DNA from: Polynucleobacter aenigmaticus
GTDB taxonomy: Bacteria > Pseudomonadota > Gammaproteobacteria > Burkholderiales > Burkholderiaceae
Reading direction: 5' to 3'
DNA: 64,000 nucleotides
NCBI RefSeq assembly: GCF_002206635.1
Contig: NZ_NGUO01000010.1
Location: 1 to 64,000 of the forward strand
Shown here one piece after another: positions 1 through 64,000 of the stretch. The position numbers and the translations under genes were made by a program. A model generated the notes under the pieces. The model made no database searches. It saw nothing but the letters and a program-made list of their open reading frames with translations, and had not been told where the DNA came from. Numbering within the stretch: position 1 is the stretch's first letter; every line of letters begins with the position of its first letter.

Positions 1-45
1 AGAGTGATGAAAAAGAAAAACGAGCTGCAGAGCTTTTAATCGCGA

Positions 46-966
46 ATGAAGAAAAAGACCAAACGTGCTGCAGAGCTCTTAATCGCCAATGAGGAAAAAG
101 CCAAGCGGGTAGATGAATTAGTCATTGCCAATGAAGAGCTGCTATTCCAGAGTGATGAAAAAGAAAAGCGGGCTGCAGAGCTCCTAATCGCCAATCAAGA
201 AAAAGCCAAGCGGGTAGATGAATTAGTCATTGCCAATGAAGGTTCTGAAGCCGCCCTCAAAGTAAAAACCCAATTTATTGCCAATATGTCCCACGAGATC
301 CGCACTCCCATGAATGGGATTATTGGACTGTCTTCTCTGGCCTTAAATCACGTCTTAAGCCCAGAAGTACATGACTACCTCGTTGGTATTGAGTCCTCTG
401 CTAAATCTTTACTCACCATTCTCAATGATGTCCTTGATTTTTCTAAGTTGGAGGCTGGTAAGGTGGAATTAGATCAAATTCCTTTCCAGCTTATAGACAT
501 CTTATCTAACGCTCATTATCTTTTCTCAGAAAGCGCCAAAGCCAAAGGTTTTGAATTAATCTGCTTAAGTAAGATCGATCTAAAAACCAGGCTTATAGGC
601 GATGCTTTTCGTATTAACCAAGTCCTCAGTAACTTAATTGGCAATGCCATTAAGTTCACTATGGAGGGTGCCATTACCCTTACAGTGGGACTGAGAGGAA
701 TGGAAGGCCCCAATATGATCTTGCGCTTTAGTGTCAAAGATACGGGTATTGGTATGTCCCCCGAAGCTCAAGCAAAAATACTAGAGCCCTTTACTCAGGC
801 AGATAACTCGATTACTCGCAACTTTGGTGGTACAGGCTTAGGCTTGTATATTAGTAATGAATTGTTAGGGCTCATGGGCAGTAAGCTCATCGTTTCGAGT
901 TCTGACGGACAAGGATCCACTTTTAGCTTTGATTTAGCGTTGGGTAGGCTTGAGTTAGATATCTAA
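46..966 (+). CDS. Sensor histidine kinase, C-terminal part (apparently frameshifted)
   Basis: Cytoplasmic end of a two-component sensor kinase. The N-terminal ~70 residues are coiled-coil repeats of the type [12 protein letters not shown] / [13 protein letters not shown] HisKA dimerisation domain follows with the phospho-acceptor in NMSHEIRTP (His83), then a HATPase domain with N-box ([14 protein letters not shown]), G1 (DTGIGM) and G2 (GGTGLGL). There is no receiver domain. The repeats continue to the left edge of the window in another frame: positions 3-57 read [18 protein letters not shown], and comparison with the other repeat copies shows one extra A at about position 58 (gacc where other copies have gcc). 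The intact reading frame here is therefore probably only the 3' part of a longer kinase gene broken by a mutation or a sequencing error. The ATG at 46 has no ribosome binding site and is out of frame with the upstream repeats. No cognate regulator is adjacent. Confidence 0.8.
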
Positions 967-1280
967 GGCGGGTAGTAATGGGGTTGAAAGGATGCTTAGA
1001 AATTCCTTTCTGTGACTTATGTATGCTGCAAGAGCGCTTTACCTTACACAATTACTTGCTAGGTATATTTAAGTCAAAGGCTTTGCCGTACTAATTATTG
1101 GCCGGCGAAAAGACATGGGATTGATAATGGATGCGAAGCTCGAAACCATTATTAGGGCCTTAGCCACCCCCTATGGCAGAACAAGGGTTTATCTCAAATT
1201 TCAGCCGCCTCACTATATGAATTCAAAATATTAAAAAATCCGCTCATTTTCGCAGGCTAGCATTTAATAGTTATTGGAAT
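967..1280. other. Intergenic region, no convincing gene
   Basis: About 310 bases between the kinase and the HiPIP terminator. A short open stretch on the + strand (about 1077-1233) has no good start codon or ribosome binding site and resembles no family I recognise. It may be a decayed remnant of a signalling gene. Confidence 0.3.
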
Positions 1281-1303
1281 AAAAAAGACTGCCGCAGCAG
1301 TCT
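1281..1303 (-). terminator. Rho-independent terminator of the HiPIP gene
   Basis: Hairpin AGACTGC-CGCA-GCAGTCT (1286-1303) followed on the minus strand by a run of T (the A-run at 1281-1286). It lies about 30 bases beyond the stop of the HiPIP gene. Confidence 0.75.
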
Positions 1304-1333
1304 ATTTCAAACGTATTTAAATCAAAGGAGGCA

Positions 1334-1642
1334 CTAAGCTTTCTTAGCGTAAGCAGAGCACCAACCTTTTGCTGCCACTTGCTTTGTACCGAATAAAGAG
1401 CAGCCGCCTGCAGTAGCTGAACCTTTAGCTTGATATAGGGCGCAGTTATCGCACTCTTGACCAGCTACATATTTTGCAAACTTTGCTTTATCAACTGTTA
1501 TCGCAACTGCCTTGTAACCTAATGCGGCAGCTTGTGGATCTGTTTCAGCAACCATTGCTTGAGCTTGAACTTTACCGTTCAAAGCCAAGGTGCAAGCACC
1601 AGCAGCGGACAAAATCATAAATTGGCGACGACTATTTTTCAT
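1334..1642 (-). CDS. High-potential iron-sulfur protein (HiPIP)
   Basis: Small periplasmic electron carrier with one [4Fe-4S] cluster. The 102-residue precursor starts with a twin-arginine signal (NSRRQFM followed by a hydrophobic stretch and AQA). The mature part carries the four cluster cysteines C64, C67, C81 and C95 in the HiPIP pattern C-x2-C-x13-C-x13-C, with the typical GWC near the end. Tat export fits a cofactor inserted in the cytoplasm. In sulfur oxidisers HiPIPs can pass electrons from periplasmic oxidation to the respiratory chain; the position beside rhodanese and Sox genes supports that role here by inference. It is divergent from the rhodanese gene at 1840, with a candidate operator between them. 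Confidence 0.93.
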   Translation of the reverse strand: MKNSRRQFMILSAAGACTLALNGKVQAQAMVAETDPQAAALGYKAVAITVDKAKFAKYVAGQECDNCALYQAKGSATAGGCSLFGTKQVAAKGWCSAYAKKA

Positions 1643-1771
1643 TGAAACTCCAGTGTTATATAAGGAAACAGCTCAATTGCTATCTATTAGGATGTTAAAG
1701 GGGATAGCACCAGCATCAATAGGGGTTTATCGGTATTAAGTTTGTTTGCTCTTGCGGTCACACTACCGAAC

Positions 1772-1789
1772 TATGCATGAATGCGCATA
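1772..1789. promoter_or_regulatory. Candidate ArsR-family operator TATGC-N8-GCATA
   Basis: Inverted repeat TATGC-atgaatgc-GCATA in the divergent HiPIP/rhodanese intergenic region. The same half-sites with the same 8-base spacer occur at 9207-9232 in front of the ArsR-family gene. The 5-N8-5 layout resembles operators described for SqrR/BigR-type persulfide-sensing repressors, so it is probably bound by the regulator at 9243. Confidence 0.55.
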
Positions 1790-1839
1790 TAAGCAATTAA
1801 ATAGCTATTGATGATTTAAAACTATAAAAGAGGGGTTTT

Positions 1840-2424
1840 ATGAAAAATTTATTAGCGTTAGGCCTAGTGTTGTTTTCAGGTCTTATTTCTGCCCAGTCGG
1901 CAGCCCCTGCAAATCCTGAATTGCTTCAAATCATCGATAAATCGACTAAGTTTGTAGTGAATACACCTAAAGGCCCCATAGAAATCACTCGAGTAATGAC
2001 TCCATGTGCCAAGAATAAGGGTTGGCTGCAACCCTTGATTCCGATAAAAGGAGTTGTACCGGTTGATGAGATTGATGTTTTAAATGCACTCAACGACAAG
2101 GGTTCAATAGTTGTAGATATGCGCGTTGTTGATGATCGCGTTAAGGGTACTATCCCAGGATCCGTTGGCATCCCATACACAGAAGTTGCTATGCGCATGG
2201 ATGAATTGGGCTGTAAGAAGCCTGCCGCTGGTTCTACAAAATGGGATTGCTCCAAAGCGAAGAAAGTCTACGCATTCTGTAACGGACCAGTTTGCCCACA
2301 AAGTCCTATGGCAATGGCTGCTATGACTCGCGATGGTTTCCCCGCTACAAAGATTTACTACTACCGTGGCGGCATGCTGGATTGGGATGCTTTGGGATTA
2401 ACAACAGTAAAAGGTGAATTCTAG
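1840..2424 (+). CDS. Periplasmic rhodanese-like sulfurtransferase
   Basis: 194-residue exported protein with a signal peptide ending near ISAQS and one rhodanese domain. The domain shows DMR at the start (VVDMRVVDDR), PGSVGIPY, and an active-site loop CNGPVCPQSP whose first Cys (C147) is the expected persulfide carrier; a second Cys (C152) lies in the same loop. YYYRGGMLDWDALG is the usual end of the fold. Such proteins move sulfane sulfur in the periplasm. It is transcribed away from HiPIP, and a strong palindromic terminator follows. The neighbouring sulfur-transport and Sox genes suggest a role in thiosulfate or polysulfide handling. The exact donor and acceptor are unknown. Confidence 0.88.
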   Translation: MKNLLALGLVLFSGLISAQSAAPANPELLQIIDKSTKFVVNTPKGPIEITRVMTPCAKNKGWLQPLIPIKGVVPVDEIDVLNALNDKGSIVVDMRVVDDRVKGTIPGSVGIPYTEVAMRMDELGCKKPAAGSTKWDCSKAKKVYAFCNGPVCPQSPMAMAAMTRDGFPATKIYYYRGGMLDWDALGLTTVKGEF

Positions 2425-2451
2425 AGTTGGGTAAAAAATAATTGGATGTTT

Positions 2452-2475
2452 AAAAAGGAGCCTAGGCTCCTTTTT
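2452..2475 (+). terminator. Rho-independent terminator (perfect 24-bp palindrome)
   Basis: AAAAAGGAGCC followed directly by its reverse complement, giving a GC stem and a T-run 28 bases after the rhodanese stop codon. It would work on both strands. Confidence 0.85.
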
Positions 2476-2754
2476 ACTATTGGCATGACGAATTTTCACT
2501 TTACACCTTGGCCAATAAGGGTGCCATTCACAAATGGTGGTGAGCCGAAAGATGCCCGTTATTGACCTAAGCCCGCGATAGGATAGGGGTCCTCTGAACC
2601 TCATTTCCATCCGTCAAAACGATCTTCCTTTTGATGATGTAGATCAAATAGATCCTCATATTCTTAATTTCTTTTGTAATGCCGCTTGCAAACCTGAATC
2701 CTAAATAGTATATTAATATATATATTATTAATTAGTAAATTGAATGGAGACGAC
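2476..2754. promoter_or_regulatory. Intergenic leader of the YeeE/YedE genes, very AT-rich promoter
   Basis: No gene is visible. The last 50 bases are almost pure A/T and contain a perfect 14-bp palindrome TAATATATATATTA at 2714-2727, which may be promoter sequence or a regulator site. Confidence 0.35.
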
Positions 2755-3282
2755 GTGGAAAAATCAAGTAATCATGATTTGCCAGCGCCATACTGGAACC
2801 CGCTTCTAGCTGGGATTCTCTTGGGGGTGGTGTTGCTTGCAACATTTGTTATTACGGGGCATGGCTTAGGGGCTACGGGCTTCACGACAAGGCTGACAGC
2901 ATGGTTTGGTATGTATCTAGCACCAGTTGCAACTAATGCAAACGATTATTTAGGTGGAATGATAGAGGAGGGCAAGCCATTGGACGCTTGGATTACCTGG
3001 CAGGTGATTGGTGTAGCACTTGGAGCGCATATCTCGGCATTCTTGGCCAACAGAATTGCATTCAAGCTTGATGGTAAAAAATTTCTAGGTGGCTCTAAGC
3101 GGCCATTGACAGCCCTGTTTGGCGGAATCTTGGCGGGGTTTGGTGCAAGGATTGCTGCAGGCTGTACCAGTGGTTTGGGCTTATCTGGAGTTGCAGTGCT
3201 GAGTTTGGCTGGTTTTACATTTTTAGGTACATTCTTTGCGGTTGGCTTATTGACTAGCCGTTTTATGAAAGAGGAAAAATAA
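2755..3282 (+). CDS. YeeE/YedE family sulfur-compound transporter, first half
   Basis: Inner-membrane protein of the YeeE/YedE (TsuA-like, DUF395) family, which imports thiosulfate or related sulfur anions. About 175 residues with four to five membrane segments; the family signature is the Cys motif AAGCTSGLGLSGVAV near the C-terminus. It is half the length of full TsuA proteins (compare the gene at 18086), and its partner half follows one base after the stop. I chose GTG at 2755 because GGAG at 2746-2749 is correctly spaced; a TTG at 2740 is in frame but lacks a site. Presumably forms a heteromeric transporter with the product of 3284. Confidence 0.85.
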   Translation: MEKSSNHDLPAPYWNPLLAGILLGVVLLATFVITGHGLGATGFTTRLTAWFGMYLAPVATNANDYLGGMIEEGKPLDAWITWQVIGVALGAHISAFLANRIAFKLDGKKFLGGSKRPLTALFGGILAGFGARIAAGCTSGLGLSGVAVLSLAGFTFLGTFFAVGLLTSRFMKEEK

Positions 3283-3283
3283 T

Positions 3284-3853
3284 ATGGGAACCATTCTTTC
3301 GGGATTGATGCTTGGCGGCGCTTTCGGCTTTGTACTTGAGCGAGCTGGCTTTGGTAATCCCAATAAGCTAACTGGGCAATTTCGCTTAACGGATTGGTCC
3401 GTATTTAAGATGATGTTTACAGCGATTGTTTTCGCAGCGGTTGGCTTGATGCTGTTGGAGCGTTTTGGTTTGGTAGATACCGGCAGTCTATTCGTTCCCC
3501 CGGCCTTTTTGGGCGCAGCAGCTTTGGGCGGTGCATTTGTTGGTGCAGGTTTTGCCATTGGGGGCTACTGCCCAGGAACCTCTGTTGTTGGATTAATGTC
3601 TGGCCGTCTTGATGCTGGGATCTTTTTGGTTGGCCTCTTAATTGGAACAGTTATATTCGCTGGAATATATCCAAGCATTGAGTTCTTAACTACGCTAGGT
3701 GAACTCACAAATTCGGATTCGTTGCCAGAGGCTCTCAACATATCCGCTCTATCAATCGATATTGCTATGGTTGCTGCCGCTGTAGGAGTTTTTGTTTTGG
3801 GCTCCTGGATGGAGAAAAAATCTCGCGGTCCAATTAGTTCTCAAGAAACTTAA
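3284..3853 (+). CDS. YeeE/YedE family sulfur-compound transporter, second half
   Basis: 189-residue membrane protein carrying the other YeeE/YedE Cys motif, IGGYCPGTSVVGLMSGRLD. The N-terminus ERAGFGNPNKLTGQF is also typical. It starts one base after the preceding half-transporter, with gaggaaa as ribosome binding site, so the two are probably co-translated and act together in sulfur-anion uptake. The last ~20 residues are charged and cytoplasmic. Confidence 0.86.
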   Translation: MGTILSGLMLGGAFGFVLERAGFGNPNKLTGQFRLTDWSVFKMMFTAIVFAAVGLMLLERFGLVDTGSLFVPPAFLGAAALGGAFVGAGFAIGGYCPGTSVVGLMSGRLDAGIFLVGLLIGTVIFAGIYPSIEFLTTLGELTNSDSLPEALNISALSIDIAMVAAAVGVFVLGSWMEKKSRGPISSQET

Positions 3854-3872
3854 TACCTTAAAAGGAAAATAC

Positions 3873-4106
3873 ATGTCTAAAAAATCCACTGTAGCTGCAT
3901 TAGCTTTGGCATTAGCTGGCTTAGCGGCAGCCCCGATTGCGCATTCTGCTGATGCTCCAGCTAACCCGACGGGTGCTGAGCAAAAGAGTCCTTGTGGCCC
4001 CAAGAAGGATGCTGGCAATCCTTGTGGTCCCGCAAAGAAAAAGGCAGCCAATCCATGTGGCCCTTCTAATCCCTGCGGGCCAAAAAAACGCAAGTCTGCC
4101 GATTAA
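3873..4106 (+). CDS. Small secreted protein with Cys-Gly-Pro repeats
   Basis: 77-residue precursor: a signal peptide (MSKKSTVAALALALAGLAAAPIAHSAD), then a short mature part with four CGP units (PCGPKK, PCGPAKKK, PCGPSN, PCGPKKR) separated by Lys-rich linkers. Each repeat offers one Cys next to Gly-Pro, so metal or sulfane-sulfur binding is possible, but no enzyme fold is present. The start was chosen for the signal peptide and the aaaggaaa site upstream; a longer in-frame extension overlaps the transporter gene. It sits between the YeeE/YedE pair and a DUF6969-like gene, apparently in one transcription unit. I do not know an experimentally described homologue. Confidence 0.75.
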   Translation: MSKKSTVAALALALAGLAAAPIAHSADAPANPTGAEQKSPCGPKKDAGNPCGPAKKKAANPCGPSNPCGPKKRKSAD

Positions 4107-4115
4107 ATACCGAGA

Positions 4116-4739
4116 ATGTTGATTCAATCTACCCTCTGTTTGGCTGCGCAGGAAATTGCGAGCATTCAAACGCACTACGCTAAAAAAGGGCTCACATTAA
4201 GTGAAGTAGCCCTTTGTGGCTCGAGGGAGTTTGTTGAGTGGCAACATTACCCCAATAATGATTTGGTTGATGTTGATAGTGGCTATGAATTTTATTACCA
4301 CTCCCATTCAGTTGATGAAATGCCCGAGGGTGAGCATGGGCACTTTCATCTTTTTAAGCGCACTGGAACAGAGTTTCACCACCTCATTGGGATTTCGTTG
4401 AACCAGACGGGCTTGCCTGTCCGACTTTTTACTACTAATCAATGGGTTACTGGTGAGACGCTTGTGAAGGCAGAAACAGTGTTAGTTGAATTGCACGCAT
4501 TTGACATGGCTATAAAAGGTCGTATGAGTCCAATGGCCAGATGGATTAGTGCATTAACAAAGCTTTTTTATATTGACATGGAAGCGCTGGTTCTTCAGAG
4601 GGATCACATGATCCACCATTTGGAATCGGATCTCGGAAGTTTAGAGCTTGCTTTAAATCAAAGAAGTCATCACGTATTGACTGAAGGAGGGATTGATCTA
4701 ATAGAACATCTTTCTCAGCATTTGTTACTTGTTAATTAA
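4116..4739 (+). CDS. DUF6969-like protein of unknown function
   Basis: 207-residue soluble protein without signal peptide. The middle holds an acidic/aromatic stretch (YEFYYHSHS) and a His cluster, EGEHGHFHLF, that looks like a metal site; the C-terminal third is helical. I associate the pattern with the uncharacterised DUF6969 family from memory, not from a search. It starts 9 bases after the CGP-repeat protein gene and ends just before the tandem rhodanese gene, so it belongs to the same putative operon. A role in maturing or regulating the Cys-repeat protein is only a guess from position. Confidence 0.6.
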   Translation: MLIQSTLCLAAQEIASIQTHYAKKGLTLSEVALCGSREFVEWQHYPNNDLVDVDSGYEFYYHSHSVDEMPEGEHGHFHLFKRTGTEFHHLIGISLNQTGLPVRLFTTNQWVTGETLVKAETVLVELHAFDMAIKGRMSPMARWISALTKLFYIDMEALVLQRDHMIHHLESDLGSLELALNQRSHHVLTEGGIDLIEHLSQHLLLVN

Positions 4740-4752
4740 TCAAGGAGTAGGC

Positions 4753-5730
4753 ATGAAAAAGATTCAAATGGGTTTTGCTTTGGTCCTCAGTGGTTTTCTG
4801 GGCCTTGTACATGCAGTGACATTACCTGGGCCAGTAGTAAGCGCCGATTGGCTTGCCGCTAATCAATCAGAAGTTCAAATCCTGGAAGTTAGGGGTGATG
4901 TCATTAGCTATACCCGTGCACCAGAATTTGATGTCGATAAAAAAACAGGTAAAAAGTTTTTAGTTGAAGTTGGCGGTCATATTCCTGACTCCACACTCCT
5001 TGACTTTAAAAAAGTTCGTGCCGACAGAATAATTGATGGCAAAAAGATCAAATACTTGATCCCAGAGAAGGCTGATTTTGAAAAGATTATTCAAGCAGTT
5101 GGCATCAATTCAGATAAGCCTATTGTTTTAGTTCCAGTTGGTTTGGATATATCGGATATCGACGAGGCTCTACGTGCCTACTGGCAATTTAAAGTCTACG
5201 GTGAAGATAATCTTGCGGTATTGGATGGCGGTATGGCAGGGTGGTTATCTGAAGGTCGTGATTTCTCACTTGCAGCTTCTACAAAATCTAGTGGAACGTG
5301 GGTCGGCAAGGGGGAGCGAAAAGAGTTGATTGCCAGTTCAGAGCAAGTTTCTGCGGCATCTAAATCCGGTAAATCGACATTGATTGATGCTCGTCAGCCG
5401 GCTCAGTACTTTGGCTTAAATAAGCGTGATTATGTTGGTGCTTATGGTCATATTGCTGGTGCAAAGGAATTGGCCCCTGAATTATTGGCTAAGCCTGCAA
5501 AAGGCGCCCTGTATTTCTGGGATAAGAATACTTATAACGCCTTATTCCTAGCTAATGGCATGAACCCAAAGATGCCGGCAATCAGTTATTGCAATAGCGG
5601 TCACTTGGCCGCGGGTGGATGGTTCGTCATGTCGGAGTTAGTTGGCAATAAAGCAACCAAGCTTTATGACGGATCCTTATATCTTTGGACTCTAGAAGGC
5701 CGTCCTTTGGTTGGTGTGCCGCTGAATTAA
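4753..5730 (+). CDS. Periplasmic tandem-domain sulfurtransferase (thiosulfate sulfurtransferase type)
   Basis: 325-residue exported protein: signal peptide (FALVLSGFLGLVHA), an inactive N-terminal rhodanese domain (no Cys in the loop LVPVGLDISD), and an active C-terminal rhodanese domain with DARQPAQYFG and catalytic loop YCNSGHLAAGG (C280). This two-domain layout is that of thiosulfate and mercaptopyruvate sulfurtransferases. The start at 4753 follows AAGGAG; an earlier TTG overlaps the previous gene. It lies last in the 2755-5730 sulfur gene run. It probably transfers sulfane sulfur from thiosulfate or related donors in the periplasm. Confidence 0.87.
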   Translation: MKKIQMGFALVLSGFLGLVHAVTLPGPVVSADWLAANQSEVQILEVRGDVISYTRAPEFDVDKKTGKKFLVEVGGHIPDSTLLDFKKVRADRIIDGKKIKYLIPEKADFEKIIQAVGINSDKPIVLVPVGLDISDIDEALRAYWQFKVYGEDNLAVLDGGMAGWLSEGRDFSLAASTKSSGTWVGKGERKELIASSEQVSAASKSGKSTLIDARQPAQYFGLNKRDYVGAYGHIAGAKELAPELLAKPAKGALYFWDKNTYNALFLANGMNPKMPAISYCNSGHLAAGGWFVMSELVGNKATKLYDGSLYLWTLEGRPLVGVPLN

Positions 5731-5862
5731 CGATGTAAAGCCGTTTGAATACGGGGGGGAGGGGGACAACTTTATTGCACCCTTTCCAATTGAACTGGTT
5801 TAGCTGCAATGGATGTGCTCTTTTAAAACTACAGAAGTAATTAACTAAAAAGGTGTATTTAA

Positions 5863-6078
5863 ATGAAATGCAATGTTGGCGGTATTGACCGTATGTTACG
5901 TATTGTTGTTGGCCTAGTTTTAATTGGTCTAGCAGTTACTGGCTTAGCAGGAGTCTGGGCATGGGTTGGAATCGTTCCTTTGGCTACGGGCTTATTTAGA
6001 TTTTGCCCTGCTTACCCGCTTCTTGGTATGAACACAAGCGGTAGTGATTCATCTGGTGGCGGCGGTTGCTGCAAATAA
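5863..6078 (+). CDS. DUF2892 inner-membrane protein
   Basis: 71 residues with the DUF2892 pattern: N-terminal MKCNVGGIDRMLRIVVGLVLI, two membrane segments, and FRFCPAYPLLGM. The tail ends GGGGCCK, adding a vicinal Cys pair. DUF2892 domains are often fused to rhodanese domains (YgaP), which fits the neighbouring sulfurtransferases. It is preceded by a 130-base gap containing an unusual G-rich run (5752-5765), so it may have its own promoter. Specific function unknown. Confidence 0.83.
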   Translation: MKCNVGGIDRMLRIVVGLVLIGLAVTGLAGVWAWVGIVPLATGLFRFCPAYPLLGMNTSGSDSSGGGGCCK

Positions 6079-6098
6079 ACCTCTAATGGAGAGCCAGA

Positions 6099-6440
6099 AT
6101 GTCTAAGGAATATAAACGGATCACACAAGATATTTCATCTTCATTGGCGCAGTTAAGGGCTGAAGCCCCGGAACTCATGAAAGGGTTTGGGGACTTAGCT
6201 GCTGCTGCCACTAAAGATGGTGTGTTGGATAAGAAAACTAAGGAGTTGATTGCTCTTGCTCTTGGTGTTGCGGCAAGATGTGATGGATGCTTGGGTTTTC
6301 ATACTCAGGCCTTGGTTAAGCTCAATGCAAGTAAGCAGGAAATTATTGAGTGCATTGGTATGGCCGTATATATGGGTGGTGGACCTTCGCTCATGTATGC
6401 AGCAGATGCCCTACGCGCATTTGAGCAGGCGCAGACATAA
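6099..6440 (+). CDS. Carboxymuconolactone decarboxylase/AhpD-family protein
   Basis: 113 residues matching the CMD family, with the AhpD-like redox motif CDGCLGFH (two Cys and a His acting as a thiol-disulfide centre) and the helix EIIECIGMAVYMGGGPS. It starts 20 bases after the DUF2892 gene with tggaga as ribosome binding site, so the two are likely co-transcribed. It probably protects against or reduces peroxide or disulfide species produced by sulfur metabolism; the substrate is unknown. Confidence 0.87.
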   Translation: MSKEYKRITQDISSSLAQLRAEAPELMKGFGDLAAAATKDGVLDKKTKELIALALGVAARCDGCLGFHTQALVKLNASKQEIIECIGMAVYMGGGPSLMYAADALRAFEQAQT

Positions 6441-6447
6441 TTTTGTT

Positions 6448-7344
6448 TCAAATCATGCTTATGCAAAATAGAATTGCATAAGCATGAACAGCTATTAGGT
6501 TAGTCAATAACGTTGATTTTAGTTTCTCTCTATCACCATAGTGTCTTTGAAGTAGATAGGCGCAGTAAATAAAGGCGGGCAATACGGCTATGGTTGCCAG
6601 GCTCTTGCTTGGAATGTTGTTGTTAGAGATACTCAATATTTGCAAGGCGTAAGCGGCGACAAAAATACCAACATACCAAATCCAGACATTTTGAAGGCCG
6701 CACCGTATGGCAAGAGTCATTTTTCCCGCTAATTTATCCGCATGAATATCGGGGACCTGATTGACTAGTAATATGTTAGAAACCATGAGTCCAAACGCTA
6801 TCCCTGATGGGATTGCCTCATAAGCCATATGGGATCTTTCAAGTGTCGCAAATCCGATAACTAGCATTGACCAAGCGATTGCAATTGCGATTTCCCCCAA
6901 GATTCCTTTTGACATTAACTGGAGTGGTTTTGCAGAGTATGCCCAGGCCATCAATATCCCGAAAATACCGATGGGCAGTAAAACCCAGCCATTCATGTAG
7001 CAAATATATAAGCCTAAGGTAGTAGACAGGGAGAGTAGGCAAATGGCAAAAACATAAATATGCTTTGCGCTTAAGAGGCGATTTTGAATAAATCGACTTC
7101 CGCCGGTAAAGGGGCTGATGCGGTCGTGATTGCACTCGTCACTTCCGTTCAAATGATCGAAATAATCATTCAGTAAGTTCGCTCCAGCGTGAGCGAAAAT
7201 TGCTACGATCATTCCAATCAAGCTCATTAACCAGGATGAAGAGCTAGAGCTATGGGGAATTGATAGACCAAGCAAGCACCCAAGAAGAGTGATGATTAGA
7301 AAGGTGGGCCTAGTAGCTAGAAAATAGTCTTTGATACTACTCAT
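6448..7344 (-). CDS. UbiA-family prenyltransferase (MenA-like)
   Basis: 298-residue integral membrane protein with about nine segments. The two Asp-rich Mg/prenyl-diphosphate motifs of the family are present: NLLNDYFDHLNGSDE with SPFTGGSRFIQN, and NQVPDIHADKLAGKMTLA. The motif style and the GGSR segment resemble 1,4-dihydroxy-2-naphthoate prenyltransferase (MenA) more than UbiA proper. No other menaquinone gene is visible, so the aromatic substrate is uncertain. It is the last gene of the leftward modB-modC-prenyltransferase run, 33 bases after modC. Confidence 0.8.
   Translation of the reverse strand: MSSIKDYFLATRPTFLIITLLGCLLGLSIPHSSSSSSWLMSLIGMIVAIFAHAGANLLNDYFDHLNGSDECNHDRISPFTGGSRFIQNRLLSAKHIYVFAICLLSLSTTLGLYICYMNGWVLLPIGIFGILMAWAYSAKPLQLMSKGILGEIAIAIAWSMLVIGFATLERSHMAYEAIPSGIAFGLMVSNILLVNQVPDIHADKLAGKMTLAIRCGLQNVWIWYVGIFVAAYALQILSISNNNIPSKSLATIAVLPAFIYCAYLLQRHYGDREKLKSTLLTNLIAVHAYAILFCISMI
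6454..6486. repeat. 11-bp perfect inverted repeat between convergent genes
   Basis: CATGCTTATGC, an 11-base loop, then GCATAAGCATG. It lies inside the 3' end of the UbiA-family gene and 14 bases after the AhpD-like gene, so it could end transcription from the left despite lacking a long T-run. Confidence 0.5.
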
Positions 7345-7377
7345 GCTGTAATAGGAATGCTGGCATCGGCTACTTTC

Positions 7378-8487
7378 CTAATGATCGATAAAGCGCCGTG
7401 GATCATTAATCGGGCGAAGCGGCATGATGTGAATTTGTTTGCCATCCAATTCAATATGCATTTGGCTGCCGACCCCCATTCCTAGCCTTCTGACTTCTGC
7501 TGAGGAGGCCTCCCATTCTATGGTGTTTTGACTACCTTCAAGGCGCAATTGAATTGCTGCAATTTGACCAAGGCTACTCATTTTTTCAACAACCGCAGGA
7601 ACACTAATATTTGATGGGATGTTGTGGATACTCAAACCACTTTGTGGAATAACCCATGCTACACGAGCCTTCGGGGGTATCTTGCCTTTGTCAGCCACGC
7701 TAAAGATTTGTTTGCAACCGTCCCAGGTAAGACTGCCCGCGTCAAATACTCCATGAAACATATTGCTGATTCCAACCAATTCAGCAACCCGTGAATTCCT
7801 TGGTTTCTGAAATAAGGTCTGAGGGGCAGCTGTCTGCAAACCAATGCCTTGATCTATGACGGTGATCTGATCAGCCAGCAAATCAGCTTCTCTCAAGTCA
7901 TGCGTTACCAGCAGGATGGGGATATTTAAATCTTTGCGTAGTTCTGCCAGAGTTTTATAAAGGCTTTGTCTTGTTGGTGTATCAATTGCGGAGAAGGGTT
8001 CATCAAGCAATAAGATCTTTGGCTTTCTTGCTAAGGCCCTAGCAAGAGCAACCCGCTGTTGCTGACCTCCGGACAATTGATGTGGCATACGTTCTGCTAG
8101 CTCGCCAATTCCCATTTGACCCAACCACTCACGGGCAATATTTTTCCGTTCATTTGGGTTGAGACCAGAATTTTGCAGAGGGATGCAAACGTTCTCTAGA
8201 GCATTGAGGTGCGGAAAAAGGGCGTACTGTTGGAACAAGAAGCCACAAGAGCGTTGGGCTGCGGAAAGTGATTTATGAGCGCCACCCGAGTCATCACCTT
8301 CAAACCATGTTTCTGAGTTGCATTCAATTTTCCCAGAATTGGGTTGTCGAAGGCCGGCAATCGTTCTCAGTACCGTGGTTTTGCCGCTCCCTGACGGGCC
8401 CACCAATGCGTGCAGTTCGCCTGGTTTGCACTCTAGGTTAATTTGAATGGGCATTGGTACGCTTTGGGATAGTTTTATTTTTAGCAT
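7378..8487 (-). CDS. modC: Molybdate ABC transporter ATP-binding protein ModC
   Basis: 369 residues. ABC ATPase domain with Walker A GPSGSGKT, Q-loop FLFQQYALFPHL, signature LSGGQQQR, Walker B ILLLDEPFSAID and H-loop VTHD. The C-terminal ~70 residues form a Mop/TOBE-like domain (VVEKMSSLGQIAAIQLRLEG) typical of ModC. It overlaps the end of modB by one base, so the two are translationally coupled. It energises molybdate uptake, needed for the molybdopterin of SoxC encoded just to the right. No modA (binding protein) gene is in the window. Confidence 0.9.
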   Translation of the reverse strand: MLKIKLSQSVPMPIQINLECKPGELHALVGPSGSGKTTVLRTIAGLRQPNSGKIECNSETWFEGDDSGGAHKSLSAAQRSCGFLFQQYALFPHLNALENVCIPLQNSGLNPNERKNIAREWLGQMGIGELAERMPHQLSGGQQQRVALARALARKPKILLLDEPFSAIDTPTRQSLYKTLAELRKDLNIPILLVTHDLREADLLADQITVIDQGIGLQTAAPQTLFQKPRNSRVAELVGISNMFHGVFDAGSLTWDGCKQIFSVADKGKIPPKARVAWVIPQSGLSIHNIPSNISVPAVVEKMSSLGQIAAIQLRLEGSQNTIEWEASSAEVRRLGMGVGSQMHIELDGKQIHIMPLRPINDPRRFIDH

Positions 8488-9140
8488 TAAGCTCTACCTC
8501 CATGTTGCTGAGAGGGGTTGCGGCCAAAAATCCCATAGGAGATGCCAATGGCAATTAAAGAGATGGCTAACAAAAGTAAGGCAAGCATCCCCGCGCCCGC
8601 GGTATCGAAGCTTTGTACTTTGTCGTAGATTGCTATTGAGACCGTCTTTGTTTCACCGGGAATGGCACCGCCAACCATCAGCACCACGCCAAACTCTCCA
8701 AGGGTATGCGCGAAGGTAAGAACGGCTGCGCTGGTGATGCCTCGCCAAGCTAGTGGCAACTCAATCAAGCGGAATATTTGCCAATTGCTGAGACCGCTAA
8801 CCTGAGCGGCCTCAAGAATCTCTGGGTTAATGGCTTCAAAAGCTCTTTGAATAGGTTGAATTGCAAATGGTAGGTTCACAATTAGAGAGGCGACTAATAT
8901 TCCAAAGAACGAGAAAACCAATGGAAAGCCCAAAAAACTCTTGCCCCCAAAGCCCACTAGAAAATAGTAGCCCAATACGGTAGGTGGCAAAACGAGAGGG
9001 AGCGCTAAGGCGGCCTCAATCCATGGACGACTTTTATTCAAGCTCATGAGTCTGTGAGCGACCCAAATACCAAATGGCAGTATGAGAGCCATAGTCCAAA
9101 AAGCCAGCTTTAGGGAGAGCAGAATTGCATCAATATCCAT
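8487..9140 (-). CDS. modB: Molybdate ABC transporter permease ModB
   Basis: 217 residues, five to six membrane segments, and the permease EAA loop (EAAQVSGLSNWQIFRLIELPLAWRGI). The segment FAHTLGEFGVVLMVGGAIPGET is characteristic of ModB. It is divergent from the ArsR-family regulator gene at 9243, and the operator at 9207-9232 lies between them, so molybdate uptake may be co-regulated with the sox genes. Confidence 0.92.
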   Translation of the reverse strand: MDIDAILLSLKLAFWTMALILPFGIWVAHRLMSLNKSRPWIEAALALPLVLPPTVLGYYFLVGFGGKSFLGFPLVFSFFGILVASLIVNLPFAIQPIQRAFEAINPEILEAAQVSGLSNWQIFRLIELPLAWRGITSAAVLTFAHTLGEFGVVLMVGGAIPGETKTVSIAIYDKVQSFDTAGAGMLALLLLAISLIAIGISYGIFGRNPSQQHGGRA

Positions 9141-9206
9141 TTTTTTGATTGTATTGCCTTTGGGCTAGGGTATCCCACTATATAAGTGTCCCCCGCTTCG
9201 GTGTCC

Positions 9207-9232
9207 AATATATGCACGTATACGCATATATT
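9207..9232. promoter_or_regulatory. Operator-like perfect inverted repeat (AATATATGC-N8-GCATATATT)
   Basis: Perfect 9-bp half-sites around an 8-base spacer, located between modB and the ArsR-family gene. The core TATGC-N8-GCATA recurs at 1772-1789. This is a probable autoregulatory site of the adjacent repressor. Its presence also argues that the regulator gene does not start at the in-frame ATG at 9186. Confidence 0.7.
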
Positions 9233-9242
9233 ATTAAAACCC

Positions 9243-9584
9243 GTGAACAGCAAAGCAAAAGTAAAAAAAGCTACTAGGAATCTTTCCCCTCAAGCAATGG
9301 AGAAGGTATTTGAGCGTGTTGCTCAATATTTCAATGTGTTATCTGAGCCATCACGCCTGCGCATCATGTATGCGGTTTGTAGCGGTGAAAAGTCTGTTTC
9401 TGAGGTTGTTGAATTGTGCGGCTCTAGTCAGGCGAATGTTTCACGTCATCTTGCCGCATTGCACAAAGTGGGAATTTTATTGAGGCGCAAAGAAGGAACC
9501 ACTGTTTTTTATTCAATTGGCGATAACGCAACTGTAGAGATGTGCCAAACAGTGTGCGCCAAGATTGCTGAGAATTTGTATTAA
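9243..9584 (+). CDS. ArsR-family transcriptional regulator, probable sulfur-responsive repressor (SoxR/BigR/SqrR type)
   Basis: 113-residue winged-helix protein (from GTG 9243). The core LSEPSRLRIMYAVCSGEKSVSEVVELCG-SSQANVSRHLAAL is a classic ArsR DNA-binding domain, followed by a beta-wing (RRKEGTTVFYSI). Cys46 lies at the end of the second helix and Cys101/Cys105 in the last helix; these positions correspond to the dithiol pair of persulfide-sensing BigR/SqrR proteins, and the CxC metal box of ArsR is absent. An ATG at 9186 is in frame, but the operator would then be inside the gene; ATG 9297 is another possible start. Its place directly upstream of soxC suggests it controls the sox operon, derepressing when sulfane sulfur is present. 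Confidence 0.85.
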   Translation: MNSKAKVKKATRNLSPQAMEKVFERVAQYFNVLSEPSRLRIMYAVCSGEKSVSEVVELCGSSQANVSRHLAALHKVGILLRRKEGTTVFYSIGDNATVEMCQTVCAKIAENLY

Positions 9585-9619
9585 CTTTTTAAGCATCTAT
9601 TCATCAAAGTAGAGATTAC

Positions 9620-11020
9620 ATGACAAAAAAACAAATTGAGATTAGCGCGCAGGATGTCAGTGCTATCGAAAAGCCGAGCAATCGCGCTCGCCTAGTTAAG
9701 GCTCCTGAACATTTCATCTCTCAAGAACTCATTGCCGACATCAACGCCAATGGCCTGGATGAAAATCGTCGTGGCTTTTTACGCAAAGGCTTCATGTCAG
9801 CGCTTGGTGGCGCTACAGCTGGTCTAGTAGCTCCGCTAGCTATCGCTGCAGGTGAGGGCGACCCCGCCATTCTTGAAAAGCAGGAGTGGCAAACCACGCT
9901 TGGTAAGAACGTGGCAACGATGCCTTATGGAGTGCCATCTATTTACGAATCAAACTTGATTCGTCGTGAGTCCCCAGGTTTAACGCGCGTATCAGCAGCT
10001 TCAGTTGCCTTTACCCCGCTACAGGGCTTGTTTGGCACGATTACCCCAAACGGATTGCATTTCGAGCGCCATCATCAAGGTTGGTACAACATCAATCCTG
10101 AAACCCATCGTTTGATGGTCAATGGTCTGGTGAAAAACCCACGTGTTTTCACAATGAATGATTTGATGCGTCTACCCTCTGTTTCACGTACACACTTTAT
10201 TGAGTGCGGTGCAAATACAGGATTGGAGTGGGGCAACGTAGCTGTGCCAACAGTTCAATACACGCACGGCATGTTGTCATGCTGTGAGTTCACTGGCGTA
10301 CCTCTAAAGGTATTGCTTGAGGAATGTGGTGCTGACCTGAAAAAAGGTAAGTACATGCTAGCTGAGGGCGGTGATGGATCAGGTATGACGCGCACAATAA
10401 ATCTTGAGAGCTGTCTGAATGACACGATCGTTGCTTGGTCTATGAACGGTGAAATGTTGCGCCCAGAAAACGGCTTTCCATTGCGTCTGGTGGTTCCTGG
10501 TGTGCAGGGCGTTAGCTGGGTTAAGTGGCTCCGTCGTCTAGAGGTTGGTGACATGCCCTGGAATTCAAAAGATGAAGCGGTTCACTATATTGAATTGATG
10601 CCAAATGGCGATCACCGCCAGTACGCCTCAATCCAAGAGTGCAAATCTGTGATTACAACTCCATCAGGTGGACAGCAACTTTTAGATAAAGGTTTCTACA
10701 ACGTAAGTGGGATGGCTTGGTCTGGCCGTGGAAAAATTACTCGTGTAGATGTTTCGTTTGATGGTGGAAATAACTGGCGTACAGCCCGTTTAGAAACACC
10801 TGTCCTCACTAAGTCAATTACTCGCTTCAATATTGATTGGGTCTGGGATGGTTCACCAGCCATCATGCAATCAAGAGCGATGGATGATACGGGCTACATT
10901 CAGCCTTCGATCAAGACACTCCGCAATGTTCGCGGTACCAGATCGATTTATCACAACAATGCAATTCAATCATGGAAATTGGATTCAAATGGCGAGGTGA
11001 GCAATGTTCAAGTTGGATAA
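9620..11020 (+). CDS. soxC: SoxC, sulfite/sulfane dehydrogenase molybdopterin subunit
   Basis: 466-residue periplasmic molybdoenzyme of the sulfite oxidase family. A Tat signal (ENRRGFLRKGFM...LGGATAG) lies unusually far in, at residues ~48-75, as is usual for SoxC. The Mo-binding Cys is C196 in HFIECGANTG; FPLRLVVPGVQGVSWVKWL and the C-terminal dimerisation domain (SWDGGNNW-like FDGGNNWRTA) follow. With SoxD it oxidises the sulfane sulfur bound to SoxY. It overlaps soxD by 17 bases, so the two are translationally coupled. First gene of soxCDYZAXB. Confidence 0.96.
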   Translation: MTKKQIEISAQDVSAIEKPSNRARLVKAPEHFISQELIADINANGLDENRRGFLRKGFMSALGGATAGLVAPLAIAAGEGDPAILEKQEWQTTLGKNVATMPYGVPSIYESNLIRRESPGLTRVSAASVAFTPLQGLFGTITPNGLHFERHHQGWYNINPETHRLMVNGLVKNPRVFTMNDLMRLPSVSRTHFIECGANTGLEWGNVAVPTVQYTHGMLSCCEFTGVPLKVLLEECGADLKKGKYMLAEGGDGSGMTRTINLESCLNDTIVAWSMNGEMLRPENGFPLRLVVPGVQGVSWVKWLRRLEVGDMPWNSKDEAVHYIELMPNGDHRQYASIQECKSVITTPSGGQQLLDKGFYNVSGMAWSGRGKITRVDVSFDGGNNWRTARLETPVLTKSITRFNIDWVWDGSPAIMQSRAMDDTGYIQPSIKTLRNVRGTRSIYHNNAIQSWKLDSNGEVSNVQVG

Positions 11021-12083
11021 ATTCTGTGTCCGCCTAGGCTTTGCGGCATTCATCGCCTTTAATGTTCAATTGGGTTATGCCCAGTCAAATTCTGCTAAAT
11101 ACCCTGGTATTGGCAGGACAGCCACTCCTGCAGAAGTTGTCGCATGGGATATTGATGTCCGTCCAGATTTTAAGGGTCTACCAAAGGGATCTGGCTCCGT
11201 TGAGAAGGGCCAAGTCATTTGGGAAGCTAAGTGTGCAAGCTGTCATGGCACCTTTGGTGAGTCCAATGAAATCTTTACTCCCATCGCTGGTGGTACAAGC
11301 GCTGATGATGTGAAAACGGGGCGAGTAGCATCGCTAAAGGACATGAAGCAACCACAGAGAACCACCTTAATGAAGGTTCCTACGGTTTCAACTTTATGGG
11401 ATTACATCTATCGCGCCATGCCATGGAATGCGCCAAGGTCATTAACTCCTGACGACACTTACGCTGTCGTTGCCTTTATTCTCAGCTTGGGTGAAATCGT
11501 TCCAGATGATTATGTTCTGAGTGATAAAAATATTGCCGATGTCAAAATGCCCAACCGCAATGGCATGACTCGCAAACATGGATTCTGGAATGTAAAAGAT
11601 AAACCGGACGTCAATGGAAATAACTGTATGCACAACTGTGTTCCATTTGTGCAGATCGGATCTACATTGCCTGACTTTGCCCGTAATGCACATGAAAACA
11701 TAGCAGAGCAAAACCGTTTGTATGGTCCTTATCGTGGTGCAGATACTACCAAGCCACCTATCAAGCAGTTGCCTGGAGCTTCAGGCGAAGGCCTGGCTCA
11801 TGCTGCAGATAGTCATGCTGTAAGCTCAAAAGGGCCGGCAGCATTGTTTAAAAACGAGAATTGCTCTGCTTGCCACGCGCAAAATGCGAAGCTAGTTGGC
11901 CCTTCGATTACAGATATTTCCAAGAAATATGATGGGCAGAGCGGTGCTTTAGAAAAATTAATGGCTAAGGTTAAAGCGGGCGGCGCTGGGGTATGGGGAT
12001 CGATTCCAATGCCACCTCAGGCTCAGTTGTCCGATGAAGATCGTAAGAGTTTGGTATCTTGGGTGTTATCTGGCGGTAAATGA
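11004..12083 (+). CDS. soxD: SoxD, dihaem cytochrome c subunit of sulfane dehydrogenase
   Basis: 359-residue exported cytochrome: signal peptide, haem motif 1 CASCH (C77) followed by the SoxD-type region up to RAMPWNAPRSLTPDDTYAVVAFILSLG, and haem motif 2 CSACH (C287) near the end with the Met segment GSIPMPP. It accepts electrons from SoxC and passes them to the respiratory chain. It overlaps the end of soxC. A pair of cysteines (NNCMHNC) in the middle is conserved in SoxD-like proteins. Confidence 0.95.
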   Translation: MFKLDKFCVRLGFAAFIAFNVQLGYAQSNSAKYPGIGRTATPAEVVAWDIDVRPDFKGLPKGSGSVEKGQVIWEAKCASCHGTFGESNEIFTPIAGGTSADDVKTGRVASLKDMKQPQRTTLMKVPTVSTLWDYIYRAMPWNAPRSLTPDDTYAVVAFILSLGEIVPDDYVLSDKNIADVKMPNRNGMTRKHGFWNVKDKPDVNGNNCMHNCVPFVQIGSTLPDFARNAHENIAEQNRLYGPYRGADTTKPPIKQLPGASGEGLAHAADSHAVSSKGPAALFKNENCSACHAQNAKLVGPSITDISKKYDGQSGALEKLMAKVKAGGAGVWGSIPMPPQAQLSDEDRKSLVSWVLSGGK

Positions 12084-12160
12084 TATAAATTTGGCTATTC
12101 AAAGCGGAATTTGAAGCAAAATAGCTTATGTATGTAGGTAAGATTAATAAAGGAGTTTTT

Positions 12161-12613
12161 ATGAATCAGCAGCGTCGCAGTCTATTGAAGTACTCAGCAG
12201 TATTTGGTCTGATGGCCTCAACCGGGCTCATTAGCGTAGCGCAAGCACAAGAGTGGAATAAAGCCGCATTTGAAGGCAAGAGTCTGGATGATGTTTTCAA
12301 AATCCTCGGCGCTGGTAGCCCAGATAAATCGTCCGCCGTTACTTTAAATGCTCCGGATATTGCTGAAAATGGTGCAGTTGTTCCTGTCGGCATTACAACG
12401 ACATTAAAAGCAGAGCAAATGGCCATTTTGGTTGAAAAGAACCCGAGCGCATTGGCGGCTCAATTCTTTATCCCTGCTGGCACCGATTCCTTCGTGACGA
12501 CTCGTATCAAGATGGGTCAAACATCCAATGTTTACGCTTTAGTAAAAGCTGATGGCAAATGGAACATGACCGTTAAAGAAGTCAAAGTAACGCTTGGTGG
12601 TTGCGGCGGTTAA
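12161..12613 (+). CDS. soxY: SoxY, sulfur-carrier protein
   Basis: 150-residue carrier with a Tat signal (NQQRRSLLKYSAVFG). The swinging arm at the C-terminus ends VTLGGCGG, with the Cys that carries the sulfur substrate as a thioconjugate. Start 12161 is preceded by aaaggag at ideal spacing; an upstream ATG at 12128 has no site. It partners SoxZ, encoded 57 bases downstream. Confidence 0.96.
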   Translation: MNQQRRSLLKYSAVFGLMASTGLISVAQAQEWNKAAFEGKSLDDVFKILGAGSPDKSSAVTLNAPDIAENGAVVPVGITTTLKAEQMAILVEKNPSALAAQFFIPAGTDSFVTTRIKMGQTSNVYALVKADGKWNMTVKEVKVTLGGCGG

Positions 12614-12670
12614 TACCGGAGCGAATAAGTAGAAATAATTCATTCAAATACAGAATAAAAGAGGAACAAA

Positions 12671-12979
12671 ATGGCTGATCCAATGCGCGTAAGAGCTGCT
12701 GAAAATGGCGGTACTGTGGACGTAAAAATATTGATGAAACATGATATGGAATCTGGTCAGCGTAAAGACGCTTCCGGCAAAACAATTCCCGCTTGGTTTA
12801 TCAGCACAATCAATGTAAAAGCAAATGGCAAAGATGTATTTAATGGTCAATTTGGTCCAGCAGTTTCTAAGGACCCATTCTTGAACTTTAAATATAAGGG
12901 TGCTAAAGGCGACAAGATTGCTGTAACTTGGATTGATAGCAAGGGTGATAAACGCACTGATGAAGCAACTGCCTCTTAA
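12671..12979 (+). CDS. soxZ: SoxZ, partner of the SoxY carrier
   Basis: 102-residue beta-sandwich protein without its own signal peptide, as usual for SoxZ, which is co-exported with SoxY. MADPMRVRA, the HDMESGQRKDASG loop and FGPAVSKDPFLNFKYKG match the family. Ribosome binding site gaggaa. Confidence 0.95.
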   Translation: MADPMRVRAAENGGTVDVKILMKHDMESGQRKDASGKTIPAWFISTINVKANGKDVFNGQFGPAVSKDPFLNFKYKGAKGDKIAVTWIDSKGDKRTDEATAS

Positions 12980-13034
12980 TTGTTTTTTGCTTTAATAATT
13001 CTTCACCGCCTCCGTGGTTCTGAAAGGGTAGGAA

Positions 13035-13850
13035 ATGCAGCGTAAATTGACCTTAGGGTTGGCTACTGGTTTAGTGGCAACTTTATTAACAATGACATCT
13101 TCGGTGTCTGCACAAAAAAGTGCAACAGACGATATTGCAAAATATCGAGAGATGATTGCAGATGGCAACCCTTCAGAGCTCTATGAGGCCGCCGGTGAAG
13201 ATTTATGGAAAAAGCCAACTGGACCAAAAAACGCCACGCTTGAAAAGTGCGACTTAGGTCTTGGTGCTGGTGTTGTTAAAGGAGCTGCGGCACAGTTGCC
13301 GCGCTACTTTAAAGATACCAATAAAGTGCAGGATCTCGAATCTCGTTTAATGACTTGTATGCAAGTGCTTCAAGGCCGTGATCCACAAGAGATGATTGAC
13401 GCGCCATTTCAAAAGGGCCCTAAGAAGGACATGGAGGCGATCGTAGCTTACGTTGTTACCTTGTCTAAGGGCGACAAAATTAAAGTAAGCACAGCACATC
13501 CAAAAGAAAAAGAGATGTATGACTTGGGTAAGCGTGCCTTTTTCTTTCAAGGTGGTCCAATGGACTTCTCGTGCGCCTCTTGTCATGCTGAAAATGGTAA
13601 GCGGATTCGCCTTCAGGACTTGCCAAACATCACTGAGCAAAAGGGTGCCGCATTGGGTTGGGGTTATTGGCCAGCCTACCGTGTATCAAGTGGTCAATTT
13701 TGGACGATGCAGCAACGCTTGAATGATTGCTACCGCCAACAACGCTTTCCATTCCCGATTTATGGCTCAGACGCGACGATTGCCTTATCAATGTATATGG
13801 CCAAGACTGCTAATGGCGGCACAGTTGAAACCCCTGGCTTAAAGCGCTAA
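13035..13850 (+). CDS. soxA: SoxA, cytochrome subunit of the SoxAX c-type cytochrome complex
   Basis: 271-residue periplasmic protein with a signal peptide ending SVSA. Only one haem motif is present, CASCH (C180), with the conserved Cys ligand C232 in NDCYRQQRFPFP that forms the catalytic persulfide in SoxA. The N-terminal domain, which carries a second haem in some SoxA proteins, keeps two cysteines (EKCDLG, MTCMQ) but no CxxCH, so this is the monohaem type. With SoxX it attaches thiosulfate to SoxY. Confidence 0.95.
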   Translation: MQRKLTLGLATGLVATLLTMTSSVSAQKSATDDIAKYREMIADGNPSELYEAAGEDLWKKPTGPKNATLEKCDLGLGAGVVKGAAAQLPRYFKDTNKVQDLESRLMTCMQVLQGRDPQEMIDAPFQKGPKKDMEAIVAYVVTLSKGDKIKVSTAHPKEKEMYDLGKRAFFFQGGPMDFSCASCHAENGKRIRLQDLPNITEQKGAALGWGYWPAYRVSSGQFWTMQQRLNDCYRQQRFPFPIYGSDATIALSMYMAKTANGGTVETPGLKR

Positions 13851-13864
13851 TTAGATAAGAGACC

Positions 13865-14509
13865 ATGATCATGAAAAAAACCAATATCAAAAAGCTCTTA
13901 ACTATCACTGGGTTCATTTTGTTTGCAGGCACATTTAATACAAATGCGATTGCTCAACAAAAGAACGATCCACGATTTAATAAGATGATGCAAGACAGCT
14001 TCAGAGCTGAGGGCATTGCTGGATTGAATCGTATTGACCAGGATGAGACGCAAAAATTCTGTTCTGACCCAAAGTTTGCTAATAGCAAGCAAGCGGAAGC
14101 AATGCGTGGGAAGATTCAAAAAATCAATATGGACTCTATTCAACAACCGTCTGATGGCAAATATATCGGTGATTGGAAGAATGGTGAAAAAATTGCTCAA
14201 AGCGGTCGTGGTGCCACTTGGACTGACAAGGCAGATACTGTTATTGGCGGAGGTTGCTATAACTGTCATCAAATTGACCCTAAAGAAATTTCATATGGGA
14301 CGATTGGCCCATCATTGACTGGCTACGCTAAATTGCGTGGCTATTCGAATGAGGTAGTGACCTATACGTGGAACAGGATTAATAATGCAAAGGCTTATAA
14401 CGCCTGCAGTAATATGCCGCGTATTGCCCATTTCAAGCTCTTAAATGAGCAACAAATACAGGATGTCATGGCTTTATTGCTAGACCCTGAATCACCTGTG
14501 AATAAATAA
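13865..14509 (+). CDS. soxX: SoxX, monohaem cytochrome c subunit of SoxAX
   Basis: 214-residue precursor with signal peptide; haem motif CYNCH (C131) and the distal Met in CSNMPRIAHF. An N-terminal extension of ~90 residues precedes the cytochrome domain, as in the longer SoxX class. ATG at 13871 is an alternative start. It lies 14 bases after soxA. It is the electron acceptor from SoxA during thiosulfate binding to SoxYZ. Confidence 0.94.
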   Translation: MIMKKTNIKKLLTITGFILFAGTFNTNAIAQQKNDPRFNKMMQDSFRAEGIAGLNRIDQDETQKFCSDPKFANSKQAEAMRGKIQKINMDSIQQPSDGKYIGDWKNGEKIAQSGRGATWTDKADTVIGGGCYNCHQIDPKEISYGTIGPSLTGYAKLRGYSNEVVTYTWNRINNAKAYNACSNMPRIAHFKLLNEQQIQDVMALLLDPESPVNK

Positions 14510-14515
14510 CACATT

Positions 14516-14539
14516 AAAACGGGCCGAAAGGCCTGTTTT
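14516..14539 (+). terminator. Terminator-like hairpin between soxX and soxB
   Basis: Ten-base-pair stem (AAAACGGGCC / GGCCTGTTTT, one G-T pair) closed by a GAAA tetraloop and followed by a short T-rich end, in the 44-base gap before soxB. The soxB ribosome binding site aaggag comes right after. It may attenuate transcription into soxB or protect the upstream mRNA end. Confidence 0.7.
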
Positions 14540-14553
14540 CTTAAGGAGAACAT

Positions 14554-16284
14554 ATGTCTTTAAATCGCCGTGAGTTTTTGCAGGCTTTAGCTATCGCCTC
14601 GGCTGGTGGCATGAGTTTGCAATCCAATTTTGCTGGTGCGCAAAGCACTGCGCAAAAATTCTACGATTTACCCAAGTTTGGTAATGTGCACTTCTTGCAC
14701 TTTACTGATTGCCATGCTCAGCTATTGCCAATCTATTTCCGTGAACCGAATGTGAATTTAGGTATCGGCGCGCAGGAAGGCAAAACCCCCCACTTAGTGG
14801 GTGAATACTTCCTCAAGGCAAATGGTGTTGCTGCAGGTACACGTAATGCCCATGCATTTACCTATTTGGATTACGTGGCGGCCGCACAAAACTACGGCAA
14901 GATGGGCGGCTTTGCGCACATGGCTACCTTGATCAAACAGATGAAGGCAAGTCGTCCAGGCGCCTTGCTATTGGATGGTGGCGATACTTGGCAGGGCTCT
15001 GGTACGGCACTCTGGACCAATGGTCAGGATATGGTTGATGCTGCCTTGTTATTGGGTGTTGATGTTATGACGCCGCATTGGGAAATGACTTTAGGAGAAA
15101 AGCGTGTCATGGAGATCGTCAATGGCGATTTCAAGGGCAAGGTTTCTTTTATTGCCCAAAATATTAAGACGGCCGACTTCGGTGACTCCGTATTTAATCC
15201 TTATGTTATGAAAGTGCAAAACGGGATTCAGGTTGCCATTATTGGTCAGGCCTTCCCGTATACGCCAATCGCAAATCCGCGTTACTTCACGCCTGACTGG
15301 ACTTTTGGAATTCAAGAAGAGAATTTACAAAAGACTATTAATGAAGTGAAGTCAAAGGGAGCTAAAGTGGTTGTCCTGCTCTCACACAACGGTATGGATG
15401 TCGATTTAAAGATGGCCTCACGTGTAACTGGACTTGATGCAATCATGGGCGGTCATACGCATGATGGGGTACCAATTCCAGTAAAGGTTAAAAATTCTGG
15501 CGGCGTCACGCTGGTTACCAATGCTGGCTCAAATAGTAAGTTCTTGGGTGTGCTCGACTTTGATGTGAAGGGCGGTAAGCCGGTTGATTTCCGATACAAG
15601 CTTTTCCCAATCTTCTCCAACATGATTCCAGCTGATCCCGCGATGAATAAGTTGATTGCCAAAGTACGGGCCCCTTACGAAACCAAGCTGAATGAAAAAT
15701 TGGCCACTACTGAGGGGCTGCTATATCGCCGTGGTAATTTCAATGGAAGCTTCGACCAGCTTATATTGGATGGCCTGATGGCGCAGAAGAATGCAGAAAT
15801 CGCATTCTCACCTGGTTTCCGCTGGGGAACTAGCCTTCTACCAGGGCAAGCCATCACCCGTGAAAACTTGCTAGATCAGACTGCCATTACCTATCCCTAT
15901 ACAACGGTCACCAATATGACTGGTGAAACAATCAAAACAATTCTTGAGGATGTTGCTGACAACTTATTTAATCCTGATCCGTACTACCAGCAGGGTGGTG
16001 ATATGGTTCGAGTAGGCGGCATGCAATATACGATCGATCCTGTAGCATCTGCTGGTAAGCGCATTAGCGATATGCGCTTAAATGGTAAAGACATAGACCC
16101 AAGTAAGACATATAAAGTAGCAGGTTGGGCTCCTGTAAGCGAAGAGGCTAAGAATGCTGGTGGCGAACCAATCTGGGATGTGATTGAACGACATCTGCGC
16201 GATGTGAAGGTGGTTAAAGCAGTTAAGCTCAATGAACCAATGATTAAGGGTGTGAAAAATAATCCTGGAATGGTTTCATTATGA
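14554..16284 (+). CDS. soxB: SoxB, thiosulfohydrolase (dimanganese sulfate-releasing enzyme)
   Basis: 576 residues with Tat signal (LNRREFLQALAIASAGG). It has the metallophosphoesterase fold with metal motifs HFTDCHAQL, DGGDTWQGSG, LLSHNGMDVD and GGHTHDGVP, then the 5'-nucleotidase-type C-terminal domain (RWGTSLLPGQAITRENLLDQTAITYP). It hydrolyses sulfate from the SoxY thioconjugate in the periplasm. Its stop overlaps the next start (ATGA). Confidence 0.97.
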   Translation: MSLNRREFLQALAIASAGGMSLQSNFAGAQSTAQKFYDLPKFGNVHFLHFTDCHAQLLPIYFREPNVNLGIGAQEGKTPHLVGEYFLKANGVAAGTRNAHAFTYLDYVAAAQNYGKMGGFAHMATLIKQMKASRPGALLLDGGDTWQGSGTALWTNGQDMVDAALLLGVDVMTPHWEMTLGEKRVMEIVNGDFKGKVSFIAQNIKTADFGDSVFNPYVMKVQNGIQVAIIGQAFPYTPIANPRYFTPDWTFGIQEENLQKTINEVKSKGAKVVVLLSHNGMDVDLKMASRVTGLDAIMGGHTHDGVPIPVKVKNSGGVTLVTNAGSNSKFLGVLDFDVKGGKPVDFRYKLFPIFSNMIPADPAMNKLIAKVRAPYETKLNEKLATTEGLLYRRGNFNGSFDQLILDGLMAQKNAEIAFSPGFRWGTSLLPGQAITRENLLDQTAITYPYTTVTNMTGETIKTILEDVADNLFNPDPYYQQGGDMVRVGGMQYTIDPVASAGKRISDMRLNGKDIDPSKTYKVAGWAPVSEEAKNAGGEPIWDVIERHLRDVKVVKAVKLNEPMIKGVKNNPGMVSL

Positions 16285-16718
16285 AAAAGATAGCCCTCTA
16301 TATTGCCTCTACCGCATTACTTTCCTTATCCATCTTGGTATCTCCAGCTATTGCTGCAGAGTCTACAGAGGTGGTCTATCACATCGATGATGCTGAATTC
16401 CGGGGAATTAAAGGTTTACGCAATATTCGCAACCATTTGGATGTTGCACCTCAAACCAAGATTATTGTTGTTACGCATGCTAACGGCGTAGACATCATGA
16501 TGGAAGGTGCAAAAGATAAAAAGAATGGGATTGAATATGCACCACTAGTTGGTGCATTAAAGTCGCGAGGCGTACGCTTTGAGGTTTGTGAAATTACCTT
16601 AAAAAATCGTAACCTCAAGAAAGATCAATTTATTCTTGATTCTGATTTCACGCCATCTGGAGTTGTGAGGGTCGCTGATCTCCAGTATCAAAATCACTTT
16701 GCTTATATCAAGCCGTAA
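16281..16718 (+). CDS. Exported DsrE/F-like protein
   Basis: 145 residues with signal peptide (ALLSLSILVSPAIAAE). The mature part fits the DsrE/DsrF-like fold: VYHIDDAEFRGIKGLRNIRNHLD, KIIVVTHANGVDIM, LKSRGVRFEVCEITL with a conserved Cys that could carry sulfur. Overlap with soxB (ATGA) points to translational coupling. It is probably an accessory sulfur carrier in the periplasm; its partner is not known. Confidence 0.85.
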   Translation: MKKIALYIASTALLSLSILVSPAIAAESTEVVYHIDDAEFRGIKGLRNIRNHLDVAPQTKIIVVTHANGVDIMMEGAKDKKNGIEYAPLVGALKSRGVRFEVCEITLKNRNLKKDQFILDSDFTPSGVVRVADLQYQNHFAYIKP

Positions 16719-16721
16719 ATA

Positions 16722-17687
16722 ATGGCTCAGAGATGGATTGGAATGCGCGCTACCACTCTACGCATTCTTTGTTTATGCCTCCTTTGCATTACGTCTATAG
16801 CTACAGTGAATGCGGCAGATGATCCGCTTCTAAAGGCTATTCAAGTAGCGCCTCACACGTATTTTGTTCGGGGCCTTCCTGAGATGGGCAACAGTCAAAA
16901 TCAAAACTTCATTTCAAATGCTGGTTTTGTTATCACGCCTAAAGGTGTTGTGGTTGTTGATGCTTTGGGCTCCCCGGTACTTGCTAAGAAACTAATAGCC
17001 CAGATCAAGAAGATTACTGACCAAAAGGTGGTGGCCGTCATCGTGACGCATTACCATGCTGACCACATTTATGGTCTGCAAGAGTTTAAAAAAATCGGCG
17101 CGAAGATTTATGCCCAGAATCAGGGGCAAAGCTACCTTTCGTCTGAAACTGCCAAACAAAGATTAATAGCCTCGCGTGTTGACTTTGCCCCCTGGGTAAA
17201 TTCCAGTACTAAGTTGATTGCGGCTGATATTTGGATAGATCAAAGCTATGCATTAAATATAGGTGGAGTGGATTTCAAAATCAGTAGGGTCGGACCTGCT
17301 CACGCCCCTGAGGATTTAATGATTTATGTGCCTTCAGAAGGGGTGCTGTTTGCTGGGGATTTGGTATTTCGAGGTCGCATCCCCTTTGTTGGAAATGCAG
17401 ATAGCAAAGGTTGGCTATCTGCCCTGGATCAGATTGAGCGCATCAATCCTCAAATTGTCATCCCGGGCCATGGAAATTATTCCACCCATCCTGCGGAAGA
17501 TATCAACTTTACTCGAGACTATTTAAAGTATTTAAGGGTTTCAATGTCTGAGGCAGCCATCAATCTAGATCCCTTTGATGAAGCCTATCAGCATGCTGAC
17601 TGGTCAGAATATGACGGAATGCCCCTATTTAAGGCTGCCAATCGGATGAATGCCTACAACGTCTACCTCTCAATTCAGTCAGAATAG
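16722..17687 (+). CDS. Exported metallo-beta-lactamase-fold hydrolase (SoxH-like)
   Basis: 321 residues with signal peptide and the MBL motif THYHADH, later metal ligands GPAHAPEDL, FAGDLVF and PGHGNY. MBL proteins of this kind accompany sox genes (SoxH) and quinoprotein systems. Deletion phenotypes in other sulfur oxidisers are weak, so the substrate is uncertain; a glutathione-persulfide or thioester type is possible. It starts 3 bases after the DsrE-like gene; an internal ATG at 16743 could be the true start. Confidence 0.86.
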   Translation: MAQRWIGMRATTLRILCLCLLCITSIATVNAADDPLLKAIQVAPHTYFVRGLPEMGNSQNQNFISNAGFVITPKGVVVVDALGSPVLAKKLIAQIKKITDQKVVAVIVTHYHADHIYGLQEFKKIGAKIYAQNQGQSYLSSETAKQRLIASRVDFAPWVNSSTKLIAADIWIDQSYALNIGGVDFKISRVGPAHAPEDLMIYVPSEGVLFAGDLVFRGRIPFVGNADSKGWLSALDQIERINPQIVIPGHGNYSTHPAEDINFTRDYLKYLRVSMSEAAINLDPFDEAYQHADWSEYDGMPLFKAANRMNAYNVYLSIQSE

Positions 17688-17747
17688 GGCGGATTTATCA
17701 TCTGGGCTTTAAAATAGACATTTACTTGGCTAAATGACTGATTTCAA

Positions 17748-18062
17748 ATGAAATTACCACTGTTAAAGCTTTTTCTGATTTTGTTAGCATTCTTGGGCTT
17801 TCATGCGTCTGCGTACGCCACGCCCGATCTGGCGAATGGAAAAAAAATTGATCAGCAAAAATGCTATGCCTGCCATGCCAAGAAATCCGGCTTTGGTAAC
17901 GGGGATATGATTTACACCCGTAGCGATAGCAAGGTAAAAAATCTTCAGAATTTAAAGTCCATGGTGGCAATGTGTAATACAGAGTTGCGCCTTGATCTAT
18001 TTCCAGAGGATGAGGCAGACGTAGCAGCCTTCCTCAACAAGCAGTTTTACAAATTTAAATAA
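17748..18062 (+). CDS. Small monohaem c-type cytochrome
   Basis: 104 residues: signal peptide (LFLILLAFLGFHASAYA), haem motif CYACH (residues ~39-43), and an extra Cys in MVAMCNTELRLDLFPEDEADVAAFLNKQFYKF. The C-terminal pattern resembles small SHP/SoxE-like or diheme-derived cytochromes seen near sox genes. It probably carries electrons from the Sox reactions. Confidence 0.87.
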   Translation: MKLPLLKLFLILLAFLGFHASAYATPDLANGKKIDQQKCYACHAKKSGFGNGDMIYTRSDSKVKNLQNLKSMVAMCNTELRLDLFPEDEADVAAFLNKQFYKFK

Positions 18063-18085
18063 ATATTCCTTAGAGATTTTCAAAT

Positions 18086-19207
18086 ATGGATGCGGTAGAT
18101 ATTTCCTCCCTTAGCAAGACTGTTTTACTAGCGACATTTGCGATTACATTTTTGCTGGGTGCTGTAATGCAAAAGACGGGTTTTTGCAGTGTGGGTGCTG
18201 TTTCAGATATTTTTATTATGTCCAGCTGGGATCGATTGAAACAGTGGTTTCTTGCAATTGGTGTCGCCATCATTGGATTTGCCTTGATGTCCTATTTGGG
18301 GTTGATTGATCCACTCAAGAGTATCTATACCAGTAGTAAATTCTTATGGCTTTCCTCCCTAGTGGGAAGCACGCTCTTTGGTTTTGGCATGGTGCTGGCA
18401 TCGGGTTGCGGAAGCAAGACGCTTGTTCGGATTGGCGGCGGCAATCTTAAGTCTGTCATTGTGTTTATGGTCCTAGGCCTTTCTGCCTATATGACGATCA
18501 AAGGCTTCCTTGGGGTCATTCGCATCAACACACTAGATTCTGTATTCATTGCCCTAAATACTCCGCAAGATTTACCCAGCATTCTGAGTCCAATTACCGG
18601 CATTGCCCGAGACTACCTGCATCTTGCACTGGGTTTGCTGGTAGGTTTTGCCTTTATTGCATATGCACTCGCTACTAAAGCATTTTGGACCGCAGAAAAC
18701 TTGTTCGCTGGTATTTTTGTTGGCCTCGCTATTTGTGCGATTTGGTGGGTCTCGGGCGCTCTGGGTTATGTGGCCGAAGATCCGAATACATTGGAAGAAG
18801 TCTTTCTAGTAACCAATTCAGGGCGGATGGAAAGCCTTTCATTTGTAGCTCCTTATGCCTACTTACTAGATTGGTTGATGATGTACAGCGATACCTCCAA
18901 AGTGCTTACCGTGGGAATTGTCGCTGTGCTTGGAATGATTGCCGGTTCTGCCTGCATTGCCTTGATCACTAAGTCCTTCCGCTGGGAAAGCTTTCGCAAT
19001 ACAGAAGACACTGCTAACCATCTTATTGGAGCGACTCTCATGGGATTTGGTGGCGTAACTGCACTTGGCTGTACTGTTGGTCAGGGCCTTAGTGGGATCT
19101 CTACTTTGGCGATTGGATCTCTACTTGCCTTGCCTGGCTTCATATTTGGCGCCTATTTAGCGTTGTGCTATCTGCAAATGCGTCTTGCCCCAAATCCTTG
19201 CAGTTAA
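18086..19207 (+). CDS. Full-length YeeE/YedE (TsuA-like) thiosulfate permease
   Basis: 373-residue membrane protein with about nine to ten segments. Family cysteines sit in KTGFCSVGAV, ASGCGSKTLVRIGGGNLKS and ALGCTVGQGLSGISTLAIGS; in TsuA such cysteines relay thiosulfate through the pore. It begins 23 bases after the cytochrome gene. Together with the two half-size genes downstream it forms the second YeeE/YedE group in this window. Confidence 0.88.
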   Translation: MDAVDISSLSKTVLLATFAITFLLGAVMQKTGFCSVGAVSDIFIMSSWDRLKQWFLAIGVAIIGFALMSYLGLIDPLKSIYTSSKFLWLSSLVGSTLFGFGMVLASGCGSKTLVRIGGGNLKSVIVFMVLGLSAYMTIKGFLGVIRINTLDSVFIALNTPQDLPSILSPITGIARDYLHLALGLLVGFAFIAYALATKAFWTAENLFAGIFVGLAICAIWWVSGALGYVAEDPNTLEEVFLVTNSGRMESLSFVAPYAYLLDWLMMYSDTSKVLTVGIVAVLGMIAGSACIALITKSFRWESFRNTEDTANHLIGATLMGFGGVTALGCTVGQGLSGISTLAIGSLLALPGFIFGAYLALCYLQMRLAPNPCS

Positions 19208-19219
19208 TTAAGAAAGTAA

Positions 19220-19666
19220 TTGGACAATATGCAGATTGATTGGTTGGCATTTACCCCCGGTCCAGCCTTGCTAGGCGGGATGATCTTGGGCATAGCCGCT
19301 GCCTTATACGTTCTCTTGCATGGGCGCATTCTTGGTATCAGTGGGATTGTTTCTGGCTTAATTTCTCCCATAGCCGGCGATACCAATTGGCGTTTAATTC
19401 TGGTGCTGGGGATTTTGAGCGCTCCATTCTGGGCTTCATTGTTATTTGGTATTCACACAGCGGTAGTAATTGATGCTGATTGGTTTGCCATCATTATTGC
19501 CGGTCTACTAGTGGGATTCGGGGCGAACTATGGATCAGGCTGTACTAGTGGTCATGGTATTTGCGGTCTATCCCGCCTCTCGCCTAGATCTTTAGTCGCC
19601 ACCTTAACATTTATGGGTGCTGGCTTCTTAATGGTGTTTGTCATACGCCATGTATTGGGTCTATAA
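19220..19666 (+). CDS. YeeE/YedE family transporter, half-size (first)
   Basis: 148-residue membrane protein with the Cys motif YGSGCTSGHGICGLSRLSPRSLVAT and four segments. It begins 12 bases after the full-length permease, and its partner half starts 3 bases after its stop. Such pairs occur next to sulfide or persulfide genes in many Proteobacteria. Confidence 0.88.
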   Translation: MDNMQIDWLAFTPGPALLGGMILGIAAALYVLLHGRILGISGIVSGLISPIAGDTNWRLILVLGILSAPFWASLLFGIHTAVVIDADWFAIIIAGLLVGFGANYGSGCTSGHGICGLSRLSPRSLVATLTFMGAGFLMVFVIRHVLGL

Positions 19667-19669
19667 ATT

Positions 19670-20101
19670 ATGAGAAGACATTTCAATTTATACAGCCAGT
19701 ATTTTATTGGCGTGCTTTTTGGTTTTGGCCTGATTATTTCTGGCATGAGTAATCCTCAAAAAATTCTTAATTTCCTCGATATCACAGGCAATTGGGATCC
19801 CTCCTTAATGTTTGTGATGGGCGGTGCAGTAGTTGTCGGCTTGGCTGGTTTCTACTTAGCCTCAAAACGTACCGAAGCTTTTTTTGGTGGTGCGCTTCAC
19901 ATACCAAGTAGAAGGGATATTTCCCAGCCACTGGTGATAGGTAGCCTCATCTTTGGAGCTGGTTGGGGTATTGCTGGGCTCTGTCCAGGGCCAGCCATCG
20001 TTGCCCTTGGTGCAGGTCACATGAAAGCGCTAGTCTTTGTTCTGGCAATGCTTGTCGGTATGGCCCTATGCAATCGGTTCGTTAGGGGTCATAAGCAGTA
20101 A
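19670..20101 (+). CDS. DUF6691/YeeE half-size transporter (second)
   Basis: 143-residue membrane protein: FGFGLIISGMSNPQKILNFLDITGNWDPSLMFVMGGA is the DUF6691 signature, and AGLCPGPAIVALGAG carries the conserved Cys. Pairs with the gene at 19220. Confidence 0.88.
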   Translation: MRRHFNLYSQYFIGVLFGFGLIISGMSNPQKILNFLDITGNWDPSLMFVMGGAVVVGLAGFYLASKRTEAFFGGALHIPSRRDISQPLVIGSLIFGAGWGIAGLCPGPAIVALGAGHMKALVFVLAMLVGMALCNRFVRGHKQ

Positions 20102-20162
20102 GTCTGATTTAGAATCCAAGTTGTTAACTATTAAATAATTATTCAATTTTTTTGAGGTTTAG

Positions 20163-20507
20163 ATGAGTCTTCCTATTTCTTGCCATACCAATCAATTTGG
20201 CACGCTAGGTCAGATTGACCCTAGCCATTTAGCTGAAATTGCAAAACAAGGTTACAAGAGTGTGATCAATAATCGCCCTGACTTTGAGGGTGGCCCCAAT
20301 CAACCAAGTAATGCTGAGATTCAGGCACAAGCAGAAGCGCTTGGATTGAGCTATGCCTATTTACCGGTTATCCCTGGTGCATTTACTCAAGATCAAGTTG
20401 TGGAGATGGCTCGTTTACTGAAAACTTTGCCAGGTCCCATCTTGGCATTTTGTCGCTCAGGTGCACGATCTACCAATCTCTATCAAATGGCTTTGCAAGT
20501 TCGTTGA
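20163..20507 (+). CDS. TIGR01244 family phosphatase/sulfurtransferase-like protein
   Basis: 114 residues of the DUF442/beta-lactamase-hydrolase-like family: GYKSVINNRPDFEGGPNQPS, and a Cys-phosphatase-like active loop FCRSGARST. In BlhA/Blh-type proteins this domain is linked to persulfide metabolism, in keeping with the gene's place at the end of the sulfur region. Confidence 0.87.
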   Translation: MSLPISCHTNQFGTLGQIDPSHLAEIAKQGYKSVINNRPDFEGGPNQPSNAEIQAQAEALGLSYAYLPVIPGAFTQDQVVEMARLLKTLPGPILAFCRSGARSTNLYQMALQVR

Positions 20508-20525
20508 TCTCTCAAGAATGTTTTG

Positions 20526-20945
20526 ATGCGTATTGAAATACCAATTGAGAAAAAGTTTGTTCATGAAATGAACATGCCGATTCGTTGGGGCGACATGGAT
20601 GCTTATGGCCATGTCAACAACACGGTGTACTTTCGTTATATGGAGCAGGCCAGGGTAGAGTGGATTACTTCGCTCGGATATAGCGTTACACCTGGTGCCG
20701 AGTCCATGCTCATGATTAATGGGTTTTGTAATTTTCATCAACAACTTGCTTACCCAGGTGAGCTGATTTTAAAAACCTATATTGGAACTATTGGTCGTTC
20801 CAGTATTGATGTCTATACAACCATGGCACTGACAGATGATCCAGAGGTCATGGCCGCTGTTGGTGGTGCCACGATGGTTTGGGTTGACTTAAAGTCTGGT
20901 AAATCCACTCCCTGGCCAGATCATATACTTAGTAAGTTGCGCTAG
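20526..20945 (+). CDS. Acyl-CoA thioesterase (4-hydroxybenzoyl-CoA thioesterase family)
   Basis: 139-residue hotdog-fold protein with the 4HBT motif RWGDMDAYGHVNNTVYFRYMEQAR (catalytic Asp). It hydrolyses acyl-CoA esters of unknown chain length. The ATG at 20526 was preferred to the TTG just before it. Confidence 0.88.
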   Translation: MRIEIPIEKKFVHEMNMPIRWGDMDAYGHVNNTVYFRYMEQARVEWITSLGYSVTPGAESMLMINGFCNFHQQLAYPGELILKTYIGTIGRSSIDVYTTMALTDDPEVMAAVGGATMVWVDLKSGKSTPWPDHILSKLR

Positions 20946-20953
20946 GATTTTGC

Positions 20954-22027
20954 TTGCAAACTATTAATCCTCATATTCTCAGTATCGAGAAGCTGTCTTC
21001 AACTCTTCATGAATTTGATGCAATTATTGACGTTCGTTCTCCTGCGGAGTTCGCCTTAGACCATATCCCTGGCGCTATCAATCTTCCTGTTTTAAACAAT
21101 GAAGAGCGTATTGAGATTGGCACGCTTTATAAGCAAGTTTCCCCATTTGCTGCCAAGAAATTAGGCGCCGCTTATGTTTCCAGAAATATTGCCTATCATT
21201 TAGAAAATTCTCTCATCGATTTTCCAAGGGAGTGGCGCCCGCTAATTTACTGTTGGCGTGGTGGAGAGCGTAGCGGAGCCTTTACACATATCCTCAATCG
21301 CATTGGCTGGAAAGCGATGCAATTAGAAAATGGTTATCAAGGATTTAGGCGCATTGTGATCGATGGCCTCGAGCAAGCTGCTAAAGAATTTTCTTTTCAG
21401 GTCATTGCTGGGATGACTGGTAGCGGTAAGACTCGTATTCTGCAAGAGATTGGTGTGCTTGGTGAGCAGATCCTGGATCTTGAGGGTTTAGCGATTCATC
21501 GTGGCTCGGTGTTGGGCAATGAGCCCAATATTGAGCAGCCTTCGCAAAAAGGCTTTGAAACGAATTTATGGAATGCCTTTAACTCGCTGGATTCCACCAA
21601 GATTGTCTTTGTCGAATCTGAAAGTAAAAAGGTGGGAGGATTACATATCCCCGACGCTTTGATGGAGCGCATTCGCAATGGTCAATGTATCGAGTTGCGC
21701 TCTAGCACCAAGACTCGAGTGTCCTGGCTACTGCGTGAGTATCAACACTTCTTGTCGAATCCCGAAAGTTTTAAAGAAAAGCTTAGCTTGCTGACATCAC
21801 GCTATGGCAAAGTTCAAATTGAAAAATGGCACGAATCCATTGATCAGGGAGACTTTGGAGCTCTGGTAGAGGAGTTGCTGGTACTGCATTACGACCCTTC
21901 TTACCAATCCTCAATTGTTCGTAATTTCCCAAGCTATCGCGAGGATCATTATGTCGAGCTTCAAGATGATGGTGATGAAGCCTTTGCGTTAGCAGCAAAG
22001 GACCTCATCAGCAAATCCAAGATTTAA
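20954..22027 (+). CDS. mnmH: tRNA 2-selenouridine synthase MnmH (SelU)
   Basis: 357 residues: N-terminal rhodanese domain ([22 protein letters not shown], catalytic [10 protein letters not shown] with C100) and a C-terminal P-loop domain (GMTGSGKT). It replaces sulfur of 2-thiouridine at the tRNA wobble base via geranylation to 2-selenouridine. The start appears to be TTG at 20954, preceded by aggat; there is no in-frame ATG nearby. Its 3' end overlaps the convergent gcdH by four bases. Confidence 0.92.
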
Positions 22028-23202
22028 CTAAACGCTTGAATACCAGTTTGTGCACGACCTAAAATGAGGGCATGAATATCATGCGTACCTTCATAGGTGT
22101 TAACGACTTCGAGATTGAGCATGTGACGTATAACGCCATACTCATCTGAAATACCATTGCCACCATGCATATCTCTCGCTAAGCGAGCTACATCTAAAGA
22201 CTTACCGCAAGAATTACGCTTCATCATGGAGGTAATTTCAGGAGCAGCAATGCCTTCATCTTTCATGCGACCCAAACGCAAGCAACCCTGCAATGCCATC
22301 GTGATCTCGGTTTGCATATCAGCCAATTTTTTCTGAATAAGTTGATTTGCTGCCAGTGGTCGGTCAAATTGCTTGCGATCCATGGTGTATTGACGGGCGG
22401 CATGCCAACACCATTCAGCGGCGCCGAGAGTTCCCCAAGCAATGCCATATCGTGCCGAGTTCAAGCAAGTAAATGGGCCTTTAAGACCGGTGATTTCTGG
22501 GAATTCATTTTCAGCGGGTACAAAGACTTCATCCATTACGATTTCGCCGGTAATAGAGGCTCTTAAACCCATCTTGCCGCTGATCTTGGGGGCAGATAAG
22601 CCCTTCATGCCTTTTTCAAGGATGAAGCCTCTAATCAGGCCTTCGTCATTTTTAGCCCATACGACAAATACATCCGCAATCGGGGAGTTCGAAATCCACA
22701 TCTTCGAACCAGACAAAGAAAAGCCACCTGGAACTTTTTTGGCTCTAGTAATCATGCCGCCAGCATCTGAGCCGTAGTTAGGTTCAGTTAATCCAAAGCA
22801 GCCAATCCATTCCCCGGTAGCTAACTTAGGAAGGTATTTTTGTTTTTGAGCTTCGCTACCAAATTCATTGATGGGAACCATCACTAAAGAGGATTGAACA
22901 CTCATCATCGACCGGTAGCCAGAGTCAACGCGCTCAATCTCGCGCGCGATTAATCCGTAGGAAACGTAATTGAGATTTGCGCCGCCATATTGCTCTGGAA
23001 TGGTAATGCCCAATAAACCTAATTCACCCATTTCGCGGAAGATAGCTGGATCTGTAGTTTCATTTCGAAATGCATCATGAATGCGCGGCATCAGTCGCCC
23101 TTGAGCGTATTCAGCGGCCGCATCGCGAATCATGCGTTCTTCTTCGGTCAATTGCTTGTCCAAGAGTAGGGGGTCTGCCCAATTAAAACTAGCTTTACTC
23201 AT
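22024..23202 (-). CDS. gcdH: Glutaryl-CoA dehydrogenase
   Basis: 392-residue acyl-CoA dehydrogenase. FAD and substrate motifs [16 protein letters not shown] and [21 protein letters not shown] are those of GcdH; the catalytic Glu is in [24 protein letters not shown]. It converts glutaryl-CoA to crotonyl-CoA in lysine/tryptophan breakdown. Single gene, convergent with mnmH. Confidence 0.94.
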
Positions 23203-23299
23203 TGCTTTTGGTAATCCTGTCTAGGTTGTTCATTTGCACTCTGTGAATTTCCAGAAATGTAGATATTCTTGTTTCTATTATCCATTTTTTACAAGATCC

Positions 23300-24010
23300 A
23301 TGGACTCATCAAGAAGACACCACCGTTATTACGACTTGATATTGGCTGCCTTTGTCGTAGTCTTGTTGTGCTCTAACTTTATTGGGGCTGGTAAGGCTGC
23401 TGAGCTTGAACTTCCGGTTTTTGGGAAAGTAATTTTTGGGGCTGGGATCCTATTTTTCCCTATTTCATACTTTTTTGGCGACATTCTGACTGAGGTCTAT
23501 GGCTACGCCTATGACCGAAGGGCTGTTTGGGCGGGTTTTGCAGCGCTTGCCTTTGCTGCCATCATGGCTCAAATCGTGATTGCATTGCCGGTTGCCCCTG
23601 GATCTTATATGGCCAATTATCAGCAGGGGATAGAGACTGTATTTGGGAACTCTTGGCGCATCGCGCTGGCCTCGATGATTGCCTTTTGGAGCGGTAGTTT
23701 TGTAAATAGTTATACGCTTGCCAAAATGAAGATTTTGACCCGTGGCCGATTTCTTTGGATGAGAACTATCGGATCTACCGCTACCGGAGAGTTAATCGAC
23801 TCCTCATTGTTCTATATGCTGGCTTTTTACGGCCTTTGGCCATTGAATGAGGTTCTTGCCGTGGCTGCCTCTCAGTATTTGCTGAAAACGGCCTGGGAGG
23901 TTCTAGCAACCCCTTTAACCTACTGGGTAGTTGGTTTCCTAAAGCGGAAGGAAAACCAAGATCACTATGATATTCACACTAATTTCAGTCCATTTAAGCT
24001 AAAAGTCTAG
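23300..24010 (+). CDS. yhhQ: Queuosine precursor transporter (YhhQ family)
   Basis: 236-residue membrane protein with six segments. FGAGILFFPISYFFGDILTEVYGYAYDRRAVW and ATGELIDSSLFYMLAFYG are family signatures. It imports preQ0/preQ1 for the tRNA base queuosine. Start 23300 gives the usual N-terminus (MDSSRRHHRYYD); no riboswitch of the known preQ1 type is evident upstream. Confidence 0.9.
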   Translation: MDSSRRHHRYYDLILAAFVVVLLCSNFIGAGKAAELELPVFGKVIFGAGILFFPISYFFGDILTEVYGYAYDRRAVWAGFAALAFAAIMAQIVIALPVAPGSYMANYQQGIETVFGNSWRIALASMIAFWSGSFVNSYTLAKMKILTRGRFLWMRTIGSTATGELIDSSLFYMLAFYGLWPLNEVLAVAASQYLLKTAWEVLATPLTYWVVGFLKRKENQDHYDIHTNFSPFKLKV

Positions 24011-24113
24011 TTCCAAGGGCTTTTTCGGCTGCGAACCGTTAAAATATTGTTCTTTGATGCAAAACCTGCATCAGCACCCAAGAATTTGAATATCAGAAAG
24101 TAAGAACCCATCC

Positions 24114-25721
24114 GTGTTGTCAGCATCCAATATCACTATGCAGTTTGGGGCAAAACCCCTATTTGAAAATATTTCCGTTAAATTTGGCGGCGGTAATCGC
24201 TACGGCTTGATTGGCGCCAATGGTTGCGGCAAGTCGACTTTCATGAAGATTTTGGGTGGCGAGTTAGAGCCCACCAGCGGTAACGTCAGCCTAGACCCTG
24301 GTATTCGTTTGGGTAAATTACGCCAAGACCAATTTGCTTACGAAGATCAGCGTGTACTCGATGTTGTGATGATGGGTCATGAAGAAATGTGGAAGGCAGC
24401 TGCAGAGCGCGATGCTATCTACGCTAATCCAGATGCTAACGATGAAGACTATATGCGCGCTGCTGAGCTCGAGGGCAGTTATGCCGAGTACGGTGGCTAC
24501 ACAGCAGAAGCTAAAGCAGGGGAGTTGTTATTGGGAATTGGTATTCCAATTGAGCAACACGATGGCCCAATGAGTAATGTTGCTCCTGGTTGGAAATTGC
24601 GTGTGCTCTTAGCGCAGGCCTTGTTCTCCGATCCCGATGTCCTACTCTTAGATGAGCCAACCAATAACTTAGATATTCATTCGATTCATTGGCTTGAAGA
24701 TATTCTGAATGAAATCAAAAGTACGATCGTGATCATTTCCCATGATCGCCACTTCTTAAATGAAGTGTGTACACATATGGCCGATATGGACTTTGGCACA
24801 CTTAAAGTGTATCCAGGTAACTATGACTCCTACATGCTCGCTTCCGTGCAGGCTCGCGCTCAACAGTTAAGCTCGAACGATAAGGCCAAGGAAAAGATTG
24901 CTGAATTACAAGCCTTCGTTAGTCGCTTTTCTGCCAACGCTTCTAAGGCGCGCCAAGCAACATCACGTCAAAAGCAGTTGGAGAAGATTGAGATCACCGA
25001 GATTAAGCCTTCCTCACGTCAAAATCCATTTATTCGTTTTGATTCAGAGAAGAAGTTGCACAACATGGCAGTAGAGTGCAACGCGCTTACTAAATCCTAT
25101 GACCGCACCATCTTTAAGAACTTCAAGATCAGTATTCGTGCGGGCGAGAAAGTCGCCATCATTGGGCAAAACGGCGCTGGTAAAACGACATTGCTAAAGA
25201 CCATTCTAAGCAAACGCTTCGACGGTATTGCCGCTGATAGTGGTGATGTGAAGTGGGCTGAGAACGCTAACGTTGGTGTTATGCCACAGGACAACACCGA
25301 ACTGTTCGCCAAAGATGAAACCCTGATGGATTGGATGAATGACTGGCGCAATACCGGTGATGACGATCAAGTGATTCGCGGTACTTTAGGGCGCTTATTG
25401 TTCTCTGGTGATGACATCGGAAAATCAGTTAAAGTGCTTTCCGGTGGCGAGAAGGGTCGCATGATCTGGGGTAAGTTGATGCTCCAGAAGTACAACGTTC
25501 TTGCCATGGATGAGCCAACCAATCACATGGACATGGAATCGATTGAGAGTTTGCAAATCGCTCTTGAGAAATACGAAGGTACTTTAATTTTTGTTTCTCA
25601 CGATCGTGAGTTTGTTTCTGCTTTGGCGAATCGCATCCTAGAAGTGAAGATGGATGGAACGATTGCTGATTACTCTGGTACTTACGAAGAGTATTTACGT
25701 AGCCAAGCTTTAGCTGGTTAA
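24114..25721 (+). CDS. ybiT: ABC-F family ATPase (YbiT-like)
   Basis: 535-residue cytoplasmic protein with two ABC domains in tandem: Walker [10 protein letters not shown] and GQNGAGKTT; signatures VAPGWKLRV (degenerate) and LSGGEKGRM; Walker [13 protein letters not shown] and [12 protein letters not shown]. An inter-domain linker of basic residues ([21 protein letters not shown]) is the P-site tRNA-interaction motif of ABC-F proteins. It acts on the ribosome as a translation factor. The start codon is GTG 24114 (or TTG 24117). Confidence 0.92.
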
Positions 25722-25975
25722 TTGCTTTCTTTGGCTTGACGCTGGAAGCGCATTGCAGTGCCATCTGCTCGAATGCGTTTCCAGACTGAATCTTTTTCTT
25801 CTTGACTGAAAAATACCCAGTTACTGACCTCATTTAAGGTGCGGCCACAGCCCTGACAGATTTCATCATAAAGGGTGGTGCATACGCCAATACATGGGGA
25901 ATCCGAGGCGTCATCGCCAACCGCTAAAGAATTAGCTCCATCTTGATTTAGGGGTTTATTGCCTGAATAAGTCAT
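25718..25975 (-). CDS. DUF1289 family protein
   Basis: 85 residues with the DUF1289 signature [28 protein letters not shown], four cysteines likely binding a metal. The start overlaps the stop of the GNAT-like gene (ATGA), so they form one leftward unit; its end overlaps the end of the ABC-F gene by four bases. Confidence 0.88.
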
Positions 25976-27144
25976 GACCGTACTTTAGTCGATTTCAGCG
26001 GAATGTGTTGCTCAAGCTCATCAACATAAGCTGCCATGCCCTCGTGTTCACGCTCTAAAAAGCGCTTAACCGCATTAGAAAATCCAGGGTCAGCAATCCA
26101 GTGAGCTGACTGGATAGTCGTGGGTAAGAATCCTCGAGCCATCTTATGCTCGCCTTGTGCGCCACCCTCAAATGTCTGGATGCCTTCTTTAATACAGTAT
26201 TCAATAGCCTGGTAATAAGCCAATTCAAAATGCAAGCAAGGGAGATATTCAATGGCACCCCAATAGCGTCCATATGCCTTTGATGTGAATCGATCAATGA
26301 CTAGTAGCGATGAGGCAATCGGCCTCTTATCACTGCACGCAATTATCAGATGAAAATTTTCTGGCATTGATTGCCCTAATAATTGAATGCATTCTTCCGT
26401 TAAGTAGGGACTTGAATGATGCTCGATGTAGGTGTTTTCATAGCAGCGGTAAAAGAATGACCAATCCTCTGATGTTGCATCAGCACCAGCAATATGGCGA
26501 TAACTCAGTTGATTGCTTGCCACTTCAGCGCGTTCTCGTCGAATATTCTTTCGACGCTTCATGGTTAAGGCAGTAAGAAAGTGCTCAAAATCTTGATACC
26601 CCTGATTTTGCCAATGGAACTGTACAGAGTCGCGCAGCATGAAACCTTGCTTTTTGAGCTCCGTTAATTCCCCGTTCTCTGGAAATAGGACGTGCGCTGA
26701 TGAAAGATTGTTTTGAGTCACGAGCGTTTTCAAACCAGCTACCAAGATTTCCTGCGCCACTGCTTTATCGGCCTTGCTAGATACCAGTAACCTAGGGCCG
26801 CGCACTGGGGTAAAAGGGATGGCAGAGAGTGCCTTTGGGTAATACGCTAGATTGTTTTGTTCGTATGCCTGCGCCCATGCCCAATCAAAGACAAACTCCC
26901 CATAAGAATGTTGCTTGAGGTAGAGGGGCATAGCTCCAATGAGTTCTGACTGGATATTCTCAACCAGCAGGTGCGCAACTTGCCAGCCTGTATTTCCACC
27001 AACGCAGCCAGTTTTCTCTAGTGTATTGAGAAACGCATATTTTAGAAAAGGACCTGCATCTGGGGTTAAGAGATCTTCCCAGCTTCTTTCATCAATCTCT
27101 GAAATGCTTTGGATAACTCTCAGTTGGTAAGCGTCTTGATTCAA
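25972..27144 (-). CDS. GNAT-fold protein (COG3146/FemAB-like peptidoglycan-related)
   Basis: 390 residues. TMKRRKNIRRERAEV, the aromatic-rich middle (FYRCYENTYIEHHSSPYLT) and FEGGAQGEHKMARGFLPTTIQSAHWI are signatures of the COG3146 family, a GNAT-fold group. The substrate is not established. It precedes the DUF1289 gene. Confidence 0.87.
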   Translation of the reverse strand: MNQDAYQLRVIQSISEIDERSWEDLLTPDAGPFLKYAFLNTLEKTGCVGGNTGWQVAHLLVENIQSELIGAMPLYLKQHSYGEFVFDWAWAQAYEQNNLAYYPKALSAIPFTPVRGPRLLVSSKADKAVAQEILVAGLKTLVTQNNLSSAHVLFPENGELTELKKQGFMLRDSVQFHWQNQGYQDFEHFLTALTMKRRKNIRRERAEVASNQLSYRHIAGADATSEDWSFFYRCYENTYIEHHSSPYLTEECIQLLGQSMPENFHLIIACSDKRPIASSLLVIDRFTSKAYGRYWGAIEYLPCLHFELAYYQAIEYCIKEGIQTFEGGAQGEHKMARGFLPTTIQSAHWIADPGFSNAVKRFLEREHEGMAAYVDELEQHIPLKSTKVRS

Positions 27145-27160
27145 AGGGGTGTTAAATACA

Positions 27161-27547
27161 TCAATCTTGAATTAATTCAATTTTGTAGCCATCAGGATCT
27201 GTGACAAATGCAATGACAGTATCTCCGCCCATTACTGGTCCGGCTTCACGAGTGACATTTCCGCCTGCGGCTGTAATTTTTTCACAAGTGGCATAAGCAT
27301 CTGAAACGCTAATCGCGATATGACCATAGGCATCGCCCATTTGATAGCTCTCAACGCCATGGTTGTATGTCAGTTCAATTTCGGATTGACCGTCTAGATT
27401 CCCGCGACCGAAACCTACAAAGGCAAGGGAATATTTCTGTTCAGGGCGCTCGGTAGTGCGAAGCAAGTTCATTCCAAGAACTTTGGTATAAAAATCAACG
27501 GAGCGAGTCATATTGCCGACTCGGAGCATAGTGTGAAGGATCATCAT
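27161..27547 (-). CDS. gloA: Lactoylglutathione lyase (glyoxalase I)
   Basis: 128-residue metal-dependent vicinal oxygen chelate enzyme: [24 protein letters not shown] at the start, metal ligands in the family positions (H5-like, E of IELTYN, H of YGHIAISV, E of KIELIQ). It detoxifies methylglyoxal with glutathione. 16 bases upstream of the GNAT gene. Confidence 0.94.
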
Positions 27548-27592
27548 GCGTTTGAATATAAAGCTAATTTTAGATTCTTGTTGGACAAGAAA

Positions 27593-27617
27593 AAACCCAG
27601 GTGGTTAGCCTGGGTTT
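27593..27617 (-). terminator. Rho-independent terminator of the parvulin gene
   Basis: Nine-base-pair stem AAACCCAGG / CCTGGGTTT with 7-base loop, followed on the minus strand by T-rich sequence. It lies 20 bases beyond the stop of the gene at 27638. Confidence 0.85.
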
Positions 27618-27637
27618 AAGGAGGGGTGTAGTCGGGC

Positions 27638-28432
27638 TTATTGGATCTTAGCCTTAGCACGCAACTTTTGCATGAGTTCAGAGAACTTTGCTTTCTGCCA
27701 ATTTTGATCGGCAGTGATCATCTGCTTAAGTTGATCTTTGATTTCTTCCATGCTCGGTGCCTTCACATCACGAACGTCATCTAGTTTGATAACGTGCCAG
27801 CCATATTGTGTCTTTACTGGTTTATCAGTGATCTGACCTTTTTTTAATTGAACCATGGCTTTTGAAAACTCTGGAACTAGTGCTTTATCGCTAACCCAGC
27901 CAAGATCGCCACCGTTTGGGGCAGAACCAGGGTCCTTGGATTTTTCTTTGGCAATTTGCTCAAAGTTGCCGCCGGCTTTAATTTGCGCAGTAATCGCTTT
28001 GGCATCCGCTTCTTTTTCTACTAGGATGTGCTCAACGTGATATTCCTTGCCAGTGTATTGACTCTTTACTTGCTCGTAGGCAACCTTCAACTCAGCTTCA
28101 GCAACACCTTCTTTTTCTACGTAGTCTTCAAATACAGCGGCAATCAAGATACCCATTTTGGATTGCTCTAGTTGCTCGCGTACAGACTCTTTCTGAGTTA
28201 CGCCGCGGTTATTGGCTTCTTGCAAGATCAGTTCACGAGTCACCAGCATTTCTCTAGCTTGCTCTCTTACCTGAGGATTATCTGGTTGGTTGGATTTTTG
28301 AACCAATTTATCCAGCTGTGCTTTAGGTATTGCCTTGCCATTCACAATGGCGGCATTTTGTGCGCAAACTGCTGATGAGAGGAATAAGGCGCTTAAAGCG
28401 CTGATAGTCAAAATTTGGCGTGTGGTCAACAT
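27638..28432 (-). CDS. Exported peptidyl-prolyl cis-trans isomerase (parvulin, PpiC/SurA-like)
   Basis: 264 residues: signal peptide (ISALSALFLSSAVCAQ), an N-terminal helical chaperone region and one parvulin domain (EYHVEHILVEKEADAKAI ... SKDPGSAPNGGDLGWVSDKALVPEFSKAM ... TQYGWHVIKL). It helps fold envelope proteins in the periplasm. Confidence 0.93.
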   Translation of the reverse strand: MLTTRQILTISALSALFLSSAVCAQNAAIVNGKAIPKAQLDKLVQKSNQPDNPQVREQAREMLVTRELILQEANNRGVTQKESVREQLEQSKMGILIAAVFEDYVEKEGVAEAELKVAYEQVKSQYTGKEYHVEHILVEKEADAKAITAQIKAGGNFEQIAKEKSKDPGSAPNGGDLGWVSDKALVPEFSKAMVQLKKGQITDKPVKTQYGWHVIKLDDVRDVKAPSMEEIKDQLKQMITADQNWQKAKFSELMQKLRAKAKIQ

Positions 28433-28478
28433 AGGATACGAAACAAGAAAGTGGATTAAGAGTGAATGTTAAAGCAAG

Positions 28479-28769
28479 CTAGGCTAGATTGGTGCTTTCA
28501 CTAGGTGTGAATGCCAGAATGGTGAGGGCGTGGATTTCAGTGGGAAAGTGCTTATTTAGGGCTGCATAGATAGCTCTATGACGGGCTACCTTGCTCAATC
28601 CCTCAAATTCTGGGGCAATGATCGTGAGCTTAAAGTGCCCGCCGCCACTAGCGGCGCCAGCGTGCCCTGCATGAAGATGGCTTTCATCTTCAATAATCAA
28701 ATGTTTTACCCTGAATGCCGACCTTAAATCAGCATCAAAAAGTGCAATGCGTTCTTGATTAATGCTCAT
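28479..28769 (-). CDS. BolA family protein
   Basis: 96 residues: SAFRVKHLIIEDESHLHAGHAGAASGGGHFKLTIIAPEFEGLSKVARHRAIYAAL is the BolA fold with the conserved His pair used with monothiol glutaredoxins. The ATG overlaps the stop of yciB (ATGA), which decides the start over a longer in-frame extension. Confidence 0.93.
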   Translation of the reverse strand: MSINQERIALFDADLRSAFRVKHLIIEDESHLHAGHAGAASGGGHFKLTIIAPEFEGLSKVARHRAIYAALNKHFPTEIHALTILAFTPSESTNLA

Positions 28770-29314
28770 TCTGCTGGATGCTCCATATGGCGAGTTAACC
28801 AAACGCCCTGCAGAATCACGAAAATCACCAATAAGCCGGTACTGCCAAATAACTTGAAGTTCACCCAAATCTCTTCCGAGTATTCAAAGGCAATATAGAG
28901 ATTTAGCACCCCCATAAAAAAGAAGAAGGTCGCCCAAGCCATATTAACTTGATGCCAAACGGATTTAGCGCTGTGCTCCTTAAGCGTGATCTGTTTCCCC
29001 ATCAGAACCTGGATCCAGTTTTTCTTAAAAAATTGAGCGCTGACAAATAGGGCGCCTGAAAATAACCAATAGAGGGCTGTCGGCTTTAGCTGAATAAATG
29101 TTTTGTCATGTAGAAAAATTGTCAGACTACCAAATACGAGGATCATGACCAGACTTACCCATTGCATGGCATCGATCTTGCGATGACGGTAATACACCCA
29201 GAGAATTTGTCCAATAGTGGCAACCATGGCTACGATGGTTGCGGTGTAGATATCACCAAATTTAAAGGCGATAAAAAATAGAATGATGGGGAATAGGTCG
29301 AATAAGAATTTCAT
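28766..29314 (-). CDS. yciB: Septation protein A (YciB/IspZ)
   Basis: 182-residue inner-membrane protein with five to six segments; MKFLFDLFPIILFFIAFKFGDIYTAT is the typical start, WLFSGALFVSAQFF and TFFFFMGVLNLYIAF are family motifs. It has a role in envelope integrity and cell division. Translationally coupled to the BolA gene. Confidence 0.94.
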   Translation of the reverse strand: MKFLFDLFPIILFFIAFKFGDIYTATIVAMVATIGQILWVYYRHRKIDAMQWVSLVMILVFGSLTIFLHDKTFIQLKPTALYWLFSGALFVSAQFFKKNWIQVLMGKQITLKEHSAKSVWHQVNMAWATFFFFMGVLNLYIAFEYSEEIWVNFKLFGSTGLLVIFVILQGVWLTRHMEHPAE

Positions 29315-29340
29315 GGGGTGATTATCCAGCTATTTCTAAA

Positions 29341-29754
29341 TTACTTTACTTTAGTGGATGAGGCGTTCTCAGAAGGTTCGAAATTGAGGGATGCAGAGTT
29401 AATGCAGTAGCGCAGACCAGTGGGCTGTGGCCCATCATCAAAGACGTGGCCTAAATGGGCGTCGCATTTAGTGCAGCGGACTTCAGTGCGAACCATTCCA
29501 TGTGTGGCATCCCGGATTTCAGTAATCACCTGATCATCATTTGGACTGTTATAGCTTGGCCAGCCGCATCCAGCATCAAACTTGGTACTGGATTGAAATA
29601 GCGGGGTACCACAACAAACGCAGCTATAACGACCATCCCCCCAGTGATCCCAATATTCACCGGAAAATGGTCTTTCAGTCGCGGCTTCTCGAGTTACTCG
29701 ATATTGAATGTCGCTTAATGCGTCTTTATATTCTTGATCAGTTTTTTTTGTCAT
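29341..29754 (-). CDS. msrB: Peptide-methionine (R)-S-oxide reductase MsrB
   Basis: 137 residues: zinc ligands CVCCGTPLF and [21 protein letters not shown], and catalytic [11 protein letters not shown]. It repairs oxidised methionine in the cytoplasm. It lies between selO and yciB on the same strand. Confidence 0.95.
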
Positions 29755-29768
29755 AGTCGTGAATGAAT

Positions 29769-31262
29769 TTAAGAGGAACAGCTAACAGCAATTTTTTGCA
29801 TCATCAGTGGTGGTGGATGTGAATAGGCTTCAAATCCTTCTTGCTCATCGAAAGGATTGCTCAATATCTTGAATAAGGTCGTTACCTCGGAAAAATCATC
29901 CTGCTGAGCCTTTTCAATTGCGGATTGTGCCAAGTGATTTCTAAGAATGTATTTTGGATTAATGCGATTCATTAGATCTCTTCTAGAGTCATCGCTGATG
30001 ATCTCTGACTGAAGTCTATTAATGTAATTAGTAAACCAATGGTCAATATTCTGTCGATCAATAAAATCATTTCTTTGCAATATGTCTGATGGCAAAGTAT
30101 CTTTTTTAATCCTACTAAGACTGCGAAAGAAGTTTGTGTAATCAATTTTTGAGTCATGCATTGCCTGCAAAAGACGCTCAATTAATTGAATATCGTCTTC
30201 CCGTTCTAATTGCAGCCCCAATTTAGATCTAAATAAGTGCTGCCACTCCTTAGCGTAGACCAGTGGAAAATCCTCCATGGCGGTACGTAAGAGGCTTTGG
30301 GATTCCTCGCTCGAGTGATCTAGCTCAAGCAGGGGTAGCATTGCACTAGCAAGGCAAGCCATATTCCAGTGCATCACTTGTGGCTGTCGATGATAGGCAT
30401 AGCGGCCACCTTGGTCACTGTGATTACAAATATGATCAATCTCAAACTGGTCTAAAAATCCAAATGGACCGTAGTCAATAGTAAGGCCTAGAGCGCTAAT
30501 ATTGTCACTATTGAGAACGCCGTGACAGAATCCGACTGATTGCCATTGAGCCACTAATTTGGCATTGCGAGCAGATATTGCTTTAAACAAACTTAAGTAG
30601 GGATCTGGGTCAATAGTGCATTCTGGGTAAAAGCGGGCGATCAGGAGATCAGCCAATTCCTTTAAGCGCGCAATATTTTGCGTGGATGCAAAATGCTCAA
30701 AATGGCCAATACGAATAAAGCTTGGGGCAGTGCGAGAGCAGACGGCTGCCGTTTCCAGGGTTTCTCGCCTAATAGCTTGCTTTGAGCCTACAACTGCGAG
30801 AGCGCGGCTTGTGGGTATGCCTAGTGCATGCATTGCCTCGCTGCATAAAAACTCACGGATTGATGATCGCAAGACTGCTCTGCCATCACCCATTCTGGAG
30901 TAAAGCGTCTTTCCCGCACCTTTTAATTGGATTTCTAGATCATTGATATCGCCCAGCAAGATGGCGCGTCCATCACCCAGTTGGCCAGCCCACACACCAA
31001 ATTGGTGGCCACTATAGGCAGTAGAAATAGGAGTGGAAAAATCCACTGAACCTACCTCTAGTTGGTTGCCTGCTAGTACCTCTAGCCAGTCACCGTTCTT
31101 TGGCAAACCATCTTCACCTATTTCAATCTTGATTAGATGGGCTACAGCAGGAGAAAATGCAACCCAATAAGGATTGGGTATCGGGGTAGGTGTGGTGGGT
31201 TGGCAGGCATCATCGCCACGGAGTGTGAAAGGCATATTTTGTATTCTATGGGTAATTCCCAT
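29769..31262 (-). CDS. selO: Protein adenylyltransferase SelO (YdiU)
   Basis: 497-residue pseudokinase-fold enzyme that AMPylates proteins: [23 protein letters not shown] and [31 protein letters not shown] are the signature nucleotide-binding parts, with [23 protein letters not shown] (active-site Asn/Asp). Normal length for the family. Same strand as msrB, 14 bases upstream. Confidence 0.94.
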
Positions 31263-31290
31263 CTGTCGCAGAAGCCTCTAGAATGACCCT

Positions 31291-31773
31291 ATGACAAATA
31301 AAGTACAACTGAATGCGGCAACTCAGCTTGCCAATCTAGGCGAGGAACTCAATGTTCCTTTTTTAAAGCTACTTGGGGTGCGTTGTATCAGTGCTGAAAT
31401 GGGCAAGGGCGAAATCCTTTTGGCCTTAAAACCAGAACATACCAATACCTGGGATGTAGCTCATGGTGGAGTCTTATTAACGCTGATGGATGTAGCGATG
31501 GCAGTTGCTGCGCGGTCTGGGGATCCTGGCGATCGTAGTGTTGTCACCATTGAGATGAAGAATAACTTTATGCAAGCGGCCAATGGTATCTTGCGCGTTA
31601 AAGCCGATACCGTTCGTCGCACTGCCACCATGGCCTTTTGTGAAGCCAAGCTTTACAACGATCAAGGTGAAGTCTGCTGCATGGCAACAGGTACATTTCA
31701 ATTTTTGAAGCGCTTAGCAACCAAAAACGCCGATGGCGAACGTGTTGTAAACGAAGACCGGCGTCAGTTATAA
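31291..31773 (+). CDS. PaaI-type hotdog thioesterase
   Basis: 160 residues with HTNTWDVAHGGVLLTLMDVAMAVAAR, the hotdog helix with catalytic Asp, and SVVTIEMKNNFMQAANGILRVKADTVRRTATMAFCEAKLY. It probably hydrolyses acyl- or aryl-CoA. Divergent from selO. Confidence 0.88.
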   Translation: MTNKVQLNAATQLANLGEELNVPFLKLLGVRCISAEMGKGEILLALKPEHTNTWDVAHGGVLLTLMDVAMAVAARSGDPGDRSVVTIEMKNNFMQAANGILRVKADTVRRTATMAFCEAKLYNDQGEVCCMATGTFQFLKRLATKNADGERVVNEDRRQL

Positions 31774-31777
31774 AAGC

Positions 31778-32635
31778 TTAGACGGATAAGTTGGATCCTG
31801 GTGCAGTAGTCAGCGCACCGGTGATGACGTCATGACCCACCGTGCCATTGGCATCAAACCGTCTTTCCACCATCTCAAACTGGCCATCCTTGCGCACACG
31901 CAAAATCGTACTGGAGCGCGTTCCATACGCAGGAGTTTTAATAAATGCCGCCGACAATGCCTTTTCCCAATCCTTGTTCACTCCTGTATTAGGCAGCTCT
32001 TGCGGGCTAGCCTCATGGGTATCTGCCAAAACACGTAAATAGTGATCCGAGTTTTTAAGTTGGCCGCTATCCATTGCTAAGGTCTGAGCAAATGCCGCAA
32101 CACGATGGTTGACTTTAGGCCATGGAGTATCAAGCATTGCATTCGATAAACCGTAAACACCAGGCGCTAATGCTTGCTCTGGAAAAACTTTTCTTGGACG
32201 AATGGTTTGCCCCATCATGAGGCGATTGCTGACCCAATGCATTTGCGCATTTTCTGGATCACTCAGATCTGCCATTAAGAGGTTAAATCCGTTGTATTGC
32301 CCAAACTGTTTGGCATTTTCTTGAATATAAGCATGTGGTTTATGTTGGCCAGTGAGGTAACGCAAGCTAAGCTCCCCACGGGTTCTCGCATCTGGATTCT
32401 TTTCGCTCGGTGATCTGACGTTGGTTAGCGCAGCAAAGCGCCCCGTTTTAGTAAAGCCAAGCCAAGTACCCGGACTGCCTAAAACATCTGCTCGATCTTT
32501 TCCTGCTAATACATGGGGGTGCTCTGACCACCACCCCATAGGCTCGGTATCACGTTCATAAAATTCATCTCGATTCGCAGCAACTACTAAAGGGTAGTCT
32601 GGGTGTGATTTCCAGGCAAAGAGAATGAGGCACAT
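31778..32635 (-). CDS. NRDE family (TANGO2-like) protein
   Basis: 285 residues beginning MCLILFAWKSHPDYPLVVAANRDEFYERDTEPMGWW, the NRDE signature with N-terminal Cys; TRSSTILRV near the end. TANGO2 relatives have been linked to haem trafficking in eukaryotes, but the bacterial role is unclear. Confidence 0.9.
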   Translation of the reverse strand: MCLILFAWKSHPDYPLVVAANRDEFYERDTEPMGWWSEHPHVLAGKDRADVLGSPGTWLGFTKTGRFAALTNVRSPSEKNPDARTRGELSLRYLTGQHKPHAYIQENAKQFGQYNGFNLLMADLSDPENAQMHWVSNRLMMGQTIRPRKVFPEQALAPGVYGLSNAMLDTPWPKVNHRVAAFAQTLAMDSGQLKNSDHYLRVLADTHEASPQELPNTGVNKDWEKALSAAFIKTPAYGTRSSTILRVRKDGQFEMVERRFDANGTVGHDVITGALTTAPGSNLSV

Positions 32636-32662
32636 AGGAAAATGAATTTCGAAGTGGTGTGA

Positions 32663-33670
32663 TTAAATTTCTAACAAAGGGTAGGGTAGTGAGTCTATTT
32701 TTAACACAGGGCCATCACTCTTACCCAAATGAATTTCTCCCGCCTCTAGGGCATCAAGTTTGCACTCTACTTGAAAGTCGATGTGATCTAAATTGCTTGG
32801 ATTGGGTGCAGAAAGCACAACCATGCCGCAGGGCTGGGTTGCATCACCCTCATGAAACAATTCCACACCAGGTTTGGCTAGATCTAAGGCTAAGATGCTC
32901 GATGCGGTGTGGGCAAGCTGAAGTCTGCGCTTGACTACTCCACGATATTGACTGCGAGCAACAATTTCTTGCCCTGGGTAACAACCTTTTTTAAAATCTA
33001 CCCCTAAAACCGATTCAAAGTTAATCATCTGAGGAACAAATTGTTCTTGCGTAGCCAAAACAATGCGAGGAATTGCACTTAACACTTCTAAAGAATTCCA
33101 CCGGGCTAGCTCAGCCTGACCCGCTATTGATTCAATGGATTCAGATTTCTTTTGAGCAATCAGCATGCGCTGAAATGATGTATCGCCAATCAAGACATCC
33201 GGCATACGTAATGCGAGTGAATCATTAGGCGCGTTCAATGTGTCTTGCTCTTGATCGGCCTCGTATACCCCAAAAACATCCCAATCATTGGAGACGTCGA
33301 CCACTTTTACTTTGGAGCGCAATACATACATCGATAATCGTTTCGCTATGCTGGCAGCAATATCTTTTGAAATAAAGAGCGCAAAGCGGTCCTCTGCATC
33401 AGTCGATTCTGGAAACAGGCCTAGCCAAGCGCTTGCCAAAAGACGGCCTTTAGGGCTGCAATAGCCAGCCAGGCGAACTGCATCTGATCCATGCGCGATC
33501 TGACCTAAACCAGTGCGCTTCATACTCAAAACAGAATTACTTAGTTGATTTTGGAGGAGGGTGGCAGCGTCTGGGCCTTCTACCAAGATTAATCCCCAGT
33601 GAGAAAGCAGGGTAAATCCATCTTTCTGATGGGTATTGGGCATAGTGGAGTTTTTTGGGCTGAGCGTCAT
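32663..33670 (-). CDS. ygfZ: Folate-binding protein YgfZ
   Basis: 335 residues of the GcvT-like fold with the YgfZ signature KGCYPGQEIVARSQYRG. It supports repair or assembly of certain Fe-S proteins with tetrahydrofolate. The ATG at 33643 (MPNTHQ) is an alternative start. Divergent from mltG. Confidence 0.92.
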   Translation of the reverse strand: MTLSPKNSTMPNTHQKDGFTLLSHWGLILVEGPDAATLLQNQLSNSVLSMKRTGLGQIAHGSDAVRLAGYCSPKGRLLASAWLGLFPESTDAEDRFALFISKDIAASIAKRLSMYVLRSKVKVVDVSNDWDVFGVYEADQEQDTLNAPNDSLALRMPDVLIGDTSFQRMLIAQKKSESIESIAGQAELARWNSLEVLSAIPRIVLATQEQFVPQMINFESVLGVDFKKGCYPGQEIVARSQYRGVVKRRLQLAHTASSILALDLAKPGVELFHEGDATQPCGMVVLSAPNPSNLDHIDFQVECKLDALEAGEIHLGKSDGPVLKIDSLPYPLLEI

Positions 33671-33689
33671 GAGCTTTTATCATAGCCCC

Positions 33690-34766
33690 ATGAGCAGAAA
33701 ATTTCAGAAGAGAACTCTCTTTGTAAAGCAATCGAACGGTCGGTCTTGGAGAACCTACGCCATCTATTTACTGGCTTTCTTCGTCTTTTTATATGGCGCA
33801 ATCTTTTTATTGCCCGTAGTGCCAGGGACATCCAACACTGTAGAGGCTAACGTCTATAAAGTAAAAATAGCGCCTCAATCCGGCCTTACTGCGATTTCGC
33901 AACAATTATCAGACCAAGGTATTACTTCAAATACTTTGACCTTTCAGCTTGCCGCAAGAGCGCTTTTTGTTGGCGCAAAACTCAAGCCAGGGACCTATTT
34001 ACTTGCCCCCCGAGCCAGTTTAGGCAATATCTTGCTACAAATTGCCCGTGGCGATCGGGTCAGGGAAAGTATTGCCATCATCCCGGGTATGACTATCTGG
34101 CAGATGAGGGCTTTAATTGATTCTCACCCAGCATTGATACATCAAACCAAAGGAATGAGCTCCAAAGAGCTATTGCAAGCTTTGAGTCTTTCATACCCCA
34201 GTGATGAAGGTCTTTTTTATCCAGATACTTATATTTTTGACCCCGACGACTCTGATCTTTCTATATTTAGACGTGCTTCTCAAGCGATGCAAAAGCAACT
34301 GAGTTCAGCTTGGGCGCAAAAGGAGGTAGCTGCACCCTTGAAAACCCCCTATGAGCTCCTCATTTTGGCCTCAATAGTCGAGAAGGAGACGGGGCGCAAT
34401 AGTGACCGATCTTTGGTTGCGGCGGTATTTGTTAATCGCCTCAATATTAATATGCCCTTGCAGACAGATCCAACGGTGATTTATGGCATTGGCCCCAGAT
34501 TTGATGGAAATCTCCGAAAAACAGACCTTCGCAAAGACAGTCCCTACAATACTTATATGCACAAAGGTTTGCCACCAACTCCGATAGCAATGCCCAGTAG
34601 AGAGTCACTCTTGGCGGTGGTTCGTCCAGCAAAAAGTGATGCTGTTTATTTCGTGGCACGTGGCGATGGAAGTAGTCATTTTTCTAAAACCTTAAAAGAG
34701 CATGAAAACGCAGTTGATCAGTTTCAGCGTAAACGTAGCGCCCCACCTAAAACGAATTCACAGTAA
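33690..34766 (+). CDS. mltG: Endolytic murein transglycosylase MltG
   Basis: 358 residues: short cytoplasmic N-terminus, one membrane segment ([18 protein letters not shown]), a LysM-like region, and the YceG catalytic domain with the active Glu in [24 protein letters not shown] and [11 protein letters not shown]. It cleaves nascent glycan strands and sets their length. Start 33690 chosen because it gives the usual short cytoplasmic tail. Stop overlaps the tmk start (TAATG). Confidence 0.92.
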
Positions 34767-35410
34767 TGTTTATGACAGCTCAATTTCCAGGATATTTCAT
34801 TAGTTTTGAGGGTATTGATGGTGCCGGCAAGAGCACGCATATTGAATCATTTGCCAAGTTAATGAAAGATCGCAATCCCGATCGCGATGTAGTCATGACC
34901 AGGGAGCCTGGTGGCACTCAGTTGGGTGAGCAATTACGCGCTTTATTGCTTGATGCCCCCATGAATCTAGAAACCGAAGCATTGTTAATGTTTGCAGCGC
35001 GTCGCGAACACATTGCGCAAGTGATAGAGCCAGCATTGATGGCCGGCAAGATTGTTATTTCGGATCGGTTTACGGATGCTAGTTTTGCTTATCAAGGTGG
35101 TGGACGTGGCTTGAGTCTTGAAAAATTAAATGCATTAGAAAAATGGGTTCAAGGGCGTGAGGATGGCTCTATATTGCAACCCCAGCTTACTTTTTTATTT
35201 GATTTACCTGGCTCGGTCGCGCAGGCTAGAAGATCAAAGGTCCGTGCACCTGATAAATTTGAGAAAATGGATCTAGACTTCTTTGAAAAAGTGCGTCAAG
35301 AGTATTTGCGTAGAGCAAAGGCCGATCCTAGGCGCTTTCATTTGGTGGATGCAACCCAAACCCCTGATGTAATTTGGAATGAACTTCAGGCTTTGGAGAT
35401 TAAGCTGTAA
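34766..35410 (+). CDS. tmk: Thymidylate kinase
   Basis: 214 residues: P-loop [27 protein letters not shown], and the LID region [26 protein letters not shown]. It phosphorylates dTMP to dTDP. ATG at 34772 is an alternative start. Followed directly by holB. Confidence 0.95.
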
Positions 35411-36560
35411 ATGAGTGATCAGATGTTTCCGAATGAGGCCGTAAAGAAAATAGCACCTTGGCTACAACCCATTTGGGATGGCATCAATTTATCCGTGTTT
35501 CCTAGTGCTGTTTTGCTTCATGGCCAATCTGGAATCGGTAAATTTGAATTCTCCATTGAGTTGGCTAAAGCGCTTTTATGCGAAGCTTTGGCATCTGCAA
35601 CTAAGCCTTGCAATCAGTGTGAGGCTTGCCGATGGTTTGATTCTGGCAATCACCCAGACTTTATTGCGCTCGTACCTGAAACGCATCGGAAGTTCTTGCC
35701 TCATGGCGATTTTGATGCTGAGGCCGACTCACCTAAAAAATCAAAGGCCAGCCAGTCCGATAACGATGGTGATACTCCGGAAAAAAAAAGAAAAGAAAAG
35801 TATTTCCATTGAAGATGCTCGTAGCGCAATTGAAGGACTTTCCATTGGCTCACATCGCGGCGGTAATCGCGTAATTTTAGTTTATCCGCTAGAGATGCTG
35901 AGGGCTGATTCAGCCAATACCTTACTCAAGTCTCTGGAAGAACCGCCAAAAAATACCATTTTCATTTTGCTGGCTGATCGCCTTGATCGCGTATTGCCAA
36001 CTATTCGATCCCGCTGTCGCCTGCTATCCGCACCAAGGCCTGATCGCGCGACTGGATTACAGTGGTTACGCAATCAATTGAATCATGTGTCTGGATTAAA
36101 AATTGCCGATGCTGATGTAGAGACTATTTACGATGAACAGGGTGGGGCGCCCTATGCGGTTTTAGATTCGCTCATAGCCCGCCACAATAAAGATGAAAAG
36201 GATGAGCTCACTATTGCCATCCAAGCCTCAAGATATTTATTACAAGCGATGTCACAGGGTGCTCGAATCAATTGGCTAGATACTGCTGATAAGACACAAA
36301 AAGCGCGCTATTCGGTTTTGTTAGCAACTATGCAACGTTGGGTCTCCGATTTGCAAAGTTGCGCGCAAATGGGAAATCCCCGGTATTACCCAAAACATGA
36401 GGCCGCCATCAAGACTTTGGCCCAACAAGCGCGCCTACCTAAGTTACTGCATTTCTGGAAATCCCTAATTCAAGCCCGGCGCCATGAAAATCACCCCCTG
36501 GCTACCCGCATTCAATTGGAGGCGCTGCTTTCTCAATACCAACAGGTATTTGAAGATTGA
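35411..36560 (+). CDS. holB: DNA polymerase III subunit delta' (holB), interrupted by a frameshift at an A9 run
   Basis: Clamp-loader subunit. The first frame (35411-35812, 133 codons) carries the N-terminal ATPase part: LLHGQSGIGKFEFSIELAKALLC (P-loop remnant) and the zinc site CNQCEACRWF. The rest (about 35790-36560) is in the +1 frame: SISIEDARSAIEGLSIGSHRGGNRVILVYP, SANTLLKSLEEPP, and the SRC motif TIRSRCRLLSAPRPDRA. The frames meet at nine A residues (35781-35789); removing one A joins them perfectly (PEKKEKKSISIEDAR). Because holB is essential, either the assembled run is one base too long or transcriptional/ribosomal slippage makes full-length protein. It is the last gene of the mltG-tmk-holB operon. 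In relatives I would expect tatD next; here an insertion follows. Confidence 0.85.
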
Positions 36561-36570
36561 AAATGTAAAT

Positions 36571-36687
36571 TCATTTTTTATCACCAGCGGTAGTAATCGC
36601 TCCTGACACCGATGCATCTGGAGCAACCATGATGGAGCCTACACCTGAAGCGGGGGTCATTACTGGCAGAACTTCTTGAGGCGAAGC
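36571..36687 (-). pseudogene. Possible remnant of a protein C-terminus
   Basis: A 38-codon open stretch on the minus strand, ending in a stop at 36571-36573, reads like a natural protein tail (PQEVLPVMTPASGVGS...VSGAITTAGDKK). It has no start and is cut by an upstream stop at 36688. It may be the decayed end of a gene from the insertion. The remaining ~220 bases to 36907 show nothing recognisable. Confidence 0.2.
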
Positions 36688-36907
36688 TCACTTTCGTAGA
36701 CTCTGCTGAAACTGGCAATCAATCAAGGGTAATACACAATCCCAGCACAACCTTATGTAAAGCATCATTTCTATCTTCTAGAGCGTGCGTTCTAGATTCA
36801 GACTATCAAAACTGTGCCGGTTATTCATGGGGAATAAAAAGGGGGCTTTAAAAACATATTTTTCCCATTTGACCTAGAATGTCCAAGACATAAATTAAAA
36901 AACAAAC

Positions 36908-37144
36908 GTGAACTTATTAATGAGAAATTTGGGTCATCAAATCTTGGCTACTGTTATTTGGACGGGCAATTTGCTAACCATTTTTGGCTGCCTCTCTCTT
37001 TTATTGGGGCTGGCGGGTGTTTTTAATTTAGAGGTTTTTGCCTATGGCTTGTCCTCAGGCATCAGAATCGTAGGCTCTCTTGCAATTGCAGGGTGCCTAC
37101 TCAGTGCAATTAGTTATGGTGTTTTAGATTTCAGTAAAAAATAG
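36908..37144 (+). CDS. Small two-helix membrane protein, unknown
   Basis: 78 residues starting with GTG; two or more hydrophobic segments (ILATVIWTGNLLTIFGCLSLLLGLAGVF and IRIVGSLAIAGCLLSAISYGVLDF). I do not recognise a family. First of a row of small genes between holB and tatD. Confidence 0.5.
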   Translation: MNLLMRNLGHQILATVIWTGNLLTIFGCLSLLLGLAGVFNLEVFAYGLSSGIRIVGSLAIAGCLLSAISYGVLDFSKK

Positions 37145-37169
37145 TGCTTTAAAACTAGGGGAATATTAA

Positions 37170-37352
37170 ATGTTCAAGCGATCTGATTTTTTTATTATTT
37201 TGGCAGTGATGATTTCTTTTGTAATCTCAGCTTATTTATGGTTTGTCCAAAAAGATGCCCAGCAGGCTATTTTCACAGCAATTTGGATTCCAGCCATTTT
37301 CACTTTCGGAATTTACTTTAAGTTATGCGCATTAATGGGGGCTAAAAAATGA
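37170..37352 (+). CDS. Small two-helix membrane protein, unknown
   Basis: 60 residues with two membrane segments (FFIILAVMISFVISAYLWFV, AIFTAIWIPAIFTFGIYFKLCALM). The N-terminal KRSDF and C-terminal KK are charged. Its stop overlaps the next small start (ATGA), which supports a real operon. Confidence 0.55.
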   Translation: MFKRSDFFIILAVMISFVISAYLWFVQKDAQQAIFTAIWIPAIFTFGIYFKLCALMGAKK

Positions 37353-37462
37353 ATTCAGATCAAATTCTAATTCCGGCAATGTTGGTTTTTGGGTTGCTAA
37401 TTATCGGCCTTGTCTTAACTGTCCTGGAATTTAAACGGCTAGGTAAAAAGGAAGACAAATAG
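37349..37462 (+). CDS. 37-residue single-pass membrane peptide
   Basis: A short gene that overlaps the previous stop (ATGA). The product has one hydrophobic segment (ILIPAMLVFGLLIIGLVLTVLEF) followed by a basic tail (KRLGKKEDK). Size and coupling suggest a small membrane protein acting with the 60-residue neighbour. Confidence 0.5.
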   Translation: MNSDQILIPAMLVFGLLIIGLVLTVLEFKRLGKKEDK

Positions 37463-37469
37463 GTCGACC

Positions 37470-37655
37470 ATGAAACTGACCGTCTTTCGCTACAAAGTCT
37501 GGGATCATCAAGATGATAATCAGACTCAAATACCTCCTTATTACGCTGTTCGTGAATATATTGAGCAGTTAGAGGGGGCATCTGTCATTGAAGATGATTA
37601 TTTGGAGGTAGATGAGTCAGACCTTGATGTTTATGGAAGATTATCTGCCAATTAG
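37470..37655 (+). CDS. Small acidic cytoplasmic protein, unknown
   Basis: 61 residues rich in Asp/Glu (VWDHQDDNQTQ, VIEDDYLEVDESDLD). There is no signal peptide or membrane segment. It starts 8 bases after the previous gene, so it is probably in the same unit. Confidence 0.55.
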   Translation: MKLTVFRYKVWDHQDDNQTQIPPYYAVREYIEQLEGASVIEDDYLEVDESDLDVYGRLSAN

Positions 37656-37666
37656 ATTTAAAAAAG

Positions 37667-38002
37667 ATGACCTCCATGTCAATATCACGCACAGTATTGC
37701 TGTTTACTTTTTTGTTATCCATATCCAACCAGTCTTTTGCTCAGGCAATTTCTAAAGCCTATCAAAAGAATTGTGTAATCGAACAAGTGTCTGAGCATCA
37801 GGGCGTTAAAGGCAAAGCCTTTGCCGAGGAGGACTTTACAGCCTACTGTTATTGCCATGCTGAATTCATCTCTAAAAATGCCTCTAATCGCCAAGTTAAT
37901 GAATTGCTGATGAATCCAAAGGCAAAGCCTGGATGGCTAAAGGCCTTAGAGTTAAAAGCAATGAAGGCTTGTATTTCTCTTGACTCTAAATTAAGTACAT
38001 AG
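37667..38002 (+). CDS. Small exported Cys-containing protein, unknown
   Basis: 111 residues: signal peptide (TVLLFTFLLSISNQSFAQ), then a mature part with four cysteines (NCVIEQVSEHQG, AYCYCHAEFISKNAS, KACISL), likely disulfide-bonded in the periplasm. Possibly related to small secreted proteins of the same length in relatives; no function known. Confidence 0.6.
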   Translation: MTSMSISRTVLLFTFLLSISNQSFAQAISKAYQKNCVIEQVSEHQGVKGKAFAEEDFTAYCYCHAEFISKNASNRQVNELLMNPKAKPGWLKALELKAMKACISLDSKLST

Positions 38003-38253
38003 AAATTCTAAATACTTGTCCTCGTGAGCATCGCTTATATCGACGTTCGACCAGTAGTGATTTGGACTTACGCGCCATCTTTTGAGGGCAAGAATGTATT
38101 CAAAAGCGCGGTGGCGGAACCAAACTACCGATATAGGGCTTTCAATTCCTTTTGCTTACGCAGTTTGTAGTGTGTTGCATCGATCAGTTGAATTCAAGTC
38201 TAAAAGCAGCCCCTCGCTCATGAAATAAAGCCTAGTTCCTTTAGTTTTCTCTA
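38003..38253. other. Intergenic, no gene seen
   Basis: About 250 bases between the small exported protein gene and the left inverted repeat. No convincing start codon with ribosome binding site is visible. Confidence 0.4.
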
Positions 38254-38320
38254 GTTGCATATTCCAGTCAAAATCGTCACCCATTCCAGTGGAAAGTGGC
38301 CTAGTGATCCCGGTAGGGGG
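38254..38320. repeat. Left inverted repeat flanking the toxin-antitoxin pair
   Basis: The reverse complement of this segment matches 39165-39234 over about 65 bases with a few differences (shared core ACTTTCCACTGGAATGGG, CTAC-GGGATC). The GGAATnGGTGG-like sub-repeats resemble the internal repeats at IS21-family ends. A run of eleven G (38316-38326) adjoins it. Confidence 0.65.
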
Positions 38321-38495
38321 GGGGGGCAGGGATGATGATTCTATTTCCGTTATAACTATTGCGTGAGGGATTGGATTGGGAGTATTTGCTGTCAATTTGC
38401 ATCAAAAAGGGATCTCGTGCGCTTATCTTTGCTAGAAACTCATTCTGCCAGCATGCATTGACATTTAACTGCATTTCCCATACGGTTCACACATG

Positions 38496-38513
38496 GCACA
38501 TATAGCACATATA
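38496..38513 (+). promoter_or_regulatory. Tandem 9-base repeat upstream of the antitoxin
   Basis: GCACATATA twice in a row immediately before the ribosome binding site (ggaggg, 38515-38520). This is a typical place for an autoregulatory toxin-antitoxin operator. Confidence 0.4.
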
Positions 38514-38527
38514 CGGAGGGCTAAATC

Positions 38528-38758
38528 ATGTCACAGTTACACTTTTACGTACCAGATCACATAGAAGCGCAAATACGCATTAAAGCCAAGCGAGCCAATT
38601 TGACGCTTTCTAAATATCTAGCGGGGCTAGTTAAGCGCGAAACAGGTGCACAAAACCAATGGCCGGCAGGTTATTTTGAGCTGTTTGATGCTTGGCAAGG
38701 TGCGCCACAAACAAGGCCCGTGCAATTGGCTCTCGAAACAAGGCCGGACTTTAATTGA
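38528..38758 (+). CDS. Antitoxin (VapB/FitA-like, ribbon-helix-helix)
   Basis: 76 residues. The N-terminal half HFYVPDHIEAQIRIKAKRANLTLSKYLAGLVKRE is a ribbon-helix-helix DNA-binding domain; the C-terminal half (WPAGYFELFDAW, ALETRPDF) would wrap the toxin. The stop overlaps the toxin start (TGATG). Confidence 0.85.
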   Translation: MSQLHFYVPDHIEAQIRIKAKRANLTLSKYLAGLVKRETGAQNQWPAGYFELFDAWQGAPQTRPVQLALETRPDFN

Positions 38759-39156
38759 TGTATCTTCTAGATACGAATGCTTGCATTGGGCTATGGCAGC
38801 GTAAAAACCTCACTGTACGCAATCATTTTGCAAGGCATAGCCCCGAAGACATCGCGCTCTGTAGCGTAGTAAAGGCAGAACTTTTATTTGTCGCCCTGCG
38901 TAGTGAACAAAAAGAAAGCAACCTGCAATTACTACAAAAGCTATTTGTCCCCTTGCATAGTTTTGATTTTGACGATGAAGCCGCCGAACATTATGCGCAG
39001 ATTCGCGCAGATCTTACAGCCCAAGGTAATGTAATTGGCACAAATGATTTAATCATTGCCGCAATCGCACGCGCTAATAATGCAATACTAATTACCCATA
39101 ACATCGGTGAATTTGGCAGGGTGCAGGGCTTGCTAATTGAAGATTGGGAAGTTTAA
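38758..39156 (+). CDS. VapC-type PIN-domain toxin
   Basis: 132-residue PIN ribonuclease: YLLDTNACIG at the start (first Asp), SVVKAELLFVAL (Glu), GTNDLIIAAIARANNAILITHN (third and fourth acidic residues). It would cleave RNA unless bound by the antitoxin encoded just before. Start 38758 overlaps the antitoxin stop. The pair lies between inverted repeats and has probably been acquired horizontally. Confidence 0.9.
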   Translation: MYLLDTNACIGLWQRKNLTVRNHFARHSPEDIALCSVVKAELLFVALRSEQKESNLQLLQKLFVPLHSFDFDDEAAEHYAQIRADLTAQGNVIGTNDLIIAAIARANNAILITHNIGEFGRVQGLLIEDWEV

Positions 39157-39164
39157 TGTGACGA

Positions 39165-39234
39165 CCCCTACTGGGATCGCTGGGCTACTTTCCACTGGAA
39201 TGGGCGCCAACTTTGGAATGGAATAGGTGGCAAC
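39165..39234. repeat. Right inverted repeat flanking the toxin-antitoxin pair
   Basis: Partner of 38254-38320. It also contains internal direct copies: ACTTTCCACTGGAATGGG and, a little further on, AACTTTCACTGGAATACAC, again like IS21-type ends. No transposase gene lies between the repeats. Confidence 0.65.
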
Positions 39235-39555
39235 TTTCACTGGAATACACACTAGTGCGTGAAAGTTTGACGGGGGAGGCCCAAGCAGTCGAAGGCCTTT
39301 GTAGGCTTTATATCCTTGATCCCGTGGCCATACATACCAAATAAATACTCATGGGCTGTTTTCATAAGAACACTATAAAATACCCTCAAATTAACTATTA
39401 AATTATTCGCGAATTATTAAAAAATATAGCCAATAAAATATTCCCCAAATCGGTGCAATTTGTAGGGGAAATAAGGGTATATTTAGGTTTATAAATGTAT
39501 TTTAAGTCGATGATTTATATAGATAATAACCATTAAAATAAAGCGTTAAAACCCC
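39235..39555. other. AT-rich intergenic region before tatD
   Basis: About 320 bases, strongly A/T-rich after 39370. No gene is visible. It gives tatD no obvious ribosome binding site. Confidence 0.4.
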
Positions 39556-40344
39556 TTGTTTATAGACTCGCATTGCCATCTTGATTTCCCTGAATTCCAA
39601 TCCCGTTTACCCGAGGTTTTGGCGAACATGGCCGCCTGCAAGGTGAGTCATGCTCTTTGCGTATCGGTAGATATTCCAGGCTTTCCAAAAGTCCGTAAAT
39701 TAGCCGAAGATCATGCTCATTTATTTGCCTCGGTTGGCGTTCATCCAGATTATGAAGATACGCCAGAGCCTAGCTTTGATTTTTTGGTTGAGGAAGCCAA
39801 ACACCCAAAGGTCATCGCTATCGGCGAAACAGGTCTTGATTACTACCGTATGGGCGATCGTAGCTATGAGTCCATGGAGTGGCAAAGGGAGCGTTTTAGG
39901 ACCCATATACGAGCCTCAATTGCCTCTAAAAAGCCCTTAATCATTCATACCCGCTCATCTTCCGAAGATACCCTCAGAATTCTCAAGGAGGAGGGTGCTG
40001 ATCGTATTGGTGGGGTGATGCACTGTTTTACAGAAACCACTGAAGTGGCCAAGGCTGCAATGGATATGGGTTTTTTCATCTCGTTCTCAGGGATCGTAAC
40101 CTTTAAGAGCGCAAAGGACTTGCAGGAAACTTGTAAGCAAGTGCCTTTAGAGCGGATGCTGATCGAAACGGATTCTCCCTATTTGGCGCCCATTCCGTAT
40201 CGCGGTAAAACCAATGAGCCAGCCTGGGTCTCTAAAGTTGGCGAATATATCGCTGATTTGAAGGGTGTTTCTGTTGAACAGTTAGCTGAGCAGACTTCCA
40301 GTAATTTTTTCAAATGTTTTCAGATAGATAGAGTAATTTCATGA
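39556..40344 (+). CDS. tatD: TatD family deoxyribonuclease/hydrolase
   Basis: 262-residue TIM-barrel metal hydrolase: FIDSHCHLD (metal His pair), GETGLDYYR, HTRSSSEDTLRIL, MHCFTET, ETDSPYLAPIPYRGKTNEPAWV. The start must be TTG at 39556, because the protein begins with the conserved FIDSHCH and no ATG is in frame upstream. No Shine-Dalgarno is visible (taaaacccc), perhaps because the insertion upstream replaced the original leader. Overlaps the next start (ATGA). Confidence 0.9.
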   Translation: MFIDSHCHLDFPEFQSRLPEVLANMAACKVSHALCVSVDIPGFPKVRKLAEDHAHLFASVGVHPDYEDTPEPSFDFLVEEAKHPKVIAIGETGLDYYRMGDRSYESMEWQRERFRTHIRASIASKKPLIIHTRSSSEDTLRILKEEGADRIGGVMHCFTETTEVAKAAMDMGFFISFSGIVTFKSAKDLQETCKQVPLERMLIETDSPYLAPIPYRGKTNEPAWVSKVGEYIADLKGVSVEQLAEQTSSNFFKCFQIDRVIS

Positions 40345-41042
40345 GAATTTTATTTAAATTAAAGCAGACTTTAAGTATATCTTTTGTATGCGTTTCTAGC
40401 CTTGTATTAGCCCAAACCCCAGATCAAGTTGCAGACTTTACTAAGGCAGCCAAGTTTGATGATGTTTCTGAGGTTAAATCATTGATTCAAGCTGGTGTCA
40501 GCCCGAATACATTGGATCCCAAGGGAAATCCAATGTTGATCGTTGCCATTCGAGATAAATCCCTTCAGGTCGCTGATTTACTCCTTGCTAATAAGGCTAT
40601 TAACGTTAATTTAATGAATAAAAGTGGTGAAAACCCCCTCATGATGGCTTCTATTGAGGGTGAATTGCCATTGGTTGAGACTCTAGTGCTTAAAAACAAG
40701 GCTGAGGTCAATAAGTCTGGCTGGACACCATTACATTACGCTTGCACAACGGGCAAATTAAGTGTCGCTGAGTTCTTGATTGCTAAAGGTGCCAAAGTGA
40801 ATGCATTGAGCCCAAGCGAAACAACGCCTTTAATGATGGCAGTCGGTTCTGGTAATGATCTCCTGATTAAGCTCCTGCTCGATAACGGCGCAGATTTACG
40901 TATGCGCAACCATGAGGGTTATTCAGCCATTGATGTGGCTGCATTATTCAGTAAAGATGATATTCGCGAGGGCTTGATGTCACGTTGGCAGAAGCTTTAT
41001 AAAGAGCCTTATCCAGGCGGCCCGAGGAAACTTCCTTCTTAA
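40341..41042 (+). CDS. Exported ankyrin-repeat protein
   Basis: 233 residues: signal peptide (ISFVCVSSLVLAQ) and four to five ankyrin repeats (for example GWTPLHYACTTGKLSVAEFLIAKGAKVNA and TTPLMMAVGSGNDLLIKLLLDNGADLRM). A protein-protein interaction module in the periplasm. Coupled to tatD. Confidence 0.9.
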   Translation: MRILFKLKQTLSISFVCVSSLVLAQTPDQVADFTKAAKFDDVSEVKSLIQAGVSPNTLDPKGNPMLIVAIRDKSLQVADLLLANKAINVNLMNKSGENPLMMASIEGELPLVETLVLKNKAEVNKSGWTPLHYACTTGKLSVAEFLIAKGAKVNALSPSETTPLMMAVGSGNDLLIKLLLDNGADLRMRNHEGYSAIDVAALFSKDDIREGLMSRWQKLYKEPYPGGPRKLPS

Positions 41043-41125
41043 GTTAGATATATACCATCTGCGTATAATCATTATTATGTCAAACAAGAAATTAATCTAA
41101 GCTTACAGCACCTTTCTCAGGCCCC

Positions 41126-41665
41126 ATGTCCATATTTGATCGTTTAGTAAGCCTACTTGGCATTCAGAATCTACCTAGTTTTAGTACGATGTTCTCCGAG
41201 ATTAATGCAGATATGGGCAATGGCGAGATCTGGTTTGTTCTGTTATTAGCTTGTTTGATGCTGACGTTTCATGGCATTGCAGTGCTGGCGATCGCTGGTG
41301 CATTTCACTGGTTTGATAGGAAGCTCGAAAATAAGCGGGTTTATGGGGCTAATTTCCTGTCCTATTTCATTGCGATTCTGTTGATTATCGCCACTCATTT
41401 AACTGAAATCGTGGCTTGGTCTTATGTCTGCGTTGCTTATCAGGTATTGCCTACCAATCCACAGACTTTTTATTTTGCGGGCGAAATGTACACCACGGTT
41501 GGCTTCGGAGACTACAACTTGTCGGAGCGCTGGAGAATCCTCCCCATCATCATCTCCTTCTCAGGAATCTTTGCTGTTTCGATGTCTGGTGCAGCCCTGT
41601 ATTCAATGATGGGCGCTTTGCTGGGACGATCAAGCCAAAATCCCAAGTCAGGGTCAGGCTTTTAG
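41126..41665 (+). CDS. Two-pore-helix-type ion channel protein
   Basis: 179 residues with three or four membrane segments and a K+-channel-like selectivity filter, MYTTVGFGDYNLSERWR, between the last two. The family (ion channel domain, PF07885-like) conducts K+ in studied members; selectivity here is inferred. Confidence 0.82.
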   Translation: MSIFDRLVSLLGIQNLPSFSTMFSEINADMGNGEIWFVLLLACLMLTFHGIAVLAIAGAFHWFDRKLENKRVYGANFLSYFIAILLIIATHLTEIVAWSYVCVAYQVLPTNPQTFYFAGEMYTTVGFGDYNLSERWRILPIIISFSGIFAVSMSGAALYSMMGALLGRSSQNPKSGSGF

Positions 41666-41693
41666 GCTTTCTATTTGGGATGTATCTGCCCAC

Positions 41694-42698
41694 CTAATTG
41701 ATGAGCTTCGCCTTATCAATAGGGGCTTTTTGTTTGAAAACCAGCTCCAGAACACGTCCGCTGGCTTCCTGGGAGCGCATTCTGCCCGGAAGCCAATCTA
41801 GGTCTCTAGCAAGCCAGATATCGACCTGACGCTTGTAAGGATCGTCCTCGCGTTGCATGAGGGCGTAATGACGATTAACTGACTTCCCTAGGCTTGGTAT
41901 AGCCTCAGATTCAGCCTCCCCATAGCTCTTGAACTGCCACATCTCCAGAGTATTGAAGTCAACGACAGGAACAGCCCGAATGCTACCTGCATCATCAATC
42001 TTATCGCTACCATTGAGTAAAGAGGCAAACTGAAACATGAGACTAAAACGGTCTTGTGTGCCTGGCAGAAGATCGGGTGTGAAATCTGGTTTCTCAGAGA
42101 AGTACATCTTCCCTGCCCCATTCTGACCCCTATCGAAACGCGAATACCGTGGCGGCTTACTGCCACGCTGCGTCCAGTAAATCGCTGGCGCTATGCCATA
42201 CGCATCGACAGAGCCACGAGATTCAAATACAAAAGGACCAACCACTGCATAGGGAATATTGATATAGAGGCGGTATTCATTGCCTTCCGTTATCCAGTCC
42301 AGTTGCGCTGTTTGATATAACTGACCATCAACATAGGCATCAAAATAATATGTCCCTGATTCGGGAAGACGAAACGCTTGCCCCGTTTGATTTCCGAGGG
42401 CACCCTGCTCCCCGTTATTTGCATCTGGTAAGGGATCGGCCGATACGGTATTAGTTTTTTTGGGTACTGCTTTTTTCTTGGGTCTACTCGTTAATTGAAT
42501 TTTCTGGGGAGGCTCCACCCGAAGTTCTGTTTTGATAATCAGATCTTCAGAGATGGGTGGCGGGCTAGAAAAAGAAATGAATGGAATGCCAAAAAATAAA
42601 ATGAGATGCCCGACGACCGAAAGAAAGATCGCAGCAGTCAGAATCCACAGAGATCTTCTGCGAATCGGGTGAATTAGATTGCTGGATGATTCAATCAA
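41694..42698 (-). CDS. DUF3108 domain-containing protein
   Basis: 334 residues: one N-terminal membrane segment (WILTAAIFLSVVGHLILFFGIPFI), a Pro/Lys-rich linker, then a periplasmic DUF3108 domain (GTYYFDAYVDGQLYQTAQLDW, SRGSVDAYGIAPAIYWTQRG, PVVDFNTLEMWQFKSYGEAE). The N-terminus resembles TonB-like architecture. Function unknown. Next to the YqiA-like esterase. Confidence 0.85.
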   Translation of the reverse strand: MIESSSNLIHPIRRRSLWILTAAIFLSVVGHLILFFGIPFISFSSPPPISEDLIIKTELRVEPPQKIQLTSRPKKKAVPKKTNTVSADPLPDANNGEQGALGNQTGQAFRLPESGTYYFDAYVDGQLYQTAQLDWITEGNEYRLYINIPYAVVGPFVFESRGSVDAYGIAPAIYWTQRGSKPPRYSRFDRGQNGAGKMYFSEKPDFTPDLLPGTQDRFSLMFQFASLLNGSDKIDDAGSIRAVPVVDFNTLEMWQFKSYGEAESEAIPSLGKSVNRHYALMQREDDPYKRQVDIWLARDLDWLPGRMRSQEASGRVLELVFKQKAPIDKAKLIN

Positions 42699-42702
42699 AA
42701 AA

Positions 42703-43290
42703 TCACTGCTCGATAAAATCGATCACTGCTGGCAAATGATCGGCATAGTCGGCAATTCCATGATCGCTACCTTCTAAAACTAACTGCTTGGCACCAGAAT
42801 AAAAGTCAACCATTTCCTTCCAGTCTAGTAGCTCATCACCCTTAGCTGCGATTAAGAAATAACGCTGGGGATCTGAAATCTTACTGACTTGCAGGGTGCG
42901 CAATTGATCGATGTACTCCGCCCTGAAATCAAATGGCTCTTCACTATCGTAAGCGGTCATCATGCCGACGTGAGGTTCTAACTCTCTGGCCGCATAAACC
43001 GCTGGATTAAGGGCAACGCCTTTGCATTGATATTTTTCTGCAAGGTAGTTAGTGTAAAAGCCGCCCAAAGAGGATCCAATAATGACTATACGATCAGCGG
43101 TGGATTGATCAATATGTTTGATCACCATATCCATGCTTTCTTTTGGGGATGCCAATAATTGCGGGCAGTACCATGCATAAGCATTGCCTGGAGTTGACAG
43201 TGCCCTCACCGCCTCCCTAGTCATCACCGCCTTACTTGAGTTCGGAGACGAGCGAAAACCGTGGAGATAAACCAGCAATGTTGTTGTCAT
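42703..43290 (-). CDS. YqiA/YcfP-type alpha/beta-hydrolase (esterase)
   Basis: 195 residues: YLHGFRSSPNSSKA at the start, nucleophile motif GSSLGGFYT, and the Asp/His end DELLDW ... GSDHGIADY. A small cytoplasmic esterase; natural substrate unknown. Confidence 0.88.
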   Translation of the reverse strand: MTTTLLVYLHGFRSSPNSSKAVMTREAVRALSTPGNAYAWYCPQLLASPKESMDMVIKHIDQSTADRIVIIGSSLGGFYTNYLAEKYQCKGVALNPAVYAARELEPHVGMMTAYDSEEPFDFRAEYIDQLRTLQVSKISDPQRYFLIAAKGDELLDWKEMVDFYSGAKQLVLEGSDHGIADYADHLPAVIDFIEQ

Positions 43291-43299
43291 TAGAGCGTC

Positions 43300-44196
43300 T
43301 TAAGCCTTCTGTCCAATTTCAAAATTCGCCATCTTCTCTAGGGCCTTGACCATGGCTGAGTGATCCCAAGCTTTGCCGCCATGAGCGCTACAAGAATTCA
43401 AAAGCTCTTGAGCAGTAGCAGTATTCGGTAGTGAGACGCCTAAAGCTTTGGCGCTACTGAGTGCAAGATTGAGATCCTTTTGGTGCAACTCAATCCTAAA
43501 GCCAGGCTCAAAGGTTCTTTTGATCATGCGCTCGCCATGCACTTCTAAAATCTTGGAGCTAGCAAATCCACCCATTAATGCCTCGCGGACCTTAGCAGGA
43601 TCTGCCCCGGCTTTGGATGCAAAAACCAGCGCTTCAGCAACGGCTTCAATATTTAACGCAACAATAATTTGATTGGCCACTTTCGTAATCTGACCAGCGC
43701 CATTGCCGCCCACTAAAGTAATGTTCTTACCCATTAACTCAAATACGGGCTTAACCTGAGCAAAAGTCTCTTCGCTGCCTCCTACCATGATGGTGAGCGT
43801 GGCCCCTTTGGCTCCCAGTTGACCACCGGAGACTGGCGCATCCAAATACTCGCATCCGAGTGCATTGATTTTTTTAGCAAACTCTTTGGTATCAATTGGG
43901 GATATTGAGCTCATATCAACCACGATCTTGCCCTTTGTTAAGCCAGAAGCAATGCCGTTCTCACCAAAGAGCACTTTTTCTACATCTGGCGTATCGGGCA
44001 CCATAGTGATGATGATGTCTGCCTTGCTTGCAACCTCTGCAGGGTTAGCACAGACGATTGCTGCGGTATGAGCAAGCTCTTCGGGCACTTTGCTGCGGGT
44101 ATTAATAAAGACTTCATAACCAGCGGCTACAAGATGCCCCGCCATTGGGGCGCCCATAATTCCTAGACCAACAAAACCGAGTTTTAATTTACTCAT
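43300..44196 (-). CDS. glxR: 2-hydroxy-3-oxopropionate (tartronate semialdehyde) reductase
   Basis: 298 residues of the beta-hydroxyacid dehydrogenase family: Rossmann motif GFVGLGIMGAPMAGHL, substrate loop DAPVSGGQLGAKGATLTIMVGG, catalytic Lys in GQITKVANQIIVALN. It reduces tartronate semialdehyde to glycerate. The neighbouring hydroxypyruvate isomerase gene makes that substrate specificity likely. Confidence 0.9.
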   Translation of the reverse strand: MSKLKLGFVGLGIMGAPMAGHLVAAGYEVFINTRSKVPEELAHTAAIVCANPAEVASKADIIITMVPDTPDVEKVLFGENGIASGLTKGKIVVDMSSISPIDTKEFAKKINALGCEYLDAPVSGGQLGAKGATLTIMVGGSEETFAQVKPVFELMGKNITLVGGNGAGQITKVANQIIVALNIEAVAEALVFASKAGADPAKVREALMGGFASSKILEVHGERMIKRTFEPGFRIELHQKDLNLALSSAKALGVSLPNTATAQELLNSCSAHGGKAWDHSAMVKALEKMANFEIGQKA

Positions 44197-44253
44197 GACA
44201 GCATTCCTAATATGTAATTTTTATTAATTGTTGATGTGTACTTGATTGGGATA

Positions 44254-45036
44254 TTAATCTTGCTCGTACTGCCCCATCCATCCCAGGCCAGCGGTCGTCG
44301 TTTTAAGGGGTTTGTATTCGCAACCAATATAGCCGGGGTACTCTAGGCGATCTAATAGATCAAAGAGGTAGGCATAGTTGATTTCTCCGGTGCCAGGTTC
44401 ATTGCGCCCCGGGTTATCCGCCAGCTGGATGTGCGCAATACGTCTGAGATATTTTTGAATCGTATTGCCTAACTCCCCCTCCATACGCTGTGCATGGTAG
44501 ATGTCGTACTGCAAGAAAGCGTTATCAGCACCAACAGCATCTAAGATAGCAATGCCCTGCTCTGTTTTTGACAGGTAGAACCCAGGAATATCAAAGGTGT
44601 TAATTGGCTCAATGAGGAGCTTGAGACCGGCTTTTTTGAGCTCACTGGCCGCGTATTGCAGATTGCCCACAAAGGTGTCATGGAGTACTTTAGGGTCAAC
44701 TCCTGCGGGCGCTTTACCAGCTAGGCAGTTCAATTGTGGAACGCCAAGGATACTTGCATATTCAATTGCCTTAGTTACTCCAGAGCGAAACTCAGGAACG
44801 CGATCTGGCAAGCAAGCAATGCCACGCTCCCCCGCATCCCAGTCTCCAGCAGGCAGGTTATGCAACACTAGCTTTAAAGCATTGTTATCTAGGACTGATT
44901 TAATCTCTTGCGCATCAAAGGCATAAGGAAAGAGGAATTCGACAGCTTTGAAGCCGCCGGTCTTAGCTAGCGCAAAGCGCTCCAAGAACGGCACTTCGGT
45001 AAATAACATAGTGAGGTTGGCGGCAAAACGGGGCAT
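44254..45036 (-). CDS. hyi: Hydroxypyruvate isomerase
   Basis: 260 residues of the xylose-isomerase-like TIM barrel: PRFAANLTMLFTEVPFLERF at the start, LLIEPINTFDIPGFYLS, QYDIYHAQRMEGE, HIQLADNPGRNEPGTGEINY, GYIGCEYKP (metal Glu). Interconverts hydroxypyruvate and tartronate semialdehyde, upstream of the reductase encoded next. The start 45036 fits an AAGGAT site and the family N-terminus; a longer reading frame extends to 45144. Confidence 0.93.
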   Translation of the reverse strand: MPRFAANLTMLFTEVPFLERFALAKTGGFKAVEFLFPYAFDAQEIKSVLDNNALKLVLHNLPAGDWDAGERGIACLPDRVPEFRSGVTKAIEYASILGVPQLNCLAGKAPAGVDPKVLHDTFVGNLQYAASELKKAGLKLLIEPINTFDIPGFYLSKTEQGIAILDAVGADNAFLQYDIYHAQRMEGELGNTIQKYLRRIAHIQLADNPGRNEPGTGEINYAYLFDLLDRLEYPGYIGCEYKPLKTTTAGLGWMGQYEQD

Positions 45037-45186
45037 CACAATCCTTTGGTTTATAGCGCTAGGGAAAGAACTGATGTTATCAAAAAAGCCCATAAATTTC
45101 CTTGAGCGCAAGGGGGTGGTACTTAAAGCGAATTTGGGACTCAAAATACGCTAATATCTCTCTAGATATACTTAATATTAAGGAAA

Positions 45187-45789
45187 ATGATGAAAATTAA
45201 ATTTGCCCAAATTACCCTCGTAGCTGCTGCATTATTGGCAGGCCCAACATTAGTTATGGCTCAAGCTCCTGTTGCACCAAATGCCGTGGTAGTTGATGCA
45301 GCCATAACCGACAATATTTTCCAGCTGTATGAAGGTTCGGTAACCAAGATTGATAAGAAAACACGTACGATTTTCTTCAAGAACAATGAAGGTGAATCTA
45401 AATTCGTGGCTGGTCCTGAGATTAAAAACTTTGATCAAATCAAAAAAGGTGATCGCCTCAGCGTTACCTATGAACTTGCCGTAGCGATTGAGCTGATTAA
45501 AACTAAGAGTGATGGCATTCGCAGCAAAGTGGAAACTTCTTCTGAAACCACTTCAAAGGCTGGAGAAAAGCCAACTCGCACCATCACCAACACAACCACG
45601 ATCATTGCTGACATCATCGCCGTAGATCGTGCGAAAAAACTCGTTTCCGTAAAAGGTCCAAGTGGCAAGGTCACCGTAGTGACAGTAAAAAACCCACAGT
45701 TGTTAGCTGACGTTAATGTTGGCGAACAAGTTAAGGTGATTTATTTTGATGCAATGGCTGCATCAATCACTACCCCTAAGAAGAAGTAA
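45187..45789 (+). CDS. Exported hypothetical protein with repeated beta-hairpin segments
   Basis: 200 residues, signal peptide ending LVMAQAP. The mature part has two similar segments, GSVTKIDKKTRTIFFKNNEGESKFV and ADIIAVDRAKKLVSVKGPSGKVTVV, each ending with a segment like KKGDRLSVTYE / NVGEQVKVIYF. This looks like two copies of a small beta-barrel domain. No function is known to me. Confidence 0.7.
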   Translation: MMKIKFAQITLVAAALLAGPTLVMAQAPVAPNAVVVDAAITDNIFQLYEGSVTKIDKKTRTIFFKNNEGESKFVAGPEIKNFDQIKKGDRLSVTYELAVAIELIKTKSDGIRSKVETSSETTSKAGEKPTRTITNTTTIIADIIAVDRAKKLVSVKGPSGKVTVVTVKNPQLLADVNVGEQVKVIYFDAMAASITTPKKK

Positions 45790-45808
45790 TCAAAGAAATA
45801 TGTTGTAG

Positions 45809-46657
45809 ATGCAAGGATTGCATTTGAGTAAGTTGAATATCAAGCTTTATTTAGTTCTTATAGTTGCCACCCTCCTCTCGGCCTGTGCTAACACCACACG
45901 CCCTGGGGCAGTTGGTGTCAACCGTTCTCAGTTCATGATGGTCTCTTCTGCCGACGTCGAGCGTTCTTCTGCAGCGAGCTACAACGACCAGAATCAAAAA
46001 GCAAAAGAAAAAAATGCATTGATTACTTCTGGGCCAACCTACGATCGCCTAAAGGTGATCGCCAATCGCCTCATTCCCCAGACTCAAGAATTTCGTGATG
46101 ATACAAAGCAATGGGATTGGCGTCTTACCCTGATTGATGCCCCGATCCTAAATGCAACCTGCGCACCAGGGGGGAAGATTACTTTCTATACCGGCATTAT
46201 TGAGCAGCTGAATTTAAATGATGATGAAATCGCTGCCATCATGGGTCACGAGATTGCGCATGCGCTCAGAGAGCATGGCAGAGAGCGCGTATCTCAAGCC
46301 ATGGCGCAGAACTTGGCAGTGAATGTTGCAATGGCCGTAGCTGGCGGTTATGGCTCAGCAGTGAGCGCTGCAAACCAAGTTGCCCACTATGTATTTGTAT
46401 TGCCAAATTCAAGAGAGAATGAATCTGAAGCTGATGCGATTGGTCTAGAGCTTGCAGCAAGAGCCGGATACAACCCAAACGGCGCAATCACTGTGTGGCA
46501 AAAAATGATCAAGGCAACAAAAGAAAAGAGTTCACCTGAGTTTTTATCCACACACCCTTCTGGTGAAACCAGAATAGAGCAATTGTCTGCATTAATACCG
46601 GCGGTTGAGCCACTATATAAAGCAGCTCCAAAACCGCCATCTACTAAGAAGTTATAA
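45809..46657 (+). CDS. M48 family lipoprotein metalloprotease
   Basis: 282 residues: lipobox VATLLSACANT, then the zinc protease domain with GHEIAHALREHGRE (HExxH) and ESEADAIGLELAARAGYNP (third ligand). It resembles BepA/LoiP-type periplasmic proteases that guard the outer membrane. Start uncertain (ATG 45809 or TTG 45824). Followed by a terminator and then by the integrated element. Confidence 0.9.
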   Translation: MQGLHLSKLNIKLYLVLIVATLLSACANTTRPGAVGVNRSQFMMVSSADVERSSAASYNDQNQKAKEKNALITSGPTYDRLKVIANRLIPQTQEFRDDTKQWDWRLTLIDAPILNATCAPGGKITFYTGIIEQLNLNDDEIAAIMGHEIAHALREHGRERVSQAMAQNLAVNVAMAVAGGYGSAVSAANQVAHYVFVLPNSRENESEADAIGLELAARAGYNPNGAITVWQKMIKATKEKSSPEFLSTHPSGETRIEQLSALIPAVEPLYKAAPKPPSTKKL

Positions 46658-46673
46658 AAGAGTCTGTTGAAAT

Positions 46674-46702
46674 AAAAAAAGCCCCTTGTTTAAGGGGCTT
46701 TT
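46674..46702 (+). terminator. Rho-independent terminator
   Basis: GCCCCTT-GTTT-AAGGGGC stem with A-run before and T-run after, 17 bases after the M48 gene stop. Works in either direction. It marks the chromosomal side of the left element boundary. Confidence 0.9.
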
Positions 46703-46712
46703 TAAATACATC

Positions 46713-46730
46713 TGGCGGAGCGGACGGGAC
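46713..46730. repeat. attL: displaced copy of the tRNA-Asp 3' end
   Basis: TGGCGGAGCGGACGGGAC, identical to 60718-60735 inside the tRNA-Asp gene, including the CCA complement. The rest of the tRNA is missing here. Confidence 0.92.
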
Positions 46731-46738
46731 ACTATGAT

Positions 46739-46834
46739 GGGGGAAAATAAATAACCTTCTAAGCCATATACCCAATAGGAACATACCTCTCAGGGTGGTT
46801 GGTGGGAATATCTAGGGGGAAATTTAGGGGGAAA
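46739..46834 (+). repeat. Left-end GGGGGAAA repeats (candidate integrase arm sites)
   Basis: Three copies of GGGGGAAA in the same orientation at 46739, 46815 and 46827, the last two 12 bases apart within TAGGGGGAAATTTAGGGGGAAA-like sequence. Matching copies occur at the right end. They lie between attL and the integrase gene. Confidence 0.6.
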
Positions 46835-46868
46835 CAAGTATCTTATTCTCCATTTTGGGTGTAGAGTT

Positions 46869-48287
46869 GTGTCACTTACAACTAAGGTCAATATGACTCC
46901 TACTACTCCTAAGAAACCTACTAGCTACATTGAATACAAGGATGGGTTTCCCTATGCAGCACTCACTATCCCAGTAGAGCTAAGAGAGAAGATTGGGAAG
47001 CGAAAGTATCGAAAGAAGCTGGAAGCTATAAGCTCAAGAAAAGCTCAGTTAGAGGCTGCCTCACTGGTTGCTGGATGGAAAAAGGAGTTAGCCCTACAAA
47101 AGGCATTGCTTAATGATGAGACTAGGAATCCCCTCCTAAAGATCATCATGGAAGCACTTGATCTAAGGAAAGCTTTTGAGCAAGCAGATGGTCATTCCGA
47201 AGAGGGAGAAGAAGACTCTGAGAAAGAGCTTCTCCGTGAGCAGATTGAAATACTGGCAAGAGGAAGAGTTCAGAGTAAGCACGGAGAGCAAGTAGCCTTA
47301 GAATTTTATGGAATTGCTACAGGTGCTCATACTCCCCTACTCCCCCTCTACAAGGAGTGGTCTAAGTCCAAGCTAAAGAACTACTCCCTCAAGACTGTGG
47401 ACTCATACAAAAGGGATGCTAAGAGCTTTGTAGATAAGTTCACCTACTTAGAGGCAGTTAATAAGCGAGCTATGAAAGTATGGATTACTGAGCTTATGGA
47501 GGTGGGTACTGATCCTACCAATCCTAAGCCTATGAGCCACACTACTTTGACGGATCGCTTCATGTGTGGAGTAAGACATTTCTGGAACTACTTAGATTCA
47601 AGGGGTCTCATTGATGAGGAGATGATTAACCCTATGGAGGGAATAATCCCCAAGAAGGAGAAGACCAAGATCACTAACGCTAGTGTAGGTTGGACTCCAT
47701 TCGATCCTAAGGAAGTAGTCCAGCTCTATCAGAGTATCCCTGAGGATGACCCCCAGCTATCTTCAGTGACGGCTATAGCCATGTTCACAGGCATGAGGAT
47801 TGAGGAAGTCTGCTCTCTTACTGCCTCTCAGATCATTGATGTAGATGGGATCAGGTGCTTTGACATTAGAGACTCTAAGACTAAGGCTGGTATTCGAGTT
47901 GTCCCCATACATATCCAGTTAATACCACTGGTAGATAAGTTACTTCTAGCAGCTAAGGGTGATGCAGAGAAAGCTCCTCCTGATACTTTCCTGATAGCTG
48001 GACTAGGAGTTAACAAGTATGACGATAGGTCTAATGCAGTTGGTAAGAGATTTGGCAGACTTAAGAAGCAGCTTGGATTTGATGAGAAGAAGGTATTTCA
48101 CTCAATTAGAAAATGTGTAGTTACTCAGTTAGATAGAGCTGGATTTAGAGAGACGGCTATTGCAGACCTAGTAGGACACGAGAACCCCAGCATGACAATG
48201 GGTCGCTACTCTGCTGGTATTGATGCTCCGATTCGTAAGCCCATGATTGAAAGCATTAAGTACCCTTCCCTAAAGGAATCACAATGA
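46869..48287 (+). CDS. int: Tyrosine recombinase (integrase)
   Basis: 472 residues. The N-terminal ~150 residues contain a basic arm-binding-like region and acidic spacer; then a SAM-like core-binding domain (SLKTVDSYKRDAKSFVDKF) and the catalytic domain with R310 (TGMRIEEV), H411-x-x-R414 (HSIRKC), H437 (GHENPSMTMG) and nucleophile Y447. It integrates the element into the tRNA-Asp 3' end. Start is GTG 46869 or ATG 46899. The stop overlaps the next gene (ATGA). Confidence 0.95.
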   Translation: MSLTTKVNMTPTTPKKPTSYIEYKDGFPYAALTIPVELREKIGKRKYRKKLEAISSRKAQLEAASLVAGWKKELALQKALLNDETRNPLLKIIMEALDLRKAFEQADGHSEEGEEDSEKELLREQIEILARGRVQSKHGEQVALEFYGIATGAHTPLLPLYKEWSKSKLKNYSLKTVDSYKRDAKSFVDKFTYLEAVNKRAMKVWITELMEVGTDPTNPKPMSHTTLTDRFMCGVRHFWNYLDSRGLIDEEMINPMEGIIPKKEKTKITNASVGWTPFDPKEVVQLYQSIPEDDPQLSSVTAIAMFTGMRIEEVCSLTASQIIDVDGIRCFDIRDSKTKAGIRVVPIHIQLIPLVDKLLLAAKGDAEKAPPDTFLIAGLGVNKYDDRSNAVGKRFGRLKKQLGFDEKKVFHSIRKCVVTQLDRAGFRETAIADLVGHENPSMTMGRYSAGIDAPIRKPMIESIKYPSLKESQ

Positions 48288-48646
48288 CACCTATAGAGAT
48301 AGAGCAATCCAAAGCAATAGACTCCCTCAAGGATTTAGTAGGTGGAGCTGAGGCTTACTCTGAGCTAATTACTTGGGCTAAAGATGGACTAAAAGAAGTC
48401 GAGATCAATAGCTTTAATAATTCAGTAGGCTCTAGCAATCCCAAGGTGTCTCAGTTAGCTATAGCAGGACTACTAGCTAGATTTGTATTGGCTAATGGAA
48501 GACCCCCATACTTAACTACTGGTAATGCTCCTCCAGTTGATGTCTATGTAACTAAAGAAGAGATTACTAGGGCAATGAGAGACCCACGCTATGCCAAGGA
48601 TTCAGTCTATCGAAATGCAGTTATCGAAAAGGTACAGAGATCATGA
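48284..48646 (+). CDS. Protein resembling the C-terminus of T7-like phage capsid assembly (scaffolding) proteins
   Basis: 120 residues. The first third (LVGGAEAYSELITWAKDGLKEVEINSFN) and the C-terminal end (TKEEITRAMRDPRYAKDSVYRNAVIEKVQRS) look like the last ~110 residues of podovirus gp9-type scaffolding proteins, where MRDPRYxxDxxYRxxVxxKLxxS is characteristic. The long N-terminal part of a normal scaffold (~200 residues) is missing. The similarity is from memory. In a satellite such a fragment could bind a helper phage's capsid protein. Coupled to int by an ATGA overlap. Confidence 0.55.
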   Translation: MTPIEIEQSKAIDSLKDLVGGAEAYSELITWAKDGLKEVEINSFNNSVGSSNPKVSQLAIAGLLARFVLANGRPPYLTTGNAPPVDVYVTKEEITRAMRDPRYAKDSVYRNAVIEKVQRS

Positions 48647-48915
48647 CCTACAAGCCCTACATAAACCCAGCTAGAGAGGATGCTAGAGCCATTAGGAATG
48701 AAGCAAGAGTTGCAGCCAATTATGAGGCTGGGATCATTAGCGAATCCACCCAAGATATGCAAGGCTTAACTGATGCTGAGTACTGCTACTTCCTGAGGAT
48801 GGGCAACTTCATGCCACAGGTGAATCCCCCTGCAATCAACATAATGAATGGTGACCCTTCAGTTCATGACATCAATGAAATGCTAAACAACCACAAGAAA
48901 GACCAAGATGAATAA
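48643..48915 (+). CDS. Hypothetical protein
   Basis: 90 residues; N-terminal basic helix (NPAREDARAIRNEARVAANYEAG), C-terminal acidic tail (KKDQDE). No signal or membrane segment. Starts within the stop of the scaffold-like gene (ATGA), so it is translationally coupled to it and may work with it. Confidence 0.6.
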   Translation: MTYKPYINPAREDARAIRNEARVAANYEAGIISESTQDMQGLTDAEYCYFLRMGNFMPQVNPPAINIMNGDPSVHDINEMLNNHKKDQDE

Positions 48916-49231
48916 GAAGCTCCTAGCAGCAGTAGCTTTAGTAACACTCACGCTCTCCCCTTTGGGTTACTCACAATCAACTACAACTAACTACAGGGAT
49001 GCCAATGGTTCTGTAGTGGGATCTTCAATTAACTATGGCAACGGCACAGTTCAATATAGAGATGTCAATGGATCAATAGTGGGCAGTGCTTACAACGGCA
49101 ATGGGGCAAGTAATACGACTAACTACATGGACAGTTCGGGTCATGTCATTGGAAGTAGCTCCAGTTCTAGCCCAAACAATAACCCTCAGCCAATCAGACC
49201 CTTTAATCAGGATGCTTGGCAAGCTAAGTAG
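48908..49231 (+). CDS. Exported protein with tandem beta-hairpin repeats
   Basis: 107 residues: signal peptide (KLLAAVALVTLTLSPLGYSQS), then three ~20-residue repeats of the form NYRDANGSVVGSSINYGNG / QYRDVNGSIVGSAYNGNG / NYMDSSGHVIGSSSS, and a short tail. Repeats with N/DxxGxxxGS turns are seen in secreted bacterial proteins. Likely surface or periplasmic lysogenic-conversion-type cargo; function unknown. Overlaps the preceding gene by 8 bases. Confidence 0.65.
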   Translation: MNKKLLAAVALVTLTLSPLGYSQSTTTNYRDANGSVVGSSINYGNGTVQYRDVNGSIVGSAYNGNGASNTTNYMDSSGHVIGSSSSSSPNNNPQPIRPFNQDAWQAK

Positions 49232-49288
49232 TCACCTTCTGCCTTATAGAGAGAGTATCGTTAAAGGATATATAAGCAAAGGTTACTA

Positions 49289-49657
49289 ATGGACTTAATA
49301 GAGTCAACCAAGATCTGTTACTCAAAGTTTTTAGATGCTGATGGTAGAGCTAGTCAAAGTGAATACTGGTGGTTCTATCTAGTTGGTGTGATCAATGGGC
49401 TGCTGATACTCCTTCTGTCCTCCGTAAGTGAATCATTAGCAGCATTAGCCTTGATAGCTGCCGTGGTCTCAATCCCTCCTCACCTCACGGCTATGATTAG
49501 AAGATTGCATGACACAAATCACAGTGGCTTATGGGTCTTACTGCTGCTAGTTCCCTTTGGCATATTCGTAGTTACCTACTGGTTGATCTGTAGTGGTGAT
49601 GAGGGTGCTAATAGATATGGTGGTGTACCAGTGGAATTGATTGGTGTGCAGGTTTAA
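49289..49657 (+). CDS. DUF805 membrane protein
   Basis: 122 residues, four membrane segments with DGRASQSEYWWFYLVG near the start and MIRRLHDTNHSGLWVLLLLVPFGIF in the middle, the DUF805 (YhaH-type) signature. Inner membrane; function not established. Same orientation as its neighbours. Confidence 0.88.
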   Translation: MDLIESTKICYSKFLDADGRASQSEYWWFYLVGVINGLLILLLSSVSESLAALALIAAVVSIPPHLTAMIRRLHDTNHSGLWVLLLLVPFGIFVVTYWLICSGDEGANRYGGVPVELIGVQV

Positions 49658-49669
49658 AGAGGAAGATAT

Positions 49670-50161
49670 ATGAAGTTAGTTCTTAGCAAGTTAAATGGCT
49701 GGCAACGCATATTCGTAGCCTTTATCATTTTTATCTATTTGCCGATTTCGGCTATCTTTATGTCTGACAAGCCATACATAACGGGGCTAACAGAAAAGCA
49801 ATTTCTCGAACTTATGCCTACAGATATTTTGTTGGAAATGAAGGCTGGAAAAGCCTTTTATATGGATAAGGATAATAAAAAACCATGGGACGAGTACGTA
49901 GAGCCCAATAAATTTGTAATGATTGATTACGACTTTGCTTATTCATGGCGGTATACCTTAGCTATTGATAAGAAGGTAGACCCGACCAAAGCAGTAGCTA
50001 TGGGCGAACAATTAGGCAAGGCTCTGTATGACGACTACAGTAAAAAACTACTCATGGCTAGACTTAAGAATGTTGCTATGTTGATTGGGTTTGCAGTAGC
50101 TATTTACGCTTTTGGCTGGACGCTGGGGTGGATATACAAAGGATTTAAGAAGCCAATATGA
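49670..50161 (+). CDS. Membrane protein, unknown
   Basis: 163 residues; hydrophobic segments near both ends (RIFVAFIIFIYLPISAIFM and NVAMLIGFAVAIYAFGWTLGWIY) enclose a ~90-residue periplasmic domain (LTEKQFLELMPTDILLEMKAGKAFYMDKDNKKPWDEYV). No family recognised. Coupled to the following gene (ATGA overlap). Confidence 0.6.
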   Translation: MKLVLSKLNGWQRIFVAFIIFIYLPISAIFMSDKPYITGLTEKQFLELMPTDILLEMKAGKAFYMDKDNKKPWDEYVEPNKFVMIDYDFAYSWRYTLAIDKKVDPTKAVAMGEQLGKALYDDYSKKLLMARLKNVAMLIGFAVAIYAFGWTLGWIYKGFKKPI

Positions 50162-50430
50162 GTGACCTCGAATACTCAGGCAAGGTCAAGGGAATGATGA
50201 CCTTTAAGGAGCATGAACAAGCTCGCCTTCTCAAAGCTATGGTGATCCCAGCTAGTGAATTAGCCAAGAGGAAACAGGAGGAGCTAGAAAGAGCTAATGC
50301 TTTTACTAGAAGTGTTGAAGATGAGTCCTTTTATGCTCGCACTGAGTCTTCAGTGAGTCCTAGGGATTCGAGTCCTATTGGAGTGAGGGTGGGGATTGTG
50401 AGTCGAGAACCATTCGATGAATTACCTTAA
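50158..50430 (+). CDS. Hypothetical protein
   Basis: 90 residues, highly charged (FKEHEQARLLKAMVIPASELAKRKQEELERANA), no signal or membrane segment. Overlaps genes on both sides, so it is part of a compact unit. Confidence 0.55.
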   Translation: MSDLEYSGKVKGMMTFKEHEQARLLKAMVIPASELAKRKQEELERANAFTRSVEDESFYARTESSVSPRDSSPIGVRVGIVSREPFDELP

Positions 50431-50573
50431 TGAAACTAACTAAGACCTCCCTGTTTATCCTTGGGTGGCTTGTGGTTCTCATAGTTGCACCACTGGTAGC
50501 CTTGAAGTATCTGCTGGTGACTCATGGGGCATGGGGTTTTACTAGTGGGGACTACTGGCTAGAAATATTCTGA
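50430..50573 (+). CDS. 47-residue single-pass membrane peptide
   Basis: Starts at the last base of the previous stop (TAATG). One strong hydrophobic segment (LFILGWLVVLIVAPLVALKYLLV) and a short C-terminal tail (THGAWGFTSGDYWLEIF). Overlap and hydrophobicity make it a credible small gene. Confidence 0.5.
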   Translation: MKLTKTSLFILGWLVVLIVAPLVALKYLLVTHGAWGFTSGDYWLEIF

Positions 50574-50630
50574 AATAAAAATTTGTATAGGTACTCAACT
50601 CAATCGGCTGCGGAAAACCCCCCATGCCCC
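50526..50630. repeat. Long-range inverted repeat downstream of the small-gene operon
   Basis: GGGGCATGGGG (50526-50536) faces its perfect reverse complement CCCCATGCCCC (50620-50630), each flanked by TTTT / AAAA. The region to 50931 (about 300 bases) contains further short inverted repeats and no gene. Confidence 0.45.
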
Positions 50631-50931
50631 CTCGAAAAAATCCTTGAAAATCACCCTCAGATCATTCATTCCAAGAGACTCCTCCAGCTATCACTAGGAC
50701 ACCTCAGGAGACCACGCTATAACCTTCTAATGCTGAGGTAGCCACTCTCCATATCGTGCCTCCTAGAGCTTCCTAGTGGCTTGTATTCATTGGCTATTCT
50801 AGTTGTGCATGGCTCAAAAGGTACAAGTAATGAGCCTACCAATAATATGGCTATAAACATAGCTTTACAGGGCTTATGAGCTAGGTACATAATGGACACT
50901 ATCTTATGAGCCAACTAAAGGGGTGTTCACC

Positions 50932-51609
50932 ATGAACCATGTAGCCTACTTCCGTGTATCAACCATTGACCAGAGTATTGAGAGCCAAAGAGCTGCCCTT
51001 CTAGCTGCTAGTGGTGTCACCCAGTTTGATAAGGAGTTCTCAGACCTTGGTATCTCAGGGTCTACCTTGGCTGCTAGTCGTAAGGGGTTCAGTGAGCTGA
51101 AGGCTTACCTACGCAAGGGTGACACTCTGTATGTCTACTCCATTGATCGCCTAGGTCGTGATGCTATTGATATCCAAATGGTGGTGAGAGACTTCCTAGA
51201 GGCTGGTATCAAGGTCTATATCGTGGGGCTGGGTGTGCTTGATGCTATGGCTGGACAGATAGTGATTGCAGTGCTCGCTCAGGTAGCCTCATTGGAGAGA
51301 ACCAAGATCAATGAGCGTACTGCTGCTGGTAGGAAGATTGCTAAGGAGACCTTTCAACGCACTGGTAAGACCCACAAGGGCAAGCTATCGCTAGGTAGAC
51401 CTAAGTCATTCGACCCTAAGTCAGTTATCCAGTGGAGAGCTGCTAATAGTGCCTCTATCTCTGCTACTGCTAGTCACTTTGGGATCAGCACTGCTAGTGT
51501 CAAAAGAGCTGCTAGTCCTACAGCAGTAAAACCAGTGAGATCAAGGTTAGTACAAGTGGTTATGAAGGATAGAACCCCAGTATCTAAGGGGCAACTAGGC
51601 TTATTCTGA
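50932..51609 (+). CDS. Serine recombinase (resolvase/invertase family)
   Basis: 225 residues. Catalytic domain with YFRVSTIDQSIESQ (active Ser in RVST), YVYSIDRLGRD (Arg motif) and the long E-helix (GQIVIAVLAQVASLERTKINERTAAGRKIAK); a C-terminal helix-turn-helix (SISATASHFGISTASVKRA) binds DNA. It could resolve dimers or invert a segment of the element. ATG 50932 is preceded by aaagggg; GTG 50923 is too close to that site. Confidence 0.93.
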   Translation: MNHVAYFRVSTIDQSIESQRAALLAASGVTQFDKEFSDLGISGSTLAASRKGFSELKAYLRKGDTLYVYSIDRLGRDAIDIQMVVRDFLEAGIKVYIVGLGVLDAMAGQIVIAVLAQVASLERTKINERTAAGRKIAKETFQRTGKTHKGKLSLGRPKSFDPKSVIQWRAANSASISATASHFGISTASVKRAASPTAVKPVRSRLVQVVMKDRTPVSKGQLGLF

Positions 51610-52052
51610 GTATCACCAGCAGTATCACTAGTTAGATCGTGGTTACCAGTGGTTGCACTCTGGGATATGAAGGATAAACCACTGTAATGGTGGTCACTGG
51701 TGGTCTCTCAGGGGTACTACTGGGGCATCCTGAGGGTGAAACTAGGGGAATATTTTCAGAATCACCAATTTATTTGAAATAAGGTGTGTCCTTCCTCAAG
51801 TGCCTAAATAATAGGCAACTTAACGATGTCCGACTACCTCCACCAGTAAAACCACCAGTAACAACTAGTTAACCTGTAGCCCACAACTGGTATACCTTTA
51901 ATAAACATGAGCCATACATATAGTGGTTTAGTGGTGTGAAGTAGACACCTAGAGCATACTGGTATTGACTAAAAGTTAAAGACATAGCTCCTAAGCAATT
52001 TTTATTTCTTCTATAGGGTTATGTCGTTAAGTTTGAGTGACTAGTTATAACT
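51610..52052. other. Noncoding stretch rich in ACCAGT/ACTGGT motifs
   Basis: No gene is apparent. Many copies of ACCAGT and its complement ACTGGT occur (for example 51645, 51697, 51842, 51854, 51886, 51957), more than expected by eye, and may be binding sites for the recombinase or for a replication or control protein. Confidence 0.4.
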
Positions 52053-52337
52053 ATGGTTCTCTTGACTATCCCTATGGGGGAGATTCGTCTGAAGACTCAT
52101 TCCATAGATGAACTCAAGGTATTTATAGGCAGCTACGCTCCATTGACTAAACAGAGATACAACCTAGTTGATATATTTATTGTTGTTTGTGGTGGTCGTA
52201 CCAATCAGCAAACCACCAGTTACCTTAGCCCCACCTTTAGTCTCTCTTTGGTTGGGTATTCGTTTCACTCATTCCAAAGGTTATCTAAAGCATTACCTAA
52301 GATTGCTGAAGATATTGCTATGGGGGGATACCTTTAA
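52053..52337 (+). CDS. Doubtful small protein
   Basis: 94 codons with some protein-like composition (EIRLKTHSIDELKVFIGSYAPLTKQRYNLVDIFIVV). There is no clear ribosome binding site, and it sits in an otherwise gene-poor stretch, so it may be chance. Confidence 0.3.
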   Translation: MVLLTIPMGEIRLKTHSIDELKVFIGSYAPLTKQRYNLVDIFIVVCGGRTNQQTTSYLSPTFSLSLVGYSFHSFQRLSKALPKIAEDIAMGGYL

Positions 52338-52392
52338 TAGTCTATCTCTGTAGTCTCAATCATCAGTCAACCTTAGGATCACCTTTACTCGC

Positions 52393-52467
52393 CCAGTTGA
52401 ATGAGCGTAGCGAATATCAATCAACTGGTTAACTAAAGATAGACCTAAGGTTTAACTAAAGATAGAC
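52393..52467. repeat. Hairpin and two iteron-like direct repeats
   Basis: CCAGTTGA (52393-52400) faces TCAACTGG (52421-52428), followed by two near-identical copies GGTTAACTAAAGATAGAC (52427-52444) and GGTTTAACTAAAGATAGAC (52449-52467), about 22 bases apart. The spacing of two helix turns suggests a protein-binding site such as an origin or control region. Confidence 0.45.
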
Positions 52468-52526
52468 AAGTAGTCCCCTCAAGATATGTACAAGTAACTA
52501 CTCATATCTCAAGGTGTACTGGGGGA

Positions 52527-52793
52527 TTAACTTAACGCAACTAGATCATGCTGGTGGTTTCCCACTGGTTTAACTACACCTTCAACCATTAGTTGACCTA
52601 GGGCTACTTCAGTTAGATTCCAAGTGTCCTCAGGTGTACCGAGAAGTTGCTGGGCAGCCTCACCTATCAGATCAGTTCTACCCCAGCCTTCTGCTGCTCC
52701 CTCCATCTTGAGTAGAGTCATTAAGGTTGCTACTGGTGTGTTCATTGTTGGTGTCATGGTTCTAGTTCTCTTGGTAGTTGGTGAAGTAGTCAT
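52527..52793 (-). CDS. Possible small regulator on the opposite strand
   Basis: About 88 residues with a protein-like C-terminal part: MEGAAEGWGRTDLIGEAAQQLLGTPEDTWNLTEVALGQLMVEGVVKPVG resembles a winged-helix fold. It is the only leftward gene candidate in the element, a position often taken by a regulator. No strong ribosome binding site; start uncertain (52793, 52757 or 52745). Confidence 0.4.
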   Translation of the reverse strand: MTTSPTTKRTRTMTPTMNTPVATLMTLLKMEGAAEGWGRTDLIGEAAQQLLGTPEDTWNLTEVALGQLMVEGVVKPVGNHQHDLVALS

Positions 52794-53275
52794 ACTCAGG
52801 GAGAGCAACCGGCAAGGGAACTACTGAGAAGTAGTGACTATTGGTCTAAACATTACTGAAAGAAATTCTTGATCTGAGACTATTGACTATCTCTAGTTGG
52901 AAATAGTTTCTGATGTGAAACTAATGTGTCACGCTACCCCATAGTTTCCCTGTAATCTCCACTAGTCCATTTCTAATATCCATATAGAAAACCTAGTAGA
53001 AGCTCTAGGAGACCTCAGGCTGAACTCTAGATTATTTCGGTTACAGATGCTTAATATCGCTCTAGCGTGTCACCTTGAGTGCTTAAAGTTCATCTGTGGG
53101 GGTCAATAATTACCCTTCCCCCGGAACAAGAACTTTCGAGCAGTCTGTCTTCTCAGCCTAAAAATTGATGAGTAGTTTTTACCCTGTTTTCAATGGATAT
53201 AAGGGTGTCTGTAGTGTTACATCTGCACCACAAGCACAGTTCATTTAGGGTAACAGGAGAAGCCCTGTTTATATG
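52794..53275. other. Noncoding stretch with several hairpins
   Basis: No gene. Perfect hairpins: TAGTTTC-TGATGT-GAAACTA (52904-52923); ACAGATG (53043) with CATCTGT (53091); GGGGG (53098) with CCCCC (53118); ACCCT with AGGGT (53181-53205); AACAGG-AGAAGC-CCTGTT (53252-53269). The density suggests a structured RNA rather than random sequence. Confidence 0.4.
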
Positions 53276-53388
53276 GCTCAGGAATTATTCTGTCTATAGA
53301 TAGTGAGGCCCTCGTATTACCCCAAGCCTTTCCATTTGCAGATTAAGTAAGTCTGTATATCGAAAGGCTATTTGTGCAAATCCTGAGC
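53276..53388 (+). ncRNA. Candidate structured RNA with H-type pseudoknot
   Basis: Closing stem GCTCAGGA (53276-53283) with TCCTGAGC (53381-53388). Inside it, AGCCTTTC (53325-53332) pairs with GAAAGGCT (53362-53369), and TTTGCA (53335-53340) pairs with TGCAAA (53375-53380), so the two inner stems interleave as a pseudoknot. All three stems are perfect. It lies 85 bases upstream of the gene at 53474. Could be a cis-regulatory leader, an antisense/copy-control RNA, or the end of a larger ornate RNA. Confidence 0.45.
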
Positions 53389-53473
53389 TACCGCAATCCC
53401 ACCAGCTCATTCAGAAGTACCCATACCCCACCAGTAGCAACCACACACAACTAAACAATTAAGGAATACCACC

Positions 53474-53788
53474 ATGACAGTACAGAAAGAACTTGTACAA
53501 GTAACGGGCAATCGCCCCAAGTGTGCCGAGAAGTTAGTCATTAAGACTACCCTTCTCCACGCTAATGAACAGGCAGCCTTCAAGCAGCTCCTTAAGCACC
53601 CTTCCCTACGCTTGAATGAACTCAGTGAGGCATCAATGGCTCTAGTTTTACGCAGAGCGTTAACCCTTCTCACAGTCCACCATGCAGCCATTGGTAACAA
53701 CCAAGAGAAGATTGAAATAGAACGAGATTGTCTGTTCCGCTTATCTCGTAGTGGCTCTGCCTATCGCTCCAGTGGTTACAGGAAGTGA
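53474..53788 (+). CDS. Hypothetical basic protein
   Basis: 104 residues; a helical middle (LHANEQAAFKQLLKHPSLRLNELSEASMALVLRRALTLLTVHH) and a basic C-terminus (RLSRSGSAYRSSGYRK). Possibly DNA-binding. Ribosome binding site aagga. First gene of the large second operon of the element (to 57058). Confidence 0.6.
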   Translation: MTVQKELVQVTGNRPKCAEKLVIKTTLLHANEQAAFKQLLKHPSLRLNELSEASMALVLRRALTLLTVHHAAIGNNQEKIEIERDCLFRLSRSGSAYRSSGYRK

Positions 53789-53794
53789 GCCTCC

Positions 53795-54517
53795 ATGACC
53801 AAAGCCTCAATAGGAAGAGTTCGTAAAGCTCAACTGACCTATGGGAATGTTTGCACCTTAAATGGATGCAACCAACCTAGGAAGTCTGGTCACAAGTGGT
53901 GTGCTCTTCATAAGCGAAGGTCTATCTACAGGGGATCACCTGAGCAAAATATGATCCGCCAAAGAGATATTAGCTTTGCTAGGAAGACTGTCTTATTCCT
54001 AATTCAAGATAACCAAAATAATCCAGCATGGCATGACCTTATGGCTGCAATTCAAAGTAACTGGGATGCTGGAGTAAGAGCCGTCAATCAGGAGTTACTA
54101 CTGTCTGCTACTGGCTATGCTATGAACCGCCTTAGAAGGAATGGACTTAGGATCTGCTCAGCAATCTTTGCAGGAGTAGGTCTACAGAAGACTTTCATTA
54201 CCTACTGTGCCTACCAATATCTGCAAGAGTTCAATTTAAATCAATTCGCTACTGATACCTCCTTCAGACACCTACTAGTAAGAGCACTCCGTAATGAAGC
54301 TAAAGACTTCAACCCCAACTTAATCAATAAGACCACTGGTAAACCACTGGCTTATAGCTCCCCTCTTTATATGAATGAGAGGGATTGTGTGTGGGAAGTG
54401 ATGTCAGGAATCTTTGGGGCTACAGGAATGAAGCTCTACACCCAGCTAGAGAAGAGAGCCGAACGATTAAGACAGAACAATCTCAATATCAATAAAGCAA
54501 TTAAGAATATTCAATAA
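53795..54517 (+). CDS. Hypothetical protein with N-terminal zinc-finger-like motif
   Basis: 240 residues. The start has a possible C3H metal site, CTLNGCNQPRKSGHKWCALH; the rest is helical and basic (GYAMNRLRRNGLRICSAIFAGVG). Placement before an RHH protein and a helicase suggests a role in replication of the element (primase-like or initiator), which I cannot confirm. Confidence 0.6.
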   Translation: MTKASIGRVRKAQLTYGNVCTLNGCNQPRKSGHKWCALHKRRSIYRGSPEQNMIRQRDISFARKTVLFLIQDNQNNPAWHDLMAAIQSNWDAGVRAVNQELLLSATGYAMNRLRRNGLRICSAIFAGVGLQKTFITYCAYQYLQEFNLNQFATDTSFRHLLVRALRNEAKDFNPNLINKTTGKPLAYSSPLYMNERDCVWEVMSGIFGATGMKLYTQLEKRAERLRQNNLNINKAIKNIQ

Positions 54518-54532
54518 CCCAGTAAGGAAACA

Positions 54533-54700
54533 ATGATCCATAACACTAAGGCTATTCGTATCAGCCTCCTCCATAAGCAAATAGATGCACTAGCAGAACT
54601 AAGTAGAAAGAGTAATCAATCCCTTTCAGAAACACTTATCAAATTTCTCCAAACAACTAACTTGAATGTCCACAATGACACAACTACAAGCAGTAAGTAA
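54533..54700 (+). CDS. Small ribbon-helix-helix protein
   Basis: 55 residues: beta strand TKAIRISLL, helix HKQIDALAELSRKSN, turn and helix QSLSETLIKFLQ, the RHH (CopG/Arc) pattern. ATG follows aaggaaac. Its end overlaps the start of the helicase-like gene by 35 bases. Probably a regulator of the operon or of copy number. Confidence 0.6.
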   Translation: MIHNTKAIRISLLHKQIDALAELSRKSNQSLSETLIKFLQTTNLNVHNDTTTSSK

Positions 54701-56735
54701 TGAAGCACAACAAGCCTTTAGATTCAGCCCTAACCGCCAAGAACGCAGACAAGCAGAGGGCAATCTCAAGAAGCTAATCCAAAAGGGTAGCCCTGTAGAT
54801 AAGCTCCCAGCAGTAGCCCTCCAATTACTCCAAGGAATGATGCAGGGTTATGGCAACAAGCTATCTGAAGAGCACAAACAATCCCTCTTTGAAGTCTGTA
54901 TCCAATACTCACAAATTCTCTTTGGTAAAGCCACTGGTCGAATAGTTATTAGTCTTGATGCAGGATTAGGTAAAACTTTGTCCATAGTGGCACTAGCAGC
55001 AGCCATCACTAAGCTAGGCTACAAGTCTAAATCTATCATGGTGGCTCAGTCTCGTATCGCTGAGCTATGTCTCATGAATGATTCCCTTATCAAGGCTGGA
55101 GTAGCCCCTGAGAGCATTGGCTTAGTCCACTCATACCAGTATGACCCTAAGCTCCCAGTAGTTGATGGTGAGCCTCTCAATGAGTATGGTGAGATCAAGA
55201 AAGGTTATGCAGCTAGAGTCAGTAATGCCAAAGAAGACTCCTCTCAGTTTCAATTCCTACTGGTTTCTCATAGCAAGGTAAAAGGTAAGCGAGAGATCGT
55301 TAAGCATACCCAGTACAAAGGACAACCAAGATCACTCACTATCTGGGATGAATCATTCATCTCTACTGAGGCTACTTGTGTTGGCTTAAGGGATCTGAAG
55401 ACTGCCATTGTGGAATTTGAAGGTTCTATGCAATATGAACTACAGGAAGTAGCTCCCTTCATTACATGGCTTAAGCAATCCCATGACCTACTAGCAAATG
55501 AAGAGAAGTCTCAGAAGGCTAGAAGTAAAGCTAAAGAGATATACCTTCCTCCCCTATCTGAAATACAAGCTACTACCTATGGTGGCTATGCTCAGTATTC
55601 AAGGAAAGATAAGAGATCAGAATGGAGGCAGATGTTAAGAGAAATGGTAGCTATGGCTGCTGATCCAGTAAGAGTCAATATAACTGGTAGTGAAGCTGTA
55701 CTTCAGTTCTCAGATGCCGTGTCTAAACAACTCACTAATCTAGTTGTCCTTGATGCTAGTTACAAGATTAGGGAGCTAGTGAGAATAGACCCAACACTTC
55801 AAGAACCAGACTTTTTTGTCCATAAGCAAAACCTTAAATCCTATGAAGATTGCACCCTACACCGCCTAGATTACTTTGGCTCAAGAGTTGCAGCAGAGAC
55901 TCCAGTTCGTGCAGCCAAGGTAGCTAAGGAAGTGGCTATAGTCATCAAGGGGTTACCGCTGGATGAAGCTATCTGCCTATTCACTTTCAAGTGGCAAGAC
56001 AATCCCAAGAAGAAGGCTCATGCTTCTATCGTTATCACTGCTCTACTGGAACAAGGGATTGATATTGATACCACTGTCACCCTCAAGGATGGGACTATCA
56101 AGCCACGCTTTATGTGGAAAACTTGGGGGCAAGAAACTGGCAGTAATAATGCTAGTCATTGTCACCATATCTTCCTTGTGGGAGTTCTAAGACAACCAGC
56201 AAATCAATTCCTAGCTCAGTTAGTGGGGCAGTCCTACGATCTTCTTAAGGATATGCCTAAGGCAGCCGTCAGTGAGGCAGAGGTTACAGAGCTTAGTCAC
56301 TTAATCTATCAAGCCTCCCTCAGATCAAGAGCTAGGGTTGTATCGAATGGGAAAGCACTAGCAGCCAACTTTTACCTAGTTCTAGATGAGCCAAGGGTTG
56401 AGAGTTACCTCTTAGAAATTATGAGGGGGCTATCAATCAAGGAGTGGATACCTAGTGATCCAACCCTAGTTAAACCTAAGGTAATGAATCAGGCAGCACA
56501 GAGAGTTATCAAGGCTTTCCAAGAATTAACCAGTGGTGATCTTAATGAAATCTCTGTAAGGGACTTTAAGGTTCGCTATGAGTTAACTGGAGTTCCTGAT
56601 CAGACCTTCAAGGCAGCTAGAGATCAAGCCTTAAGCATGAATCAAGGATGGTATCAGCCACAGGGTTCTAAAAGTTTCAAGAGAGTATTTCCATCGGTAA
56701 CCCAGCAGCACCAAATCAAGATCACCCAACATTAA
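54666..56735 (+). CDS. Helicase-like P-loop ATPase
   Basis: 689 residues. Walker A SLDAGLGKTLS, Walker B LTIWDES (DExx-like), a motif-III-like segment LVVLDASYKIREL, and near residue 495 NNASHCHHIFLVGVLRQP, which resembles the late motifs of SF2 helicases. The N-terminal ~90 residues and C-terminal ~100 residues are unlike known domains. It probably unwinds DNA during element replication. Longest gene in the element. Confidence 0.75.
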   Translation: MSTMTQLQAVSNEAQQAFRFSPNRQERRQAEGNLKKLIQKGSPVDKLPAVALQLLQGMMQGYGNKLSEEHKQSLFEVCIQYSQILFGKATGRIVISLDAGLGKTLSIVALAAAITKLGYKSKSIMVAQSRIAELCLMNDSLIKAGVAPESIGLVHSYQYDPKLPVVDGEPLNEYGEIKKGYAARVSNAKEDSSQFQFLLVSHSKVKGKREIVKHTQYKGQPRSLTIWDESFISTEATCVGLRDLKTAIVEFEGSMQYELQEVAPFITWLKQSHDLLANEEKSQKARSKAKEIYLPPLSEIQATTYGGYAQYSRKDKRSEWRQMLREMVAMAADPVRVNITGSEAVLQFSDAVSKQLTNLVVLDASYKIRELVRIDPTLQEPDFFVHKQNLKSYEDCTLHRLDYFGSRVAAETPVRAAKVAKEVAIVIKGLPLDEAICLFTFKWQDNPKKKAHASIVITALLEQGIDIDTTVTLKDGTIKPRFMWKTWGQETGSNNASHCHHIFLVGVLRQPANQFLAQLVGQSYDLLKDMPKAAVSEAEVTELSHLIYQASLRSRARVVSNGKALAANFYLVLDEPRVESYLLEIMRGLSIKEWIPSDPTLVKPKVMNQAAQRVIKAFQELTSGDLNEISVRDFKVRYELTGVPDQTFKAARDQALSMNQGWYQPQGSKSFKRVFPSVTQQHQIKITQH

Positions 56736-56755
56736 CTCTTAAGAAAGATGCAAGC

Positions 56756-57058
56756 ATGACTGATAATAAATTCAGTGAGTTCTCTGATGCAGCCACAAGC
56801 TCTGCCTATGAAGATTGCCTACTAGGTGTCTACAACAGAGAATATAGCTTCAGACTAACGAGAAGATTAAGCAGGGTTACTAAAGTCAGCCTTGCAGATC
56901 AAATTAAGACCTACATAGAATGTGCGTTTGACCACACCACACCCAATGGGACTATGGTTAAACAACCAAGCCTTAACTATGAGGAGTTAGCAGCAGCCTT
57001 ACTTCTAGATAACAAAGACCCTTACAGAAATATCTCATATATCCATAAGCTTCCCTAA
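56756..57058 (+). CDS. Hypothetical protein
   Basis: 100 residues, helical and charged (YEDCLLGVYNREYSFRLTRRLSRVTKVSLADQIKTYIECAF). Starts 20 bases after the helicase-like gene and is followed by a terminator, so it closes the operon. Confidence 0.55.
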   Translation: MTDNKFSEFSDAATSSAYEDCLLGVYNREYSFRLTRRLSRVTKVSLADQIKTYIECAFDHTTPNGTMVKQPSLNYEELAAALLLDNKDPYRNISYIHKLP

Positions 57059-57097
57059 GTAACCCAGTAGCACAACCACCAATATGCAGAGAGAACC

Positions 57098-57122
57098 AAG
57101 CCAGCCTAGTGCTGGTTTTTCT
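57098..57122 (+). terminator. Rho-independent terminator
   Basis: CCAGC-CTAGT-GCTGG stem followed by TTTTTCTTT, 40 bases after the last stop of the helicase operon. Confidence 0.8.
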
Positions 57123-57151
57123 TTGCCCTATTACTAACTAAAGAAATCAAT

Positions 57152-57499
57152 ATGTCATTACTAATATCAACACAGACCAGTAGACCAAGCCGTATGAGCT
57201 ATGGACTCTACATACCCTTCCCCTTACCTAGAGGTGAATTTAAGAACTTCCCAGCAGTAGCAACCAAGGTATGCCCACGCTGCCTAACCCCTCTTACCAT
57301 TGGTCAGAACATTACTTCTTACCGATTCAAAAAGCAGTATTACTTGTGCTCCCAGTGTTACTCATTAGCACTCAAGGGTTATAACAAACAGAGAGCCAAC
57401 AGTAAGAAGTCTGCTATCAAAGCTAGGAAGTCCTACTTACAAGAGCAGATCCCCAAGCTAATGGATGAATTGAAGTACATAGTTCGCATGGGCTACTGA
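57152..57499 (+). CDS. Small zinc-ribbon protein (first of three)
   Basis: 115 residues with CPRCLTPLTIGQN ... YYLCSQCYSLAL, a C-x2-C-x21-C-x2-C zinc ribbon, and a basic helical tail. The next gene has the same spacing. The tail suggests nucleic-acid binding (transcription factor or late-gene regulator). Confidence 0.65.
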   Translation: MSLLISTQTSRPSRMSYGLYIPFPLPRGEFKNFPAVATKVCPRCLTPLTIGQNITSYRFKKQYYLCSQCYSLALKGYNKQRANSKKSAIKARKSYLQEQIPKLMDELKYIVRMGY

Positions 57500-57500
57500 T

Positions 57501-57821
57501 GTGCTTAACCATCTAAGAAGTATCAAGATATGCCTAGGCTGCCATGATCCACTATTCATAGGTAAGAACATTAGTAACAATAAATTCTTACGATCAGACT
57601 ACAGATGCAAGCACTGCTCCACTCTACAAGCTGGGGGACTCTGTCACTCATTACCAATCAACAAGCAGTTTGCCCTTGGTATGAAGCAGCACAGGGTTGA
57701 CCTACTTAAGAAAATAGATAGCTACAAGGGCAAGGTCGGGAGACCACCCAAGATAGTTGCAGAACTAAAGCTATTTATTAAAAAACTAAACAAAGCAATC
57801 AAAGAGCATGAAAAGAAATAA
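57501..57821 (+). CDS. Small zinc-ribbon protein (second of three)
   Basis: 106 residues with CLGCHDPLFIGKN ... YRCKHCSTLQAGGL, again C-x2-C-x21-C-x2-C, and a basic C-terminus (KGKVGRPPKIVAELK, which contains an AT-hook-like GRPP). Starts with GTG one base after the previous stop. Paralogue of its neighbour. Confidence 0.65.
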   Translation: MLNHLRSIKICLGCHDPLFIGKNISNNKFLRSDYRCKHCSTLQAGGLCHSLPINKQFALGMKQHRVDLLKKIDSYKGKVGRPPKIVAELKLFIKKLNKAIKEHEKK

Positions 57822-57999
57822 TTACATTACTAAGCCCCACGCTAAGAGAGTATGTCGCAACTGCCTCACTAGCTTTACAAGAGAGCAGCAGTCAACACAG
57901 GCTCGCTTTCAATGCAAGTCCTGTGACACCCCTACCAAGAGAACCACTTGGATCTCTAAAGCAATCCTATGCCTCACCAATACACCACACAGAAAGTAA
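57808..57999 (+). CDS. Small zinc-ribbon protein (third of three)
   Basis: 63 residues with CRNCLTSFTREQQ ... FQCKSCDTPT, C-x2-C-x16-C-x2-C, basic throughout. Overlaps the previous gene by 14 bases. A shortened relative of the two upstream genes. Confidence 0.6.
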   Translation: MKRNNYITKPHAKRVCRNCLTSFTREQQSTQARFQCKSCDTPTKRTTWISKAILCLTNTPHRK

Positions 58000-58006
58000 A
58001 CACACC

Positions 58007-58939
58007 ATGTCTTATAGTTCATACACAGTAGGTAGCGAATCTAATCAGTCCCTAGAGTCTGGTTTAGCCCAACCAATCAATACAGTTAGCAGTTCGGAGA
58101 TAACCTCCATTACCACCCAAGCAAGTAGCAATAGAACCCACCAATACAATGGAAACACAGGCGAGGAATCCAGTACAGGGCAAGGTTCATTCCAAGCTGC
58201 CGAAGGTGCAGAAGTCTTTTCAGCCAAGGGGACTCCAAAGTCATTTATTGATTCACCTAGCGACCTTGTAAATTACCAAGGAATGGCCGTACAAGCAGCA
58301 ACCTTAGAGAATATGGGCATCCTTAAACAAAACTCTATGGGTCGCTATGACTTTGTAGAACAAGTAGCCACCCCTCAGCAGCAAGCACAAGAACAAGCCA
58401 ATACAGATATACATGATGGGTTTGCTATGAGCGAACAAGAGAATGAATCAATCAATGCTTTAGTACCTCAGGGTGTAGAGCACGGGGCTATTGAAGCTAT
58501 CACACACCGAGGAGTAGAGGCTGCCGTAAGTGGTGATCTAACTCATACGATTGCAGCCCTCTCACAGTCAAGTGGACAGTCCCCAGCAGAGGCTACCGCT
58601 ACAGTGAACAAGGTAGTAGAGACCTTCACTAAGGCTTCTAATCGTTACCTAGAGCAAACAGTAGGTATGACTAAGGGTGATATTCCTGAGTTCTATGAGT
58701 GGGCAAAAGTTCATGCTCCAAGTGATCTGAAGGCTGCTATCAATAAGATGGTTAGTAATAACAACTTTAAGTCTATGGGTCAACTAGTTGGCTCTTGGGC
58801 TATGTCTAATCCACCAAGCGAGAATTCTCTTAATGCTGCTGGTTATAAGACCGGAAAGGCTACAGACGGCTCTACAACTGTCTTCATCAAAGGTAAAGAG
58901 ATGAATGTCAGGGCAGCTGCAAAAGCTCGATTGATCTAA
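58007..58939 (+). CDS. Hypothetical protein, low-complexity N-terminus and helical C-terminus
   Basis: 310 residues. Residues 1-90 are Ser/Thr/Gln-rich and probably disordered; the rest is helical (EAITHRGVEAAVSGDLTHTIAALSQ, DIPEFYEWAKVHAPSDLKAAINKMVS) and ends with GKEMNVRAAAKARLI. The layout (disordered front, helical back) is reminiscent of scaffolding or minor capsid proteins, but I cannot assign it. Start 58007 follows the end of the zinc-ribbon gene. Confidence 0.6.
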   Translation: MSYSSYTVGSESNQSLESGLAQPINTVSSSEITSITTQASSNRTHQYNGNTGEESSTGQGSFQAAEGAEVFSAKGTPKSFIDSPSDLVNYQGMAVQAATLENMGILKQNSMGRYDFVEQVATPQQQAQEQANTDIHDGFAMSEQENESINALVPQGVEHGAIEAITHRGVEAAVSGDLTHTIAALSQSSGQSPAEATATVNKVVETFTKASNRYLEQTVGMTKGDIPEFYEWAKVHAPSDLKAAINKMVSNNNFKSMGQLVGSWAMSNPPSENSLNAAGYKTGKATDGSTTVFIKGKEMNVRAAAKARLI

Positions 58940-58941
58940 GC

Positions 58942-59193
58942 ATGGCTAAGGTCATCTCCACTTATAGTTTTAGCAAGAGAGAGTTAGATGAGAGGAAGCT
59001 ACAGGCTAGATGTAATGTCATAGAGCCTCAGGCAGACAGTAAGCAACCAAAGTATCTCAACGGCTACCTCTTACAGAAGGATCAGGCTGGGTACTTTCTA
59101 CTCAAGCCCTCACCCAACTCCCCCACGATGATTCGAGAAGACCTCCCTATCTCAGTGGGGTATGCAGCTGCTCTTCAAAGAGACTCGCTGTAA
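58942..59193 (+). CDS. Hypothetical protein
   Basis: 83 residues, mixed charged (TYSFSKRELDERKLQARCNVIEPQADSKQ); no recognisable domain. Starts 2 bases after the preceding stop, so it is co-transcribed with it. Confidence 0.55.
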   Translation: MAKVISTYSFSKRELDERKLQARCNVIEPQADSKQPKYLNGYLLQKDQAGYFLLKPSPNSPTMIREDLPISVGYAAALQRDSL

Positions 59194-59202
59194 CAACTTT
59201 AA

Positions 59203-59294
59203 GTCCCACAGTAATCACAAAGCAAGAGCCTGACTATAGAAACCTGAGGGTAACTACAGGAGGACAACTCTCGCCCAGTGGTTACTTGTGGGAC
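59203..59294 (+). ncRNA. Candidate structured leader RNA (long imperfect hairpin)
   Basis: GTCCCACAGTAATCAC (59203-59218) pairs with the segment 59278-59294 (GTGGTTAC, a one-base bulge, TGTGGGAC), giving a 16-bp stem with one G-U pair. The inner loop holds a small hairpin CCTG...CAGG. It sits in the 165-base gap before the gene at 59359. Confidence 0.45.
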
Positions 59295-59358
59295 ACCTTA
59301 CCTATACACACACAAGGATTCCACTTTGGATACCACCAACATCACTACAGAATCATTT

Positions 59359-59631
59359 ATGAAGTCTGTATCTGAACCAAGAAAGAAGCCGACCTTAATT
59401 GGTGGCACTCCTCCCCCAAGAGGATTTACATACAAGGTTCATTCCTTTAGTAACCATCATCTCTATGTTCTCTCTGTATTGGCTGATCACTTCAACTATG
59501 CAGATTCCAAGGTCTTACAGAAAATGATCCAGTTCTTTATTGAACAAAATCGAGAGCTGGTAGATGAAGCCTTCACCACTAGAGGTAATGCCACTAGAGC
59601 TATCAAGGAGAGACAGAATGGACAACCTTAA
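59359..59631 (+). CDS. Hypothetical protein with possible ribbon-helix-helix part
   Basis: 90 residues from ATG 59359. After a flexible start (EPRKKPTLIGGTPPPRG) comes YKVHSFSNHHLYVLSVLADHFNYADSKVLQKMIQFFIEQN, which could be an RHH domain. A longer reading frame back to 59278 would run into the hairpin and is less likely. Confidence 0.5.
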   Translation: MKSVSEPRKKPTLIGGTPPPRGFTYKVHSFSNHHLYVLSVLADHFNYADSKVLQKMIQFFIEQNRELVDEAFTTRGNATRAIKERQNGQP

Positions 59632-59938
59632 GCTCAGTCAGATTATTCCTGTGTCTGTACTACTTCACTCGCCCTACACACTTAGTACCTACAGTGGACA
59701 GAACCTCACACCACAGATGGTGATAGCAGTCCCCTGTTTCAGAGCTTATTACCAAAAGGTAGAGGACTTGGTGGTTAGTGGTGAGATTCACCAAGTGGCA
59801 GATACCTTTTATCTAGTTTTCTCCCAAGAATCTCCAAGGATTCCCAAGCTCCCAAGCCTTTCAGTAGATTTTGACATCACAACTGAGGAATGGAAGGCAC
59901 TCCATTTACCCACACACACAGGAATCTACACACAATGA
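59618..59938 (+). CDS. Hypothetical protein
   Basis: 106 residues starting MDNLKLSQIIPVSVLLHSPYTLS, with aaggagaga as a strong ribosome binding site inside the previous gene. No family recognised. Confidence 0.6.
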   Translation: MDNLKLSQIIPVSVLLHSPYTLSTYSGQNLTPQMVIAVPCFRAYYQKVEDLVVSGEIHQVADTFYLVFSQESPRIPKLPSLSVDFDITTEEWKALHLPTHTGIYTQ

Positions 59939-60030
59939 TCCAGCAACTATTACAAATCAAAGCTCATCTTAATTACCTTATGTATGAACTGGTAGCTATC
60001 TTGGCTCTAGTGCTCTTTAGGACAATCTAG
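59935..60030 (+). CDS. 31-residue hydrophobic peptide
   Basis: Starts within the previous stop (ATGA) and ends one base before the next start. Sequence QLLQIKAHLNYLMYELVAILALVLFRTI has one membrane-length segment. The tight overlap on both sides supports translation. Confidence 0.4.
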   Translation: MIQQLLQIKAHLNYLMYELVAILALVLFRTI

Positions 60031-60696
60031 ATGGATACAACTAATGAAGAGATTGAGCTATACCCATTCAAGCACTACAAGCTATCCCTCTGTCTTAGAG
60101 AAGCCTCTACCATCTTGAGTAACCTTGTGAGATCCGAGGACTACCAAATCAACACGGCTAGTCCCAGTTGGGAGATGAGAAGTGAGGCTCAAGCAGAGGC
60201 TAAAGGGATTACTAAGTGGCAGTGTTATGACAGGGAGATCTACTGTAAGTTACCTAAGCACCATTCTCGATCTGTATTCGTAAAGACTTCCTTGGGTTGG
60301 ATGCAGTTATGTTGTGCCAAGGAGCTGGGGCTAGAGAGGTTGCCTAATACTTATGTCCAGCCAACTGATGAGGAGATCATGGCTATCTATGCCGATAAGA
60401 AATATGAGCTGGGTCTAATCGTGAATTATCAGCAGAGGCTTTCTACTGCCAAGAGTGTTGCAACTAGGAAAGCGAATTCAGAGAGGCTGGCTAAAGCTAA
60501 GGCATTAAAGGTAGCCGAGAAGGTAGCTATTAAGGCTGCTAGGACACCTGAGGAGATTCTTGATAAGAAGGTAGCGAGGGCTGAGAGAAGAGCTGAGAAG
60601 GTCTGCAAACAGGCTCTACTTGTATCAATACAGGGGGAAAATATGGGGGGAAAGTTAGGGGGAAAACTTCTCCCCTCTAAACTCATAAGTCCTTGA
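60031..60696 (+). CDS. Hypothetical protein at the right element end
   Basis: 221 residues. The centre has a cysteine-containing segment (KWQCYDREIYCKLPKHHSRSVFV, LCCAKELGLERLP) and the C-terminal third is a long Lys/Ala/Arg-rich helix. The last residues (GENMGGKLGGKLLPSK) are encoded by the GGGGGAAA repeats that I take as integrase arm sites, so the tail is shaped by DNA function. Confidence 0.6.
   Translation: MDTTNEEIELYPFKHYKLSLCLREASTILSNLVRSEDYQINTASPSWEMRSEAQAEAKGITKWQCYDREIYCKLPKHHSRSVFVKTSLGWMQLCCAKELGLERLPNTYVQPTDEEIMAIYADKKYELGLIVNYQQRLSTAKSVATRKANSERLAKAKALKVAEKVAIKAARTPEEILDKKVARAERRAEKVCKQALLVSIQGENMGGKLGGKLLPSKLISP
60632..60666 (+). repeat. Right-end GGGGGAAA repeats (candidate integrase arm sites)
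   Basis: Three copies (GGGGGAAA at 60633, GGGGGGAAA at 60645, GGGGGAAAA at 60658), spaced 12-13 bases, same orientation as at the left end. They lie 50-85 bases inside attR. Confidence 0.6.
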
Positions 60697-60717
60697 TTTA
60701 TAAGGACTTTTAATACT

Positions 60718-60735
60718 TGGCGGAGCGGACGGGAC
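60718..60735. repeat. attR within the tRNA-Asp gene
   Basis: Second copy of TGGCGGAGCGGACGGGAC; it restores the 3' end of the tRNA. Confidence 0.92.
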
Positions 60736-60794
60736 TCGAACCCGCGACCCTCGGCGTGACAGGCCGATATTCTAACCAACTGAACTACCGCTCC
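60718..60794 (-). tRNA. tRNA-Asp (GTC)
   Basis: 77 bases including encoded CCA. Acceptor GGAGCGG / CCGCTCC, D-loop AGTTCAGTTGGTTAG, anticodon loop CTGTCAC with GTC, T-arm GGGTTCGAGTCCC. The 3' 18 bases are the integration target of the element. Confidence 0.97.
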
Positions 60795-60852
60795 AAATAC
60801 AACGCATGCTACTTGTGTCACTTCTTACTACTCACAACTAGCCAAAAATTCT

Positions 60853-60928
60853 TGGCGTCCCCAGGGGGATTCGAACCCCCGTACTCACCGTGAAAGGGTG
60901 ATGTCCTAGGCCTCTAGACGATGGGGAC
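60853..60928 (-). tRNA. tRNA-Glu (TTC)
   Basis: 76 bases with CCA. Acceptor GTCCCCA / TGGGGAC, anticodon loop CTTTCAC with TTC, T-arm GGGTTCGAATCCC. Follows tRNA-Ala and precedes tRNA-Asp in one transcript. Confidence 0.97.
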
Positions 60929-60973
60929 CTGGACCACGACTACTAAAAAACTAATGCTGCCATTTTAAATGCT

Positions 60974-61049
<76 letters not shown>

Positions 61050-61130
61050 GTAATCTCGCAAAGCAACTACAAGACACTCAAAACAATCCAAGATTTTATC
61101 CTATTTTTGTAGGAGCGCGCAAATTCTTGT

Positions 61131-62534
61131 TTAGACGACCTTAGAAAGCCGTTTAACAGCCTCATCTTTACCTAAAACAACCAAGACAGAATCAATCGCT
61201 GGGGTCTGGGTTGTGGCAAATAAAGCATAACGAACAGGCATGGCTAATGCGGGCATTTTGATCTGATGCTTAGCTAGCACTTCTTTAAATGCGGCGCCAT
61301 AAGCTGCTTTCGTATGCTCAGTATTTTTTATGGCCTCGATCAAATCTTGCAAGGCTGGAACGATTTCTTGAGGGATATTTGCCGCAATTTGTTCTGCGTT
61401 ATGGGCGGGAGCTGGCAAGTAGAAAAGCTTTGCTCCTTCTGCGATTTCAATCAAGGTGTTGGCGCGATCTTTTAAGAGTGCAACCACTTGTACAAAGTCA
61501 GGACCGTTTTCAGTATTGATGCCTAGCTCATGAGCAAACGGCTTAGTCGCCTCTGCTAAAGCTGCAGAATCAGCATTCTGAATGTATTGATGATTCAACC
61601 AAAGTAATTTTTCTGGATTGTGTTGCGCTGGCGATCTTCCAAGACTATCTAACTCAAACCAATTTACAAACTGCTCTTTGGTGAAGATCTCCGCATCACC
61701 ATGGGACCAACCTAAGCGCGCTAAATAGTTCAGAATAGCTTCAGGCAAGTACCCTGCCTTCTGATAATCGCGCACACTCATCGCGCCATTGCGCTTACTC
61801 ATCTTTTCGCCTAGATCATTTAAAACGGTGGGCAGATGGGCGTATACCGGCGGTACACCGTCTAGCGCTTTCATGATATTAATCTGGCGCGGGGTATTGT
61901 TTACGTGATCATCCCCACGAATGACATGCGTGATGTTCATGTCGAGGTCATCAACGACTACACAGAAGTTATATGTTGGCGTGCCATCTGGACGAGCAAT
62001 GACTAAATCATCTAATTCATCATTGCTAATTTCAATTTTGCCTTTAACCGCATCTTCCCAAATAACCGACCCGCCAATCGGGTTCTTAAAGCGTATTACC
62101 GGTAAAACACCCTCAGGTATCGCCGGAAGTGTTTTGCCTGGCTCAGGACGCCATAAACCGTTATAGCGGGGCTTTTCTTTATTGACCATCTGCTGATCGC
62201 GTAGCTTATTCAGCTCGTCTTCGCTCATATAGCAGGGGTAAGCTAAGCCCGCATCTAACATCTGCTTTACAACTGCACGATAACGATCGATGCGCTGCAT
62301 TTGATAGATTGGTCCTTCATCTAAATCCAGGCCAAGCCAAGCCATACCTTCGATAATGACATCCACTGCTTCTTGGGTGGAACGCTCTAAATCCGTATCT
62401 TCGATACGTAGGATGAAATCACCCTGATTGTGGCGTGCAAAAGCCCATGGATACAAGGCGCTGCGAAGGTTGCCCAAATGAATAAAGCCCGTTGGACTAG
62501 GGGCGAAACGTGTACGTATATGCATAAATGACAT
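61131..62534 (-). CDS. gltX: Glutamate-tRNA ligase
   Basis: 467 residues: class I motifs [15 protein letters not shown] (HIGH) and EKMSKRNG (KMSKS), with GluRS-type insert [17 protein letters not shown]. Charges tRNA-Glu; the adjacent tRNA-Glu gene lies downstream on the same strand. ATG 62525 is an alternative start. Confidence 0.97.
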
Positions 62535-62602
62535 TATCTCAGGTCAGCCTGTAATTATGCCAATTAGCACCCCAATGCTCAAAAACGTGGATACTTTCAC
62601 TT

Positions 62603-63568
62603 ATGAACGAATTACTTGTATTTATGTGTGATGGCGCCCCAGTCCGCGGGGAAATTGTCTCTATTAGTAGCGCCTGGCAGGCCGTTTTAGAGCGTCGCAA
62701 CGACCCTCCAGTAGTTAGGCGAATACTAGGCGACTTTGTTGGTGCAGCGACCCTTTTGAGCGCCAGCCTTAAGTTTGATGGAACCTTAATTATTCAAGCC
62801 CAAAGCAAAGGTCCTATTCAGCTGCTTGTGGTGGAATGCAAGTCTGACCTCACCATGAGGGCAACAGTAAAGCTATCGGTTGATGCATCCACAATTGATC
62901 CGAATGCCACCTTAGGCGAGCTATTGGATGCTGACAATACCGGTCGTCTCGTTATTACCCTTGACCCAGCCGACCGTCAGCCAGGCCAACCCCCTTACCA
63001 AGGCATTGTTGCGCTCCAGGAGCATCGTGGTACGGTAATTAAGCCCGTTACCAGCGCAGCTGAGGCTATTGCTCTGTATATGAAAAATTCCGAACAACTC
63101 GACACCCGGATTTGGTTGGCATCGAATGATACCCATGTAGGCGGGTTACTTTTGCAACGTTTACCGGATTCTGGTGGACATGCGCATCTCGACCCACAGA
63201 TTGCGGCTGAAGGCTGGTCAAGAATTCAAACTCTGGGTGAAACCATCACAAACGAAGAGTTGCTAACTCTTCCCCCTCAAACCATCTTACGTCGCCTCTT
63301 CCTTGAGGAGTCTGCAGAGAATGGCGTACGCAGTTTTCCGCCCCGCCCCGTCCATTTTTCATGCCGCTGCTCACGGGCTAAGGTTGCTGATGTGCTCAGA
63401 ATGCTTGGGGAGCAGGAAGTGGAAAGTATTCTTGCTGAACAAGGTGCCGTTGAGACCGAATGTGATTTCTGTGCAAAAGCCTACCGTTTTGATGCGGTAG
63501 ATTGCAGGCAGGTCTTTAAAACAGATCTATTGGCAGATGCTACAAGGCCGCCATCTAGCGGGCATTGA
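62603..63568 (+). CDS. hslO: Redox-regulated chaperone Hsp33
   Basis: 321 residues: N-terminal chaperone domain and C-terminal redox zinc switch SCRCSRAKV ... ETECDFCAKAY (CxC and CxxC). Activated by oxidation that releases Zn. Divergent from gltX. Confidence 0.96.
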   Translation: MNELLVFMCDGAPVRGEIVSISSAWQAVLERRNDPPVVRRILGDFVGAATLLSASLKFDGTLIIQAQSKGPIQLLVVECKSDLTMRATVKLSVDASTIDPNATLGELLDADNTGRLVITLDPADRQPGQPPYQGIVALQEHRGTVIKPVTSAAEAIALYMKNSEQLDTRIWLASNDTHVGGLLLQRLPDSGGHAHLDPQIAAEGWSRIQTLGETITNEELLTLPPQTILRRLFLEESAENGVRSFPPRPVHFSCRCSRAKVADVLRMLGEQEVESILAEQGAVETECDFCAKAYRFDAVDCRQVFKTDLLADATRPPSSGH

Positions 63569-63895
63569 TCACTGTTTTGTGATTACTGGCTTGACACCAT
63601 CAGCAGCATTGGCTGCTGATTTTTCTGTTGGCAATATCTGAACAAAGAATTCACCTTCTTTAATCATGCCGTGTTCGACGCGGGCACGCTCCTCAATTGC
63701 GCGAGTGCCATCTTTTAAATCTTTTACATCGCCGGTCAATTTAGCATTTCGCAAGCTGAGCAGGCTATTTTTAGCCTGCTGCAACTCGAGCTGCCTTTCC
63801 ATTTCATAGACTTTGAACCATCCACCCTTACCCAACCACAAGGGGTACTGTATTGCGATCAGCAATAACAGCATGGAGTAGATGACGAGACGCAT
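63569..63895 (-). CDS. ftsB: Cell division protein FtsB
   Basis: 108 residues: short cytoplasmic start, one membrane segment ([19 protein letters not shown]), then a coiled coil ([56 protein letters not shown]). Divisome FtsQLB component. Lies downstream of eno, as in many Proteobacteria. Convergent with hslO. Confidence 0.94.
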
Positions 63896-63916
63896 AGGCT
63901 ATGAACTTAACGCCTA

Positions 63917-64000
63917 TTAACGCTTTAAGTTGTAGAAAACAGACTTGCCTGGATAAGTAGCAACATCACCTAAATCTTCTTCAATGCGCAGTAATTGGTT
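63917..64000 (-). CDS. eno: Enolase, C-terminal end (cut by window edge)
   Basis: Only the last 27 codons are present: NQLLRIEEDLGDVATYPGKSVFYNLKR, the typical enolase tail. The glycolytic enzyme converts 2-phosphoglycerate to phosphoenolpyruvate. Followed by ftsB on the same strand. Confidence 0.93.
   Translation of the reverse strand, partial: NQLLRIEEDLGDVATYPGKSVFYNLKR

Follow-up and report, generated by a model that had tools for sequence, protein, structure and literature searches.

A 14-kb integrative element of Polynucleobacter aenigmaticus carries, as a separate gene, the C-terminal domain of a scaffolding protein of the T7/pelagiphage type. The gene lies in a 64,000-nucleotide stretch of contig NZ_NGUO01000010.1 (hereafter, the window), where an intact ATG-initiated frame of 120 codons spans exactly positions 48284–48646 on the plus strand. 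Its start shares 4 nt with the stop of the integrase gene, its stop shares 4 nt with the start of a gene for a 90-aa protein, and it is preceded by a leader with a ribosome-binding site (AAAGGAATCACAATG). By analogy with capsid-redirecting proteins of other mobile elements, we lean towards the view that the encoded domain would compete with the scaffolds of T7-like phages for their binding site on the capsid protein and interfere with such phages in general.

An earlier note on this DNA had assigned the protein to the family of scaffold C-termini, and homology searches agree. The best profile match is to phrog_1052, annotated as ‘head assembly’ (91 bits, E 2.2e-25), with residues 10–120 covering profile positions 178–291 of 293. 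The second PHROG match is phrog_1018 (E 1e-4), and the Pfam family of T7 capsid assembly proteins, PF05396, is matched with E 2.5e-5, although the 25.2 bits fall below its cut-off of 27.1; an NCBIfam search with the domain returned nothing. In tblastn searches of 50,697 phage records, the 120-aa protein matched 196 (lowest E 3e-21), 25 of them from Klebsiella phages and 14 from Escherichia phages. Among the 40 matches listed of these 196, 38 are named scaffold, capsid-assembly or head-assembly proteins, one is ‘hypothetical’ and one ‘none’; pelagiphages HTVC048P and HTVC021P head the list at 43% identity, and cyanophage and rhizobiophage scaffolds are also present in it. The best relative found (47% identity) is a 265-aa scaffold encoded on a 40,304-bp T7-like phage contig of a congeneric genome (G008). 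Sequence comparison thus confirms that the gene at 48284–48646 encodes the C-terminal domain of a scaffold of the T7/pelagiphage type, with a similarity far beyond chance. The predicted model of the protein is all-helical, with seven helices and residues 91–119 the most confident part, at moderate overall confidence (pLDDT 70, pTM 0.43). When it was compared with the viral models of BFVD using Foldseek, eight matches were obtained at E ≤ 0.001, of which two are unnamed and the other six are named as capsid assembly or scaffolding proteins; no solved structure in the PDB was matched at this threshold.

Compared with the T7 gp9 and pelagiphage scaffolds (PHROG 1052; PF05396), to which it is homologous over residues 10–120 with the invariant residues largely kept, the window's copy differs in being devoid of the N-terminal part and in residing in a chromosomal element. 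By the alignment, the scaffold of the G008 phage has about 145 residues in the absent part, and a full-length scaffold HMM matches the 120-aa frame at HMM positions 138–252 of 256 only, in line with the proposal of the earlier note that the large N-terminal region is missing; no other open stretch of at least 25 aa in the element reaches E 1 with this HMM. By contrast with these 120 aa, proteins of 213–292 aa are encoded at the 90 other loci where the gene is closed (74 loci on viral contigs, one in the G008 phage, five in named phages, nine on further genome contigs and one in G116). The viral-contig scan with the alignment yielded at least 600 candidates, at least 564 of which encode relatives; among the best 80 of these, which were kept, 74 are closed and full length, and the remaining six start at a contig end and cannot be judged. 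Scanning the viral contigs with the single protein likewise yielded no stand-alone copies, and neither did the genome contigs, in which ten out of ten loci are full length. Matching genomes, the window's own included, number 2 of 101 relatives, 2 of 399 in the order and 2 of 186 in the genus, where the other genome has a full-length phage gene; no match was found in the plasmids searched. Among the loci compared, the stand-alone form is represented by the window's copy only, and its gene is not located between portal and major capsid genes, the portal–scaffold–capsid order being that seen in phages.

The element hosting the gene in this freshwater bacterium is 14,005 bp long and is bounded by 18-bp direct repeats. 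The left attachment site copy (46713–46730) has the same sequence as the 3′ end of tRNA-Asp(gtc) (60718–60794, minus strand), of which positions 60718–60735 constitute the right copy; the sister element described below has these 18 bp at its ends, too. Possible arm-type repeats for the integrase (AGGGGGAAA) are present on the plus strand at 46804–46834, with a right copy at 60635–60665; these AGGGG(G/T)AAA repeats, perhaps integrase arm sites, thus occur just inside both ends of the element, and they are also present at the left end of the sister (L134:572 and 596). The element genes, all on the plus strand, start with a 472-aa tyrosine integrase (46869–48287; PF00589, E 1.1e-19). The scaffold domain is followed by the 90-aa protein (48643–48915), which belongs to no family; a 107-aa protein (48908–49231) with, by eye, a hydrophobic N-terminus and YRDANGSVVGS-type repeats; an accessory DUF805 membrane protein (49289–49657; PF05656, E 1.2e-21); a 163-aa protein (49670–50161; 34% identity to L099:18040–18549 of the G031 element, E 9e-31); a serine resolvase/invertase (50923–51609; PF00239, E 7.3e-30); a 240-aa cysteine-cluster protein (53795–54517; weak HNH similarity, E 0.04); a 689-aa helicase-like protein (54666–56735; weak ResIII similarity, E 0.036); a 338-aa protein (57923–58939) common to these elements; and 83-, 117-, 124- and 221-aa proteins of unknown function (58942–60696), each with a homolog in the sister element. 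The helicase-like protein contains a GLGKT motif and has no Pfam match above cut-off; its relatives adjoin integrases in G009, G090 and Eleftheria terrae. A defence-family scan of ten element proteins gave one weak match, to LmuB (E 0.0011), for 57152–57499. No capsid, portal, terminase, tail or conjugation family was recognised with Pfam and PHROGs in the 18 element proteins scanned, a set that is exclusive of frames such as 50158–50430, 50430–50573, 52053–52337, 53474–53788 and 57808–57999; the nearest virion-type scores, for a tail family (E 0.025, 59564–59938) and a small terminase (E 0.2, the resolvase), are at chance level. The earlier description of a tRNA-integrated element of about 14 kb in which none of these structural genes is recognised therefore stands.

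Searches of 186 genus genomes, in which the 338-aa family and the helicase each matched three, led to genome G458, which contains a sister element (L134:471–15116) of 14,628 bp at the same tRNA-Asp and with the same 18-bp repeats. The two elements are collinear in the homologs of the integrase (57% identity), the 90-aa protein (39%; L134:2003–2200), the cysteine-cluster protein (43%), the helicase (59%), the 338-aa protein (46%) and the small right-end genes. In the sister, the integrase gene is followed, after 9 bp, directly by the 90-aa homolog, and a six-frame search with the full-length scaffold HMM detected no scaffold sequence anywhere in the element. By this side-by-side comparison, which covers two closely related elements (window and G458), the scaffold domain is either a gain in the window's lineage or a loss on the sister's side, and it borders a region of variable cargo. 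Since the sister goes without it, the domain is variable cargo rather than the basis of the element's lifestyle; similarly, the 90-aa gene, being present in an element that has no scaffold gene, does not encode a dedicated partner of the domain. The 90-aa gene was also considered as a possible phage gene and rejected, given that it has no match among phages and has a homolog in the sister element. Immediately downstream of the equivalent position, the sister's variable region encodes a 928-aa protein (L134:4012–6798) with Mrr_cat_2, ResIII and Helicase_C domains, likely a restriction factor judging from these domains, which suggests that anti-phage cargo is acquired in this part of the element. 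The gene precedes a resolvase-like frame recognised by eye (L134:7160–7885), which has no match to the window resolvase at E 0.01, so that the resolvase is not strictly common to both elements. A third element, in G031, spans 13,006 bp at tRNA-Pro between 24-bp repeats and has the 338-aa family and the 163-aa gene in common with the window element. Distant kin in Eleftheria terrae comprise integrase, resolvase, helicase and 338-family genes; there, the cysteine-cluster gene (a weak match over 33 residues, E 5e-4) is found after rather than before the helicase, and the resolvase is on the opposite strand.

The scaffold of phage P22 binds coat protein by its C-terminal part, the coat-binding domain. 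We assume that the T7-type scaffold binds coat via its C-terminal part. In the scenario that we favor, the coat-binding domain of an autographivirus (pelagiphage-type) scaffold would have been captured and retained as a stand-alone cargo gene of the integrative element; upon infection by, or induction of, a T7-like phage, the domain would fill the scaffold-binding site on the major capsid protein and, free of the long N-terminal part, compete with the phage's own scaffold, so that head assembly would be hindered or shifted to smaller or aberrant shells. We infer the binding to capsid, the competition and the benefit to element or host; competition would be the best reading whether it serves defence or provides small capsids for the element.

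Several characterized systems bear on this scenario. The 80alpha scaffold, too, is described as binding coat via its C-terminal part (PMC5644958), and two helices assigned to the scaffold in the T7 structure are likened to the V-shaped pair of P22 and touch the portal (PMC7196576). SaPI1, a small integrated element dependent on helper virion proteins (PMC5644958), encodes CpmB, a short protein with a C-terminal capsid-binding motif in common with the helper scaffold, which is reported to use the same capsid site and to compete for it, changing the capsid from T=7 to T=4 (PMC5644958; PMC6893505). The window's domain would be analogous to CpmB in these features, although the phage type is another and the part in common with the scaffold amounts to about 110 homologous residues here versus, in CpmB, a short RIIK-containing stretch at the C-terminus. 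Neither a separate dimer domain nor a CpmA partner was recognised for the scaffold domain, only residues 1–9 preceding the PHROG match. As these sources put it, capsids stay normal and large with CpmB in the absence of CpmA (PMC6893505), and P22 scaffold 141–303, with the N-terminal part missing, still forms particles with no major change in assembly or structure (PMC9962691); hence a C-terminal part on its own does not necessarily prevent head assembly or reduce head size, and a mini-scaffold that supports assembly may be no less plausible than one that blocks it. Sid of P4 and TcaP of PLE are likewise small-element proteins reported to redirect capsid assembly (PMC10945586), but they are external scaffolds, whereas the window's domain corresponds to part of a phage scaffold of the internal kind. 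At the level of the element, variable cargo between conserved genes is reminiscent of the defence hotspots described for P4-like satellites (PMC9122126), and VEIMEs and tycheposons are described as mobile islands of aquatic bacteria (PMC10803314; PMC10872708), the likeness to the tRNA-linked tycheposons consisting of the tRNA site and the tyrosine recombinase only (PMC10872708; PMC10803314). The window element differs from VEIMEs and tycheposons in that pattern scans of viral contigs found no virion-packaged copy of it.

The congeneric phage encoding the best relative is represented by a separate contig of a Polynucleobacter genome (L005/L006, G008:C5). By inspection, the contig encodes T7-type RNA polymerase, DNA polymerase, portal, scaffold, capsid, tail-tube and large-terminase-like genes, with an integrase-like frame at its right end, and probably corresponds to a temperate T7-like phage. 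It contains CCTACGACTAYAGG at L005 2852, L005 12377 and L006 14673, sites whose resemblance to the T7 promoter makes them candidate promoters of the phage RNA polymerase. Two element frames, the scaffold domain and the 107-aa gene, were the only ones to match the 40,000 bases compared of this phage, and short exact DNA matches between element and phage were no better than those of a control stretch of the window. The 107-aa protein, with its Y-D-x-x-G repeats, is 51% identical over 47 aa to the product of L006:18139–18441 (E 1.6e-7); the same small protein is encoded beside integrases at two Polynucleobacter loci (L117:7459–7785, E 1e-5; L135:10046–10345, E 0.001), a pattern for which gene exchange between phage and elements is a possible explanation.

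Under a narrower form of the preferred explanation, the element would be a true phage satellite, whose scaffold domain would make a T7-like helper form small capsids that package the excised 14-kb element. We regard this as conceivable but doubtful. The integrated element does possess an integrase and attachment sites, does not possess a complete virion gene set and, in the 18 proteins scanned, contains no other recognised structural family and no conjugation family. However, a phage-RNA-polymerase promoter of the CCTACGACTAYAGG type is absent from the element, the sole match in the window (61099, three mismatches) being outside it and within chance. The 107-aa gene is common to the element and the congeneric phage, but pattern scans of viral contigs, whose reach is limited to close relatives, revealed no relatives of the integrase, the helicase or the 338-aa protein, and neither did tblastn among phage records (at E 1e-10, 1e-5 and 0.1, respectively). 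The three elements measure 0.35 (14,005 bp), 0.36 (14,628 bp) and 0.32 (13,006 bp) of the 40,304-bp phage contig. A satellite typically has around a third of the size of its helper (PMC10803314), but the match seen here comes from one phage only and could be coincidence. The similar-sized sister has no scaffold gene, so that its mobility cannot depend on the domain; this is not fatal to the proposal, as SaPI1 is reported to transduce even without CpmB (PMC5644958). The literature searched contained no paper joining ‘Polynucleobacter’ with ‘phage satellite’. Taken together, the family, the truncation and the type of element put forward in the earlier note were sustained, whereas the satellite role stays a proposal, in view of the absence of a promoter of the one known type, the fruitless scans for a viral-contig copy and the sister without the gene.

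It is unlikely that the gene is a passive or decaying fragment, that is, functionless phage DNA taken up by illegitimate recombination. The single occurrence in 186 genus genomes would fit such an origin, as would the long branch of the window's copy and the change of 3 of 23 conserved residues, but the domain boundary is clean, the gene overlaps both neighbors and has a ribosome-binding site, and, as judged from the 40,000 phage bases compared, no phage remnants flank it. Of the 23 columns with a conservation of 90% or more across 83 scaffolds, the 120-aa protein retains 20 (87%), and its conserved residues include W31, D100, R102 and Y103; in leave-one-out comparisons of the 83 scaffolds, the median kept was 100% and only three kept less than the window's copy, which may thus have experienced some relaxation of constraint. 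In the tree, this copy groups with the G008 phage and viral contig L019 in a fork that is not firm (UFB 97, SH-aLRT 74), with a branch length of 1.22 versus 0.27 and 0.21. Despite this long branch, identity to the nearest phage is much higher at conserved sites (21 of 27) than at variable ones (30 of 93; Fisher p 4e-5), a pattern that we read as continued selection. Third-position G+C of the gene is 0.31, the lowest among 11 element genes and close to the 0.33 of the G008 phage scaffold, a weak hint at the same origin. From these comparisons, we read a phage of the same host group as the source, followed by rapid change with the constraint kept.

A broader and quite improbable alternative involves the 338-aa protein, about 40 residues of which weakly resemble the scaffold C-terminal domain. 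Members of this family (280–340 aa) are encoded at 57923–58939 of the window, L134:12608–13546, L099:11140–12054, L100:9251–10096 and L138:11820–12683. The 13–15-kb Burkholderiales elements (window, G458 and G031, with distant kin in G088 and Eleftheria terrae) would all be satellites of temperate T7-like phages, the 338-aa protein would be a far-diverged scaffold, and the window element would carry both an ancient and a newly stolen scaffold for remodelling autographivirus heads. In hhalign, the family aligns with the scaffold domain over about 40 residues (‘fYeWA’ with ‘eliTWA’) at a probability of 17% and p 0.0015; the score of 27.7 exceeds the maximum of 18.5 in 100 column shuffles, a lenient control since shuffling also removes helix periodicity, and the 9.7 of a reversed control. 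With full-length scaffolds, the similarity does not grow (27.3 versus at most 18.2 in 60 shuffles, probability 6.9%), the probability across comparisons ranging from 7% to 17%. BLAST of the 338-aa protein against the scaffold domain found nothing, and scaffold HMM scores of its homologs are at chance: a homolog is the best non-scaffold match among the L100 kin frames (E 0.26) and in six-frame L134 (E 1), but not in the window element (by whole score) or Eleftheria, and that of L099 does not appear. A fold predicted without an alignment was unusable (pLDDT 46.5). Given the low hhalign probability, the lack of a BLAST match and the chance-level HMM scores, the 338-aa protein was rejected as a scaffold and is kept as a lead only.

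Finally, exaptation for a job inside the element, for instance as an integrase partner or regulator (the two genes overlap by four bases), is very improbable, because the sister integrase, 57% identical, goes without the domain (if the sister element is active) and it is the residues conserved among scaffolds that the domain has retained.

If competition for the scaffold site is indeed the role of the domain, a mobile element would disarm or hijack T7-like phages, which are common in water, with a piece of the phage's own scaffold. Escape would be hard for the phage, because a capsid change that avoids the decoy would also cost the binding of its own scaffold, as has been argued for CpmB (PMC5644958). 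The domain would then also constitute a ready-made dominant-negative tool for T7-type assembly. More generally, the finding points to a little-known family of elements in Polynucleobacter.
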